DNA from: Flammeovirgaceae bacterium
Lineage (GTDB): Bacteria > Bacteroidota > Bacteroidia > Cytophagales > Cyclobacteriaceae
NCBI GenBank assembly: GCA_027487845.1
Contig: JAIYCV010000026.1
Span: forward strand, 310,001-374,000
Length of the DNA stretch: 64,000 nucleotides
Reading direction: 5' to 3'
The translations under genes were made by a program, and so were the position numbers. Of this stretch, positions 1 through 64,000 are shown one piece after another. Numbering within the stretch: the first letter of the stretch is position 1; every line of letters begins with the position of its first letter. The notes below the pieces were generated by a model. The model ran no database searches. It was not told the DNA's origin and worked only from the letters and a program-made list of their open reading frames with translations.

Positions 1-98
1 AAAGAGCAGTTCTAAGATAGATCGGCAAGCAAATATAAAGGTTGTTTCATTCTGCATTAGGGATGATTTCAGTAAATTTGAACTTAACACTTTTAATT

Positions 99-518
99 AT
101 GGGATTGGTATATGCTGATATTGAATTGATAAATGCCGATGATATCGCTCTTGCAAAAAAGTATATCATCGGTGAGGACGAGGTAAAAAGAATGCACGTG
201 AACATGCTGGTGGATTCAGGTGCTTTTATGATGGCCATCAATGAAAGCATACAAGCGCAATTGCAATTGCCTTTCAAACAAAAACGCAAAGCGCAATTGG
301 CGGATGGTTCGGTGATGGAATACGATGTAGTTGGCCCAATAGAAGTGCGTTTTAAAAACCGACAAGCTACCTGTAACGCATTTGTACTGAAAGGCGATGC
401 TGAACCATTACTTGGAGCCATACCCATGGAAGAAATGGATGTGCTGATACACCCGAACCGACAAGAATTGGTGGTGAACCCCGAACACCCTTACTATGCA
501 GTTTTAAAAATGAAGTAG
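99..518 (+). CDS. clan AA (retropepsin-like) aspartic protease family protein
   Basis: ORF 42-518; LVDSGA active-site-like motif and C-terminal LLGAIPMEEMDV; likely start MGLVYADIEL at 99. Confidence 0.7.
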   Translation: MGLVYADIELINADDIALAKKYIIGEDEVKRMHVNMLVDSGAFMMAINESIQAQLQLPFKQKRKAQLADGSVMEYDVVGPIEVRFKNRQATCNAFVLKGDAEPLLGAIPMEEMDVLIHPNRQELVVNPEHPYYAVLKMK

Positions 519-664
519 CCTTTTCACCTCTATCGTTTCTTTTCAACCGATTTCGCTACTACTCGTTAGTGAGATTTTAAAATATTTTATTTCAAAATTC
601 ATTGATTTTACAAAATCAAATTTTTGATTTGCTAAATTTAACAGATTAAAAAGTAAGAAAAGCA

Positions 665-3600
665 GTGAAGGAAGAAATTACACAAGGTTTATATCGGCCA
701 GAATTTGAGCATGATTCATGCGGAGTTGGGTTCATCGCCAACATAAAAGGAAACAAATCGCATCAAGTAATAGCTGATGCCATCACCATGCTTGAGCGCA
801 TGAACCACCGTGGCGCGTGTGGCTGCGAACCAAATACCGGAGATGGTGCTGGTATTTTAATTCAAGTACCTCATGAGTTCTTTACCGATGAATGCAGGAG
901 GCTTGGCTTTAAGCTTCCTGCCTATTCGCACTATGGCGTAGGGTTAGTATTCTTTCCGCGCGATCCGAAAGTAAGAGAAGAGTGTAGAACTGTTCTCAAT
1001 CGTAAGATTAAAAACATGAAGATGACCCTACTAGGTTATCGCGTGTTGCCAACTGGTACTGCAGATATCGGTGAATCTGCGCTGAAATCAGAGCCTGTAA
1101 TGGAGCAGGTGTTCATCAAACGTCCCGACATGGTAACAGACCCCGAGGAGTTTGAACGAAAACTTTTCGTGCTAAGAAAATACGCAACACATATTATTAC
1201 TGAGTCGGTGAAGGGGGTTGACAACCAATTTTATTTTTCATCGCTTTCTTACAAGACAATTGCTTATAAAGGAATGCTTACTTCCTTGCAATTGAAGTAT
1301 TATTTTCCTGATCTTGAAAATGAAGAGATTGTTTCTGCGTTGGCTGTTATCCACTCACGGTTCTCCACCAACACCTCTCCTTCTTGGCGATTGGCGCAGC
1401 CGTTCCGATACATAGCACACAATGGTGAAATCAATACGGTGCAGGGAAACATCAATTGGTTGAAATCAAAAGAAGCGTTTTTCTCATCGGAATATTTCAC
1501 AACCGAAGAGTTGAATATGATTTTGCCGATCTGCAATCCAACCCAATCAGACTCTTCTAATCTCGACAACACAATTGAATTATTAGTCCACGCTGGACGA
1601 TCGCTGCCACATGTTATGATGATGCTCATACCCGAAGCGTGGGACGGCAACGAGCACATGAGTCAGGAGAAAAAAGACTTTTATGAATACCATGCCAACT
1701 TGATGGAACCTTGGGACGGGCCAGCATCCATTACGTTCACGGATGGAAAAATTGTAGGCGCTACACTCGATAGAAATGGGCTGCGCCCTTCGCGCTTTAT
1801 TGTGACGAACGATGACATGGTGGTGATGGCATCGGAAGTGGGCGTATTAGACATCGATCAATCCAAAGTGATTACCAAAGGTAGATTGCAGCCAGGTAAA
1901 ATGTTTGTGGTTGATTTAGAACAAGGGCGTATTATCAGCGATGAAGAGCTAAAAAAAGACATCTGCAATAGGCAACCCTACGGCAAGTGGATAAAGGAAA
2001 ACAAACTGCGTTTACAAGACCTTCCCGAACCGGGTGGAAGCTTCCACAAGTATGATCCTTCTACACTGTTGAAGCGTCAAGTTTCCTTTGGCTACACTTC
2101 CGAAGATTTGAGAATGATCCTTTCTCAAATGTGCGAAACGGGTAAGGAAGCGTTAGGCTCTATGGGTAACGACACTCCGTTGGCCGTCCTTTCGAAGCAG
2201 GCGCAACATTTATCCAGCTACTTTAAACAACTATTTGCGCAGGTAACAAATCCACCGATCGATTCAATTCGTGAGCGATTAGTAATGTCATTGGCTTTGC
2301 ATGTAGGTGGATCATTGAATTTATTGGAAGAAACGCCCGCGCATTGTGTTACGTTGGAATTGCCTGTCCCTATTTTGTCAAATAAGGATTTAGAAAAGAT
2401 CCGTTACATAGACCATCGTCATCTTCAAACAAAAACCATTTATACCTACTTCAAGGCAGATGGAAAGCCCGACTCGATGGAGAAAGGGCTCAACAGAATT
2501 TGCCAGTATGTAACAGATGCAATTGAAGATGGATTCACGATCATCATCCTTTCCGACAGAAGTTTTGATAGCGGCCATGCACAAATTCCATCCCTTCTTG
2601 TAACGGCAGCTGTTCATCACGATTTGATACGAAAAGGACTCCGTGGAAAAGTCGGTCTGCTGATTGAAGCTGGCGATGTTTGGGAAACCCATCATTACGC
2701 TACGTTGATTGGCTATGGCGCTTCGGGCGTCAATCCGTACTTAGTTTTTCAAACTATTCATCAAATGATTAACAATAATCAATTGAAAGAAGGCTTGAGC
2801 GATGAAAAGGCGATCTACAATTACACAAAAGCAGTATCGGGCGAGCTTTTGAAGATCATGAGCAAGATGGGCATCTCCACGTTGCAATCGTACCATGGTG
2901 CTCAGATATTCGAAGCGTTGGGGTTGAGCAAGCAAGTGGTTGATTCTTATTTTACAGGAACAGTTTCTCGTATTGGTGGACTTAGTCTGGATGATATTGC
3001 TGAAGAAGCCTTGATCAAACACCGACTCGCATTCCCCAAAACAACCAACGCAACACAGAAATTAGAAGTAGGTGGAGTGTACCAGTGGAAACAAAGAGGC
3101 GAGGCACATCTATTCAATCCTCAAACCATCCACTTGCTCCAGCATTCCACCAAAACAAACGATTATTCTGTTTTTAAAAAATATTCTAAGCTTATAAACG
3201 AGCAAAGTGAACGGGCGATAACATTAAGGAGCTTACTGAAATTCCGGAAAGGAAAATCAATTTCCATTGATGAGGTGGAATCAAAAGAAAAGATCTTCAA
3301 ACGGTTTGCAACAGGCGCTATGTCATTCGGTTCTATTTCTCATGAAGCACACAGTACACTCGCCATTGCCATGAATCGGATCGGTGGAAAGAGCAACTGT
3401 GGAGAAGGTGGAGAAGACGATGCGCGTTTCATTCGCAAGCAAAATGGGGATTGGGAAAACTCCGCCATCAAGCAAGTGGCTTCCGGCCGATTTGGCGTTA
3501 CTAGTTATTATTTGAGCAGTGCTAAGGAACTTCAGATAAAAATGGCGCAAGGTGCTAAACCTGGCGAAGGCGGACAATTGCCAGGGCATAAAGTAGATGA

Positions 3601-5191
3601 TTGGATCGGTCGTGTTCGGCATTCAACTCCTGGTGTTGGTTTGATTTCGCCTCCACCACATCATGATATTTATTCCATCGAAGACTTGGCGCAGCTCATC
3701 TTCGATTTGAAAAATGCTAACGAGGATGCGCGCATCAGCGTAAAGCTTGTATCGGAGGCGGGTGTTGGAACGATTGCATCGGGCGTTGCCAAGGCCCACG
3801 CTGATGTCGTACTAATATCTGGGCATGATGGTGGAACTGGGGCATCTCCAATAAGTTCGATTCGCCATGCAGGACTTCCGTGGGAACTTGGCTTGGCGGA
3901 AACTCACCAAACATTGGTAAGAAATAAATTGCGTGGAAGAATAGTTGTTCAAACCGATGGGCAAATTCGAACCGGTCGCGATTTAGCTATTGCTGCTTTG
4001 CTTGGCGCGGAAGAGTGGGGAGTGGCCACAGCAGCCCTTGTTACTGCAGGTTGCATTATGATGCGCAAGTGCCACTTAAATACATGCCCTGTTGGTGTGG
4101 CTACCCAGAATAAAGAGTTACGCGCCCTATTCACTGGCAAACCAGAATATGTGGTCAACTTATTCCATTTCTTGGCTGAAGAACTACGCGAGATAATGGC
4201 GGAACTTGGTTTCAGAACGGTCAACGAAATGGTTGGACAAATGGATCGTTTGGAAGTGCGTGAACTGGGTGACCACTGGAAATATAAGAATCTCGATTTG
4301 GCAGCTATGCTGTATAAGGAGCCTTTAAGTTTGGATACGGCACTTTACAAACAAGAAGAACAAGACCATGAAATTGACAAGGTATTAGATCTTCAGTTGA
4401 TTAAGCACGCACAGCCTGCGCTTCAACATGCCGAAGCAGTTAAGGGCGAATTTGTCATTAGCAATCAGAACCGGGCCGTTGGTACGATGCTCTCCCATGA
4501 GATTTCCAAAAATTTCCTTGGCCTAGGTCTACCAAAAAACACCATTCATTTCAAATTTAAGGGCAGTGCTGGCCAAAGTTTCGGTGCTTTTGCTGCTCCT
4601 GGCATTTCATTTGAACTGGAAGGCGAAGCGAACGATTACTTTGGCAAGGGGCTTTCGGGGGCGCAACTTATTCTTTATCCCGATAAGGCAATTAAATACA
4701 ATGCTGCTAAAAATATTATTGTAGGTAACGTAGCATTTTATGGCGCCACTTCAGGCGAGGGCTTTATCAGAGGTTTGGCAGGCGAGCGTTTCGCTGTTAG
4801 AAATTCGGGAGTTAAAGTAGTAGTAGAAGGTGTTGGCGATCATGGTTGCGAATACATGACGGGGGGTGTAGTGGTGATTTTGGGTGAAACGGGAAGAAAC
4901 TTTGCCGCGGGAATGAGTGGTGGAGTGGCTTATGTGTATGACGCCTCAAAATTGTTTGTCCGAAATTGCAATATGGAAATGGTCATGTTAGATACGCTAG
5001 ACGAAGAAGATGAGAAACTTCTGAAGACTATGATCAGCGACCACTACCAATTAACTCAAAGCGAAACGGCAACTGCCTTGCTAAAAAGTTGGCCTCACTC
5101 GTTTAGTCAATTCGTTAAAGTTATGCCGTTGGATTATAAAGCTGTACTGGATAAACGAAAGGCAGCAAATAAAAAAGAAGTAGTACAATAA
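665..5191 (+). CDS. gltB: glutamate synthase large subunit (GTG start)
   Basis: 1508 aa; DSCGVGFIANIKG N-terminal Ntn motif, central and FMN domains (GEGGEDDARF, SGHDGGTGASP), C-terminal GXGXG domain. Confidence 0.97.
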   Translation: MKEEITQGLYRPEFEHDSCGVGFIANIKGNKSHQVIADAITMLERMNHRGACGCEPNTGDGAGILIQVPHEFFTDECRRLGFKLPAYSHYGVGLVFFPRDPKVREECRTVLNRKIKNMKMTLLGYRVLPTGTADIGESALKSEPVMEQVFIKRPDMVTDPEEFERKLFVLRKYATHIITESVKGVDNQFYFSSLSYKTIAYKGMLTSLQLKYYFPDLENEEIVSALAVIHSRFSTNTSPSWRLAQPFRYIAHNGEINTVQGNINWLKSKEAFFSSEYFTTEELNMILPICNPTQSDSSNLDNTIELLVHAGRSLPHVMMMLIPEAWDGNEHMSQEKKDFYEYHANLMEPWDGPASITFTDGKIVGATLDRNGLRPSRFIVTNDDMVVMASEVGVLDIDQSKVITKGRLQPGKMFVVDLEQGRIISDEELKKDICNRQPYGKWIKENKLRLQDLPEPGGSFHKYDPSTLLKRQVSFGYTSEDLRMILSQMCETGKEALGSMGNDTPLAVLSKQAQHLSSYFKQLFAQVTNPPIDSIRERLVMSLALHVGGSLNLLEETPAHCVTLELPVPILSNKDLEKIRYIDHRHLQTKTIYTYFKADGKPDSMEKGLNRICQYVTDAIEDGFTIIILSDRSFDSGHAQIPSLLVTAAVHHDLIRKGLRGKVGLLIEAGDVWETHHYATLIGYGASGVNPYLVFQTIHQMINNNQLKEGLSDEKAIYNYTKAVSGELLKIMSKMGISTLQSYHGAQIFEALGLSKQVVDSYFTGTVSRIGGLSLDDIAEEALIKHRLAFPKTTNATQKLEVGGVYQWKQRGEAHLFNPQTIHLLQHSTKTNDYSVFKKYSKLINEQSERAITLRSLLKFRKGKSISIDEVESKEKIFKRFATGAMSFGSISHEAHSTLAIAMNRIGGKSNCGEGGEDDARFIRKQNGDWENSAIKQVASGRFGVTSYYLSSAKELQIKMAQGAKPGEGGQLPGHKVDDWIGRVRHSTPGVGLISPPPHHDIYSIEDLAQLIFDLKNANEDARISVKLVSEAGVGTIASGVAKAHADVVLISGHDGGTGASPISSIRHAGLPWELGLAETHQTLVRNKLRGRIVVQTDGQIRTGRDLAIAALLGAEEWGVATAALVTAGCIMMRKCHLNTCPVGVATQNKELRALFTGKPEYVVNLFHFLAEELREIMAELGFRTVNEMVGQMDRLEVRELGDHWKYKNLDLAAMLYKEPLSLDTALYKQEEQDHEIDKVLDLQLIKHAQPALQHAEAVKGEFVISNQNRAVGTMLSHEISKNFLGLGLPKNTIHFKFKGSAGQSFGAFAAPGISFELEGEANDYFGKGLSGAQLILYPDKAIKYNAAKNIIVGNVAFYGATSGEGFIRGLAGERFAVRNSGVKVVVEGVGDHGCEYMTGGVVVILGETGRNFAAGMSGGVAYVYDASKLFVRNCNMEMVMLDTLDEEDEKLLKTMISDHYQLTQSETATALLKSWPHSFSQFVKVMPLDYKAVLDKRKAANKKEVVQ

Positions 5192-5229
5192 GATTTTTCA
5201 GAAGTAGAACTAAGCACGAAGAATTTGAT

Positions 5230-6699
5230 ATGGCAAAGCCAACTGGATTTCTAGAATTTGATAGAGAGCTTCCAAAAAAGCGTGACCCAAAGGACCGGAT
5301 CAACGATTACAAAGAAGTTGAAAGTGGTCATGATTTGAAGACCACTCATACGCAAGCTGCTCGTTGTATGGATTGTGGCATTCCTTTTTGTCATCACGGC
5401 TGTCCATTGGGTAACATCATCCCCGAGTTTAACGATGCCGTGTACCAACATAACTGGAAGTTGGCCTATGAGATTCTAATATCCACAAACAACTTCCCAG
5501 AATTTACAGGACGGATTTGCCCCGCTCCGTGTGAAGCATCCTGTGTGCTTGGCATCAATAAGCCAGCCGTGGCTATTGAGTATATAGAGAAATCAATTAT
5601 AGAAACTGCGTTCAGCAATGGCTACGTAAAACCTCGCGTTCCTACTACGAGAACGGGTAAGAATATTGCTATTGTGGGCTCTGGCCCGTCAGGCTTGGCT
5701 GCTGCTGCTCAGCTTAATTTTGCCGGCCATTCGGTAACTGTCTTTGAAAGATCAGATGAAATAGGTGGTTTGCTCCGCTATGGAATTCCTGATTTTAAAC
5801 TAGATAAGGACATAGTAAAACGGAGGATTGCGCTGATGGAAGAAGAAGGCGTTGTTTTTCAAACCAATGCCAACGTTGGGGTTAACATTCCCGTGTCGCA
5901 ATTGCGAGAAGAATACGATGTAATCTTGCTTTGTGGTGGTTCAACTGTTCCTCGTGATCTTCCTATACCAGGAAGAAATTTAAAAGGTGTTCATTTTGCA
6001 ATGGATTTTCTGTCGCAACAAAATGCCAGGGTTGGCGGAAAAGCGATTACCAAAGAAGAAATTTTTGCAACTGATAAAAATGTGCTGGTGATTGGTGGTG
6101 GCGATACCGGGTCTGATTGCGTGGGCACATCTAATCGCCACAAAGCGAAATCGGTAAGCCAGATTGAGATTATGCCGAAGCCTCCAAAAGATAGAACCGA
6201 GACGATGCCATGGCCTAATTGGCCGATGATTTTACGCACCTCCACCTCGCACGAAGAAGGATGTGAAAGAAGTTGGGCGGTGGTTACGAAAGAATTTATT
6301 GGCGACTCCAACGGAAATCTTACGGGTATAAAATTAGTAGAGGTAGAGTGGAAAAAAGCAGAGCCTGGTAAGCCACCCTTCGTTGAAATTGCTGGGTCCG
6401 AAAAAATAATTCCTTGTGAATTGGCTTTGCTTGCCATGGGCTTTCTCCATCCACAACACCAAGGACTGTTAGAACAATTGGGTGTTGAAAGAGATGAGCG
6501 AGGAAATGTAAATGCACATAAATATCAAACATCGGTAGAAGGCGTTTTTACCGCAGGTGATATGCGCAGAGGACAATCGCTGGTGGTATGGGCAATAAGT
6601 GAAGGCCGCGAGGCCGCAAAAGCGATTGATGAATATTTGTGTGGTGGGGTTTCTTACTTAGAGTCTAAGGATTTGAGTATGCTGGCTACGATCTCGTAA
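5230..6699 (+). CDS. gltD: glutamate synthase small subunit
   Basis: 489 aa; Cys-rich CMDCGIPFCHHGCPLGN, GSGPSGLAAAAQL, GGGDTGSDC; directly downstream of gltB. Confidence 0.97.
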   Translation: MAKPTGFLEFDRELPKKRDPKDRINDYKEVESGHDLKTTHTQAARCMDCGIPFCHHGCPLGNIIPEFNDAVYQHNWKLAYEILISTNNFPEFTGRICPAPCEASCVLGINKPAVAIEYIEKSIIETAFSNGYVKPRVPTTRTGKNIAIVGSGPSGLAAAAQLNFAGHSVTVFERSDEIGGLLRYGIPDFKLDKDIVKRRIALMEEEGVVFQTNANVGVNIPVSQLREEYDVILLCGGSTVPRDLPIPGRNLKGVHFAMDFLSQQNARVGGKAITKEEIFATDKNVLVIGGGDTGSDCVGTSNRHKAKSVSQIEIMPKPPKDRTETMPWPNWPMILRTSTSHEEGCERSWAVVTKEFIGDSNGNLTGIKLVEVEWKKAEPGKPPFVEIAGSEKIIPCELALLAMGFLHPQHQGLLEQLGVERDERGNVNAHKYQTSVEGVFTAGDMRRGQSLVVWAISEGREAAKAIDEYLCGGVSYLESKDLSMLATIS

Positions 6700-6718
6700 A
6701 AGGTTTGAATTAACTCGA

Positions 6719-7114
6719 TCAATTTTTTATTCTGATTAACTTTTCTGAATCAATCGGAGATTCAAAGTAAAAGATAACGAAATTCTTTTGAAGTTCTTTT
6801 ACATGGATAGACAAAAGAGGCGTTGAATCATGGAACAGTTCATTTTCATAAGCTTTTCGTTTTGTCAAGGTGACTATTTTTTTTGATGAGTCGTAAGACC
6901 AAATACCATCCTCAGTAATTGGCAGTTGTGGATCTGATCCATAACAAACATTAAGAATTCTGTAGGTTTTGTTATTGCCAAACTCAAACCGATAAGGGCA
7001 TTCAACGTACTTACTGCCCTTAACCTCGCTTTCCAACCAATTTCCATAAAGCTCTTGGTCAGTCGGTTTAACTTGAAGTCCCAAACAAGAGAAAAGACAC
7101 AAAAAGATAGCCAT
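6719..7114 (-). CDS. hypothetical lipoprotein-like protein
   Basis: 131 aa with N-terminal hydrophobic stretch and Cys (LFSC); 5 nt downstream of the amidohydrolase gene on the same strand. Confidence 0.5.
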   Translation of the reverse strand: MAIFLCLFSCLGLQVKPTDQELYGNWLESEVKGSKYVECPYRFEFGNNKTYRILNVCYGSDPQLPITEDGIWSYDSSKKIVTLTKRKAYENELFHDSTPLLSIHVKELQKNFVIFYFESPIDSEKLIRIKN

Positions 7115-7119
7115 CAGAT

Positions 7120-8250
7120 TTAATTGCTAAAGGTGCTTTTGTCAAGCTTCGGAAGTAAGTTCAACGCATTTTTATAATAAATCTTTTTCAACACCTCATC
7201 GGGCAAACCAATGCCATACATTTTCCAAAAAGCGTGGTAGCGCTTGTGATAAGGGAAATATTCGTCCTCACTTTCAAGCACTCTGAAATAGGTTGTGTAT
7301 TCTTCGGGCACCCAACTGTCTTTTCCAAATAAAACCCTATCCTGATACTTTGTTAAGAATGCTTTAGCCACCCTGGGCTGCCTTCCAAGTTCAGCAATCA
7401 CCGCTCCAATTTCCGTGTACATATTTGGATATTGATCCATCAATTGACCTAGTTTTTTTAAATCGTTGCCATGCCAACCAAGATGAGCATTGATGAATTT
7501 TGTCTTGGGATGTTTTTTAAAAATGTTGTGTTGCTCAGCAATTATTGTCTGCCAACTTGCTTCTTTTTCTGTATACCTTCTGCGTGGATGAAGCTTTAGC
7601 TCCAGCCAACGCTCGTTGTTCTTATCGATCGGATCCCAAAATTGTTTCGGATCGGCCGCATGAATAAGCACAGGTATTCCAAGCGCACCACACTTCGCCC
7701 ATACGGGATCAATGCGAGGGTCATCCACGTGAATTCGGTTACCTGCCTTGTCTTTGTACTGTAGCCCCAAACTTTTATAAATCTTTAAACCCATAGCGCC
7801 CATTTTTACATCTTCCTCTAATTGTTTTACGGCTTTTGTTGTCCATTGTGGATCATCCATGTTTTCAAAATCCACATTGGTGAAAAGAACAAACCGATTA
7901 GGGTAGTTTTCTTTAATGCTTTGCAAGGAGTTTTTTAGACGCTCGGTGCTATAAGGAAATCCACGGCCACTTAGGTTTACCATCACAGCCATATTCAATT
8001 GATCCATTTTCGAAGTAAGCGTTTTCAGGGCTTCAGCATCCATCACACCTTGATGATTATGAATATCTATAAATGGAAACTTCGCTTTGGTAAGAACGTG
8101 CGATTCAACTTTTAGAGTAGATGGCGGCTCGTACTCTTCAAAATCCATTTTCATATCCAAGGGTTTCTCCTGAGCATGTGAAACCAGAGCTACTACCATC
8201 AAAAGAAACACTACTAAAATTCTCATATCACGTTCAGTTTTGTAACGCAA
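7120..8250 (-). CDS. secreted amidohydrolase family (TIM-barrel metal-dependent hydrolase)
   Basis: 376 aa; signal peptide, FIDIHNHQGV, VLIHAADP, FINAHLGWHG, VLFGKDSW motifs. Confidence 0.85.
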   Translation of the reverse strand: MRYKTERDMRILVVFLLMVVALVSHAQEKPLDMKMDFEEYEPPSTLKVESHVLTKAKFPFIDIHNHQGVMDAEALKTLTSKMDQLNMAVMVNLSGRGFPYSTERLKNSLQSIKENYPNRFVLFTNVDFENMDDPQWTTKAVKQLEEDVKMGAMGLKIYKSLGLQYKDKAGNRIHVDDPRIDPVWAKCGALGIPVLIHAADPKQFWDPIDKNNERWLELKLHPRRRYTEKEASWQTIIAEQHNIFKKHPKTKFINAHLGWHGNDLKKLGQLMDQYPNMYTEIGAVIAELGRQPRVAKAFLTKYQDRVLFGKDSWVPEEYTTYFRVLESEDEYFPYHKRYHAFWKMYGIGLPDEVLKKIYYKNALNLLPKLDKSTFSN

Positions 8251-8411
8251 TTTACGATTTGTCTGACGTTTGTTTTTGAAAAGATGATGAGTGGTTTGTA
8301 CACATTACTCCACGAGCCTCGATAACAGATTAGATTGTGATGCTTTTGGTTACAGGCCATGAGTACATCAACATTAAATCTTCTTACCTTGCATCATCAA
8401 CAAAAAATGAA

Positions 8412-9515
8412 ATGCGCCACGTTATCTTAATCGTTTTTATTATCGGTTCATTTGCCCTAAAAGCTCAAAATGACGCGCTAGAGCAAGCTAAGAAAAAATT
8501 TAGCGGCAATGATTTCGCGGCTGCTAAAAATATCTTAAACAAGTTGCTAGAACCCACCGCAAAAAACAAAGAAGCATACGTGTTAAGGGGGCGTGCCAAA
8601 ATGGCCTTAGGTGATTTATACGGAGCCATTGGCGATTTTAATTTTGCTTTAGACATCGACTCCACTCAAGCTGATGCGCTTAACTTTCGTGGCGAGGCAA
8701 AAATTAGTTTGGGAGACGATGAGGCGGCAATTGCTGATCTTGACAAAGCAGTTAAATACAATCCCAATTATTCGGAGGCTTATACAAACCGTGGGTTTGC
8801 CAAGTATAATTTAGAGGAATTGCAACCTGCCTATTTCGATTTCTCTAAGGTGATTGAACTTGGCAAACCAGATGCCGATAAGTATTTTAATCGAGGCGTT
8901 ATCAAAGCCGAACTGGGTGAATTTATTAGCGCCATTGACGACTATTCAAAAGCAATAGAACTTAACAAAGCCGATGCAAGTTTGCTAAATCATAGAGGGG
9001 TTGCTCGCTATAATACTGGCAATTATAAAGAGGCTATTTTAGATTACAACCAAGCCATTTTGATCGATCCAAAAGATGCAGTAAAATACGAAAACCGTGC
9101 CTTGGCAAAATCTGCGATTGAAGATCTAAAGGGAGCCTTAGAGGATTATAACAAAGCCATCGAATTGGAAATTGATCCCGAAACACTAAACCTTCGGGGC
9201 GTTTTAAAAAATAATTTGCAGGATCATGATGGTGCCATTGCCGATTACACAAAAGCCATTGAGCTAGATGGCACCGTCCCTACTTACTTTGATAACCGCG
9301 CACTTAGCAAAACAGAGAAGGGTGATTTTGCGGGGGCCGCGGAGGACTATTCCACTTCCATTGAACTATATGCTTCTGACAGCGAGACCTACTACCAACG
9401 CGGATTGGTAAAGCTGCAACTGAACAATAAATACGATGCCTGCCTTGACTTCAAAAGAGCTGATGAATTAGGTTCTAAAGATGCCAAAACCGCCATCAAA
9501 AAAAATTGCAAGTAA
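8412..9515 (+). CDS. tetratricopeptide repeat protein, secreted
   Basis: Repeated A..D...AI.L.P....Y.NRG.AK units; signal peptide from MRHVILIVFIIGSFALKAQ (start trimmed from 8337). Confidence 0.88.
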   Translation: MRHVILIVFIIGSFALKAQNDALEQAKKKFSGNDFAAAKNILNKLLEPTAKNKEAYVLRGRAKMALGDLYGAIGDFNFALDIDSTQADALNFRGEAKISLGDDEAAIADLDKAVKYNPNYSEAYTNRGFAKYNLEELQPAYFDFSKVIELGKPDADKYFNRGVIKAELGEFISAIDDYSKAIELNKADASLLNHRGVARYNTGNYKEAILDYNQAILIDPKDAVKYENRALAKSAIEDLKGALEDYNKAIELEIDPETLNLRGVLKNNLQDHDGAIADYTKAIELDGTVPTYFDNRALSKTEKGDFAGAAEDYSTSIELYASDSETYYQRGLVKLQLNNKYDACLDFKRADELGSKDAKTAIKKNCK

Positions 9516-9526
9516 CAATTTAACCC

Positions 9527-10432
9527 ATGCGGATTGCTATTATTCTTAACGGCATTTCGAAGAAAAAGCAATTCTTTCTTACAAAAGTTTATCCAGCACT
9601 GCAGCGCGAGTTTAACGTTACTTTGTTCGAAACGCTGTATACTAGTCATGCCATACAGCTAGCAAAGCAAGTCACGGATGAACTTTTTGATTTAGTGATA
9701 GCTGCTGGTGGTGACGGTACTTTAAATCAAGTGTTGAATGGAATATTGCATTCAGAAAACATTAGCCGACCAATGCTTGGGTTATTTCCTCTTGGCTCCG
9801 CCAATGATTTTGCAAGAACGATAAACGCTAGTTCATCAGTTGATCGGTTGATACAGTCCACAAAGGAACTTTCATTTCAGGCAATAGACGTAGGCCAAGT
9901 AAATTGCATCGGCAAAAACGGTAATCCCATTGCGCACTTTTTTATCAATGCTTGCAGTCTGGGCATGGGGCCTTTGGTAGTGGAGAGATTGGAACGCAAC
10001 CGAAAAAGTCTTGGAGCTTCCCTTTCCTATTTGCTGAGCATACTGGTTACTTTTCTAACACACAAGCCACAATATGTAATCTGCACCGCAGACGAATGGC
10101 AATGGAAAGGCAAAGCGAGAGTCGCAGCATTTGCAAATGGCACCTCATTTGGCAACGGAATTTACATTGCTCCAGATGCCGTTATCGCTGATGGCTTACT
10201 AAATAGCTTTATTGCTGAAGACGTAGCGTTGCCACGCTTTTTGGTTTATCTTCAATCGATAAAGGCAAAAAAGAAAATTGTTAACAAAAAGATCCTGTAT
10301 AAAACCACGGCAAGGGTAGAGTTAACATCGGTTGAGATTTGTGCGCTTGAAGCCGAAGGAGAAATCATAGGCTACCTGCCAGCAACAATCGTAATTAAAA
10401 ATCAGCTAATCCGTTTTCTAAAGCACAAGTAA
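9527..10432 (+). CDS. diacylglycerol kinase / YegS-like lipid kinase family
   Basis: 301 aa; AAGGDGTLNQVLNG and LPLGSANDFAR-like motifs. Confidence 0.88.
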   Translation: MRIAIILNGISKKKQFFLTKVYPALQREFNVTLFETLYTSHAIQLAKQVTDELFDLVIAAGGDGTLNQVLNGILHSENISRPMLGLFPLGSANDFARTINASSSVDRLIQSTKELSFQAIDVGQVNCIGKNGNPIAHFFINACSLGMGPLVVERLERNRKSLGASLSYLLSILVTFLTHKPQYVICTADEWQWKGKARVAAFANGTSFGNGIYIAPDAVIADGLLNSFIAEDVALPRFLVYLQSIKAKKKIVNKKILYKTTARVELTSVEICALEAEGEIIGYLPATIVIKNQLIRFLKHK

Positions 10433-10435
10433 TTT

Positions 10436-10819
10436 TTACCCTAGAATTTTATTTATACTAAACATAAATTTTTCGAGGGTAAATGGCTTCACTATATGAT
10501 CATTCATTCCAGCTTCAAGGATTCCAACGGTATGTTCTTTCTTTTCAAAACTTGTAACGGCAATTATTGGCAGATTTTGATGATACTTATTGTTGATGTC
10601 TCTTATCCAACGCACCGCATCAAGGCCATCTTGAACAGGCATCTGTATATCCATTAACACGAAATCAAAACGCTTTTCTTTAAGTGCTTCAATCGCCTCG
10701 TTACCATTGCTAACAGCTTTAAATTTTACGCCTATGGATTCTAGTTCCTTCCCCACCATTTGGCGAAGAATAGGATCATCATCAACCACCAGCGCGGTTA
10801 ACTTATCGAATTGAATCAT
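10436..10819 (-). CDS. single-domain response regulator (CheY-like receiver)
   Basis: 127 aa; VVDDDPILRQ, FVLMDIQMPVQDG, VTSFEK, HIVKPF. Confidence 0.92.
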   Translation of the reverse strand: MIQFDKLTALVVDDDPILRQMVGKELESIGVKFKAVSNGNEAIEALKEKRFDFVLMDIQMPVQDGLDAVRWIRDINNKYHQNLPIIAVTSFEKKEHTVGILEAGMNDHIVKPFTLEKFMFSINKILG

Positions 10820-10828
10820 ATCAATAAA

Positions 10829-11305
10829 TTACTTTTTAAGCACCAACGTGCTGGCAATCATATCGTGCAAGGCTTGTTTTTTATCTGTAAAACCGGCCAT
10901 TATGTAGCCTATCAACAGAATGGCTCCGGAAACTAGCTTTCCAAAATTCCTCAACAATGCTTTTCCAAAATCGATTCTGTTTCCTTCCATGTCTGTCACA
11001 ATTAAACCTAGCGCGAGTTTGCCAACACTTGCCTGGTATTTTGACGACTCCATGAATGAAAAATAAAGAATAGATATTACTGAAGAGATAGCTGCCGTTG
11101 CCATTAGAGCCCCAATAAAAGCAGCAGCCATCGCGATAACATCGCTTGAATCTGCCGTGTCTAAGTCTTGAATGTCACCAACAAAGCTAAGCCCTACGGC
11201 CGCCAAAATTGGAATTACTAGAATCGACCGAATGACACCAATTAGAATTGAATCGATAACAAGGGCTAAAAAGCGCTGCCAGAAGCCTGCATAATTTGTA
11301 TTCAT
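10829..11305 (-). CDS. RDD family membrane protein
   Basis: MNTNYAGFWQRFLALVIDSILIG... KQALHDMIASTLVLKK; start trimmed from 11446. Confidence 0.85.
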   Translation of the reverse strand: MNTNYAGFWQRFLALVIDSILIGVIRSILVIPILAAVGLSFVGDIQDLDTADSSDVIAMAAAFIGALMATAAISSVISILYFSFMESSKYQASVGKLALGLIVTDMEGNRIDFGKALLRNFGKLVSGAILLIGYIMAGFTDKKQALHDMIASTLVLKK

Positions 11306-11357
11306 AAAATTAGATTTTTGGGTGTAGGTTAAAGGTAAAAAATATCTCGACTTAATT

Positions 11358-11795
11358 TCAATAATGCCATTCTTTAGTTGTTTTGTGTGAAACCAATTGC
11401 CAATATTTACCTCGCTGGGCAAATATCCGAACATACCAAAGCCCATAGTTCACAAGTTTGTCGTTATCCTTCCGGGAAATGGAAAGTTTGCCAACTAACA
11501 TCGCGAAATCAGGATGGATTTCGACCGTGGTTGAATCATGGATCCGCGAAACAAATACTTGATCCTTCTTTGCTACGTTCGCAAGCCAGCTTTTTTTGGA
11601 ATCAACGAAACCCGTGCCGTGTGTGAAAACAAAATCATCGGCATACAAGGTGTCTAGTGCGGCTATGTTTTTACCAATGATGCTCTCATCAATTGCTTTA
11701 TTGTTGATTAATAACTTGGCCTTTAGCTCTTTTGGTTGAGCATACGCCTGCCAAGAAAGGAAGGCCAAGACCGACAATATCAAATTGCGTTTCAT
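11358..11795 (-). CDS. nuclear transport factor 2 / DUF4440-like secreted protein
   Basis: 145 aa; signal peptide, ALDTLYADDFVFTHGTG, QRGKYWQLVSHKTT. Confidence 0.75.
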   Translation of the reverse strand: MKRNLILSVLAFLSWQAYAQPKELKAKLLINNKAIDESIIGKNIAALDTLYADDFVFTHGTGFVDSKKSWLANVAKKDQVFVSRIHDSTTVEIHPDFAMLVGKLSISRKDNDKLVNYGLWYVRIFAQRGKYWQLVSHKTTKEWHY

Positions 11796-11889
11796 TGTTT
11801 AAGATTCTTTTTAAATCTACAATAATATTTATTTCAAACGATTGAATTGGATAATAAAAATAATGTAGTTTCGCTTCAAACATTGTTTT

Positions 11890-13566
11890 ATGTCAACAAA
11901 TCGCCCTTGGGTAGCTCAATATCCATCTTATTTACCAGCAGAGATTTCTGAAACATCGGTCCAATCCCTTGTCGAGTTGTGTGCGGAAAACAGTAAGAAG
12001 TTCGCGCAAAACACAGCCTTTGAAAACATGGGGCGCAAAATGTCTTATCAGGAGTTGGATAAGCTCTCAAGCGCTTTCGCAGCCTACCTGCAAAATAGCG
12101 CAAAGCTTAAACAAGGTGATCGCATTGCGATTCAGCTTCCTAACACGCTTCAATACCCTATTGCTATGATAGGTGCGCTTAAAGCTGGCTTAATTGTGGT
12201 AAACACGAATCCGTTGTACACACCACGCGAAATGCAGCACCAGTTTAATGATAGCGGGGCGATTGCTATTGTTATTCTTGCCAACTTTGCCAGCAACCTG
12301 CAAAAAATCGTTGGGCAAACTTCAATCAAAACTATTTTGGTCACCGAACTTGGCGACATGCTGGGAGGCTTGAAAAAAGTGATCACCAACTTTGTTGTGA
12401 AGAAAGTGAAAAAACTAGTTCCGCCTTTTCAACTGGACGGAGCTATTTCATTTTCACAGGCACTTGAAAGCGGCAAAGGTCAAAAATTTGCTGCGCCAAC
12501 GATAAAAAAAGAAGATACAGCTTTTTTGCAATACACGGGCGGAACAACCGGCTTATCAAAAGGAGCTGTGTTGAGCCATCGAAATGTGATTTCCAACGTA
12601 CTGCAAGTACAGCCGATTCTCAATAATAGCGCGAATGGAGTATTGGCTCCTGAAGATGTAGCCATCATTCCGCTTCCGTTATACCACATCTATGCACTCA
12701 CGGCCACTTTCGTGTACATGAATGGCGGCCTAAATAATTTATTGGTCACAAACCCTCGCGACTTACCGGGCTTCATAAAAATTCTTAGCAAGCCGTTTCA
12801 TACCATGATTGGCGTGAACACGCTCTACAATGGTTTACTCAACCATCCACAGTTCAGCGAAATCAATACCAAAGCCGTTAAGTCTTGTTCTGCTGGCGGC
12901 ATGGCGCTGCAAGAAGTGGTGTTTAAACGCTGGTTAGAAAAAACAGGCATCCGCATAAGCGAAGGTTACGGGCTGAGTGAAACATCGCCCGTGCTCACCT
13001 ACCAAATCCCTGGAAAGGAAAAGATGGGAAGCATTGGCATGCCCATACCCAGCACCGATATTGCCATTATGGATGACGATGGGAATGAATTGCCCACTGG
13101 CGAAATTGGCGAGCTGTGCGCGAAGGGGCCACAAGTATTTAGCGGCTATTGGCAGAAAGATAATTCGTCCGTCTTCCATAAGGGTGTGTGGTTTAAAACA
13201 GGCGATATTGCCGTGATGGATAGTGAAGGCTTCTTTAAAATTGTAGATCGCAAGAAGGATATGATTTTGGTTTCGGGCTTCAATGTATACCCCAATGAAA
13301 TTGAAGGGGTGGTAGCAAGCCATCCAAAAGTGTTGGAAGTAGCCGCCATCGGGGTAAGCGATGCCCATTCAGGAGAAGTGGTAAAAATTTGCGTAGTGAA
13401 ACGCGATTCATCACTTACCGAAGAAGAACTTCGCGAGTTCTGTAAAGAAAACTTTACCAGTTATAAACGCCCTAAGTTGATTGAGTTTTTGACCGAATTG
13501 CCTAAAACCAACGTTGGCAAAATATTGAGACGATCGTTGAGAGAAAATACCGGAGTGGCAGCGTAG
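11890..13566 (+). CDS. fadD: long-chain acyl-CoA synthetase (AMP-forming)
   Basis: 558 aa; YTGGTTGLSKGA, GYGLSETSP, GWFKTGDIA-like region, KKDMILVSGFNVYPNEIE. Confidence 0.93.
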   Translation: MSTNRPWVAQYPSYLPAEISETSVQSLVELCAENSKKFAQNTAFENMGRKMSYQELDKLSSAFAAYLQNSAKLKQGDRIAIQLPNTLQYPIAMIGALKAGLIVVNTNPLYTPREMQHQFNDSGAIAIVILANFASNLQKIVGQTSIKTILVTELGDMLGGLKKVITNFVVKKVKKLVPPFQLDGAISFSQALESGKGQKFAAPTIKKEDTAFLQYTGGTTGLSKGAVLSHRNVISNVLQVQPILNNSANGVLAPEDVAIIPLPLYHIYALTATFVYMNGGLNNLLVTNPRDLPGFIKILSKPFHTMIGVNTLYNGLLNHPQFSEINTKAVKSCSAGGMALQEVVFKRWLEKTGIRISEGYGLSETSPVLTYQIPGKEKMGSIGMPIPSTDIAIMDDDGNELPTGEIGELCAKGPQVFSGYWQKDNSSVFHKGVWFKTGDIAVMDSEGFFKIVDRKKDMILVSGFNVYPNEIEGVVASHPKVLEVAAIGVSDAHSGEVVKICVVKRDSSLTEEELREFCKENFTSYKRPKLIEFLTELPKTNVGKILRRSLRENTGVAA

Positions 13567-13977
13567 CTACTCTGGCAAATACTTTTTCAGATATTCGTAA
13601 CTAAATGCTCCGCCCAAAGCGGCAAGCAATGTGGCTATAGTAACTAATGATCCGGTTCCTATTTGCGCATAAATAGGACCAGGGCAAGCTCCGGTTAGTG
13701 TCCAGCCAAATCCAAAAATTAAGCTACCGATGATAATGCCTGAATGGTAAACTTTCTTGGGCATTTCAATAGCACTGCCGTTTACGGTTTTGAGGTTAAA
13801 CTTTCGGATGATGAATAACGATAGCGCACCGACTGGGATTGCCGTCATAAAAATGCCGAACATGTGAAAGCTCTCAAATCGGAACATCTCCTGCATGCGG
13901 TACCACGAAATGGCTTCGCCTTTGGTTAACACGAGGCCAAAGAATGTTCCAACGAGTAAGTATTTTAGATTCTTCAT
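13567..13977 (-). CDS. YeeE/YedE-family (sulfur-compound transport) half-protein
   Basis: 136 aa; LIFGFGWTLTGACPGPIYAQIGTG motif. Confidence 0.8.
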   Translation of the reverse strand: MKNLKYLLVGTFFGLVLTKGEAISWYRMQEMFRFESFHMFGIFMTAIPVGALSLFIIRKFNLKTVNGSAIEMPKKVYHSGIIIGSLIFGFGWTLTGACPGPIYAQIGTGSLVTIATLLAALGGAFSYEYLKKYLPE

Positions 13978-14013
13978 AAAACAGTAGCTAGTATCAAGTA
14001 GTAAGACATAAGA

Positions 14014-14595
14014 CTAATGGAGGTCAAGAATGTAGGGAAGAACAAATCGGCAAAATAAAATGCCGCCTAAGAAGAAGGAAGCAGTTGCCGCCAAAGAAGG
14101 CCATTGCAATGCCGAAAGTCCGAGGATTCCGTGGCCAGAAGTACAGCCGCGGGCATAACGTGTTCCAAAACCAACCATAAATCCACCAGCAATCATCAAC
14201 AAAAATCCTTTGATTGAAAAGAGCGATGCCCAATTGAAAAGTTCCTGCGGCATTAATCCTTGAGGGTGGGCAAGTCCGTGAGATTTAAAAAACTCGATAG
14301 TGGATGCTGACAGTTCCACCGGATTTGGATTGGCAAAAACGTATCCCCCTAGAAAACCGCCCAAGAAAACGCCTGCAACAAATAACAAGTTCCAGCTATC
14401 TTTTCGCCAATCATACTTCAAAGAAGTAATATTACTTGGAATACAAGCCGCGCAAATCTGGGTAAGTGTTGACGATATGCCTAGTTTTTTGTTTCCCAAT
14501 AAAAGAAGAATTGGCACTGTAATGCCGATCAGCGGGCCAGCCACATACCAGGGCCAGGGTTTGTAAAGAATTTCCATAAGATAAAGTATACTCAA
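14014..14595 (-). CDS. YeeE/YedE-family (sulfur-compound transport) half-protein
   Basis: 193 aa; GGFMVGFGTRYARGCTSGHGILGLS motif; adjacent to second half. Confidence 0.85.
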   Translation of the reverse strand: MSILYLMEILYKPWPWYVAGPLIGITVPILLLLGNKKLGISSTLTQICAACIPSNITSLKYDWRKDSWNLLFVAGVFLGGFLGGYVFANPNPVELSASTIEFFKSHGLAHPQGLMPQELFNWASLFSIKGFLLMIAGGFMVGFGTRYARGCTSGHGILGLSALQWPSLAATASFFLGGILFCRFVLPYILDLH

Positions 14596-14663
14596 TTAGT
14601 AGATTACAATTTAAAGTACTTTAATTGTGATAATAAAATTTAAGTTCAATAAATACTGAAATT

Positions 14664-15461
14664 ATGAGTACAAAGCGTATTGCCATCATCGGGGGCGGAA
14701 ATCTAGGAGCTGCTATTGCCGAGGGTTTGATAAAAAGTAAATTCTCGTTTCCCGAACAGATTACGATCACGAAACGCAATACCGAAACTCTTAAACACCT
14801 GGCCGACCAAGGCTGTATTGTAACAAGTGACAATAAGCAAGCCATTGAAACCAGTGAAGTGATAATAGTTGCTCTGAAGCCATACAATGTAAAAGAAGTA
14901 CTTGAAACGTTGAAAGCTTCCTTCGACCCAAAACTTCACATGGTTATAAGTGTGGTGACGGGTATTTTCTTGAAGGATCTTTCTGCCATTATCGACAATG
15001 GTGTGCCCATTTTCCGAGCGATGCCTAACACGGCCATTGCTATTCAAGAATCGGTAACCTGTTTGTGCCAAAGCGGTGCTACCACTTCCCAAACAAAATA
15101 TGTGACCGATCTTTTCAGTCAGCTCGGCATTGCTGTGCCAATAGACGAAAAATTGATGGACGCTGCCACGGTGCTTGGTGCATGTGGAATTGCCTATGCC
15201 TTACGTTTTATACGCGCTGCAACACAAGGCGGAATTGAAATTGGTTTTGATTCTAAGACAGCTAGCTTAATTGCCGCCCAGACCGTGAAGGGCGCTGCGG
15301 AACTTTTGTTGAAAGGTGGCCTCCACCCCGAAGCAGAAATCGACAAGGTAACAACGCCCAAAGGGTGCACCATTGCCGGCCTTAATGAAATGGAGCATCG
15401 CGGGTTTAGTTCATCGCTGATTAAAGGGATTGGCGCTTCGTATAACAAGATTTTGGGTTAA
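14664..15461 (+). CDS. proC: pyrroline-5-carboxylate reductase
   Basis: 265 aa; IIGGGNLGAAIAEGL, RAMPNTAIAI, C-terminal TTPKGCTIAGLNEMEHRGFSSSLIKGI. Confidence 0.93.
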   Translation: MSTKRIAIIGGGNLGAAIAEGLIKSKFSFPEQITITKRNTETLKHLADQGCIVTSDNKQAIETSEVIIVALKPYNVKEVLETLKASFDPKLHMVISVVTGIFLKDLSAIIDNGVPIFRAMPNTAIAIQESVTCLCQSGATTSQTKYVTDLFSQLGIAVPIDEKLMDAATVLGACGIAYALRFIRAATQGGIEIGFDSKTASLIAAQTVKGAAELLLKGGLHPEAEIDKVTTPKGCTIAGLNEMEHRGFSSSLIKGIGASYNKILG

Positions 15462-15517
15462 AGCGTATATTAATTGTTAATTTGAATTAACTTTAATTAA
15501 AATAAATTTATAATAGT

Positions 15518-16951
15518 ATGCGATTGATATTGGTCTTAATCATAGTTTTTGGTTCTCTGTTTACTGTTTGTAGTGGCCATTGCCAGACCATTAATTTTGA
15601 TGGAAAGAATGATGAGCAAGGAAAAATTTTCAAGCCCTACGTAACTATCAAAAATATAATTAACCTAAAAGAAAACGGCTTCCTTGCTATTACCGGTGTT
15701 TATCTAAATGGGACTGTTATGGGTAAGCTACCCGATGATATAATTTGGTATTTTAGTAAAGAAGGCAAATTGGTATGGAAAAACTCTGTTGATCAAGACA
15801 ATCATCTTCTGGTTAGTCCTGATAATTCAACACTCTACTTTGTTAAGATAAATGAAAAATTTTATAGTAAGAAAACAAAGATTAGAAAAATAGACGTAAG
15901 TAGTAATAAAGAAACGGCCTTTGAAATTGAAGGTAAACAAGAATTTGGCAAGAGTTTACAAAACATACTGTGTGACAACAATTATTTGTATTTAGTGGCC
16001 ACTCAGGAGGGCGATGAACTGCACGATAGAAAAAAAGTAAATGAGAAATTGTTATTAAATCGTTTTGATGCCCAAACATTCTCTTACACAAGATTTGTAA
16101 TAGATACTCCGCCAATTGAAGAGGGCGAAGAGAATAGCTTTTGGTCGTTTATTGGACAAAAAGAAGACGTTAAATTTTTCTGTTCTAAACAAGCTTCAAC
16201 AGATCTTAATACTTTTAACTTTAACATTATTGGCATTTTATCTAGCGGAGCAATAACCAGTAAGGTAAGTTTTTCGAGCAAGTTGTTGAACAATAAATTC
16301 AGGAGACCTGCAATTAATTATGCCAATCAATCGAACGATGTTTATAATTTTAAAACCATTGATTATGGCGAAAAGTTCATTAGAGACACTGGAGGTGGAA
16401 TGGTAAGCACTTACACTAAAATCATATTGTTCAAAACAGCCTTTAGCCAAATTACCTACGATAATGTTACCAATAGCTTTTTGGTTTATGGCCTTTTTGG
16501 AGACAATCCCTTTGAAAAAATAGGTCGTATCGGATACAGCGGCCTTTACCTTGGCTCCTTCGATATGAATGGGCAAAAAATTTGGTATATTAATCACCCT
16601 ACCAGCACGTTAGTTGATAACGCAAATTTGCGTGTTGATGATCGTTACATTCGCTTGTTTAAAACATATGACGCAAAAATCGGGCTTAACGTCTCTTTCA
16701 AAAAGACAGACGCGTCCTTCTTATTTTCAACTGAGGGCAAATTTATAGACAGTCAATTATTGAAAGACGCTGAAATCGATTTAGAGAATTTTGGTAGAAA
16801 AAAGGACATAAAATTAGCCAATTATTTAAAGCCTTTTGCTAAAGATAAAAATGGCATCATCAAGTCAATTGTTACGCCCGATGGCGAAATTGTTATTCGT
16901 TTTTCAAATAAAGAAAAAGTATTCCAAACGATTTACTCCCAGAGAAGTTAA
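15518..16951 (+). CDS. hypothetical secreted protein
   Basis: 477 aa, signal peptide (MRLILVLIIVFGSLFTVCSGHCQ); no family recognised. Confidence 0.6.
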   Translation: MRLILVLIIVFGSLFTVCSGHCQTINFDGKNDEQGKIFKPYVTIKNIINLKENGFLAITGVYLNGTVMGKLPDDIIWYFSKEGKLVWKNSVDQDNHLLVSPDNSTLYFVKINEKFYSKKTKIRKIDVSSNKETAFEIEGKQEFGKSLQNILCDNNYLYLVATQEGDELHDRKKVNEKLLLNRFDAQTFSYTRFVIDTPPIEEGEENSFWSFIGQKEDVKFFCSKQASTDLNTFNFNIIGILSSGAITSKVSFSSKLLNNKFRRPAINYANQSNDVYNFKTIDYGEKFIRDTGGGMVSTYTKIILFKTAFSQITYDNVTNSFLVYGLFGDNPFEKIGRIGYSGLYLGSFDMNGQKIWYINHPTSTLVDNANLRVDDRYIRLFKTYDAKIGLNVSFKKTDASFLFSTEGKFIDSQLLKDAEIDLENFGRKKDIKLANYLKPFAKDKNGIIKSIVTPDGEIVIRFSNKEKVFQTIYSQRS

Positions 16952-16960
16952 TTTAAAATT

Positions 16961-17105
16961 GTGGCCTTCGCCCCCAAAGCAGAAATCGACCAAGTAACAA
17001 CGCCCCAGGGTTGCACCATTGCAGGCCGCAATGAAAGGGGAACATCGCGGGTTTAGTTCTTCGCTGATTAAAGGGATTGGCGTTTCGTATAACAGGATTT
17101 TGGGG
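16961..17105 (+). pseudogene. degenerate duplicate of proC 3' end
   Basis: About 144 nt closely matching proC 15316-15458 (GCAGAAATCGACCAAGTAACAACGCCC..., ATCGCGGGTTTAGTTCTTCGCTGATTAAAGGGATTGGCGTTTCGTATAAC); 1-nt insertion (AATGAAAGGGGAACATCGCGGG vs AATGAAATGGAGCATCGCGGG) breaks the frame. Confidence 0.92.
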
Positions 17106-17138
17106 GAAAAGGATTTTTGCTCAAATGTGTCAATTAAA

Positions 17139-17333
17139 ATGGGGTCAATTTTTGAACTAATTTTTACTGGAGTTGGTGGATTTATTTGTTGGGTGCTCAA
17201 TGGTTCTAAGGGAAGTATCAAACTAGAATTAAGCAAACCATATGATAGAGACTTTCGATATTACCGTAATTATTTCGTTGGCATTTCATTTTTGTTGTTT
17301 GTGATCTTCGTTTTTTATGGGATCTTTAAGTAG
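17139..17333 (+). CDS. small hypothetical membrane protein
   Basis: MGSIFELIFTGVGGFICWVLNGSKGSIKL...YFVGISFLLFVIFVFYGIFK; two hydrophobic segments; in frame with the proC remnant upstream. Confidence 0.5.
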   Translation: MGSIFELIFTGVGGFICWVLNGSKGSIKLELSKPYDRDFRYYRNYFVGISFLLFVIFVFYGIFK

Positions 17334-17419
17334 CGGTCTCTTGCGATGAATAAGGTAAGCCAAGGATACCAAAAACAAAATTTGAAATAGCGTCATTTAA
17401 TTCGCATTGAGCTATCAAA

Positions 17420-17479
17420 TCACCCGATCCTTTTAACATCCACTTTTACCGAAATACTTTGCCCGCTTGAGCTAGAGTT
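17420..17479 (-). pseudogene. remnant of the 3' end of a transglutaminase-family gene
   Basis: Minus-strand reading NSSSSGQSISVKVDVKRIG* matches IFSSGGQSISVKVDVNRME* at 61750-61809; 48 of 60 nt identical by hand alignment. Confidence 0.8.
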
Positions 17480-17571
17480 GAGCAAATTTTGTCAGCCTAT
17501 TCTAGAAATTGTAGCACTGCTATATGTAGAATTTAAAAAAAACACTATTTTTCTTAAAACTTATTAGCCCA

Positions 17572-19503
17572 ATGAAAACAAATATTCTCCTCTTGCTTTT
17601 GACTAGTTGCATTTTCAGCTATGCCCAAAAAGCACCAATTAAATTTGGAGACATCCCAATGGAGGACATGAAGATGAAAATCTACCCGTTGGATTCTTCG
17701 GCAGAAGCGGTGGTGTTGGTTGATTATGGAAAAGCCTATATTAACGCAAGAGGAGAAGGTTATGTACTAACTTATGAAAGACACAAGCGGATAAAAATAT
17801 TAAAGAAAGGTGGCTTGTCTTGGGCGGATTTTTCAATCAGTCTTTTTCAGTCTGGTTCTACTGAAGAAACGGTTTCAAAGGTGAAAGCTGTCACCTATAA
17901 TCTGGAAAATGGGGCCATTTCGGAAACTCCAATTGGCAAAGAGAGTATTTTCAAAGAAAAATTTAACCGCAACACCAATAAAGTCAAATTTACTTTACCC
18001 AATGTTAGAGAAGGTTCAGTTCTTGAGGTCAGCTACACCATAAATTCCGAATTTTTTACAAGCTTTCCCAATTGGAAATTTCAAAGCACAATACCAACGC
18101 GCCTAAGTGAGTATTGGGCTATTATGCCGGAAGATCTGCGTTATGAGAGATACATGCAAGGTTATGTTGCCACCAACTATGAAGTAGACAATCAGATGAC
18201 AGCAGGCATTAACACGTTTGCACATCATTGGATCTCCAAAGACGTGCCTGCATTTAAACCTGAACCTTATATGACTAGCGAAGACGATTATGTATCAAAA
18301 ATAAATTTTGCGCTGGCGGGGTATAAAGTGGGCGGAATTGAAAAGGACTATATGGGTTCTTGGGAAAAATTAAGCACCAACTTAATGGCAAGTGAAAATT
18401 TTGGTAAGGTTATCGATAAGTCAAATTTTTTAAAAACCAAAGTTGAAGAATTAACCGCTGGGCTAACCGAGCCAATTCAGAAAATTAAAATAATTCATTC
18501 TTACGTACGAGATAACGTAGAATGGGATGGAGATAAGGATTTTACAGCCGGTGATCTGAAAAAAATTCTTGAAAAAAAGAAAGGAACCTCTGGAGACATA
18601 AATTTGCTGCTCGCGTCCATGCTCGATAAGGCTGGGCTAACTGTTGATATGCTGTTAATTAGCACAAGAGACCATGGATTTGTTAGAAAGCAATATCCAA
18701 TGGAACGGCAATTTAACTATGCTTTATGTATCGTAAGACTTACTGATAAAAATGTTCTATTAGACGCCACCGAAAAGAATTTACCATACACAGTGCTGCC
18801 TGAACGGTGCTTAAATGGCGAAGGGCTTGTGATTTCAAAATTGAGTAAAGGCTGGATGGAGGTAACCAGCAAAGCAAAATCAAAAACGATTATAAGCGGA
18901 GATTTTGCCTTGGACGAAAACGCAGAGTTAAAAGGCAAATTGACCTATACACTTGATGGATATGATGCTTTTGATATGCGCGAGATCTATAAAACTAAAG
19001 GTGAAGAAACATATGTAAAAGATTTTCTCGCATCGAAAAGCTGGAATGTCGAAAAGACTGCATTTTCTGATTTAAAAGAATTGGAAAAACCCGTGAAAGA
19101 GATTCACGAGTTAAGTATCGCGGATCATGCCGCGACTGCTGGCAATACCATATATCTAAATCCCTTAGTAACTTCTCAAATTGCCGAAAACCCCTTCAAA
19201 TATGATACGCGAATTTACCCAGTAGATTTTGGAAGCGCGATGGAAAAAATGTATTTGTGCAAAATTGTTATCCCTGCCGGGTATGTAGTCGATGAGTTAC
19301 CACAACCAAAAGTAATCGCCCTTCCAGGCAATGCCGGGCGCTATTCCTATAGCTTAACCCAACAAGGAAACATAATAAACGTAGTAAGTAACTTTCAAAT
19401 AAATAAAAGCTTGTTTGCACAAAATGAATATCCCTACCTAAAAGAAATGTATAATCAGGTTATTGCCAAGCAATCCGAACAAATTGTATTAAAGAAAAAA
19501 TAA
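17572..19503 (+). CDS. DUF3857 / transglutaminase-like domain secreted protein
   Basis: 643 aa; signal peptide, TYERHKRIKILKKGG, VRDNVEWDGD, GTSGDINLLLASMLDKAGL. Confidence 0.85.
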   Translation: MKTNILLLLLTSCIFSYAQKAPIKFGDIPMEDMKMKIYPLDSSAEAVVLVDYGKAYINARGEGYVLTYERHKRIKILKKGGLSWADFSISLFQSGSTEETVSKVKAVTYNLENGAISETPIGKESIFKEKFNRNTNKVKFTLPNVREGSVLEVSYTINSEFFTSFPNWKFQSTIPTRLSEYWAIMPEDLRYERYMQGYVATNYEVDNQMTAGINTFAHHWISKDVPAFKPEPYMTSEDDYVSKINFALAGYKVGGIEKDYMGSWEKLSTNLMASENFGKVIDKSNFLKTKVEELTAGLTEPIQKIKIIHSYVRDNVEWDGDKDFTAGDLKKILEKKKGTSGDINLLLASMLDKAGLTVDMLLISTRDHGFVRKQYPMERQFNYALCIVRLTDKNVLLDATEKNLPYTVLPERCLNGEGLVISKLSKGWMEVTSKAKSKTIISGDFALDENAELKGKLTYTLDGYDAFDMREIYKTKGEETYVKDFLASKSWNVEKTAFSDLKELEKPVKEIHELSIADHAATAGNTIYLNPLVTSQIAENPFKYDTRIYPVDFGSAMEKMYLCKIVIPAGYVVDELPQPKVIALPGNAGRYSYSLTQQGNIINVVSNFQINKSLFAQNEYPYLKEMYNQVIAKQSEQIVLKKK

Positions 19504-19507
19504 AGTC

Positions 19508-21415
19508 ATGAAAAATTCAATAATTTTTACGGTCGCATTGTTCGTATCGTTAAATGTTTTTGCCACTGACCTTAAATATCCGGTAAGCGAAATACCCGTT
19601 GAATTAAAAGAGAATGTTGATGTAGTTATCCGTGAAGACGAAATTAGATTTAAAATACTTGCCAAGAACAAGGCTACGCATTATGTGCATTATGTCGTAA
19701 CTATTTTCAACGAGAACGGAAACAATTACGCTAGTCAAGTGGTGGGTTACAACAAGCTTACCAAGGTTATTGATTTCAATGGATATGTTTATGATGCGTT
19801 AGGCAAGCAAACTAAAAGATTAAAAAACAATGAGATTTATGATCAGGCCTCTTTTGACGGATTTAGTCTTTATAGTGATCATCGCCTTAAAGCAGCAAAC
19901 CTATCGCAGGCTACCTACCCTTACACCGTTGAATTTGAATATGAGCTAGAACTTAAGTATTTGTATTCAATACCAGGTTCAGCCTTTGGTGGCGAGAAAA
20001 AATCAACCCAACATGCAACGTATCAATTAATATATCCTACAGATCTTAAACCTAATTACAAACTTCTAAATTTATCAAGCACCCCAAGGGTAGAAAAGAC
20101 AATTGATGGATACGAATCCGTTACGTGGAATTTTCTCAACATTATGCCCATGAAATTTGAAGCGTATGGACCAGATCACGAAGAATTAATTCCGCAAATA
20201 ATTGCGGCACCTAGCAAATTCGAATACGAGGGTTATGAAGGTGATATGACTTCTTGGAAGACTTATGGTCAATGGAATGCGCTACTGAATCAGCAAAGAG
20301 ACGACCTGCCCGAAGCCACTAAACTAAAAGTAAAAGAATTAACGAAAGGGTTAACTACGAACGAACAAAAGGCCAAGGCGATCTATGAATACTTGCAAAG
20401 TAAAACTCGCTACGTAAGTATTCAACTGGGAATAGGCGGGTTACAGCCTTTTCCTGCATCAATGGTAGATCAAACTGGTTACGGAGATTGTAAAGCGTTA
20501 TCAAATTATGCGATTGCAATGCTCAAAGAGGTTGGAGTTAAGGGTTATTATAGTATTATTCAGGCAGGTAGGGGCGAGGGTCACGTCCGCAAGGAGTTTC
20601 CTAGTCATCAATTCAATCATGTTCTTGTGTCAGTGCCTAATGGAAGAGATACCCTGTGGTTGGAATGCACAAGCCAAGCCAATCCGTTTGGTTATCAAGG
20701 TTCATTCACAGAAGATCGATTTGCTTTGCTCGTTACAGACCAAGGTGGGAAACTGGTGAAAACAATAAACTATTCACCCGAACAAAATAGCCAGTTAAGA
20801 ACTGCAGAGGTTGAGCTAGATGCCACCGGAAATGCAAAAGCTAAAATAAGAACCACAAATAAAGGCATTCAATATGAGAACGATGGGCTAGATAACGTAA
20901 TGAATAATGTAGACGATCAAAAAAAATGGATTCAGAACAATACTGAGATCCCGAATTTCAATATCAATTCTTTTTCAATGGTGGAGAAGAAAGACAAAAT
21001 TCCTTCCGCGATAGTCAGTCTTGACTTGACGCTCAACCGATATGCAACAGTTAGTGGAAAACGAATTTTTGTAGTGCCGAACTTAATGAACCGACTAACC
21101 AGAATACCTGAGAAAATGGCGGAACGGAAAACGGATGTTGTACGAACCACAAATTACCTTGATTTAGATACGATTAAGTTCACAATTCCAGAGAATCTCT
21201 ATCCGGAGTTTCTTCCCGAACCCATCAAAATCAATTCTAAGTTTGGCGAGTATGAAGCAAACTTTAAGTTCGATGCAGGCAAAGTAATCTATACCCGTAG
21301 AATGAAGGTATGGAAATGTCGATTGCCCAAAGAAACATACAATGAACTGGTCGATTTTTATAAAAATGTTAACAGAGCAGATAACACCAAGTTGGTGTTT
21401 CTAAATAAGACCTGA
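19508..21415 (+). CDS. DUF3857 / transglutaminase-like domain secreted protein
   Basis: 635 aa; AKAIYEYLQSKTRYVSIQLGIGGLQPFPASMVDQTGYGDCKALSNYAIAMLKEVGVKGYY, HQFNHVLVSV. Confidence 0.88.
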   Translation: MKNSIIFTVALFVSLNVFATDLKYPVSEIPVELKENVDVVIREDEIRFKILAKNKATHYVHYVVTIFNENGNNYASQVVGYNKLTKVIDFNGYVYDALGKQTKRLKNNEIYDQASFDGFSLYSDHRLKAANLSQATYPYTVEFEYELELKYLYSIPGSAFGGEKKSTQHATYQLIYPTDLKPNYKLLNLSSTPRVEKTIDGYESVTWNFLNIMPMKFEAYGPDHEELIPQIIAAPSKFEYEGYEGDMTSWKTYGQWNALLNQQRDDLPEATKLKVKELTKGLTTNEQKAKAIYEYLQSKTRYVSIQLGIGGLQPFPASMVDQTGYGDCKALSNYAIAMLKEVGVKGYYSIIQAGRGEGHVRKEFPSHQFNHVLVSVPNGRDTLWLECTSQANPFGYQGSFTEDRFALLVTDQGGKLVKTINYSPEQNSQLRTAEVELDATGNAKAKIRTTNKGIQYENDGLDNVMNNVDDQKKWIQNNTEIPNFNINSFSMVEKKDKIPSAIVSLDLTLNRYATVSGKRIFVVPNLMNRLTRIPEKMAERKTDVVRTTNYLDLDTIKFTIPENLYPEFLPEPIKINSKFGEYEANFKFDAGKVIYTRRMKVWKCRLPKETYNELVDFYKNVNRADNTKLVFLNKT

Positions 21416-21416
21416 T

Positions 21417-22223
21417 CTATTTTATCGGGGCGTTTGCTTCCTTCGCCATCACATTGTAAACAATCTTGTCAGCCAGGCGTGGAAGCCATTTGTTGAGGAA
21501 AACAATTAATTTTCCCTGGGTCGTTAATATCAATTGAGATTTTCTATTTACGGTAGCATTGTAAATATGCAAAGCACATTCTTCGGAAGTCATCATTTTG
21601 GCTTCTTCTCTGGGAGACTCACCCTGTGTTGTCCCATCTTTGGTAAGCGATCTCTTCCTGATGTTGGACGCGGTAAATCCCGGACAAGCTGTTAGTACAT
21701 GGACATCTTTTTTCAAAAGTTCCGTGCGCAGCACTTCAAGAAATCCATTGAGTCCAAATTTAGAGGCGGAGTAGCCTGTTCGCCCGGGCAGACCTCTAAA
21801 CCCAGCAATAGAAGAAATACCCACAATAGAACCTTTATTCTTCTCGATTTCTGGCAAACAATATTTTGTTGCATATAGCACGCCATAAAAATTGACGTCC
21901 ATTACTTTTTTTACTACATCAAGTTCTACTTCGCTAAATAACGCGCGCATGGAAATACCCGCATTGTTAATTAAAACATCAATTTTGCCGAATCTATAAA
22001 TAGCCTCCATGGCCATTTTTCTATTGTCTTCTTCTTTACTTACATCAGCTTGAAATCCAAAAACAGTAATTCCTCTTTTTGAAAGTTTATCAACTGCATT
22101 GTCAAGGTCTTCTTTATTGCGGCCAGTGATTAATATTTTAGATCCTTCTTTTCCAAACTGATCGGCCAACGCCAATCCAATTCCCGAAGAACCGCCAGTT
22201 ATGACGACAACCTTGTCTTTCAT
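21417..22223 (-). CDS. short-chain dehydrogenase/reductase (SDR)
   Basis: 268 aa; TGGSSGIGLALA, NNAGIS, YSASKFGLNGF. Confidence 0.92.
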   Translation of the reverse strand: MKDKVVVITGGSSGIGLALADQFGKEGSKILITGRNKEDLDNAVDKLSKRGITVFGFQADVSKEEDNRKMAMEAIYRFGKIDVLINNAGISMRALFSEVELDVVKKVMDVNFYGVLYATKYCLPEIEKNKGSIVGISSIAGFRGLPGRTGYSASKFGLNGFLEVLRTELLKKDVHVLTACPGFTASNIRKRSLTKDGTTQGESPREEAKMMTSEECALHIYNATVNRKSQLILTTQGKLIVFLNKWLPRLADKIVYNVMAKEANAPIK

Positions 22224-22231
22224 AAGTTAAT

Positions 22232-25171
22232 CTATGCTAATAATTGTTCGATGTCGCTGCGTGAGATGGACTTTACAATACTCTCCTCATTACTTATCAA
22301 GCCCTCCGATAATTTCAGCTTATTTTTTTGCAGTACAAGTATTTTTTCTTCCACACTATTTCTTGTTATGAACTTGTAGGTAAACACCTTTCTCTTTTGC
22401 CCAATCCGATGAGCCCTGTCAATAGCTTGCGCTTCTACTGCGGGGTTCCACCAAGGGTCGAGAATAAAGACGTAATCTGCCTCGGTCAGATTTAGTCCCA
22501 ACCCGCCAGCTTTTATGGAGATCAAGAATACCTTCAAATCCTGATCTTTATTAAATTTTTCAACCTGATCTTGTCTGTCGCTGGTGGATCCATCCAAATA
22601 AGCAAAACGAATTTTTTTGGTTAATAAAACCTGCTTCACTATTTCTAAATGCTTTACAAATTGACTGAACACTAAGAGCTTGTGTCCTTCCGCAATAGCG
22701 CTTTCCAATTTATGAATAACGTCTTCCAGCTTTCCGGAAGTGCCTGTGTATTCAAGATCAACCATCTTAGGATGATTTGAAATCTGCCTTAACTTCGTAA
22801 GCCCTTCCAGAATAGTCATGCGGCTGCTGCCAATACCTTCTTTATCGATCAGGTCGAGTATCTTATGCCGATAGAATGATTTTGCTTCCTCATACTTCTC
22901 CGCTTGTTCTGGAGACATATCGGTATAATGAATGTTTTCTACTTTCTCGGGAAGCTCCGTTGCAACCTGCGATTTTAATCTTCGAAGAATAAAAGGTTTA
23001 ATAATTGCGTTGAGCTTTTTTGTCTTCAATTCGTCATGCTTTTTTTCTATCGGAATTTGGTATTCGTTCTTAAAAAAAGTTTGGCCGCCTAATAAACCTG
23101 GGTTGATGAACGTCATTTGTGACCACAAGTCAAGTGTAGTGTTTTCTAACGGGGTTCCTGTTAACGTAACCTTGTAGCGCGAGCGCAATTGCATTACTGC
23201 TTTGGCGATATTTGAAGTGGGATTTTTAATTACTTGAGATTCATCTAGTATTATATAATTGAAATAGAAATTCTGGAGCAAATCAATATCCAATCGGGTA
23301 ATACCATAAGAGGTAAGAAGAACATCATACTTCCCGAATTTTGAGGTGTCTTTACTTCGAAACGTGCCCGTATAAGTGAGTATCTTCAGGTTGGGTGCAA
23401 ACTTTTTAGCTTCCATCTCCCAATTGTAGATCAACGAGGTAGGCATTACTAACAAACTTGTGCCTGTTTCACCCTTTTCTTTTTCAGATTGCAATAGCGC
23501 AAGTGTTTGCACGGTTTTACCCAAGCCCATGTCATCCGCCAAACAACCACCTAAGTGAAACTCATTTAAAAAACGGAGCCAGTTATAGCCTGCCTTTTGA
23601 TAAGGTCGCAGCTTACCAGTAAAGTCTTTAGGAAGCGGATACTCTTTAATGCCGGTAAACGACTCAAGGTGACGAAGCTTATCGCTCATATGAACCTTTG
23701 CAAGATTACCTTCTTGAAGTTCTTTTAATAGGTTAAGGTGATGTTTTCTCAGTACCGGCTTTTCGTGATCGCCAGTGGTTTCGCTAAGGGCGAATAGATC
23801 GCCATATTTTATCAACCAAGCATCTGGAATAATTGCTATCTCGCCATTGGGTAGCTTGAACTCCACTTTCTTTTTCAAGATAAGTTTTCTAAGTTCCTTA
23901 AAGGAGATTTCAAATTCGCCAAAACGTATTTTTGCATGAATATCAAACCAGTCGATTCCTTCTTTTACTTCAAGTTCAATAACCGCTTTGCCAACGAAAT
24001 ATTTCTTATCACTTTTTTCGGGTTGGCTTACTTCAAATCCAAGATTGAGGAGGTTTACTCTGTTTTCATTGAGCCAAGAAAACGCATGCGCTTTTTCAAC
24101 AGCCGTTCTAAATCCTTTAAGAGGAAGCCCTATTTTTATTAATGTTTGAGCAAATTTTTTCTCGAGATCAACATTTCTTTTAATACGATGGAAAACGTAA
24201 TCGTTATCTTTTTTTTCCATCGTTACGCTTACCATTCCGAAGGCATCACCCTTGAAGCGGTGCTTTCCATACTTGAATGAAAGATCAAAAACTATCTTGC
24301 CTGTTTCATCCTCAGGCGAAGCCTGGTGTTCTTCAAACAAGGAAGGAACGTTTTTTGCACTCGCTGGCGCCAATTCAGAAATAGAAAGAATAGGATGAGG
24401 ATCGAACGTGCTTTTTACTATTTCAAAACCTTGCGCTTCAATATCATCAAATGAAGCGATAAGCGGTGCAACAAAACGGTTATAATAAGTTTCTTCTAAA
24501 TTTTTGGGAATAATAACAAACTTCTTGCTTAGAAAAGGCTGAAGTTTTCTGCCATCTACATTTTTCTCAAAACCGTACAACTTCCCATTGGCCACCATCC
24601 AGGCTGGGCTTTTACAGACCAAATAGGCGGCAGCGTTAGGCAATTCTATCTTCTTATCTCCGCACGTCAAAGTAGGGTAATACTGCGTGCTTTCTTCACC
24701 CCTGATAAAATGAAATTGAATAGATGCTTTCTTTTCAACTACTTCTACTCTTCTCCAAGTGGGCTCACCATCGTTGCCCATTTCAAAAAGCATTTTGCCT
24801 TTTATTTTTTCTAACACGGCAGATCTGCGTTTCTCCAGATACAGCTCTATTTGTTCTTGTACCAGTTCGTCTCCTTTGGCCTTGTTGAAAATTTTGCTGA
24901 AGTATTCTTCCGGCTTCATTACCTTTTTAGAAAAATGCCTCAAAACGGCATCTTGGCTCATGCTCGTCATGATGTCTACTAATTCGTAATCGCGGTCATC
25001 CATACCTTTCGAGAATTCACGCGCATTTTTTGTGGAGATATTCTGGTGTTGAAATGTAAGCCTTCCTTTTTCGTCAAGGTGCACAATGTAAGATTCAAAA
25101 ATGAAGCCTAAATACTCATGCTGAAACACGGAGTAAACAATTTGAAACGGCTGCGCTGCAGATACCTTCAT
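22232..25171 (-). CDS. SNF2-family DEAD/DEAH helicase
   Basis: 979 aa; DDMGLGKTVQTLALL, LDESQVIKNP, TGTPLENTTLDLWSQM, LISIKAGGLGLNLTEADYVFILDPWWNPAVEAQAIDRAHRIGQ. Confidence 0.95.
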   Translation of the reverse strand: MKVSAAQPFQIVYSVFQHEYLGFIFESYIVHLDEKGRLTFQHQNISTKNAREFSKGMDDRDYELVDIMTSMSQDAVLRHFSKKVMKPEEYFSKIFNKAKGDELVQEQIELYLEKRRSAVLEKIKGKMLFEMGNDGEPTWRRVEVVEKKASIQFHFIRGEESTQYYPTLTCGDKKIELPNAAAYLVCKSPAWMVANGKLYGFEKNVDGRKLQPFLSKKFVIIPKNLEETYYNRFVAPLIASFDDIEAQGFEIVKSTFDPHPILSISELAPASAKNVPSLFEEHQASPEDETGKIVFDLSFKYGKHRFKGDAFGMVSVTMEKKDNDYVFHRIKRNVDLEKKFAQTLIKIGLPLKGFRTAVEKAHAFSWLNENRVNLLNLGFEVSQPEKSDKKYFVGKAVIELEVKEGIDWFDIHAKIRFGEFEISFKELRKLILKKKVEFKLPNGEIAIIPDAWLIKYGDLFALSETTGDHEKPVLRKHHLNLLKELQEGNLAKVHMSDKLRHLESFTGIKEYPLPKDFTGKLRPYQKAGYNWLRFLNEFHLGGCLADDMGLGKTVQTLALLQSEKEKGETGTSLLVMPTSLIYNWEMEAKKFAPNLKILTYTGTFRSKDTSKFGKYDVLLTSYGITRLDIDLLQNFYFNYIILDESQVIKNPTSNIAKAVMQLRSRYKVTLTGTPLENTTLDLWSQMTFINPGLLGGQTFFKNEYQIPIEKKHDELKTKKLNAIIKPFILRRLKSQVATELPEKVENIHYTDMSPEQAEKYEEAKSFYRHKILDLIDKEGIGSSRMTILEGLTKLRQISNHPKMVDLEYTGTSGKLEDVIHKLESAIAEGHKLLVFSQFVKHLEIVKQVLLTKKIRFAYLDGSTSDRQDQVEKFNKDQDLKVFLISIKAGGLGLNLTEADYVFILDPWWNPAVEAQAIDRAHRIGQKRKVFTYKFITRNSVEEKILVLQKNKLKLSEGLISNEESIVKSISRSDIEQLLA

Positions 25172-25336
25172 CGCTCTATTCTACCTCGGCTGTTATATTT
25201 TAAAATAGCGAGCTAAAGACACGCCAATTGACAACTTTAGCCTAATTTCAAAATTAGCCGAATGGCAATTTAGGTATTAATTATTAAATAAAATCTTGAA
25301 AAAGCGCGGATATCCTACATTCTAATTACCTAGCTT

Positions 25337-26563
25337 TTACTTAATGCTGCTTTTTCCTACTCCTTTCGAAGCTGTTATTGCAGGATAAATAGACACAACG
25401 AAAGTTATACCAACAATCAGTACCGACACATAAACAAAATCCGTCAGTTTCATTTTTACAGGGTAGTCGGAGATAACTCCATTTGCCACTCCCATTCCGA
25501 TAAGCCCAAATTGATCTTGCGCCATGCAAACCAACGCCCCCACAGAAAGACCAATACCAGCACCTATAAAAGCAATTAGCGCACCTTCATTCAGAAAAAT
25601 ACTTTTTACCAAACGTTGACTTGCGCCTAACGCACCCAAAATAGCAATGTCTTTTTTCTTCTCAATGGTAAGCATCATCAATGAAAAGAAAATATTGATT
25701 GCGCTGATGGCAATCAAAAGGGCTAATGCTAAAAAAGTAAACAATTTTTCAAACTGCAAAAGTCTAAATATATCCTTGTGCTGTTCTTTATTTGTAAATA
25801 CATTAAATCTATTACCGAGTATTTTTTTGATATCTGCTTGCACCGTTAACACATCGGTAGTGGATGTTGTCTTGATTTCAAGTGAAGTGCGTTTATTGCC
25901 ATAGTCGAGTAACTCTCGCACGAAATCAAGTGGCATAAAAATATAGTTTTCATCGTAATTTTTTTCGATACTAAAAACGCCTCCCGGCAATATATTTCGC
26001 TGAGAATAAAGCTGTGATGGATTAATGGTCGAAGCTTTCAGGTTTTTGATGTAAAAGACCTGGAGTGGGTAAAGATTATCTTCCAGTGAAGCTGATAAAA
26101 TATGTTTTACTGTTTGCCCCAGAATGGCATAGTTTACACCTTTATCATGAAACTTTAAATTCCCTTCTACGATGTTGCTATCCAACCGATGATGATCAAT
26201 AAAATTGTCTGCGACACCCTTTATTATAACCACCATCTCAGATTCTCGATAACGGATGTAGGCGTAGTCCTCTATTACTTCTGTCACAATCTTTACACCG
26301 TTAATTGCCTCCAGTTTTTTAATCAACAGGCTATCTACTTCGAACGATTTGCCTCTTACTAATTCTACTTTGAGCTCCGGATCGAAGGAACTATAAAGCG
26401 ATTGTAAAATTTCTTGAAGGCCGTTAAAAACGGATAGTACAATTACCAATGCGGCTGTTGCTACAGCCACACCTGCCATTGAAAGCAGAGAAATTACATT
26501 AATGAAGCTTTTCTTACGCGTAGAAATAAAGTAACGCTTCGCTATAAAAAATGGTAAGTTCAT
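25337..26563 (-). CDS. FtsX/LolC-like ABC transporter permease
   Basis: 408 aa; N-terminal FIAKRYFISTRKKSFINVISLLSMAGVAVATAALVIVLSVFNGL, C-terminal FtsX-type TMs. Confidence 0.9.
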   Translation of the reverse strand: MNLPFFIAKRYFISTRKKSFINVISLLSMAGVAVATAALVIVLSVFNGLQEILQSLYSSFDPELKVELVRGKSFEVDSLLIKKLEAINGVKIVTEVIEDYAYIRYRESEMVVIIKGVADNFIDHHRLDSNIVEGNLKFHDKGVNYAILGQTVKHILSASLEDNLYPLQVFYIKNLKASTINPSQLYSQRNILPGGVFSIEKNYDENYIFMPLDFVRELLDYGNKRTSLEIKTTSTTDVLTVQADIKKILGNRFNVFTNKEQHKDIFRLLQFEKLFTFLALALLIAISAINIFFSLMMLTIEKKKDIAILGALGASQRLVKSIFLNEGALIAFIGAGIGLSVGALVCMAQDQFGLIGMGVANGVISDYPVKMKLTDFVYVSVLIVGITFVVSIYPAITASKGVGKSSIK

Positions 26564-26573
26564 ACCGCCAAGG

Positions 26574-26951
26574 CTATTCCCCTTTTTTTGTCGATTCAGA
26601 AGGGATTTTCAGGCTTTCGATGAGCGCGTCCATCTTGGTTGCTTGTTCCTGAAGTTCGTCAATGAAAAAAACTAAATCTGGAATTACCCTTACCTGTTTT
26701 CTTATTTTATCTCCCAGTGCTTTTCTTATTTCACTTTTGTGAGCATTAATTTTATCTAAAACTGCTTGCTTATCTTGCACGAGCATCATGCTAACGTAAA
26801 CGCGCGCGATTCCCAAGTCAGGGCTAACCAGCACATCTGATATTGTAATAAAGGCATTTCCTAGAAAGCCTCGTTTATCCTGCTGAAAAATATCACTTAG
26901 TTCTTTTAGTACAAGCTTGCTAAACTTTTGTTGACGTATTGATCCGCTCAT
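26574..26951 (-). CDS. rbfA: 30S ribosome-binding factor A
   Basis: 125 aa; RQQKFSKLVLKELSDIFQ, ITISDVLVSPDLGIARVYVSMM, VRVIPDLVFFIDE. Confidence 0.93.
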   Translation of the reverse strand: MSGSIRQQKFSKLVLKELSDIFQQDKRGFLGNAFITISDVLVSPDLGIARVYVSMMLVQDKQAVLDKINAHKSEIRKALGDKIRKQVRVIPDLVFFIDELQEQATKMDALIESLKIPSESTKKGE

Positions 26952-27025
26952 TTGGTAAAGATATAAGTTTAAATTATAAAGTTAAGGTTTCCCGATTGTT
27001 CTAACTTTGAGTTTTTGCTATTTGT

Positions 27026-28420
27026 ATGCTGCGTTTCTTTAAGTTAAATGACCCGTACCGCCTTTTAGTTTTAGTTTTTATTTTAACCGTTTTTTCGTTG
27101 CCTACTTTGATTTTCCAGTCAGAAGTAACGATTCAAGAGCTAAAAATAATGTTGATTGGCGAGGCATTAGTGGAGGGTAAAATGCTCTACGCAGAACTTT
27201 TTGATTCTACAGGTCCATTGAGTTCCATCTTTTTTGGTTTTGTAAATTGGCTTTGCGGCCATTCTATTTTTGGCAGAAAGCTAGTCGCGCTTGTGCTCAT
27301 TTTTGCAAAAGCATCATTCTTTGCCATAATTTTGATTAGAAACAAAGCATATACTGAAAGCACTTATCTCCCAGCTTTAATTGTTGGTATTCTCTGCTTT
27401 TTGTCTTTTGACTTTCTATCAATTACACCTGAATTACTAGGTTCTATATTCCTGCTAATGGCCATCAACAATCTTTTTAAAGAAATAGAATTTAAGATTC
27501 AACGAGACGAAATTGTTTTAAATCTTGGAATTTACATTGGGGTGGCCTCGCTCTTCTTGTTCTCGTTTTCAATATTTTTGATTGCCTCTATTGTTATCTT
27601 GTTAATCTATACGCGAATTGATTTTAGAAAATACGTTCTTCTAATCATAGGCTTCGGGCTGCCCCATGTGTTTCTGATCTGTTTTTATTTTTATAACAAT
27701 GAGTTTGACATGCTCTTGCAGAACTTTTATTACCCAAATTTGACTGTTGGAGGAAGTGTTTTAGTGTCGCCTAAAACACTTATTATTCTTCTAACAATAC
27801 CTTTTATTTTTCTTGTACTGGCATTCTTGAAACTCAACACCGAGGGGCGATTTACAAAGTATCAATCACAATTATCGCAGGTCATGTTTTTGTGGATGGC
27901 TTTCGCTTTGATTCACATTTTAATTGCAAAAGAATTGACCCCCCATAGCTTTATCATTTTCGTGCCAAGTTTCGCGTACTTTATTAGCCATTACTTTTTA
28001 TTAGTTAAACGAAGAAAGTTGGCTGAATATTTACTTGGATTTTTTTTAGTCGGTGTTATTGGAATAGCCACCTTCGCCATGTTCAGATCAATACCTGGTG
28101 TTTCGTATGAAAGTATGTTTGCAAAAAAGTCCCAAGTTTCGTTCCAGAATAAGAAAATAATGATTCTCAAAGATGGACTAGAAGATTATCAGTCGAATAA
28201 ATTAGCTGGATATTTTTTAGACTGGGAGCTTTCTAAAGTGGTGGTGGATGAGCCAGATTACTACGAACACGTTATTCTTATGAAGGAAATGTTTGACAGC
28301 GATGCGCCTGAAATAATAATAGATCCACAAGACAAGATGAAAGTTTTCTTTAACCGAATTCCGGCCATTTCCGATCTTTATAAACGAGATGGGGATGTTT
28401 ACGTCAAAATCAACAACTAA
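27026..28420 (+). CDS. multi-pass membrane protein, possibly DUF6427-like
   Basis: 464 aa; about ten hydrophobic segments; no catalytic motif recognised. Confidence 0.6.
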   Translation: MLRFFKLNDPYRLLVLVFILTVFSLPTLIFQSEVTIQELKIMLIGEALVEGKMLYAELFDSTGPLSSIFFGFVNWLCGHSIFGRKLVALVLIFAKASFFAIILIRNKAYTESTYLPALIVGILCFLSFDFLSITPELLGSIFLLMAINNLFKEIEFKIQRDEIVLNLGIYIGVASLFLFSFSIFLIASIVILLIYTRIDFRKYVLLIIGFGLPHVFLICFYFYNNEFDMLLQNFYYPNLTVGGSVLVSPKTLIILLTIPFIFLVLAFLKLNTEGRFTKYQSQLSQVMFLWMAFALIHILIAKELTPHSFIIFVPSFAYFISHYFLLVKRRKLAEYLLGFFLVGVIGIATFAMFRSIPGVSYESMFAKKSQVSFQNKKIMILKDGLEDYQSNKLAGYFLDWELSKVVVDEPDYYEHVILMKEMFDSDAPEIIIDPQDKMKVFFNRIPAISDLYKRDGDVYVKINN

Positions 28421-28844
28421 TTTTATTCACCCTTTTTTCGTGCCGACCGCCTTCGAAGGGTGATTGAATAAATTTATCCATAATAGTTGTGGCCAATTCA
28501 AGCGAAACATAGCGTGCTGGTATGCAAAGCACATTTGCATTGTTGTGCCCACGAGCAAGAATTGCCAAGCCTTCTTGCCAACAGATAGCAGCCCTAATGC
28601 CTTGGTGCTTATTGGCGGTAATAGCTACTCCATTTGCGCTTCCGCAAATTAAGATACCTAGATCAAATTCTTTTTTTTCAACTGCTTTTGCAACAGGGTG
28701 AGCAAAGTCTGGGTAATCTGCAGAGTCGACAGAATAAGTACCGAAATCTTTGAAGACATGATTATTCTTTTTTAACCAAGTGATAAGTGCTTCTTTATAT
28801 TCGAATCCTGCATGGTCACTTCCAATAGCAATAGATGGGGTCAT
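28410..28844 (-). CDS. rpiB: ribose 5-phosphate isomerase B
   Basis: 144 aa; IAIGSDHAGFEYKEAL, DYPDFAHPVA, LICGSANGVAITANKHQGIRAA. Confidence 0.95.
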   Translation of the reverse strand: MTPSIAIGSDHAGFEYKEALITWLKKNNHVFKDFGTYSVDSADYPDFAHPVAKAVEKKEFDLGILICGSANGVAITANKHQGIRAAICWQEGLAILARGHNNANVLCIPARYVSLELATTIMDKFIQSPFEGGRHEKRVNKISC

Positions 28845-28849
28845 AGTCT

Positions 28850-29686
28850 CTAGAGTTGGTCAGCTCGTACTTCTTGTTCTTCTAATTTTCGCTGCTTTCG
28901 CACCACTATGGCAGAGATGATGATACTAATTTCAAAAAGGAAATAAAGTGGTGTTGAGATTAACATCATGCTAAACGGGTCTGGCGATGGTGTAACCACA
29001 GCTCCTAAAATGAGGATAACAACAATGGCGTGCTTACGGAACTTGCGCATAAATTGCGGAGTAAGCATGCCTACTTTAGTCATAAAATAAACAACCACCG
29101 GAAATTGAAATAGCAATCCACTGCCTATTACCATACCCACAACCGTAGACACATAGGAGGTAATGTCAAACTCGTTCTTAATCATATCGCTAATGGAATA
29201 GCTGGCTAAAAACCAGATCGTCATGGGCGATAAAATGAAGTATCCAAACGCTACTCCTAGCAAAAAAAGAAACGTTACCGCAGTGACTGCACCACTTGAG
29301 TTTTTCTTTTCATTCTGTTTAAGCCCTGGTTTTATAAAACTCCAAATTTGCCAAAAAACGTAAGGGAAGGCAACAATGAGCCCTATTACAACAGAGGCCG
29401 TAATTGACATCATAAACTGCCCCGTCATGTTTCTGCTTTGCACGATAAAGTCAAACGGTTGTGCACATAAAGATTCTTCAGCACCTACCAGTTTGCCAAA
29501 CTGGCACATGTACTTGAATGTAGGGAAATTAATGCGGGCAGGCGCAAAAACAATGTTCTCAAAAATCCAACGAATATTGATGAACGCCACGATCATCCCA
29601 ACTCCAATTGCAATAACCGATTTAACCACATGCCAACGTAACTCCTCTAAATGATCGAGGAATGACATTTCTTTTTCTTCACTCAT
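28850..29686 (-). CDS. tatC: Sec-independent protein translocase TatC
   Basis: 278 aa; MSFLDHLEELRWHVVKS, PYVFWQIWSFIKPGLKQNEKK, ILGAVVTPSPDPFSMML. Confidence 0.95.
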   Translation of the reverse strand: MSEEKEMSFLDHLEELRWHVVKSVIAIGVGMIVAFINIRWIFENIVFAPARINFPTFKYMCQFGKLVGAEESLCAQPFDFIVQSRNMTGQFMMSITASVVIGLIVAFPYVFWQIWSFIKPGLKQNEKKNSSGAVTAVTFLFLLGVAFGYFILSPMTIWFLASYSISDMIKNEFDITSYVSTVVGMVIGSGLLFQFPVVVYFMTKVGMLTPQFMRKFRKHAIVVILILGAVVTPSPDPFSMMLISTPLYFLFEISIIISAIVVRKQRKLEEQEVRADQL

Positions 29687-29722
29687 TCTTTAAGTTAATG
29701 ATTTTGGTTTTCTTGTAAACGG

Positions 29723-30994
29723 TTAATTGTACAAAGGAAATTTTTTCACAAACCTGTTTACTTTTCCCTTTACCGATCGCAAGTGTTTGGCGTCTTCGGG
29801 TTTTTGAAGTGCTTCGTCTATCAACTCAACGATTTTAACGACATCTTTTTCCTTCAAGCCTCGCGAAGTCATGGCCGGTGTTCCGATTCTTATACCTGAT
29901 GTAACAAATGGTGACTGCGTATCGAAAGGCACCATGTTTTTGTTGATTGTAATATCGGCTTTGATTAATGCTTCTTCGGCAATCTTTCCTGTCAGTTTTT
30001 TAGAGCGGAGGTCAATCAACATCAAATGATTGTCTGTTCCGCCAGAAATAATTTGGTATTTTCTTTCAGCGAATGCTTGCGCCATGGCTTTCGCATTCTT
30101 AGCTACTTGCACAATGTATTCTAGGTATTCATCGCTTAGGGCCTCCTGAAACGCAATTGCTTTTGCTGCAATTACATGTTCCAAAGGGCCACCTTGAGTG
30201 CCCGGAAAAACCCCTGAATCCAACAGTGATGAAAGCTTTCTGATTTCGCCCTTCGGTGTGGTTAAACCCCACGGATTATCAATATTTTTTCCGACCATAA
30301 TTAATCCGCCACGCGGACCGCGAAGCGTTTTATGGGTAGTTGTTGTTACAATGTGGCATTCCTGTAAAGGATCATTTAACAACCCGCGCGCAATTAAACC
30401 AGATGGATGAGAAATATCCGCCAAAAGAAGTGCTCCCACAGCATCCGCAGCTTGCCTTAACTTTTTATAGTCCCAATCGCGACTGTAAGCCGAAGCCCCG
30501 CAGATGATCATCTTTGGTTTCTCGCGCAACGCAATTTCAATTACTTTATCAAAATCAATTAAACCTGTCTCTTTCTCAACACCGTAAAATGTTGGCTGAT
30601 ACAATTTCCCTGAAAAGTTTACAGGAGAACCATGGGTTAAATGCCCACCGTGAGATAAATCAAAACCCAAAATTTTGTCACCCGGCTTTAAACACGCAAG
30701 CATAACCGCTGCGTTGGCCTGTGCACCAGAATGAGGTTGGACATTTGCCCACGAAGCGCCAAAAAGTTCTTTTATTCTATCAATAGCAATTTGCTCAATT
30801 TCATCTACTACCTCGCAGCCCCCATAATAGCGCTTGCCGGGAAGGCCTTCGGCATATTTATTGGTAAGCACACTGCCTTGTGCCTTCATTACTTGTGGCG
30901 AAACGAAATTTTCAGAAGCGATAAGTTCAATACCATCTTGCTGGCGATGCTTTTCTTTTTCGATAAGGTCGAATATGAGTTTATCTCTCTTCAT
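29723..30994 (-). CDS. glyA: serine hydroxymethyltransferase
   Basis: 423 aa; [48 protein letters not shown]. Confidence 0.97.
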
Positions 30995-31154
30995 ATAGGG
31001 ATTTACAGATTAAAGGATTGATCAGAATTTATTAGCGGGCAAAAATACGATTTGATAATGAAAAGATTCGATAATTCGGAAATTCGTTGATTGACATAGT
31101 CAAGAATTCAACCGTTCATTTTCAAATTTCGAAATTGCTTAATTTCAAATTAAG

Positions 31155-31874
31155 TTACCACGAGTCGCTCGATCCGCCACCGCCAAAGCTTCCTCCGCCA
31201 CCAAAATCTGCGCCTCCACCACCTCCACTTCTTCCACCTAAGGCAGAGCCGAGCATACTTCCGGCAATAAAGCCGCCCATGCCGCCTCCGCCTCTCCTCG
31301 AGATTAAGATGAAGATTACAATCATTACCAAGATGCTAACCCAAGAGCTGCCTTTTGATCTTTTTCTGCGACCCACCTCGGTATTCTTATACTCTCCCTT
31401 AATGGCTTTAATCACAGCAACTACCCCTGCCTTTACACCATTATCATAATCTCCCATTCTAAAACGAGGAGCTATTTCGTTGCGATTGATTCGGCTCGAA
31501 AGCGCATCGGTCAAAACGCCCTCCAACCCGTGACCAACTTCAATGCGCATTTGCTTGTCGCCAATTGATATTAACATTAACACACCATTATCGGTATCTT
31601 TTTTACCGAGTTTCCACTCTTCGGCAACGCGAAGCGAATAGTCTTCCAAAGATGCCCCATCCAACGAGGGCACTATAAGAATGGCTATTTGATTGGTGGT
31701 AGAATCCCGTTCGGCCCTTAGCACATACTCCAATTGCGCCTTTGTTTCGGCTGAAAGCACGTTAGCTTCGTCATGCACCCAAAAGCCACCATGGGAAGGC
31801 ACGGCTTTTTCTTGGCCAAAAACCAGTATGCTTGAAAAGAATAAAATAGATATAAGAATGGTTCGCATTTGCAC
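31155..31874 (-). CDS. TPM-domain (YgcG-like) protein with Gly-rich C-terminus
   Basis: 239 aa; signal peptide, VHDEANVLSAETKAQLE, GNGVLMLISIGDKQMRIEVGHGLEG-like region, GGGGSFGGGGSSDSW tail. Confidence 0.88.
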   Translation of the reverse strand: MQMRTILISILFFSSILVFGQEKAVPSHGGFWVHDEANVLSAETKAQLEYVLRAERDSTTNQIAILIVPSLDGASLEDYSLRVAEEWKLGKKDTDNGVLMLISIGDKQMRIEVGHGLEGVLTDALSSRINRNEIAPRFRMGDYDNGVKAGVVAVIKAIKGEYKNTEVGRRKRSKGSSWVSILVMIVIFILISRRGGGGMGGFIAGSMLGSALGGRSGGGGGADFGGGGSFGGGGSSDSW

Positions 31875-31887
31875 GTAATTAAAAAAA

Positions 31888-32550
31888 TCAGTTCTCTTCT
31901 ACTCTAAGGTCGTCACGAAGTTCATTGATATCGTCTGGTGTTTGAACAAACCCTTTTTCCAATAGAATTTCTCCGCATCTTTTGATAGCGGCTTCAATTC
32001 CCTCGACAACTTTAGCTTGTTTCATGTGAGACGTTATTCCCCTTACTAAATTGTCCCATTCTTTTTGTTCCACCACTTTGCTAATTCCTCGGTCGGCCAT
32101 TACAATTACTTCGCGTTCGAAAAATGAAACGAAAATCATAATGCCTGTGCGGTGTCTCGTATTGAAAACCTCCTCTGCCAGAAACGCACTTTCGGCACGC
32201 TTGCGGGTGGCTTGGTCTAAGTGAGCTTGGTTGAGAATCAATTTTTTAAGAGGTTCTACATAATTAATTAAGCCCGCACCAATCAAGCCTCCTATCACCA
32301 CTGCCATAAACAAAAATAACGGGTCTCTATCATAGGCAGCCAAATCTGGTGCATATCGATCCAAAAAAATGGCGGCAATAAAACTAATGGTGGCACCGAG
32401 AATGGCGCCTCTAAAGTTGGCAATTGAGTAGTATCCGCTTCGTTCAACAAAAACAGGTACAATTTCGCCCGATATTTTACTCTCACCTTCCCGCACCGCG
32501 GCTTTAATCCGTTCGAGATCAGCCGCACTAAATCTTTTGTGGATGGACAT
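31888..32550 (-). CDS. TPM-domain protein (YgcG/Psb32-related)
   Basis: MSIHKRFSAADLERIKAAVREGESKISGEIVPVF, RTGIMIFVSFFEREVIVMADRGI; start trimmed from 32664. Confidence 0.82.
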   Translation of the reverse strand: MSIHKRFSAADLERIKAAVREGESKISGEIVPVFVERSGYYSIANFRGAILGATISFIAAIFLDRYAPDLAAYDRDPLFLFMAVVIGGLIGAGLINYVEPLKKLILNQAHLDQATRKRAESAFLAEEVFNTRHRTGIMIFVSFFEREVIVMADRGISKVVEQKEWDNLVRGITSHMKQAKVVEGIEAAIKRCGEILLEKGFVQTPDDINELRDDLRVEEN

Positions 32551-32600
32551 GATAATGACTTTTAGAACTTCAAAGATAAGCGCATAATTATGATTTTGGG

Positions 32601-33743
32601 TTAGGATTTTAGAATAATCCCGTTCCAATCTGTTCGATAATAAAACCGACTGAAGAGTATCCACGAACTGGCGATAGCTAAAAGCATCATTATCAATAGT
32701 AGGTTAAACAAAAGCCCGATAAAAGAAAAGGTGAATACCCAGAAAACAGAATACAAGAACTTTTTCATATTGAGTTGATTTCGGTAAAGGCAGCTTCTCA
32801 AAAAAGAACAAATACCTATGCAAAATAACACCAATGCTAAGCCAGTCCAGTTGAAATAAAATAATATCCAGACACTTTCTGGCAGAAGAATAAGTGCTAG
32901 GGTAGAAAGCCAATTAATATAAATTCGGCTCTTGCTCCATGGAAAGTTTTTAATGAACACTAACTGCTCCCGTTCAAACCGTGCCGACTCAAATACCAGA
33001 AAAGCGTGTGCCACTGAAATAAACAGCGCAATAAATCCACCAAAAAAAGTAATGTTGGTATTCGTTTGCAATAGGTAAACTATACTGAAAATACTAGCAA
33101 AAGATAAGACTTTTGTGAGGGTAAGGGCAAGCGGTCTGTCTATTATGTGATAGATAAACAATGAAAAAAATGGCTTTTGCCAGTGCTGAGTTATCTTACC
33201 GAAAGTAGACTGTTGGAAACTTTCAATGTGAGTATAAAACCGAACAGTTAGGAACACTGAGGTGAGGCAATTGAGTAAGATTACAAACAAGACGATGACA
33301 AAGGCGGTGGTAAACTGATGATAGATAGCCCCCACAGTAAGCGCGAAAAGACCAAAGATTATTAGCGGGATAGAAATTAAGGTCTGAACAACGAACCAAC
33401 TTTTGAACAACTCCTGCCTTTTTAACGCTGTGCCACTGTAGAACAAAAATTGATTAGCGGGCAACATCAATTCGGCCGCAATGTATCGGTAGCTTTTAAT
33501 AGTAAACCCTATCCAAACAATAAAAACAATGGCCACTAAGGGTGGCGAGGAAAGCAAAGTGAGCACAAACAACAGGTTTTGAACAATTCTGTCGGCAGGC
33601 TCTAGATGGGTCTGGTTTAATACCTGAATGAAAAAGCAATAACTAAAAATGCCAACAAAGAAAAAAAGTAAACTGCCCGCATGATTGCGATAAAAACCCT
33701 TTACAAAAATTTTTATAAGAACTTTGGTAAGGGGGTAGATCAT
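32601..33743 (-). CDS. hypothetical multi-pass membrane protein
   Basis: 380 aa with many hydrophobic helices. Confidence 0.6.
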   Translation of the reverse strand: MIYPLTKVLIKIFVKGFYRNHAGSLLFFFVGIFSYCFFIQVLNQTHLEPADRIVQNLLFVLTLLSSPPLVAIVFIVWIGFTIKSYRYIAAELMLPANQFLFYSGTALKRQELFKSWFVVQTLISIPLIIFGLFALTVGAIYHQFTTAFVIVLFVILLNCLTSVFLTVRFYTHIESFQQSTFGKITQHWQKPFFSLFIYHIIDRPLALTLTKVLSFASIFSIVYLLQTNTNITFFGGFIALFISVAHAFLVFESARFEREQLVFIKNFPWSKSRIYINWLSTLALILLPESVWILFYFNWTGLALVLFCIGICSFLRSCLYRNQLNMKKFLYSVFWVFTFSFIGLLFNLLLIMMLLAIASSWILFSRFYYRTDWNGIILKS

Positions 33744-33805
33744 TCAGATTAAAAAGGAATTATCAATCGGAGGTTAACGTCTTTTGGATTGCAAAAAGGA
33801 CTATC

Positions 33806-35143
33806 TCAAATCTTCTTACCCCTCCACTTGCCGTAGCGCATATAAAAAAACGCCATAGTAAACATTGAGATCCAATACACCCACTCGCTGCCCCAGCCCC
33901 AGACAATCGATAAGTTCCAATATTCCAACACCAGGTAGACATACACGATATAGATGACAAGGGTAACTGATTCGATAGCAAGGTTTATTTTTGTGTTGCC
34001 GGTGCCTGTAACAGAATTTAACCAAATAGTGCCAAACGACATCATCAATAAGGCGAACGACACCGTGCGCAAAACAGGTGTTGCTTCATTGATAAATTCA
34101 TTTCCTTGTCCATAAAAAGACAAAAACATTCTTGGAAAAAGATTCAACAGAACAAACAAAACAAACGAGATAGAAAAACTGAGCTTTACCACTTTTCTTA
34201 TTAGCGGTAGTACCTCATCGTCTTTTCCCTGACCGATAATATTACTTACCATTGTGTTTGTGGTGGAGGCAAAGGCCCAACAGAAAATGCCGAACAAGCC
34301 AAAAATATTTCTCATTGTATTGGAAATAGCCAATGCCCTATTGCCATGGTGTTCTACCAAAATGTAAAAATACTCCCAAGTAATTATGCTGATAGCATAT
34401 TGAGCTATAAGAGGTGCCGATTGAACAAGAATGAGCTTGGCTAAAGTGCCGTCCAAGGTTTTATTTTCATAAAAAGAGAATCGTTTATGAATTTGTTTTG
34501 AGTGTACTACTAAGTAAATAACAATAAGACCTGTTGCTTCGGCAATAATGGAGGCATAGGCCGCCCCATTGAAACCTAATGCAGGCAGACCAAAATGACC
34601 GTAGATTAATCCATAGTCCAGAACAATGTTGACTAGTGCCTCTGAAAGTGTCCCCCAAACAAGCAACTTAGTTTGATTAGTGCCAACCAGAAGGGCATTG
34701 CGCATTACGTACAAGTAAAGAAAAGGCAGACCCCAAATCCGGATCAAAAGAAAGTGGATTACTTGATCAGCCGTAGAAACAGAATGGATAACACCTCGAA
34801 GAATGACCGGTGCCAATAGATACGTCAGGGCAATTCCAACGGCAGCGATGCCCAGGGCGATCCAAACTCCGTGGTAAAATATTCGCCCAATTTCTTTTGG
34901 TAAATTCTGACCAGCTCTTCTTCCAATAAGTGATTGGAGCCCATTATTCAATCCGTTGCCGATTACCGCAAAGATGAGGTAGTAAACACCAGTAATGCCT
35001 GCGCTTGCCAACTCTTGTTGCCCTAGGCCCCCTAAAAAGACATTATTGGTAATGAAGTTGATTTGAGGCACGAGCATAGCCAGCGAAATGGGTAATGCCA
35101 TTTGTAATATCTGCCTATAGCTAGTCTTTACTTGTAGGGTCAC
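33806..35143 (-). CDS. MATE-family efflux transporter
   Basis: 445 aa; ALPISLAMLVPQINFITNNVFLGGLG, two-fold repeated 6-TM architecture. Confidence 0.88.
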   Translation of the reverse strand: MTLQVKTSYRQILQMALPISLAMLVPQINFITNNVFLGGLGQQELASAGITGVYYLIFAVIGNGLNNGLQSLIGRRAGQNLPKEIGRIFYHGVWIALGIAAVGIALTYLLAPVILRGVIHSVSTADQVIHFLLIRIWGLPFLYLYVMRNALLVGTNQTKLLVWGTLSEALVNIVLDYGLIYGHFGLPALGFNGAAYASIIAEATGLIVIYLVVHSKQIHKRFSFYENKTLDGTLAKLILVQSAPLIAQYAISIITWEYFYILVEHHGNRALAISNTMRNIFGLFGIFCWAFASTTNTMVSNIIGQGKDDEVLPLIRKVVKLSFSISFVLFVLLNLFPRMFLSFYGQGNEFINEATPVLRTVSFALLMMSFGTIWLNSVTGTGNTKINLAIESVTLVIYIVYVYLVLEYWNLSIVWGWGSEWVYWISMFTMAFFYMRYGKWRGKKI

Positions 35144-35149
35144 TCGTAA

Positions 35150-35187
35150 GGTTAAAAATAAAAAGCCCCGAAGATAAGTCCGGGGCT
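35150..35187 (-). terminator. Rho-independent terminator
   Basis: Stem AGCCCCG (35164-35170)/CGGGGCT (35181-35187) followed on the minus strand by TTTTATTTTT; lies just after the 61-aa ORF. Confidence 0.75.
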
Positions 35188-35258
35188 AAAATTTTCGCAA
35201 AGTATTTTCTACGGAATGTAATTCCAAATTTTTAGCGTCACGTTTGGTTAGAGAACTA

Positions 35259-35444
35259 TTAAGCTGCCTTCGACAGATTATCTTCTTTTACCTTATTCGT
35301 TCTCACTTCTTTCGATTCGAGATCAAACCATTTTACCTCCACTAAGTTTGTTTTTAAATACTTGAGCACCTCCATCACCTTACCATCAATTTTGCTGCGA
35401 ACGCGCTCACCTTTTCTAAACAATCTTCTCATCTTCATAATCAA
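35259..35444 (-). CDS. small basic protein, resembles DUF2158-type YodC-like proteins
   Basis: 61 aa; FRKGERVRSKIDGKVMEVLKY...VEVKWFDLESKEVRTNKVKEDNL. Confidence 0.6.
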   Translation of the reverse strand: MIMKMRRLFRKGERVRSKIDGKVMEVLKYLKTNLVEVKWFDLESKEVRTNKVKEDNLSKAA

Positions 35445-35453
35445 AAATTAAGA

Positions 35454-36968
35454 TTAAAACCTAATTGCATAAATATACTCTCTTGGATAGTCTTCATAAA
35501 TACCTGAAAAGGTCACTAAGTCACCCGTCTTCTTTTTCTTCAATAGCTCATTGAGTTCTTTGGCAGATTTCACTTCTGCATCATTTACGTGAGTGATGAT
35601 AAAACCTTGTCTCATTTCTGTGTAGCGAGCAATTTTACCATTTTCTAACGACTTTACTTTTACGCCAGTATTAAGTTCTAGTTTTTTTAGTGTTTTGGCA
35701 TCCAAATCCTCCAATTCCATACCTAACGAAGCGACAGCGTCCTTCTCCTCACGCTTAATAGTACCCAATTTGCCATCCTTATTTTTAAGAGTAACCGGTA
35801 AAGTCAGCAGTTTACCTTTTCTGTTGACTACTACGTTTACTTTATCACCTGGTCTTTTACGCCCAATGTACTCAATAAGGGCTGAACTTGATTTAATGTC
35901 AGTTTCATCAAGTTTAACAACTACATCTCCCTTTTCAATGCCTGCGGCTTTGGCGGCACTTTTATCGGCCGCATCGCCAAAGCCATTAACAAAAGCCCCA
36001 TCATTTACCCCTAAATCTTCTCTTTTGGAGACTTCACTCGTTACGTTTTCTATCTGAATGCCCAACCAGCCTCTTTGAACAGTTCCAAAAGCAATTAAAT
36101 CTTCCACTACTTTACTTACTATGTTCGAAGGCACTGCAAATCCATAACCACTATAGGAGCCTGTTGGGCTTGCTATGGCTGTATTTATACCCAGTAGTTC
36201 ACCATTTAAGTTGACAAGCGCGCCCCCGCTATTCCCAGGATTAATTGCGGCATCGGTTTGGATGAACGACTCGATTGCGGTGTTGGGCTGATTTTCTTGT
36301 TGCCCTTGGCTATTGAACAAATTTGGCCTGTTTGAATTTATTATGTTAATGTTTCGTCCTTTCGCGCTGATAATTCCTGCGGTGACAGTGCTATTCAAGT
36401 TGAAGGGATTGCCTACTGCCAACACCCATTCGCCAACCTTTGAATTATCGGAATTAACAAATGAAAGGTAAGGCAATTCTTTCTCATGAATTTTAATCAA
36501 CGCAATATCCGTGTCGGGATCAGTTCCAATAACCTCTGCTTTGAAGGTACGATTATCAGACAAAGTTACTTCTACTATGTCGGCACCTTGCACAACATGA
36601 TTGTTGGTTGCAATGTATCCATCTGCATTAATAATTACACCTGAACCGCTGCTTTGGCTGGGTTGTTTTTGAATTTGATTATTAGGTCCAAAGAAAAACT
36701 GGAACGGATCATTTGGATTGCCTTTAGCTACCGTAGTTTCACTAGACGACTTTATATGAACTACTGCTTTTGTTACCTTTTCGGCAGTTGCAGTAAAATC
36801 AAGACCTACGGGTTGCCCCGCTGAATTTAGCGCTACCGTGCTGGTGGGAACGTTGGAAACGTGCTCAATTTTTACTCCATTATTATCGTTCCCTAACCAG
36901 TTATAAGCGGCAATGGTGCAGGTGCTACCAAGAACCGCAGCTAATAAAAGTTGACCAAACTGTTTCAT
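35454..36968 (-). CDS. Do/DegQ-family serine endopeptidase with PDZ domains
   Basis: 504 aa; NNHVVQGAD, DTDIALIKI, DAAINPGNSGGALVNLNGELLGINTAI, two PDZ-like regions. Confidence 0.95.
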   Translation of the reverse strand: MKQFGQLLLAAVLGSTCTIAAYNWLGNDNNGVKIEHVSNVPTSTVALNSAGQPVGLDFTATAEKVTKAVVHIKSSSETTVAKGNPNDPFQFFFGPNNQIQKQPSQSSGSGVIINADGYIATNNHVVQGADIVEVTLSDNRTFKAEVIGTDPDTDIALIKIHEKELPYLSFVNSDNSKVGEWVLAVGNPFNLNSTVTAGIISAKGRNINIINSNRPNLFNSQGQQENQPNTAIESFIQTDAAINPGNSGGALVNLNGELLGINTAIASPTGSYSGYGFAVPSNIVSKVVEDLIAFGTVQRGWLGIQIENVTSEVSKREDLGVNDGAFVNGFGDAADKSAAKAAGIEKGDVVVKLDETDIKSSSALIEYIGRKRPGDKVNVVVNRKGKLLTLPVTLKNKDGKLGTIKREEKDAVASLGMELEDLDAKTLKKLELNTGVKVKSLENGKIARYTEMRQGFIITHVNDAEVKSAKELNELLKKKKTGDLVTFSGIYEDYPREYIYAIRF

Positions 36969-37204
36969 TTTTTTTAAATTTAAGTTTTACGAATAATTTT
37001 TAGCCTAACAAAAGTTGTACCGACAGCATTAACACTGACAAATTGTTCACACAGTTAAATCGCTACCTGAAAAACTTACCTAAGCTTGTTTGTGGGAGAA
37101 TAGATGTTAGATGTCCTAAAAAAGTTGTCATCTTTTTAACTTGTTCCTTCATCACGCCAACGCCACTTTTTTTATTAGAATACTAATACGTTGGATTTCA
37201 ATAA

Positions 37205-37825
37205 TTAGTTCTTTACAAGTTCACCATTCTTATAGGTGTACTCAATGGTTTTGTTTCCGTTTTGATCATACCACTTCGAAACACCTTCACGGGTTCCATT
37301 TACGTAGTTCCCTTCTTCCATTAGCTTCCCATTGTCATAATACAATTTAACAGATCCCTCTAGTTTGTCGTTTTGGTAGAAACGTTCTTCTTTTAAAGTG
37401 GTGTAATTGTATTCCATATAGGGGCCATGGCGGAGGTTATTTCGATACAATACTTTTTTTGTAAACTGGCCAGTACTGTTTAACTCGATTAGCCAGCCTT
37501 CCTTTTTTCCATTTACATAAGAGGTTATCTTTTTTGCCGAACCATTGGTGTTAAACTCAACCCAAGAACCAACTTTCTTACCATTCATAAGTGTTCCTTG
37601 AACGATGATGTTGCCTTGGTTATCAGTAACTGTAACATTTTCGAGCCCATCATTGCCTTCGTATTTTTGTCTTACCGCACCAGGAGGCAGATCGAGTGAG
37701 ATGGTATCAGCAACGGCTACAGTAGGTTGGGGTTTAGATTCATTTCGGGTTTCGTTCGAGTTTGTTTCTGGACTTGAACAAGAAAGCAAGATTCCAAAAA
37801 TTGTTACCGCAAAAAATTTGTTCAT
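37205..37825 (-). CDS. MORN-repeat (YwqK-like) lipoprotein
   Basis: 206 aa; LLSCSS lipobox-like, repeated Y.NG..EG/ N.K..GPY.EY units. Confidence 0.8.
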   Translation of the reverse strand: MNKFFAVTIFGILLSCSSPETNSNETRNESKPQPTVAVADTISLDLPPGAVRQKYEGNDGLENVTVTDNQGNIIVQGTLMNGKKVGSWVEFNTNGSAKKITSYVNGKKEGWLIELNSTGQFTKKVLYRNNLRHGPYMEYNYTTLKEERFYQNDKLEGSVKLYYDNGKLMEEGNYVNGTREGVSKWYDQNGNKTIEYTYKNGELVKN

Positions 37826-37902
37826 AATTTAAAAGGATCATTATCGCCCAAATATATTAAGTAACTTTACTTCAAATCAATACTTTACGATAACAAAATT
37901 TA

Positions 37903-39078
37903 ATGAATCTAGCTGCCTCCATTGTATTAAAAAAAGATCGTGAACATTCTATAAAACGCTTTCACCCCTGGGTATTTTCTGGCGCTATCCATGCCATGGA
38001 GGGTAATCCCAGTCAAGGCGATTGGGTTGAGGTAAAAGATTTTAATAAAAAAACGCTGGGCTACGGTCACTACCAGAAAGGAACGATCACCGTAAGGCTG
38101 CTCTCGTTTTCCGTTGAAAAGCCAACGCCAGAAATCTATCATACAAAAATTAAGAAGGCCTATCAATTACGATTGGACGCGGGGGTCATCTCACAGCAAA
38201 CAAATTGCTATAGGTTGACACATGGTGAAGCGGATAGTTTGCCCGGATTGATAATTGATGTTTACAATGGAGTCGCCATTATTCAGGCACATAGCGATGG
38301 CATGCACAACGATCGACACATCATTACTTCTGCATTGAAAGAACTATTGGGCGATCAACTGCAAGCAGTGTTTTATAAAAGTCATTCGTCCCTTTCGGGG
38401 AAAGTTGAGTCCGAATATCTGTTTGGTATGGCTGCGCTGCCTCATTTAACAACCGAGCATGGCAACAAATTTTTTGTAGATTGGGAAGAAGGTCAGAAAA
38501 CAGGATTTTTTCTGGATCAGCGTGAGAACAGAAAGTTATTGGGTGAGTATTCTAAAGATAGAATTGTACTCAATACATTTTGCTATACCGGAGGTTTTTC
38601 GGTGTATGCCCTACAAGCAGGAGCAGGCCTTGTGCATTCTGTTGATTCATCCGCTAAAGCGATTGAGTTAACGAGAAAGAACATCGAACATAATGGGTTT
38701 GACAATTCTGTTCACCAAAGTTTTGCCATTGATACATTTGAATTCTTGAAAGACAAAAAAGATCAATACGATTTGATAATCCTTGATCCTCCCGCATTTG
38801 CGAAACATAAAGATGCCAAGCACCAGGCTATGAAAGGCTACCAGCGATTGAATACAGAGGCGTTTCGAGCAATTAAGCCCAATGGTATCGTATTCACTTT
38901 TTCATGCAGCCAGGTGGTGGACAGACAATTATTTTATGATACAGTCGTTTCAGCAGCCATTCAGTCTGGCCGAGAAATAAAAGTGTTACATCATCTTTCT
39001 CAACCTGCCGATCATCCTGTTTCAATTTACCATCCGGAAGGAGAATATTTGAAAGGACTTGTATTGTATGTTCATTAA
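37903..39078 (+). CDS. class I SAM-dependent rRNA methyltransferase (RlmI-like, PUA + MTase)
   Basis: 391 aa; FHPWVFSGAI, GFFLDQRENR, NTFCYTGGFSVYAL, DLIILDPPAFAK. Confidence 0.92.
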   Translation: MNLAASIVLKKDREHSIKRFHPWVFSGAIHAMEGNPSQGDWVEVKDFNKKTLGYGHYQKGTITVRLLSFSVEKPTPEIYHTKIKKAYQLRLDAGVISQQTNCYRLTHGEADSLPGLIIDVYNGVAIIQAHSDGMHNDRHIITSALKELLGDQLQAVFYKSHSSLSGKVESEYLFGMAALPHLTTEHGNKFFVDWEEGQKTGFFLDQRENRKLLGEYSKDRIVLNTFCYTGGFSVYALQAGAGLVHSVDSSAKAIELTRKNIEHNGFDNSVHQSFAIDTFEFLKDKKDQYDLIILDPPAFAKHKDAKHQAMKGYQRLNTEAFRAIKPNGIVFTFSCSQVVDRQLFYDTVVSAAIQSGREIKVLHHLSQPADHPVSIYHPEGEYLKGLVLYVH

Positions 39079-39099
39079 AAAAACCTTTCTTCTATTATA

Positions 39100-39624
39100 A
39101 TGAATCCAAGATTAAATAAACTTTTTGTTTTGCTAGAGGAAGACAGGATCTCCCTATTACAGCAAGTAGGAAGACTTTCGCAAGAGCAATTCCAAAATAA
39201 AGTAAATGGCAAATGGTCTATCCAACAAATTCTTTCTCACTTAATGACGGCTGAGAAATTGTCGTTGCAATACTTAAATAAAAAAGTGCAAGGGATAAAT
39301 CAGGCAGAGAATACCGGACTGATTGAAGAGTTGAAAATGATAGCATTAAAGTTATCGCAGCGACTACCTTTTAAATTCAGGGCACCAAAAGGGCTCCACG
39401 AAATAACACCCACGCTGGATTTAGAACAATTAGAATTGCAATGGGGGCAAGAAAGGCAAGAGTTGAAAAAATTTCTGGAACAGATTAAAGACGATCAGAT
39501 CAATAAGAAGATTTATCGACATGTGAGAGTCGGCTTACTTAACATTCAACAGACCTTGACCTTTTTTAGGGAACATCATATTCACCATTTACCGCAGATC
39601 AAAAAGTTAATGCAACTCAACTAA
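39100..39624 (+). CDS. DinB-superfamily protein
   Basis: 174 aa; KWSIQQILSHLMTAE, REHHIHHLPQI. Confidence 0.78.
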   Translation: MNPRLNKLFVLLEEDRISLLQQVGRLSQEQFQNKVNGKWSIQQILSHLMTAEKLSLQYLNKKVQGINQAENTGLIEELKMIALKLSQRLPFKFRAPKGLHEITPTLDLEQLELQWGQERQELKKFLEQIKDDQINKKIYRHVRVGLLNIQQTLTFFREHHIHHLPQIKKLMQLN

Positions 39625-39673
39625 TTGTTTTTACTTTGCGCTCGCAATTGAAAAATCTATCCATACATCATCT

Positions 39674-42202
39674 ATGAAGTTAACTTCGTTCGCTGCTCTT
39701 TTACTAATTTCTTTTATTGGTTTTGGTCAATCAAAAATAAAAAGCCCATCAGAATTTTTGGGTTATGAATTAGGCGACCAATTTACCCGTCATCACCGTG
39801 TGGTAGAATACTTTAATTATATTGATGAACAATCGCCAACTGTAAAAGTGCAGCAATATGGAGAAACATATGAGCGCAGGCCGTTGATTTACGCAATCAT
39901 TGCGTCCGCAGAAAACTTTCAAAACTTAGAACAAATCCGGCAAGATAATTTGAAGAGAGCAGGAGTGATAGAAGGAACGCCATCTACAAAAGTTGCCATT
40001 GTCTGGTTAAGCTATAACGTGCATGGCAACGAAGCCAACTCGACTGAAACATCGATGAAGACCTTATACGAGTTGATCAATCCGGATAATGCGAAAACCA
40101 AAGAGTGGTTGAAAAATACCGTGGTTATTTTAGATCCTTGCATCAATCCAGATGGCCGCGACCGCTTCGCCAATTTCTTCAATCAATATGGCAACAACCC
40201 ACCCAACCCCGACCCACAAGCTCGGGAGCACAAAGAAATTTGGCCAGGAGGCAGAGCCAATCATTACCTTTTTGACTTAAACCGCGATTGGGCCTGGGAA
40301 ACCCAGAAGGAATCACAAGCAAGAATTAAAGTCTACAACCAATGGCTACCCCATGTGCATGTTGATTTCCACGAACAGGGTTACAATACTCCTTATTATT
40401 TTGCTCCCGCTGCAGAACCATATCACGAAGTCATCAGTAATTGGCAGCGTGAGTTCCAAACGATCATTGGAAGAAATAATGCTAAGTATTTTGATGAGCA
40501 GGGTTGGCTTTATTTTACCAAAGAGCGCTTCGACCTTTTCTATCCCAGTTATGGTGATACCTACCCGACCTATTCAGGAGCAATTGGCATGACCTTCGAG
40601 CAAGGCGGGATTGGATCGGGATTGAATGTTACAACAGCCGAAGGCGATCCCATGACGTTGAAAGATCGCATTGCCCATCACTTTACCACAGGCATGTCAA
40701 CCATCGAGGCCTCATCCATAAATGCTGCAAAGCTTGTTGATGAGTTTGAAAAATTTAATAAAGAAAACAGTAACAATTCAAGTTCTCCGTACAAGACGTA
40801 TGTTATTAAGGCAGACAACAACTTGGATAAGTTAGCGAAGATAACTGCCTGGATGGATACCCACAGCATTCAATATGGCCACGCGGCATTGTCACGGCCA
40901 GTAAAAGGTTTTGATTATCAAACTCAATCACAAAATAATTTCACATTGTCCACAGAGGATATTCTTGTTAATATCCATCAGCCAAAGGGAAGATTTATTA
41001 CAACTGTTTTCGAGCCAACCTCCAAACTTGTAGACTCGGCAACGTACGATATTACCGCGTGGAATTTAATGTATGCCTATGACTTGAAAGCGTTTGCCTT
41101 GACCGAAAAAATAATCGTAGCAAAAGCCTATCAATCAAAGACAAGTCAGACATCGACAATTCTTTCTAAGCCCTATGCTTATATTTTTTCGTACAAAAGC
41201 TTAACGGATGTGGAGTTTTTAGCTGCCCTTATAAAAAAAGGAGTTAAAGTTAGGTATGCTGCAAAGTCATTTACCCTAAACTCACAAACCTTCGATCCGG
41301 GCACGTTGATTATTACTAGGAGAAATAATGAAGGTATTGCGGATTTTGACAACACAGTTCAGGCCACAGCAAAATCTTTTGCCAGAAATATAAACACAAC
41401 TACAACTGGTTTTGCCGATAAGGGTGCGGATTTCGGTTCAGGCGATGTTAGTTTCATCAAACCACCAAAAATAGCTTTGCTCGGTGGCGATCAAACCTCA
41501 TCGTTAAGCCATGGTTCGCTTTGGCATTTCTTTGAGCAGCAAATTCATTATCCTGTTTCTGTAATTGGTACCGACTATTTTAAAAGCATTGATTTATGGA
41601 AGTATACCGTATTGGTAGTGCCCGATGGTAACTATAAAATTTTAGATGAGGGAACGCTAGATATGATTCAGCGTTGGGTGAGCGATGGTGGTAAATTGAT
41701 TGTTCTCGCAGGTGGGCTCAACTCGATCGCTGATAAAAAAGGTTTTGCACTGAAAGAATATGCAACTGATGACAAGAAAAAAGATGCTGAGAAAAAAGAC
41801 AAGGAGGCGAAAGAAAAAGAAGGTCTCATGAAATATGGAGAAGCCGAACGAAAAGAGCTTTCTAAAAATATTTATGGCGCGATATACAAAGTTGCGTTAG
41901 ATAAAACTCATCCGCTTGCTTTTGGCTTGGGCGATTATTATTTCTCGCTTAAGACAAACGAACTTCATTATGATTTTTTAGAAACAGGCTGGAACGTGGG
42001 CACTATAAAAGGAAAAACAAAGCCACTCATCGGTTTTGCAGGTTACAAGATTAATAAGAAATTGGAGAATACACTTTCCTTTGGTGTGGAAGATAAAGGC
42101 AAGGGACAAATTATTTATTTTACAGATGACCTGTTGTTTAGGAGCTTCTGGGAAAACGGAAAATTACTTTTTTCTAACGCAGTTTTTTTGGTTGGGCAGT
42201 AA
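39674..42202 (+). CDS. M14-family zinc carboxypeptidase, secreted
   Basis: 842 aa; signal peptide, YNVHGNEANSTE, LDPCINPDGRDRF, NRDWAWETQKE, HVDFHEQGYNTPYYF. Confidence 0.9.
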   Translation: MKLTSFAALLLISFIGFGQSKIKSPSEFLGYELGDQFTRHHRVVEYFNYIDEQSPTVKVQQYGETYERRPLIYAIIASAENFQNLEQIRQDNLKRAGVIEGTPSTKVAIVWLSYNVHGNEANSTETSMKTLYELINPDNAKTKEWLKNTVVILDPCINPDGRDRFANFFNQYGNNPPNPDPQAREHKEIWPGGRANHYLFDLNRDWAWETQKESQARIKVYNQWLPHVHVDFHEQGYNTPYYFAPAAEPYHEVISNWQREFQTIIGRNNAKYFDEQGWLYFTKERFDLFYPSYGDTYPTYSGAIGMTFEQGGIGSGLNVTTAEGDPMTLKDRIAHHFTTGMSTIEASSINAAKLVDEFEKFNKENSNNSSSPYKTYVIKADNNLDKLAKITAWMDTHSIQYGHAALSRPVKGFDYQTQSQNNFTLSTEDILVNIHQPKGRFITTVFEPTSKLVDSATYDITAWNLMYAYDLKAFALTEKIIVAKAYQSKTSQTSTILSKPYAYIFSYKSLTDVEFLAALIKKGVKVRYAAKSFTLNSQTFDPGTLIITRRNNEGIADFDNTVQATAKSFARNINTTTTGFADKGADFGSGDVSFIKPPKIALLGGDQTSSLSHGSLWHFFEQQIHYPVSVIGTDYFKSIDLWKYTVLVVPDGNYKILDEGTLDMIQRWVSDGGKLIVLAGGLNSIADKKGFALKEYATDDKKKDAEKKDKEAKEKEGLMKYGEAERKELSKNIYGAIYKVALDKTHPLAFGLGDYYFSLKTNELHYDFLETGWNVGTIKGKTKPLIGFAGYKINKKLENTLSFGVEDKGKGQIIYFTDDLLFRSFWENGKLLFSNAVFLVGQ

Positions 42203-42235
42203 ATCAGGTTATATACTAGCCTGACAATATCGATG

Positions 42236-42538
42236 TTAGTGGATGATAACTATTTTGGAGAAATTATACAAAACATCGGGGCAAAAATCAAGTGGTCCTG
42301 CTTTTTTGCTTCCATCAACATTTATGATTTCTGCGAGGGAGTCCCAGTAAAGGGTTCTTCCGTCTGTTTTTACAGTAAGAAATATTTCTGGTTGAAAGAG
42401 TTTACTAAATACAGACTTTTTGTTGAGTTCTCTTGCGAGAAACCTCTTAAAATCAATTGTTGTCACTTCTCCGTTTGTCCACTCTAGCGTAACAGAAAAG
42501 GGGTGTATTTCAATAATTGATTTTACTCTCGGGTTCAT
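42236..42538 (-). CDS. DUF2442 domain protein
   Basis: 100 aa; VKSIIEIHPFSVTLEWTNGEVTTIDFKRFLA; 4-nt overlap with upstream DUF4160 gene. Confidence 0.78.
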   Translation of the reverse strand: MNPRVKSIIEIHPFSVTLEWTNGEVTTIDFKRFLARELNKKSVFSKLFQPEIFLTVKTDGRTLYWDSLAEIINVDGSKKAGPLDFCPDVLYNFSKIVIIH

Positions 42539-42807
42539 TCCAATGGTTTTATTTTTCTTAGCGTACCGAAATCTTTTTGGGTCTCTTCATAATTACTTTT
42601 CAATTCATCTCGATGCAGTTCAACCCATGCTTGTACTAGCCGTGTTTGCTTATTAGGTAGACTTCCAACTAATATATTACCTGTTTCAATTTCAATCTGC
42701 GCTTCCTCATCTTGATAAACCGCATGAAAATGAGGTGGCAAATGGTCTTTAAAATACATGTAGATAATTATTCCAAAAAATCTCGATAGCTCAGGCATGA
42801 TTTGCAT
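42535..42807 (-). CDS. DUF4160 domain protein
   Basis: 90 aa; MPELSRFFGIIIYMYFKDHLPPHFHAVYQDEEAQIEIETGNIL. Confidence 0.88.
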   Translation of the reverse strand: MQIMPELSRFFGIIIYMYFKDHLPPHFHAVYQDEEAQIEIETGNILVGSLPNKQTRLVQAWVELHRDELKSNYEETQKDFGTLRKIKPLE

Positions 42808-42896
42808 TTCTGATCACGAATATAATGAATATCCAATAATTTTTTTATTTGTGAGTTGAAGAATATCCCCTTGGAGTCTCTTGAATTAGTTTTCTC

Positions 42897-43529
42897 TCAA
42901 CTAAACAAATTGTTAAGCTCTAGTTCAACCTTGCTAACAATGTGCGCAAAGTCCTCAGTTCTTTTTACAAAGTCCAAATCATTTACATCAATGATCAGCA
43001 ATTTGCCCAATTTGTAATTGCTGATCCATTTTTCATAATGGTCGTTTAGATTTCGTAGATATTCAAGTTTAATATTGAACTCGAAATCGCGATTTCGCTT
43101 TTGAATTTGTTGTACTAACTTCGGAATATCTGCCTTCAGATAAATCAATAAATCGGGAGGCTTCACGAAGCCCAACATGGAATGAAAAATGTCCAAGTAG
43201 CATTGATAATCTTTTTCGCTCATGTGGCCACTTGACCTTAGATTATCAGCAAAGATGTAGGCGTCTTCGTAGATTGTGCGATCTTGAATAATTGTCTGCT
43301 CCCCCAGTCTAATTTTAGTTGCTTGTGTGAAGCGGCTATTGAGAAAATATATTTGAAGGTGGAACGCCCACCGCGGCATGTCGCTATAAAAATCTTTTAA
43401 GTAAGGATTATGCGCCACGGATTCATAAAGCGGAGCCCAGCGATAATGCTTTGCCAGCTTTTCAGCCAACGTAGTTTTGCCTGAGCCTATGTTGCCCGCA
43501 ATAGCGATGTGTTTGGGGTATTCTTTCAC
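42897..43529 (-). CDS. deoxynucleoside kinase
   Basis: 210 aa; IAIAGNIGSGKTTLAEKLAKHY, QDRTIYEDAYIFADNL, LIYLKADIPKLVQQIQKRNRDFE. Confidence 0.92.
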   Translation of the reverse strand: MKEYPKHIAIAGNIGSGKTTLAEKLAKHYRWAPLYESVAHNPYLKDFYSDMPRWAFHLQIYFLNSRFTQATKIRLGEQTIIQDRTIYEDAYIFADNLRSSGHMSEKDYQCYLDIFHSMLGFVKPPDLLIYLKADIPKLVQQIQKRNRDFEFNIKLEYLRNLNDHYEKWISNYKLGKLLIIDVNDLDFVKRTEDFAHIVSKVELELNNLFS

Positions 43530-43616
43530 CGAAATAATTTGTGCAAAGGTATGGTTTTAGTGCAGTTTGAAATCTTATAGCACGGTTTTCACCAAAAAAA
43601 CTATGACATTTGTAGA

Positions 43617-44630
43617 ATGAAAAGGTCGCTCTCTGTTTTCCTCCTTTTGCTCGGTACGTTAGTTTCCTGCTCTAAAAAAGATCAGGAAAAATGTGCATTC
43701 GTTCCTGACACGAAAGGGATCGTCATAGATTTAAAAATCGAAGCCTTAGAAGATTCTTTGCCATCCATCACTTCTAAGCAACAATTAGTAGATTTCTTTG
43801 CGCGGCATCCGGTGGTGAGAGATCACTTTTTTGGAAGAGACCTATATCCCAATGATTCGATTTTTGTTAATGAAATGTACAATCGATTTATCAATCCTCA
43901 TTTGGACACGTTGCTTATGGAGACTCATCGGGTATTTGGCGATCTTTCTGAATTAAAGAAGAATTTTACCGAAGCATTCACCAACATAAAATACTACTAT
44001 CCTCAGTTTAGAGCTCCTAAAGTTCAAACAATTATAAGTGGGTTTCAGACCGACCTAATGGTGAGCGATACACTCATTATTGTTGGCTTAGATTATTATC
44101 TCGGCAAGGGTGCAAAGTACAAGCCCCAATTGTATGATTACCTTTTGAGAAGGTATACCAAGGATTTTATTGTGCCCTCTGTTATGTTGCTTTACGCGAT
44201 TGACAATAAAACAAACAAAACAAACCTGGCCGATCAGACCGTATTGGCTGACATGATCGCTTACGGCAAAGCATATTATTTCGCTAAAAGAATGCTCCCT
44301 TGTTTAGCAGATAGCATTTTGATGGGATATAAAGCGGATGAGATGAAAGGTTCGATGGATAATGAGGATAAAATCTATATTAGGTTAGTTGAGAATGAAG
44401 TCCTTTATTCTACAAGCCATAAAATAAAAGAAAAATATATTTCAGAACGCCCTAAAACATTGGAGATTGGTGAGAAATGCCCTGGACGAATTGGAACCTG
44501 GATCGGCTGGCGAATCATCGAAAGCTACTCAGAGAAACATCCTGACGTTGCTCTTCCTCAAATTATGGCCTTGCCTGATCCGGAAAAAATTTTCAAAGAA
44601 GCGAAGTACCGCCCCCAAGGCAATCGATGA
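43617..44630 (+). CDS. gldB: gliding motility lipoprotein GldB
   Basis: 337 aa; lipobox LVSC, DFIVPSVMLLYAIDN, GTWIGWRIIESYSEKHPDV. Confidence 0.82.
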   Translation: MKRSLSVFLLLLGTLVSCSKKDQEKCAFVPDTKGIVIDLKIEALEDSLPSITSKQQLVDFFARHPVVRDHFFGRDLYPNDSIFVNEMYNRFINPHLDTLLMETHRVFGDLSELKKNFTEAFTNIKYYYPQFRAPKVQTIISGFQTDLMVSDTLIIVGLDYYLGKGAKYKPQLYDYLLRRYTKDFIVPSVMLLYAIDNKTNKTNLADQTVLADMIAYGKAYYFAKRMLPCLADSILMGYKADEMKGSMDNEDKIYIRLVENEVLYSTSHKIKEKYISERPKTLEIGEKCPGRIGTWIGWRIIESYSEKHPDVALPQIMALPDPEKIFKEAKYRPQGNR

Positions 44631-44637
44631 TATTGGG

Positions 44638-45927
44638 TTATGCGAACGGTCTATCAATAGCTGGACTTTGCTCTGTAAACCACTTTACTCCTTGTTCTGT
44701 CATGTAGGCACAATCTTCCAATCGTATTCCAAACTCGCCATAAATACAAATGGTGGGCTCAATGCTGAAACACATGCCAGGCTGGAGGGGCTGCTTGTTG
44801 CCGAGTACCATGTTTCCCCACTCGTGGCCTTCCATGCCAATGCCATGACCTGTTCTGTGCGGTAGGCCTGGAGTTTTGTAGCCTGGCCCAAAGGCCGCAT
44901 CGGTAATTACTTTTCTTGATGCTATGTCAACATTCTCACAAGGATCGCCCAATTTTGCTGCTGCAAACCCAGCTGCTTGCGATGCTTTTTCCAGATCCCA
45001 AATCTCTCGTTGTCTTTTGGTGGGTTCTCCAAAAACGATTGTTCTGGTAATGTCAGAGGCATAACCGCCCACGTTGCAACCGCCATCCATTAAAACAACA
45101 TCACCTTCTTTCAACGCTTGTGGCTTTTTACTGCCGTGTGGAAAAGCTGTCGATTCGCCAAAAGAAACGAGCGCACCACCTGAAGAGCCTAACTTCGAAT
45201 GGGCTTGCGATATCAGCCCAGCAAATTCGACTTGTGTCATTCCAACTTTTAATAAAGGAATAACTGCCTTAAAGGCGGAAATGGTTACGTCATTAGCCTT
45301 TTGCATCAACGCAAGTTCGGCCGCACTTTTGAAAAGCCGGCAGTTCATGGTTACCACATCCGCGCTCAAATATTCTAAAGACGGAACTTCCTTTCTTATG
45401 CCATCATATAAAAAGAAACGAACGCGTTCTTCCATTCCAATCCTCCCGGTTTTAATTCCGAAATCAGAGAAAATTTGAGCAACAACTTTGTAAGGACTTT
45501 CATGCTCTTCCCAGACACGTACGTCACTTCCAATTTTGATCATTTCGCGCAGCCGCTCTTCCTCGAAATGAGGTACTACATATTTTACTTCGCCTTTCGC
45601 GGGCAAAATGGCCGCCATCATGCGTTCGCTATTTCCCCAACGAATGCCAGTAAAATAGTCCATGGCAGTGCCGCCATCAAGATAAATGGCATCCATCTTA
45701 TTTTCTACCATTAATTTTTGAGCTTTCTCGATCCGCTTAAGTCTTTCTTCAATTGAAATAGGAACAATATCTTTTGTAAGTGAAGTCAACGAATCTAAAG
45801 GCGAAGAATTTTCCTTCTTCTTTTCCGGTTCACACGAACTAAGACCCGTTATGGAAGAAGCACCGATTGCTGATTGAACGATAAAATCCCTGCGATTGAT
45901 AGGCATAAGTAAAGGGTTTACAAGCAA
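44638..45927 (-). CDS. M24-family Xaa-Pro aminopeptidase, Tat-like signal
   Basis: 429 aa; INRRDFIVQSA, VVLMDGGCNVGGYASDITRTIVFG, PHRTGHGIGMEGHE, PGMCFSIEPTI. Confidence 0.92.
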   Translation of the reverse strand: MLVNPLLMPINRRDFIVQSAIGASSITGLSSCEPEKKKENSSPLDSLTSLTKDIVPISIEERLKRIEKAQKLMVENKMDAIYLDGGTAMDYFTGIRWGNSERMMAAILPAKGEVKYVVPHFEEERLREMIKIGSDVRVWEEHESPYKVVAQIFSDFGIKTGRIGMEERVRFFLYDGIRKEVPSLEYLSADVVTMNCRLFKSAAELALMQKANDVTISAFKAVIPLLKVGMTQVEFAGLISQAHSKLGSSGGALVSFGESTAFPHGSKKPQALKEGDVVLMDGGCNVGGYASDITRTIVFGEPTKRQREIWDLEKASQAAGFAAAKLGDPCENVDIASRKVITDAAFGPGYKTPGLPHRTGHGIGMEGHEWGNMVLGNKQPLQPGMCFSIEPTICIYGEFGIRLEDCAYMTEQGVKWFTEQSPAIDRPFA

Positions 45928-46074
45928 TGTAGCAAAACCAGAAAAAAATCAGAAGAAATAGATTCAATTCGCTGAAAATTATTTTAACAGATTACCACTC
46001 AGATAAAAAATCTCATCCGATTTCGGATATTCCAAATAGGCTTTCTATATTGAATCTCTATTAAATGCATTCAA

Positions 46075-47265
46075 ATGAAACCAGAAATTTTTGTCAAGCT
46101 TTCGCTAATGATGCTGCTCCAATATTTTATTTGGGGTGCATGGTACGTTACCATGGGCACTTATATGTCAACGTTTCTTGGTTCGAGCGGTGTACAAATT
46201 GGGGCGGCCTATAGTGCATTGGCCATTGCCACCATGATCTCTCCCTTTTTTGTTGGCATGGTAGCCGATCGGTACTTTGCAGCACAACGCATCATGGCCA
46301 TATTGCACTTGGTCGGAGCAGTATTACTTTACTTGGCAACCCAAATTACAGACAACACAGCTTTTTATTGGATCATTTTGTTGTATTCACTTTTGTACAT
46401 GCCTACCATAGCGCTTAGCAACAGCATTGCCTTTAGTCAAATGACAGACCCAGGCAAACAGTTTCCTTGGATACGAGTATTTGGAACGTTGGGGTGGATT
46501 GCGTCTGGCATAATGATTGGAGTTCTTTCTATTGAAAAATCGCCTTCTACTTTTTTTATGGCTGCTATCATTTCAGCCGCATTGGGGCTCATCTCTTTCA
46601 TTTTACCGAACACTCCACCGAAGGCAGCCACATCAGCAAGTGCATCTACAGTATTGGGCACAGAAAGTTTTTCCTTATTTAAAGAACCTTCCTACTTAGT
46701 ATTTTTCGTAGCGGCTATCTTAGTGTGTATCCCGCTTTCATTTTATTATGGTTTCGCCAATCTGTTCCTTAATGAAATCGGAATGGAAAATGCCGCGAGC
46801 AAGATGATTCTTGGCCAAGCCTCTGAAGCTATTTTTATCCTTGCCATTCCCTTTCTTTTCAATAACATTGGTGTAAAGAAAATGTTGTTGATCGGTATGA
46901 TTGCTTGGATACTGCGCTACATCTTTTTTGCGTTTGGCGATGTGGGGGCCAATGGTTGGATGTTATACGCAGGCATTATTCTTCATGGCATTTGTTACGA
47001 TTTCTTTTTCGTTACCGGATACATGTACACCGAGAAAAAAGCGGGCGAGAAAATTAAAAATGCAGCTCAAGGTTTATTCACTTTTGCAACCTACGGAGTG
47101 GGCATGTTCATCGGCACCTGGTTCTCAGGCTTTACAGCAGATTATTATACAATTGCCAATGGGCATGATTGGAAAGCCATTTGGTTTGTGCCTTCAGGTA
47201 TTGCCCTCGTAGTAGTGATTTTATTCGCTTTTCTATTTAAAGAAAAACAAGTTATTCGCAACTAA
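46075..47265 (+). CDS. MFS transporter, nucleoside permease-like
   Basis: 396 aa; QYFIWGAWYVTMGTYM, SPFFVGMVADRYFAAQRIMA, LHGICYDFFFVTGYMY. Confidence 0.88.
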   Translation: MKPEIFVKLSLMMLLQYFIWGAWYVTMGTYMSTFLGSSGVQIGAAYSALAIATMISPFFVGMVADRYFAAQRIMAILHLVGAVLLYLATQITDNTAFYWIILLYSLLYMPTIALSNSIAFSQMTDPGKQFPWIRVFGTLGWIASGIMIGVLSIEKSPSTFFMAAIISAALGLISFILPNTPPKAATSASASTVLGTESFSLFKEPSYLVFFVAAILVCIPLSFYYGFANLFLNEIGMENAASKMILGQASEAIFILAIPFLFNNIGVKKMLLIGMIAWILRYIFFAFGDVGANGWMLYAGIILHGICYDFFFVTGYMYTEKKAGEKIKNAAQGLFTFATYGVGMFIGTWFSGFTADYYTIANGHDWKAIWFVPSGIALVVVILFAFLFKEKQVIRN

Positions 47266-47318
47266 AGGCTTGGCGCCAGAATCTATCTATTAAAAAACAA
47301 ATTAACTATCAACGAATT

Positions 47319-48506
47319 ATGAACATCGCTATGCTCGGTTCCGGTTTCATCGGAAGATTTTATGCAGACTCACTGCAAGGCTACAGAAGCAAAGACAAAA
47401 TTGTAAGTATCTATTCGCGCAAGGAAGAAAGCGCAAAGAAGTTTGCAGCGGATTATAAAGTCAATCACTACACTACCGTAATGGAAGAGGCTATCAATCG
47501 ACCAGAGGTTGAAGTGGTGTGTATTTCTTTGCCCAACAATTTGCACGAGGCCGCAGTGTTGCTTTGTTGCAAACACAAGAAAGCCGTTATCACTACAAAG
47601 CCGCTTGGCCGCAATGCCGAAGAAGCCAAACGCATGTTGCTCGCTGTAGAAGAAGCCGGCATTTTCAATGGCTATTTAGAAGACCTTGTGTATACGCCTA
47701 AGTTTATTAAAGCACATGAAAGCGTAAAGAGTGGATCACTAGGAAGAATATTGTGGGCGAAGTCAAGAGAAACTCACCCTGGCCCGCACAGCGATTGGTT
47801 TTGGGATATTGAACAAGCAGGAGGCGGTTGTATTCTAGACCTTGGTTGCCATTGTGTAGAGATAACCCGAAGCTATATAGGTAAAGACATAAAACCCATT
47901 GAGGTGATGTGCTGGGCAGATACCCAAGTAAAACCGATTGATGCCGAAGATCATGCCATTGGATTAGTGAAATATGAAAACGGAGCTATTGGCCAATTTG
48001 AGGTTAGCTGGACGTTCCGTGGTGGCCTCGACTTACGCGATGAAGTGATGGGTACTGAGGGGACTATCTGGATCAACAGCTTTTTAAGAACTGGTTTCGA
48101 AATGTTCACCTCGGGCAAAGGCGGAGATTATGTGGCTGAAAAAGCAGAAAGCAATACAGGATGGTTATTCCCTGTAGGGGATGAATTAAACGAGTTAGGT
48201 TACAACCACATGTTTATGGACATGTTCAATTCTATGGAAAAGGGAGTTCAGCCGCGTGAAACTTTTTATGACGGATATGTTGTAAACTCCGTGTTAGATG
48301 CTGCCTACAGATCAGCAAAAACAAAACAATGGGAGCCTGTAAAGCTAGATATTTGGCGCGGCCGCGAAGGTGTAAGCAAAGATAGCCACTTAGTTGAGTT
48401 TGATGCCGATCATTACTTGGTGAAAGAAGAAATGACACATTACGGCACCAAAAAACTAATCTTAAAAAATAAGAAAACCGGAAGAATAATTGAAAAGATT
48501 GTTTAG
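47319..48506 (+). CDS. Gfo/Idh/MocA-family oxidoreductase
   Basis: 395 aa; MLGSGFIGRFYADSL, EVVCISLPNNLHEAAVL, VITTKPLGRNAEEA, CILDLGCHCVEI. Confidence 0.92.
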   Translation: MNIAMLGSGFIGRFYADSLQGYRSKDKIVSIYSRKEESAKKFAADYKVNHYTTVMEEAINRPEVEVVCISLPNNLHEAAVLLCCKHKKAVITTKPLGRNAEEAKRMLLAVEEAGIFNGYLEDLVYTPKFIKAHESVKSGSLGRILWAKSRETHPGPHSDWFWDIEQAGGGCILDLGCHCVEITRSYIGKDIKPIEVMCWADTQVKPIDAEDHAIGLVKYENGAIGQFEVSWTFRGGLDLRDEVMGTEGTIWINSFLRTGFEMFTSGKGGDYVAEKAESNTGWLFPVGDELNELGYNHMFMDMFNSMEKGVQPRETFYDGYVVNSVLDAAYRSAKTKQWEPVKLDIWRGREGVSKDSHLVEFDADHYLVKEEMTHYGTKKLILKNKKTGRIIEKIV

Positions 48507-48517
48507 TCTCCGATGCA

Positions 48518-48856
48518 TCAGGATTTTGCTGGAATCCTTTTTAAAAAGTTTCTGCTTCTTGAAGAATGAACTACGGCAATAATTGAAATTAGATTGGATT
48601 CTATTTTAAAAAGGATCTTATAGTTTTTTACAATAGCTTGGCGGTACATTTTTTTGATTGTTCTCCTTGCGGGACATTCAGGGTAGCGAAACGGATATTT
48701 TGGAATTGAAACTAAGATCGATTTTTGGATTGCATCAATAACTTGATTGGCAGTAATAGGTCTTTCGTCAATGTATGAAATGTAAAAGTGAATCTCCTCC
48801 AAATTAGAGAAGGCATAATTCGAAATCCTTACTTGGTATGCAGGAGGTTCTGGCAT
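48518..48856 (-). CDS. type II toxin-antitoxin RelE/ParE-like toxin
   Basis: 112 aa; ALxDLEEIHFYI-like region (AFSNLEEIHFYISYI), FRYPECPARRTIKKMYRQAIVKNYKILFKIESNLISIIAVVHSSR. Confidence 0.83.
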   Translation of the reverse strand: MPEPPAYQVRISNYAFSNLEEIHFYISYIDERPITANQVIDAIQKSILVSIPKYPFRYPECPARRTIKKMYRQAIVKNYKILFKIESNLISIIAVVHSSRSRNFLKRIPAKS

Positions 48857-49008
48857 TTTTTTTTAAACTCCTCAGAAGTCATGTAGCCGCTTGATTCTGC
48901 TTCCTTTACGATAGAATCAAATGTGTGCGAATCAAGCTCAGCTCCTGGCTGAATATAGCTAGTTGATTTTTTGACTTCTTTCTTTTTCGATCTTTTCGTC
49001 AAAACCAT
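48829..49008 (-). CDS. putative antitoxin (59 aa) overlapping the ParE-like toxin
   Basis: Hand-translated MVLTKRSKKKEVKKSTSYIQPGAELDSHTFDSIVKEAESSGYMTSEEFKKKCQNLLHTK*; stop TTA at 48829-48831, 28-nt overlap with toxin; below the ORF-track length cutoff. Confidence 0.68.
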   Translation of the reverse strand: MVLTKRSKKKEVKKSTSYIQPGAELDSHTFDSIVKEAESSGYMTSEEFKKKCQNLLHTK

Positions 49009-49068
49009 ATTTCAAATATAGCTGATTTTCTTTTTCGTCAATCGCAACCATAATTTTCATTGCGATGT

Positions 49069-49725
49069 CTAACGGGCAAACTCCCTCTTGTACTTTCTTA
49101 TCGTCTTGCCGATTAACACACCACCAATGACTGAAGGTATAATCCAAAGAACCCATTGATAGTTGGGCAATTGAATGTTTACAACAATAAAAGCGGTGGT
49201 GGCAGCAATGTAGCTTCCACCCATGCTCGAAATATGAGTGTACCACCAATGCATTTTTTCGGTCGGTGGATTAACATAGCTCTTAATGTCATTAACCAGA
49301 AAGGTTAATCCGATCAATCCAAAAACAAGCCCCACTATTCCCATTCCAGAACCCTGCATCCAGGCCCATACGCCCCAAGTAATAAGTGTGAAAATAAAAA
49401 TCGCGGAAACGCTAATGATGATCCAGTCTAGCGGGGCAAACTTTTGCCCGCGGTCTAGTTTTTTCAAGCTTAATATTCTGTAGCCGCGAACCGTCATGTA
49501 GTAGCTAAAAAAGCCAACCATTAAAAGAAAATCGTTTCGATGCGCAATGGCCACCACCACGGCTCCAATAAATACCGCTGTCATACCACCAAAATAGATT
49601 TTGCCGGCCAATCGGTGAGATCTTCCGCCTTTTTGGGTAAGCATGGCAACAAGTCCACTGAGTAATGAGGTGGCACCTCCAATAATATGAATGATCAGAA
49701 ATGCAGAAATAATTTTTTCGCCCAT
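49069..49725 (-). CDS. DUF2306-like membrane protein
   Basis: 218 aa; IIHIIGGATSLLSGLVAMLTQKGGRSHRLAGKIYFGGM. Confidence 0.75.
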   Translation of the reverse strand: MGEKIISAFLIIHIIGGATSLLSGLVAMLTQKGGRSHRLAGKIYFGGMTAVFIGAVVVAIAHRNDFLLMVGFFSYYMTVRGYRILSLKKLDRGQKFAPLDWIIISVSAIFIFTLITWGVWAWMQGSGMGIVGLVFGLIGLTFLVNDIKSYVNPPTEKMHWWYTHISSMGGSYIAATTAFIVVNIQLPNYQWVLWIIPSVIGGVLIGKTIRKYKREFAR

Positions 49726-49809
49726 AAAATAAATTAGACTGAAAGATATGTTCTTACGACAATGACACCAAACATGAAATAGTCAGCGGTTGGTGAACCC
49801 CAGTGAACT

Positions 49810-49844
49810 GGTAAAAAGCCGAATGAGTTAGAAAACTCACTCGG
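49810..49844 (-). terminator. Rho-independent terminator downstream of sigma-factor operon
   Basis: Stem CCGAATGAGTT (49819-49829)/AACTCACTCGG (49834-49844), T-run on minus strand (GGCTTTTTACC). Confidence 0.7.
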
Positions 49845-49871
49845 TTTAACTAAAGAATAAAGTTCGATTGG

Positions 49872-50096
49872 CTACTCTCGCAGATTCCTAGAGTAACTAA
49901 GAATATTTTGAATGGAACTGGCCGCGGGCTGCATTTGTGCATAGTCCAGCGTTCTAGTGCTTATTACCAACTCTTTGTATTGCTCCTGCAATACAGAGTC
50001 GCAGATCAAAGCTTTATTTATTTCCTTCGTCTCCTGCTCCGTGGTCTCTTTGTATAAATACCTGATCAAATCGTTTTGGGTAAAGATTTTTATCAT
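49872..50096 (-). CDS. hypothetical small protein, candidate regulator of the sigma factor
   Basis: 74 aa; overlaps 3' end of the sigma-factor ORF by 83 nt in another frame. Confidence 0.55.
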   Translation of the reverse strand: MIKIFTQNDLIRYLYKETTEQETKEINKALICDSVLQEQYKELVISTRTLDYAQMQPAASSIQNILSYSRNLRE

Positions 50097-50670
50097 AGGC
50101 TATCTTTTGTTTTTGAATTTTCTTTCTCAAGTTCATCAGCGCATAACGCATTCGCCCCAACGCTGTGTTGATACTTACATCTGTTTTTGCAGCAATTTCC
50201 TGGAAGCTCATATCCAGGTAATGACGCATAATCAATACCTGCTTTTGCTCCTTCGGAAGTTCCTTTATTAAATCACGTAAACGTGTTTTGTTGTCTTTTA
50301 GTATTTGTGCCGTTTCGTATGATTCTTCTGCAAAATCCATAGAATCAAAAATTCGGCTTCCATCTTCCAGCACCATCTCGGGGTGCCTTTTATCTTTTCG
50401 GAAACTGTCGATGGCCAAATTGTGTGCTATTCTGCTAATCCAAGGTTTAAATTTACCCTCTTCATTATACTTGCCACTTTTTATTGTATTGATCGCTTTA
50501 ATAAACGTTTCCTGCAAAAGATCTTCTGCTTGGTACCTGTCTTTCACAATTAAGTAAATAGCAGTATACACTTTGGATTTGTGTCTTGATAAAAGCACTT
50601 CGAATGCTTTTTCGTTACCACTTTGATATTGCGTCACCAGTTGGCTGTCGCTTAATCTGTTCTCTATCAT
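50014..50670 (-). CDS. ECF-type RNA polymerase sigma-70 factor
   Basis: 218 aa; YQAEDLLQETFIKAI, KFKPWISRIAHNLAIDSFRK, LPKEQKQVLIMRHYLDMSFQEIAAKTDVSINTALGRMRYAL. Confidence 0.93.
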   Translation of the reverse strand: MIENRLSDSQLVTQYQSGNEKAFEVLLSRHKSKVYTAIYLIVKDRYQAEDLLQETFIKAINTIKSGKYNEEGKFKPWISRIAHNLAIDSFRKDKRHPEMVLEDGSRIFDSMDFAEESYETAQILKDNKTRLRDLIKELPKEQKQVLIMRHYLDMSFQEIAAKTDVSINTALGRMRYALMNLRKKIQKQKIAYDKNLYPKRFDQVFIQRDHGAGDEGNK

Positions 50671-50848
50671 TCGTTCTCACATTTAGGTAACGTAGAGGTT
50701 TATATCGATAGTGTATGGGGTTGATTTTATAATTTGAAGTGAAAAGGTAAAAATATTATTGAAAGGCGCAAAAATTTTTGAAAAAATTCTTGCCTACTAC
50801 CTAATTTCTTTTGCTAATTGAACCCGATTTTACTGTACAACCAAACCA

Positions 50849-51223
50849 ATGGCCTTAACAAAGAAAAGAGTAATTAAAAGTTTAGAAAATCTTTCGGAAG
50901 ATTTGCGAGAACTGATTCAGCATCAATATCCTACCGGATATCAATCAAGTATTCAGCGGATTTCCAACGCGAAAAATGAGCCCATATTCGTTTTTCCCTT
51001 GGAAACAGAAGACGCGGTGTATTTAGTGAAAGTACCAACAACAAAAAATAGTGACGGAGATTACAGTGTCCAATCAAATAAAAAACAAGATTTTGATGGT
51101 GAAGATGATTTCAAGACACCTGACGATGATGACGCAGATGCAGTTGACGGTGGTGATGATTTTGACGATGACGGAGATGGTGGCAAAAAAGATCCTAGCT
51201 ATGATCCTGATTTTGATGACTAA
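50849..51223 (+). CDS. hypothetical protein with Asp-rich C-terminal tail
   Basis: 124 aa; MALTKKRVIKSLENLSEDLRELI..., tail DDDDADAVDGGDDFDDDGDGGKKDPSYDPDFDD. Confidence 0.7.
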   Translation: MALTKKRVIKSLENLSEDLRELIQHQYPTGYQSSIQRISNAKNEPIFVFPLETEDAVYLVKVPTTKNSDGDYSVQSNKKQDFDGEDDFKTPDDDDADAVDGGDDFDDDGDGGKKDPSYDPDFDD

Positions 51224-51256
51224 GGAACTGATATAAAAACTTTATCTTTTAAATTG

Positions 51257-51288
51257 AACACCACCTGAAAAGTGGTGTTTCTTTTTTG
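51257..51288 (+). terminator. Rho-independent terminator
   Basis: AACACCAC (51257-51264)/GTGGTGTT (51272-51279) followed by TCTTTTTTG. Confidence 0.82.
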
Positions 51289-51356
51289 TACTTCTTTTCG
51301 GCAGCTAACTGCTTTCATAGGATTGGCGTACCACTTTAATTATTTTTGCACTTCTC

Positions 51357-54182
51357 ATGGTAAACAATCCCCTATTGACCGACTCTTCTTTGGATGAACT
51401 AAGCCCTAAAGAGTTCATTATCATTAAAAGAGCACGTGTAAACAACCTGAAAAACCTTAGCGTAGCCATTCCTCGCAATAAACTGGTGGTTATTACTGGA
51501 CTTTCAGGATCTGGCAAATCATCGCTGGCATTTGACACTCTTTTTGCCGAGGGCCAACGCATGTATGTAGAAAGCCTTAGCAGCTACGCACGCCAATTTC
51601 TTGGCCGAATGGAAAAGCCTGAGGTCGATTACATTCGAGGGGTATCGCCCGCCATTGCCATCGAACAGCGGGTAAACACGCGTAATCCCCGATCTACCGT
51701 GGGCACCACTACTGAAATTTACGACTACTTAAAGTTACTCTACGCACGCATTGGCAAAACACTTTCCCCCATCAGCGGAAGGGAAGTAAAGCGCGATACC
51801 GTGCAAGACGTAGTTGACTACATAAATAAATTAAAAGAAGGAACTCGCGTTATGATTGCCTGCCCGCTCAAAATAGAGAAGGGCAGAAAAGCCGTTGACG
51901 AATTAAATTTATTGTTGAGTAAAGGCTTTACCCGCGTGTTAATAAACGGCAACGTGGCTTTTATTGAGGAAACGGTTGCAGCGGCAAAAAAGCTCGCAAA
52001 GAATGATGTTCTTGAAATATTGATCGACCGTGCCGCTGTTAACGCGACTGACGAAGACTTAACCTATCGCTTGGGTGATTCCGTTCAGACGGCTTTCTTT
52101 GAAGGTCATGGCGATTGTTTGGTTTATGTTGAAGGAAAAGACAAGACTCCTTTTTCCGATAGATTTGAATTGGATGGCATGTTGTTTACCGAGCCATCGG
52201 TAAATTTCTTTAGTTTCAATAATCCCTTTGGCGCCTGCCAAACCTGCGAGGGCTTTGGTAAAGTAATTGGCATTGATCATGACCTGGCTATTCCTGACAA
52301 AAGCCTTTCGGTTTATGAGGGTGCGATAGCCCCTTGGCGCACCGAAGCGATGAGCGAATGGCAAAAACCTCTTCTAAAAAACGGAATCAAATTCGACTTC
52401 CCTGTACATAGAGCCTACAACGAACTTACTAAAGCTCAACAAGAATTGTTGTGGACGGGCAACGAATACTTTCAAGGAATCACCACATTTTTTAAACACA
52501 TCGAATCGCAATCGCATAAAATACAATATCGGGTAATGGTTTCGCGCTTTCGCGGACGAACCACGTGCCCCGATTGCCGCGGTACCAAGTTGAGAAAAGA
52601 TGCATCGTATGTAAAGATTGAAGGAGTTTCTATTACCGACCTTGTGCTCTTGCCAATTGAAGAGGCGTTGGCTCATTTTCAACAAATAAAACTGCCTCCT
52701 TACGAGAAGAAAGTTTCCGAGAGAATTCTCACGGAGATAAAATCGCGCCTCGAATACATGGTGAAAGTGGGCTTGGGCTATCTTACTTTAAACCGAGTAG
52801 TATCAACACTCTCGGGTGGCGAGTTTCAGCGAATTAAGTTGGCTACTTCCCTAGGCAGTTCGCTGGTCGGCTCCATGTACATTATGGACGAACCCAGCAT
52901 TGGCCTTCACCCGCGCGATACGGAGCGCATGATTGAAGTACTAAAATCCTTGCGGGATCTTGGCAACACCGTGATTGTTGTAGAGCATGAAGAAGAAATT
53001 ATGCGTGCGGCCGATCAGATCATTGACATCGGGCCCGATGCAGGCTCGCATGGTGGCCATCTTGTTTTTCAAGGTACCATCAATCAGATGAATGGCAAGG
53101 TTAACTCTCATACAACCGATTACCTTACGGGAAAAGAAAAAATTGCCATTCCAACGCAACGAAGAAAATGGAAAGACTCTCTCCACTTGGTTGGCGCCCG
53201 CGAAAATAATCTTAAGAACCTTTCAGTAAAATTTCCGCTTGGCGTGCTTACGGTTATTACCGGAGTAAGTGGCTCTGGAAAATCTACGTTGATAAAAAAG
53301 ATCATCTACCCAGCACTAGGCCGAATGCATGGCAGCGTTGCTGAAACGCCCGGCAAATATGACCGCCTGGAGGGCGACATCAATAAAATCACGCAAGTAG
53401 AATTTGTTGATCAAAACCCGATTGGTAAATCATCGCGCTCCAACCCGATAAGTTATGTAAAGGCGTATGATGCCATCCGTCAGTTATATGCTGATCAACC
53501 CTTATCACAACAACGAGGTTATAAACCATCGCATTTTTCATTTAATGTGGAAGGCGGTCGCTGCGAAACCTGCGAAGGTGAAGGCGAAATAAAAGTGGAG
53601 ATGCAGTTTATGGCCGACATCTTTCTTACCTGCGAAAGCTGCCATGGCAAACGCTTTAAACAAGAAGTACAAGAAGTAGAGCACAATGGCAAGAGCATTG
53701 CCGATGTGCTCGACATGACGGTAGAAGAAGGGCTTGAATTTTTTAAAGACAAAAAACCAATACACGATAAATTAAGTCCGCTGTTTGAAGTTGGTCTAGG
53801 TTACGTAAAACTTGGACAGTCTTCTAATTCATTGAGCGGAGGGGAAGCACAACGTGTGAAGCTTGCTTCATTTCTCAGTAAGAAATCTACCGAGAACAAA
53901 GAACACATACTGTTCATATTCGATGAGCCCACCACGGGCTTGCATTTTCATGACATCTCAAAACTATTGAAAGCCATCAATGCATTGGTGGATGAAGGCC
54001 ATACTGTTTTTGTCATTGAGCACAACCTCGAAGTAATTAAATGTGCGGACTGGATTATCGACCTTGGCCCGGAAGGTGGAGAGAAAAAGGGCGGCAATCT
54101 TTTATTTGAAGGCACACCCGAAGACATGGTGAAAAAAGGCAAAGGCTATACAACAGAGTTTTTGAGGGGGAAGATGGGGTGA
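51357..54182 (+). CDS. uvrA: excinuclease ABC subunit A
   Basis: 941 aa; [50 protein letters not shown] zinc motifs, two ABC signature motifs. Confidence 0.98.
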
Positions 54183-54402
54183 TTTGAAAATTGGAAAATT
54201 GGAAGATGAGCTAATTGAATAACTGCTTACAAAGGCAGCGGTGCTCAATGAATTAGCATTTAATGGGTGGAATCATTCGATTGCGCTTAAGTTCAACCAT
54301 AAGCAACGGCTTTAATTATCAAATTATCAAATTGATACATTAACAATTTGGCTATATTTCATTTCCAAATCGTCATATTTTCAAATTGATCCATTAATCG
54401 CC

Positions 54403-57400
54403 ATGTCCATAAAAGTTGCCATACACCATCAGATGAGCTATGCGTATGATCGCGTAGTAAACTTGTCACCCCATACGTTTCGGTTGCGCCCCGCTCCGCA
54501 TTGCCGCACACCTATTCTGGCTTACTCTTTAAAGATTACTCCAGCCAATCATTTTATTAATTGGCAACAAGACCCTTTCGGGAATATGCTGGCTCGCGTG
54601 GTGTTCCCTGAAAAAACAACTCAACTCAGTTTTGAGGTGGAGGTGATTGCAGATATGATCGTTATCAATCCGTTCGACTTTTTTGTAGAGAAGTATGCAG
54701 ATGATTTTCCATTTGCCTATGATACACAACTAAAGAAAGAACTCCTCCCCTATTTTGAAGTGACTGAGAACGGTCCATTGTTGCAGCAATGGGTAAAGTC
54801 AATTGATATTTCTCATAAGAAGCGGATCATCGATTTCTTAGTCGAGCTAAATCAACAAGTGTGGAAGAATACGCAATACACTGTAAGGCTAGAGCCAGGG
54901 GTTCAAACTTGCGAGGATACGCTTTCGTTGAAAAGTGGCTCTTGCCGTGATTCGGGTTGGCTATTAGTTCAAGTACTTCGTCACCTTGGTTTAGCAGCGC
55001 GGTTTGCTTCGGGTTATCTCATTCAGTTGAAGGCCGATACCAAAGCGTTAGACGGGCCATCTGGCACAGAAAAAGATTTTACCGACTTACATGCCTGGGC
55101 AGAAGTTTTCATTCCCGGTGCGGGCTGGGTTGGGTTAGATCCTACTTCAGGATTGTTTGCAGGAGAAGGTCATATTCCGCTTTGTTGTACACCAGACCCT
55201 GTAAGCGCTGCGCCTGTTACTGGTCTCACCGATGTTTGTGAAGTAACGTTCTCCTTTAAAAATGAAGTTACTCGAATTCACGAAGACCCACGTGTAACTA
55301 AGCCCTACACCGAAGAACAATGGGCACGGATAATTGCGTTGGGCAATCAAGTAGAAGAGGACTTGCAAAAAGGTGATGTGCGACTAACAATGGGTGGTGA
55401 ACCTACCTTTGTTTCTGTAGACGATATGGAAGCCAAGGAATGGAATACCGGAGCAGACGGTCCGCAAAAAAGAAAATTGGGCGCTGAACTGATTAAAAAA
55501 TTAAAAACTTCCTTCGCGCCTAACGGATATATTCACAAAGGGCAAGGCAAGTGGTACCCCGGTGAGCCATTGCCTCGCTGGCAGTATTCTGCCTATTGGC
55601 GAAAGGACGGTGAACCGATTTGGAAGAATGACAATCTGCTAGATCTAGATGAGGCGCCTTCCAACTACACAGTAGCCGATGCAAAAAGGATTGCGCACGA
55701 ACTCACCAAGTTTTTGAATATCCCAGAAGAACATATCCATCCCGCAAAGGAAGATGTATTTTATTTTTTATGGGAAGAAAACAAAGTGCCTGTAAACATT
55801 GATCCATACAAAGCAAACCTGAATGATTCGTTGGAACGGAAAAAGCTTGCAGAGTTGCTAACCAAAGGATTGGCCGAGGATGCGGGTTACGTTATCCCAC
55901 TGGAATGGAATCATTGGAACAGCCGATGGATTTCGTGCAAATGGCCCTTTCGTAACGATCAGCTTACATTGATTCCGGGCAATTCACCCATCGGTCTTAG
56001 GCTTCCACTAAAATCGCTGGCTTACACAAGCGAAACAAAACTGCAACGCAAAGTAGAGCGCAGCACATTTGAAGAGTTGGAAAAGCTCGAAAATTTCCAA
56101 ACGAAAGCAGGAGAGCGATACGATAAATCCATACCCGAAGAAAATCTTCCCAAGGAATTTTATCAGCAACCTTATCCTGAAGATGAGCAAGTTGAAGCAG
56201 AAGGACAGCCAAAAGAAAAAAAGGAAAAGAAAGAAGAAGTAGAAACCACCTTTCAGATTTATACCATCAAAACAGCTTTGTGTATTGAAGCGCGTGAAGG
56301 CCGAATTTATTTCTTTATGCCTCCACTCACATACGTGGAACACTATTTAGATATATTGGCCTGTATCGAAGCAGCAGCTACAAAATTAAACTTGAAAGTT
56401 ATCATTGAAGGATATGAACCTCCTTTTGATAATCGGGTCACCAAGCTTTCGCTTTCGCCAGATCCGGGAGTATTGGAAGTGAACATCCATCCGGCAAAGA
56501 GTTGGAATGAACTATTGAAAAATTATGACATCCTTTTTGAGCAAGCAAGACTTAGTCGATTAAGCACTGAGAAATTTAACCTAGACGGCAAGCACACGGG
56601 CACGGGTGGGGGCAACCACATCACCATTGGCGGTATAACGCCATCTGATAGTCCGCTGCTTCGCAGGCCTGATTTATTGAGAAGCCTGATTACTTATTGG
56701 CAGCATCATCCCGGCCTGTCGTATCTTTTTTCCTCTTCATTTGTTGGGCCCACCAGCCAGGCACCGCGCGTTGATGAAGGGCGCCAAGAGATGTTGTATG
56801 AACTGGAACTGGCTTTCAACCAAATCCCCGATAACGGTCAAATTCCTTTTTGGTTGGTCGATCGAATTTTTAGAAACTTATTGATCGACATCACAGGAAA
56901 CACTCATCGTGCGGAGTTTTGCATTGATAAATTATACTCACCCGATAGTTCAACCGGAAGATTGGGCATATTAGAGTTCCGTGGCTTTGATATGCCACCA
57001 AGCAAAGAAATGTGTATTGTACAATTGCTTTTGATACGCACCTTGGTTGCTAGGTTTTGGAATAAGCCCTACAAACATAAGCTTACGCGATGGGGCACCG
57101 AGCTTTACGATAAGTTTATGTTACCTCATTACGTGCAACAAGATTTAGCCGAAGTTGTGCGCGATCTCCAAAAGCAGGGTTATCCTTTTCAACTCAAGTG
57201 GCTCGAAACATTTTTGGAGTTTCGCTTTCCCCTTTACGGGAAAATAAAAGTACAAGAGATGGAGTTGCTTGTGCGCATGGGCATTGAGCCTTGGCACGTG
57301 TTGGGCGAAGAAGCCGCACAAGGCGGAACGGCCCGGTTTGTTGATTCATCTGTGGAGCGAGTGGAGGTAAAAGTGAAAAACTTTAATGCCGATCGTTACA

Positions 57401-57831
57401 TGGTAACCTGTAATGGTGTGCCAGTGCCATTGCAATTCACCGATGTGAAAGGCGAGTATGTGGCAGGTGTTCGCTATCGCGCCTGGACCCCTCCCTCAGC
57501 ATTGCACCCCACGTTGGGCAAAGATGTGCCGCTCGTCTTTGATATTGTCGATACGTGGAATCATCGAGCCATCGGTGGTTGTACCTATCATGTGGCGCAT
57601 CCTGGTGGCAGAAATTACGACAGCTTCCCGGTCAATTCTTATGAAGCCGAGGGCAGAAGAATTAGCCGTTTTTGGACACAAGGGCACACACAAGGAGCAT
57701 TTACGCCAACGGAGAGTTTTAGCGTGGCAACAAGATATTTAGAGCCAAATGAAGTTCCTAGAAATTTTGATCCACCTCCATTGAGAATAAGTCCGGAATA
57801 TCCACGTACTTTAGATTTGAGACAATTTTGA
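54403..57831 (+). CDS. transglutaminase family protein with DUF2126 C-terminal region
   Basis: 1142 aa; SGSCRDSGWLLVQVLRHLGLAARFASGYL, DLHAWAEVFIPGAGWVGLDPTSG, GGGNHITIGG, EFRGFDMPPSKEM. Confidence 0.92.
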   Translation: MSIKVAIHHQMSYAYDRVVNLSPHTFRLRPAPHCRTPILAYSLKITPANHFINWQQDPFGNMLARVVFPEKTTQLSFEVEVIADMIVINPFDFFVEKYADDFPFAYDTQLKKELLPYFEVTENGPLLQQWVKSIDISHKKRIIDFLVELNQQVWKNTQYTVRLEPGVQTCEDTLSLKSGSCRDSGWLLVQVLRHLGLAARFASGYLIQLKADTKALDGPSGTEKDFTDLHAWAEVFIPGAGWVGLDPTSGLFAGEGHIPLCCTPDPVSAAPVTGLTDVCEVTFSFKNEVTRIHEDPRVTKPYTEEQWARIIALGNQVEEDLQKGDVRLTMGGEPTFVSVDDMEAKEWNTGADGPQKRKLGAELIKKLKTSFAPNGYIHKGQGKWYPGEPLPRWQYSAYWRKDGEPIWKNDNLLDLDEAPSNYTVADAKRIAHELTKFLNIPEEHIHPAKEDVFYFLWEENKVPVNIDPYKANLNDSLERKKLAELLTKGLAEDAGYVIPLEWNHWNSRWISCKWPFRNDQLTLIPGNSPIGLRLPLKSLAYTSETKLQRKVERSTFEELEKLENFQTKAGERYDKSIPEENLPKEFYQQPYPEDEQVEAEGQPKEKKEKKEEVETTFQIYTIKTALCIEAREGRIYFFMPPLTYVEHYLDILACIEAAATKLNLKVIIEGYEPPFDNRVTKLSLSPDPGVLEVNIHPAKSWNELLKNYDILFEQARLSRLSTEKFNLDGKHTGTGGGNHITIGGITPSDSPLLRRPDLLRSLITYWQHHPGLSYLFSSSFVGPTSQAPRVDEGRQEMLYELELAFNQIPDNGQIPFWLVDRIFRNLLIDITGNTHRAEFCIDKLYSPDSSTGRLGILEFRGFDMPPSKEMCIVQLLLIRTLVARFWNKPYKHKLTRWGTELYDKFMLPHYVQQDLAEVVRDLQKQGYPFQLKWLETFLEFRFPLYGKIKVQEMELLVRMGIEPWHVLGEEAAQGGTARFVDSSVERVEVKVKNFNADRYMVTCNGVPVPLQFTDVKGEYVAGVRYRAWTPPSALHPTLGKDVPLVFDIVDTWNHRAIGGCTYHVAHPGGRNYDSFPVNSYEAEGRRISRFWTQGHTQGAFTPTESFSVATRYLEPNEVPRNFDPPPLRISPEYPRTLDLRQF

Positions 57832-57837
57832 GTTTAA

Positions 57838-57887
57838 TTGCCACGAATGCACGAATTAGGATTGTATTATTTGTGCATTCGTGGCAA
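57838..57887. repeat. left hairpin of the GxxExxY unit
   Basis: TTGCCACGAATGCAC (57838-57852) perfect inverted repeat of GTGCATTCGTGGCAA (57873-57887); stem extends to about 19 bp with one G-U, about 12-nt loop. Confidence 0.93.
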
Positions 57888-57954
57888 CATGGCGAGACAG
57901 TAAATGGAAAATATACTGCATAAAGAAGAGAGCTATAAAATAATAGGTTGATGT

Positions 57955-58278
57955 ATGGAGGTGCACAATAACCTTGGTGCAGGATTTTTAGAAATAGTAT
58001 ATAAAGATGCATTGGAGTATGAGTTTAAGAGAGCAAACATCCCTTTTGAAAAAGAAAAAATATATGAGGTGACCTATAAAGGAATAATTTTACCTCATAA
58101 ATTTTTCGCGGACTTTGTTATTTATGGAAACATTATTTTGGAGGTGAAAGGAGTTGCAGCAATAGCGGATGAGTTTATTGCTCAAGCGATTAACTATTTA
58201 AAGGTTTCTAAAAATCAATTAGCACTGATCGTAAACTTTGGGGAGTTGCGCTTAACTTACAAAAGAATAGTATTTTAA
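57955..58278 (+). CDS. GxxExxY family protein (PD-(D/E)XK nuclease-like), possibly truncated
   Basis: 107 aa; GAGFLEIVYKDALEYEF carries GxxExxY; FFADFVIYGNIILEVKGV; upstream in-frame MENILHKEESYKIIG*C precedes Met 57955. Confidence 0.85.
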   Translation: MEVHNNLGAGFLEIVYKDALEYEFKRANIPFEKEKIYEVTYKGIILPHKFFADFVIYGNIILEVKGVAAIADEFIAQAINYLKVSKNQLALIVNFGELRLTYKRIVF

Positions 58279-58279
58279 A

Positions 58280-58349
58280 TGCCACGAATGCACGAATTAT
58301 TGTTTTTTCCTATTCTTAAGAAAATAGTTCTATTCGTGCATTTGTGGCA
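58280..58349. repeat. right hairpin of the GxxExxY unit
   Basis: TGCCACGAATGCACGAAT (58280-58297) inverted repeat of ATTCGTGCATTTGTGGCA (58332-58349); 18 bp, one G-U. Confidence 0.93.
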
Positions 58350-58364
58350 AAACAATAAGAAATA

Positions 58365-60929
58365 ATGAGCAATAGATTTCTGCAGACACAAATTAACAAC
58401 CTAGCTTCAGGTTACTTCTCTGATTGGGGTGCATTAGATGAATGCTTTCAAAATAATGCAGGCGCAAAAGAATCATGGAAGCAATTGCTTACCAACATCG
58501 ATACGTTAGGTGTGGAAGAACTCAAAACACGCCAACAAGAGCTACTGAAATTATTGCAAGAGAATGGTGTTACTTATAACGTGTATGGCGATACAAACGG
58601 GTTAAACAGACCTTGGTTATTGGATACAATACCGTTGGTGATTTCTGCTGTCGACTGGCGCATAATAGAACGTGGCATGAAGCAACGCGCATTTGTGCTT
58701 AATAAGATTCTTGACGATTTGTATGGCGAACGCACCTTGTTAAAGAATGGAATTATCCCACCAGAACTCATCTATTCACATCCAGGTTTTCTTCGTCCAT
58801 GCGATAAAATAAAACTATCAGGCCAACACCAACTACCACTCTATTCGGCCGACCTTTCAAGAGGACCCGATGATAAAGTGTGGGTAATTAAAGATCGCGC
58901 ACAAGCCCCTTCGGGCATGGGCTACGCATTGGAAAATAGAAGTGCATTGAGCCGCATGGTGCCCGAATTATTTCAACATCATCATGTGCCCAAGTTGGGA
59001 GGTTTCTTCAACAACATGATGCAAGCGTTGATTCAAATAGCACCTCAAGGAAAAGAAAATCCACGCATCGTTTTATTAACACCGGGTCCACGAAACGAAA
59101 CGTACTTTGAACATGCATATCTCGCATCGTATTTGGGAATTACGCTCGTGCAAGGCGAAGACCTGATTATGCGCGATAGTTTTGTTTGGATAAAAACAGT
59201 TGACGGATTAGAGAAAGTTGATATTATTTTACGCAGAGTTGATGATACCTTCTGCGACCCCTTGGAGCTCCGTGAAGATTCGCAGCTTGGCATACCTGGT
59301 TTGTTGCAAGCTGTCCGCAAAGGCAATGTGGCAGTGGCCAATCCGCTTGGAAGTAGTATACTTGAAAACACAGGGTTGATGGCGTTTATGCATGGTGCCT
59401 TCAAGCATTTTCTCAACGAAGATCCCATCATTCCGATGATTGCCACCTGGTGGTGTGGGCAAAAAAAGGAAATGGACCATGTGATCGATCATATTGACTC
59501 GCTCGTAATCAAAAGCACACAACGGTTAAGTGGTTTTAAAACAGTTATGGGAAGTCACCTTTCTAAAGTTGAGAAAGAAGAACTCATCAGAAAAATAAAA
59601 TTTGAGCCGTTTAAATATGTGGGGCAGGAAGAAGTGCAGTTTTCAACCTCACCTGTGTTCACAAAAGGTAAACTTGAACCACGCTTTACCGTCCTTCGGT
59701 CTTATCTAGTCGCTGGCAAAGATGAGGGTTATGAAATGATGCGCGGTGGCCTTACACGTTGTTCACCGGAGAAGGGAAGTTTCCTTGTCTCCAATCAGGA
59801 TGGTGGTATTTCAAAAGACACCTGGGTTGAAGCTACCTACAAAGACAACGCGCTTTCGGGGAAACAATCTACGCCAGATATGAAACGCAAGGCCGTGTTG
59901 CCCAGTCGTGCCGCGGAAAATTTATTTTGGGTAGGACGGTATACACAACGAGTAATTCGTACGTCTCGTTTCATTCGCATTGTATTGCGAAACTTAACTC
60001 AAACAGGGTTTTCGAATAATGAAAACGATTCGCAATCGCTCCGTGTGTTATTACAAACCGTTACGCACGTAACCGATACATATCCCGGGTTTGTTGATGA
60101 TGCTGATGACGAACTAAAAAATCCTTTACAGGAAATGCACCAACTGATTTGTAATCCCAATCGCATCGGCAGTATTCTTTTTACCTTGAACAACTTGCTG
60201 AAAGCAATGTATGCGGCACGCGATCGATGGACCGTTGATAGCTGGCGGATCATCGATGAAATAGAAAATATAAAGAGAAGGATAGCAGCGGTTGAACCGG
60301 ATGGCATCCGTCATGTGTTTTCGTTGCTTGACCAATTAACGGCTGGTTTGCTTTCGTTCGCAGAGATGACGCGCACAAGCATGTACCGTAGTGATGGCCG
60401 AACGATGTATCGCTCTGGTCAATTGATTGAAGAAATGCTGATGGAGTTAGCGCAGTTTAAATCTATGCTGACCACACAGCACGAGGAGAGTGTTGAGTTT
60501 CAATTATTAGAATCTGTTTTGTTAAGCAACCAAAATCTTTCCTCTTACCGATCGGTGTATCGCACCACATTAAATGTGGTGCCAGCCATCGACTTACTAT
60601 TTTTAAACAGTCAGAACCCGACCTCCATTTTTTCGCAATTAGAAGGCCTTTTAAAATATACCAGAAACTTGGCACAAAAGGAAGGAAACACAAACGACAA
60701 TGAAATTTCGCGATTGGTGTTTGAATGTTACAGTCAAGTGCGTTTAATGAACATTGATACGTTGGTTAAGGCAGATGAAGAAAGTGGTTTGCGGGAAGAA
60801 CTCTATAAATTTTGCGATCAACTACTGCTGCAAATTTCTGCGATATCAGCGAAGCTAAGCTCTACCTACTTTAGCCACACCACGTACAGTCACCAAAGCG
60901 ATAGAGAAGGTTTTCAATTTGAAGTGTAG
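58365..60929 (+). CDS. circularly permuted ATP-grasp + alpha-E (DUF403) domain protein
   Basis: 854 aa; VYGDTNGLNRPWLLDTIP, VWVIKDRAQAPSGMGYALENR, C-terminal LPSRAAENLFWVGRYTQRVIRTSR (alpha-E). Confidence 0.9.
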   Translation: MSNRFLQTQINNLASGYFSDWGALDECFQNNAGAKESWKQLLTNIDTLGVEELKTRQQELLKLLQENGVTYNVYGDTNGLNRPWLLDTIPLVISAVDWRIIERGMKQRAFVLNKILDDLYGERTLLKNGIIPPELIYSHPGFLRPCDKIKLSGQHQLPLYSADLSRGPDDKVWVIKDRAQAPSGMGYALENRSALSRMVPELFQHHHVPKLGGFFNNMMQALIQIAPQGKENPRIVLLTPGPRNETYFEHAYLASYLGITLVQGEDLIMRDSFVWIKTVDGLEKVDIILRRVDDTFCDPLELREDSQLGIPGLLQAVRKGNVAVANPLGSSILENTGLMAFMHGAFKHFLNEDPIIPMIATWWCGQKKEMDHVIDHIDSLVIKSTQRLSGFKTVMGSHLSKVEKEELIRKIKFEPFKYVGQEEVQFSTSPVFTKGKLEPRFTVLRSYLVAGKDEGYEMMRGGLTRCSPEKGSFLVSNQDGGISKDTWVEATYKDNALSGKQSTPDMKRKAVLPSRAAENLFWVGRYTQRVIRTSRFIRIVLRNLTQTGFSNNENDSQSLRVLLQTVTHVTDTYPGFVDDADDELKNPLQEMHQLICNPNRIGSILFTLNNLLKAMYAARDRWTVDSWRIIDEIENIKRRIAAVEPDGIRHVFSLLDQLTAGLLSFAEMTRTSMYRSDGRTMYRSGQLIEEMLMELAQFKSMLTTQHEESVEFQLLESVLLSNQNLSSYRSVYRTTLNVVPAIDLLFLNSQNPTSIFSQLEGLLKYTRNLAQKEGNTNDNEISRLVFECYSQVRLMNIDTLVKADEESGLREELYKFCDQLLLQISAISAKLSSTYFSHTTYSHQSDREGFQFEV

Positions 60930-60930
60930 T

Positions 60931-61809
60931 ATGCGATATAAAATAAAACATATAACCGAATATCGCTACCAAGAAATGGTAAGCACAGGCCACAATCGCT
61001 TGTGTTTAGTGCCACTTACGTGGGATCAGCAGAAATGTATTTCATACAATGTTAAGATTTCGCCAACACCCGATGAGCAAGTCTATCGAACCGATTTTTT
61101 TGGTAACACTGTACTTTTCATTTCTAACTATAAAGAACATTCACAACTTGAGATAGTATCAGAAAGTTTAGTTGATATTCAGAATCGCAGCAATGCCGAT
61201 CGTGCATTTAGTTCAACCATTTTATGGAAAGACGTAAAAAACCTTTTAACGCAACAACCCGATGTATATGCCGATGTAGCACAATACACGTTGCCTTCGC
61301 TTCACGTTCCCTATAGTGAAGTGATAAAGAATTTTGCGCAAGACTGTTTTGCCGATAATGTTACGCTTTGGAATGGTTGCCAATTGTTGATGCAAAAAAT
61401 TTATAGCGCCATCGAGTTTAAGCCAGGGTTCACAACAGTGAATACACCTGTTGAATCGGTTGTGAAATTGCGCAAAGGCGTTTGCCAGGATTTTGCTCAC
61501 TTAATGATAGCAAGCTTACGCAACCTTGGTTTGCCAGCGCGGTACGTAAGCGGTTATATAGAAACCCTTCCGCCACCAGGCAAAGAAAAACTTGTAGGCT
61601 CCGATGCCTCTCATGCTTGGGTGGCAGTTTACTTTCCTGAGATTGGCTGGGTAGAATTTGATCCAACCAATAATTTACTTCCTTCTTATAAACACATAAC
61701 CGTTGCCTTTGGCCGCGACTACTTTGATGTTGCTCCTGTGAAGGGAATCATCTTCAGCTCAGGCGGGCAGAGTATTTCGGTGAAGGTGGATGTGAATAGA
61801 ATGGAGTGA
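60931..61809 (+). CDS. transglutaminase family protein
   Basis: VVKLRKGVCQDFAHLMIASLRNLGLPARYVSGYIETL, DASHAWVAVYFPEIGWVEFDPTNN; start trimmed from 60919. Confidence 0.92.
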   Translation: MRYKIKHITEYRYQEMVSTGHNRLCLVPLTWDQQKCISYNVKISPTPDEQVYRTDFFGNTVLFISNYKEHSQLEIVSESLVDIQNRSNADRAFSSTILWKDVKNLLTQQPDVYADVAQYTLPSLHVPYSEVIKNFAQDCFADNVTLWNGCQLLMQKIYSAIEFKPGFTTVNTPVESVVKLRKGVCQDFAHLMIASLRNLGLPARYVSGYIETLPPPGKEKLVGSDASHAWVAVYFPEIGWVEFDPTNNLLPSYKHITVAFGRDYFDVAPVKGIIFSSGGQSISVKVDVNRME

Positions 61810-61976
61810 CGTGGAGGTCAGTAAAGACGTACCTGACCTTCTTACGTTGTTAAACATTGGGAGGTTACGAACACAACGTTTTTCAAAAAAGCCCTGCCGT
61901 TTTAAATTTTTCAAAAAACGCTCGTAAAAGACAAACCCAAAATGAACATCTCAAATACATACCTTTGCAATTAACT

Positions 61977-63377
61977 ATGGCCAAATCTAAAACTATATTT
62001 TTTTGTCAATCGTGTGGATATGAATCAGCGAAGTGGTTAGGCAAATGCCCGTCCTGTAATGCCTGGAATACTTTCGTGGAAGAAACTGTTGTAAAAGATG
62101 AGGCTAACAAAAATGAATGGCGGCAGGAATCTACCAAAAACCGCCAGCCTAAACCCAAAACGTTTTCTCAAATTGAGTCTACCAATGAGTTCCGAATTAT
62201 AACCACAGATCAAGAACTCAATCGCGTGTTAGGTGGCGGCATCGTACCCGGGTCGTTGATATTGATTGGAGGCGAACCCGGTATTGGCAAGTCAACATTA
62301 ATGCTACAAATTGGGTTGGCACTTACTAATTATAAAGTGCTTTATGTTTCGGGCGAAGAAAGCGAACAACAATTGAAAATGCGCGCGGAACGACTTACAC
62401 AGGTTCACCCTAGTGAGGGGCAAGGGGTGAGGTCAGAAACTTTTTATACACTTACCGAAACGAACACAAAAAACATTTTTGCCTCCATTGAAACACTCGA
62501 ACCCGATTTAGTGGTAGTAGATTCCATACAAACACTTCATTCACATTTAATTGAATCGGCAGCAGGAAGTGTTTCACAAGTGCGCCAATGTGCGGCTGAG
62601 TTAATGAAATACGCCAAGGAAACTGACACACCTGTTTTTTTAGTGGGCCATATTACAAAAGATGGTATGCTGGCTGGACCAAAGGTACTTGAGCATATGG
62701 TTGATACTGTTTTACAATTTGAAGGCGACCGCCATTTAACCTATCGGATTTTAAGAACCACTAAAAATCGGTTTGGGTCTACATCAGAAATTGGTATTTA
62801 CGAAATGCTAGGTTCTGGCTTGCGCGAAGTTTCCAATCCATCAGAAATATTAATTTCACAAAAAGAAGACAACATTAGCGGCATTACCATTGGCGCCACG
62901 CTAGAAGGGAATAGGCCTTTGTTGATTGAGATACAATCGCTCGTGAGTCCTGCATCATATGGAACGCCCCAACGCACGCCTACTGGTTTCGATCAGAAAC
63001 GGCTGAATATGCTACTGGCTGTTTTAGAAAAACGGTGTGGCTTCCGCATGGGTGCGCAAGATGTATTCTTGAATATGGCGGGCGGAATTACCGTAGAGGA
63101 TCCTGCAATCGACTTAGCGATTTGTATTTCTATTATTTCTTCCATGGAAGAAGTTCCCATCTCTGATAAAATTTGTTTTGCCGCAGAGATTGGTTTGGGT
63201 GGCGAACTGCGAGCCGTTAATCGAATTGAGCAACGCATTTCGGAAGCCGAAAAACTGGGCTTTGAAGAAATCTATATCTCGAAGTTTAGTCATAAGGCAC
63301 TTGATTTAGCTAAAACAAAAATCGAAGTGAGGTCGTTTGGCAAGTTGAGCGAAGTGTTTCAAGCACTGTTTAAATAA
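61977..63377 (+). CDS. radA: DNA repair protein RadA
   Basis: MAKSKTIFFCQSCGYESAKWLGKCPSCNAWNTF zinc finger, GGEPGIGKSTLMLQ Walker A, Lon-like C-terminus; start trimmed from 61857. Confidence 0.96.
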   Translation: MAKSKTIFFCQSCGYESAKWLGKCPSCNAWNTFVEETVVKDEANKNEWRQESTKNRQPKPKTFSQIESTNEFRIITTDQELNRVLGGGIVPGSLILIGGEPGIGKSTLMLQIGLALTNYKVLYVSGEESEQQLKMRAERLTQVHPSEGQGVRSETFYTLTETNTKNIFASIETLEPDLVVVDSIQTLHSHLIESAAGSVSQVRQCAAELMKYAKETDTPVFLVGHITKDGMLAGPKVLEHMVDTVLQFEGDRHLTYRILRTTKNRFGSTSEIGIYEMLGSGLREVSNPSEILISQKEDNISGITIGATLEGNRPLLIEIQSLVSPASYGTPQRTPTGFDQKRLNMLLAVLEKRCGFRMGAQDVFLNMAGGITVEDPAIDLAICISIISSMEEVPISDKICFAAEIGLGGELRAVNRIEQRISEAEKLGFEEIYISKFSHKALDLAKTKIEVRSFGKLSEVFQALFK

Positions 63378-64000
63378 CACTCGTATTTCCTTGTAAACCA
63401 CCCGTATGAACGACCAGTATTGTTGAGCCGCGTTCAAAATAACCCCTCGCTAGCAAATCAAAAATGCCAGCCATCATTTTGGCGGTGTAAACGTGATCTA
63501 ACGGAATGTGATATTTCGTTTCGAATGACTTTTTGAAATCTAAAAGTTGAGCTGTTGTCTTTGCATAACCACCGAAGTGGAAGTCGGTCATTATTTCCCA
63601 ATTCGAAAAATCAGTGTCAGCATACTCTTTCAAATTTGCTTTTACATCCTTCACTAAAAAATCTCCACTTTTTAAAGCCGAAAAACCAACCACTCTTTTC
63701 GAGTTACCAACACCAGCAATAATGCCAGCCATGGTCGCACCTGTGCCTACAGGCAAGCATAAATAATCAAACGCAAACTCTGTTTTTAATTGTTCGCCAA
63801 ATTCAGCACAGCCGTTAACGGCAAACTGATTGAATCCGCCTTCAGGTATCAAATAGAAATCCCCAAACTTTGTTTGAAGCTCATCTATAAAATCCTGTTC
63901 TGTTTTTTTGCGATAGGCCTCACGCGTAACAAAATGAAGTCGCATCCCCATTTCTTTTGCAAAAGTTAATGTGTGATTTAGAGGAAAAATTTCTTCGCCT
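63370..64000 (-). CDS. 1-aminocyclopropane-1-carboxylate deaminase / D-cysteine desulfhydrase-like PLP enzyme (5' end outside window)
   Basis: PVGTGATMAGIIAGV, HVYTAKMMAGIFDL, ILVVHTGGLQGN; reading frame open to window edge (GEEIFPLNHTLTFAKEMGMRL...). Confidence 0.85.
   Translation of the reverse strand, partial: GEEIFPLNHTLTFAKEMGMRLHFVTREAYRKKTEQDFIDELQTKFGDFYLIPEGGFNQFAVNGCAEFGEQLKTEFAFDYLCLPVGTGATMAGIIAGVGNSKRVVGFSALKSGDFLVKDVKANLKEYADTDFSNWEIMTDFHFGGYAKTTAQLLDFKKSFETKYHIPLDHVYTAKMMAGIFDLLARGYFERGSTILVVHTGGLQGNTSVI

Follow-up and report, generated by a model that had tools for sequence, protein, structure and literature searches.

DNA duplication associated with inversion (DDAI) was reportedly the subject of work by Furuta et al. 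(2011, PNAS). Bacterial cases of DDAI are described in PMC8963470, and the inversion mechanism of Furuta et al. is cited in PMC3120642. As described in papers that cite that work, DDAI places one breakpoint segment at both ends of an inversion, in inverted orientation, and can create or destroy gene copies. Inverted duplicates at both inversion ends are also accounted for by filled-in staggered nicks or by repair that involves copying, as in the models from Drosophila described in PMC7584159. The locus described here, with a scar and a breakpoint duplicate, is most simply read as an event of the known DDAI kind. It shares the inverted placement of the duplicated segment and differs from DDAI in that the duplicate is only 60 nt, is a decayed gene tail and supplies no working extra gene, and in that the junction also carries other insertions. 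It differs from the staggered-break inversions of Drosophila in that it lies on a bacterial chromosome and in that its breakpoint ends are of an age that precludes base-level resolution.

The window, the 64,000-nt stretch of DNA that was analyzed, carries an intact transglutaminase gene (TG) and, on the other strand at a distance of 44 kb, a 60-nt sequence resembling its 3′ end. The window was compared with related genomes, the nearest of which was G004 (protein identity of 96% for proC and 88% for TG). The features needed for this comparison are the following:
14664–15461, plus strand: intact proC (P5CR_dimer), left flank of the inversion
17420–17479, minus strand: remnant of the TG 3′ end (last 19 codons plus stop), at the former TG site beside proC
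17480–17571, plus strand: probable left inversion junction and retained upstream region of DUF3857a; alignment with the G004 DUF3857a/radA spacer starts at 17515
17480–61809, strand not assigned: segment of about 44.3 kb inverted relative to G004 and the genus, as seen from reciprocal adjacencies in contigs C510, C114, and C601 and from the DUF3857-radA divergence
60919–61809, plus strand: intact TG (Bact_transglu_N and Transglut_core; Pfam PF08379 and PF01841), right end of the inverted segment
61810–61941, strand not assigned: probable right inversion junction, from the TG stop to the radA upstream region; on the radA side, sequence similar to G004 begins at 61942
61980–63377, plus strand: radA, right flank of the inversion; 92% amino acid identity to radA of G004

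Read on the reverse strand, positions 17479 to 17420 encode NSSSSGQSISVKVDVKRIG followed by a stop codon, while the tail of the intact TG (61750–61809) encodes IFSSGGQSISVKVDVNRME followed by a stop codon. The two were found to be identical at 48 of 60 nt in an ungapped alignment with the stop codons in register. When the remnant was searched against its own genome, a match of 62 nt at 81% was obtained (E = 1.9e-9); the best 60-nt match of the TG gene to 300 Markov-shuffled gaps was 36/60, and no other site in the 64-kb window resembled the 60-mer at more than 30/60. The likeness has one edge at the stop codon and the other about 2 nt past the 60-mer. Thus, the match of about 80% ending at the stop, as claimed from the letters alone in an earlier sequence-only reading, is real. 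We also considered whether the remnant could be a fortuitous match or a short repeat that is widespread, as a sequence of only 60 nt with a second partial copy in the genome might be taken to be. This explanation was rejected, and we give it a vanishingly small probability: in addition to the E-value and the shuffles, the remnant matched only three places in its own genome and had no strong copies in the 59 related genomes searched, and the gene order of G004 independently predicts its position and orientation.

In G004, contig C510 carries proC (plus strand, 5056–5850) convergent with TG (minus strand, 5861–6736; coordinates without stop codons), with the two stops 4 bp apart (TAA GGCT TTA) and TG in the same place and orientation as the remnant in the window; this junction is shown by one relative only, G004. 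The left flank of C510, from the TPR gene to proC, is collinear with the window, and past TG the alphaE, DUF2126 transglutaminase, and uvrA genes and a 124-amino-acid gene are all inverted relative to the window. Contig C601 carries SDR, DUF3857b, and DUF3857a divergent from radA and then an ACC-deaminase-like gene, which corresponds to the right flank of the window, and contig C114 carries the genes found at 27 to 48.5 kb of the window in an order that fits an inverted interior; these comparisons come from a fragmented, 77%-complete assembly in which C510, C114, and C601 remain separate contigs. The match and the G004 synteny agree in identifying the sequence as an antisense remnant of the TG 3′ end 44 kb from the intact gene, which bears out the earlier reading. 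That reading had also reported two 3′ fragments of different genes, opposite in orientation, within 520 bp, and this is explained by proC and TG having formerly been convergent neighbors. Its hint that a paralog once occupied the site calls for revision: the TG gene found there in G004 is the ortholog (88% at the amino acid level). A second full TG of which a deletion spared only the last 60 nt, with an unrelated rearrangement alongside, would suit the core codons of the remnant, which differ from those of TG in frame and largely synonymously. We consider this very improbable, as the sole relative with TG beside proC has a single close ortholog there, and both the relocation of TG and the reciprocal adjacencies demand a rearrangement with a breakpoint at exactly the site of the remnant.

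Both ancestral adjacencies are thus observed in G004. In the window the partners are exchanged: proC stands beside DUF3857a and TG beside radA, at the two ends of a 44-kb interior that is inverted. A single inversion is recognized by just this pattern, in which two adjacencies are replaced by two others and the interior between them is turned round, and the remnant is very probably the breakpoint scar of one such lineage-specific event of about 44 kb. The starting order would have been proC> <TG <alphaE <TG-DUF2126 <uvrA ... SDR <DUF3857b <DUF3857a radA>. One break between proC and TG and another in the spacer that separates DUF3857a from radA, with the intervening piece rejoined in reverse, would have carried TG away from proC by inversion of the 44 kb between; a single event is the simplest account and presumably lies behind the whole rearrangement. 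The surroundings of radA were also read in 29 relatives. DUF3857 was directly divergent from radA in 15 of these, G004 included, and in the 14 congeners besides G004 the divergent gene was DUF3857a/b; elsewhere DUF3857 was about 1 kb away (one relative) or upstream on the same strand (four), or SDR was found there (nine). TG was upstream of radA in the manner of the window in none of the 29. Given the divergence of DUF3857a and radA across the genus, the gene order of the window is the derived state. A TG block was found beside radA twice, in the window and in G030, in different arrangements; in the latter (L257, contig C813, 1456–3707) TG runs convergently toward the 3′ end of radA, and this arrangement is independent. 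A search of the contig collection with the DUF3857a protein gave no match, and the TG protein found relatives at ≤73% identity only, so no sister genome in that collection dates the event.

TG is whole in the window, yet its last 60 nt also lie beside proC, and a clean cut would have cost TG its last 20 codons. If the break between proC and TG was staggered, or if the repair involved copying, the last 60 nt of TG would have been doubled, with one copy kept beside proC as the remnant and the other kept on TG with the reading frame intact; we infer that the duplicate was made in one of these two ways. At the G004 proC-TG junction, the 60-nt TG 3′ end is present in one copy. No TG-like sequence was detected in the DUF3857a/radA spacers of six genomes (G004, G008, G009, G032, G068, and G035), and therefore the additional copy most likely arose together with the inversion. 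The remnant is closer to TG of the window (48/60) than to TG of G004 (45/60), the two TG genes being identical at 51/60, and it shares with TG of the window the TGA stop and codons such as TCA, AGT, and TCG. This pattern, within the weak resolution of 60 nt, would fit a remnant that split off in the window lineage after divergence from G004. Because 20% of sites differ between the remnant and TG, the exact breakpoints, any microhomology, and the mode of repair are unreadable.

A further partial copy of the remnant was found in the same genome (G000) on contig C46, at 35545–35674 (91%). It is part of a longer shared tract:
17442–17728, plus strand: tract most likely copied to the DUF3857 paralogue on C46, with part of the remnant, the promoter region, and the first ~157 nt of DUF3857a
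The paralogue (L002; L009, 7539–9545) matches the window over its upstream 130 bp, including ~38 nt of the TG remnant, and over its first ~157 coding nt. Identity was 84 to 100% per 25 nt inside the tract and fell abruptly to about 40 to 70% after ~17728. There is no reason for TG sequence to occur anywhere but at the window site; copying is therefore read as running from the window to C46, and ~290 bp were most likely transferred after the inversion, by gene conversion or recombination. The paralogue may thereby have gained a new promoter and signal peptide. This copy bears on a different order of events, in which a small duplication had already placed a copy of the TG 3′ end upstream of DUF3857a when the inversion took place, and the inversion was itself a homologous recombination between the inverted copies. 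Such recombination would leave inverted copies at both junctions, as are found, and a similar remnant does stand upstream of the C46 paralogue. We find this order unlikely all the same, as it needs an additional event and is at odds with the six spacers free of TG-like sequence, G004 among them; moreover, the copy on C46 looks derived, being shorter and having the DUF3857a promoter with it. A length of 60 bp is also short for efficient homologous recombination.

In addition to the TG remnant, the left junction of the inversion carries the following:
15518–16951, plus strand: orphan gene of 477 amino acids, between proC and the duplicated proC 3′ end
about 16961–17109, plus strand: decayed second copy of the proC 3′ end, with a frameshift and without its stop codon; direct repeat
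17139–17333, plus strand: small membrane-type open reading frame (ORF) of 64 amino acids, between the proC and TG remnants
The proC 3′ fragment described in the earlier reading is genuine, with 88% identity over about 142 nt to proC 15316–15457 (the direct repeats D1 and D2 of the duplicate were 92% and 85% identical to 15326–15462). Because it is in direct orientation, it is not a product of the inversion. The orphan had no Pfam match and no homolog in 39 related genomes, and the 64-amino-acid ORF had only weak relatives, at 33% and 35%, in two congeners. This ORF lies within the spacing of about 290 to 310 bp between the proC and TG remnants. Across 17019–17333 the decayed proC 3′ frame was observed to run stop-free into the ORF, a possible chimeric reading frame. 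The layout of proC, orphan, and proC tail is what a single-crossover integration would produce if the incoming DNA carried a proC 3′ segment, and we infer that two separate insertions took place at the same junction, one giving the proC 3′ duplicate that encloses the orphan and one giving the ~290-bp insert that contains the ORF. Two other origins were rejected. If both remnants came from the same breakpoint duplication, proC sequence would be expected after TG at the right junction, where there is none; and while the proC 3′ repeat flanks the orphan, as for an integrative element with a 3′-end attachment site, neither the orphan nor the ORF has a Pfam recombinase match. We consider it unlikely that a single episode of template-switching repair produced the entire left junction, from proC to DUF3857a, and took up two foreign genes in the process, with the tightly convergent proC/TG stops (4 bp apart) acting as a site where breakage and capture recur.

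At the right junction, 61810–61941 comprises 132 bp of unexplained origin with a strong hairpin-like sequence, and no second copy of it was found in its own genome. Beyond the copies described above, neither junction had a repeat or a second genomic copy, and the junction ORFs had no Pfam match. An old element, since decayed, may have been present at the junctions.

A 60-nt gene tail by itself reveals which gene was once adjacent, which way it pointed, and where the distant break of a 44-kb inversion lay, and all three are borne out by G004. Short 3′ remnants that end at stop codons may thus serve as markers of old inversions in single genomes. The locus adds a case from a genus of apparent Cyclobacteriaceae/Cytophagales type to the known inversions of this kind, with probable follow-on copying of the new promoter junction to a paralogue.
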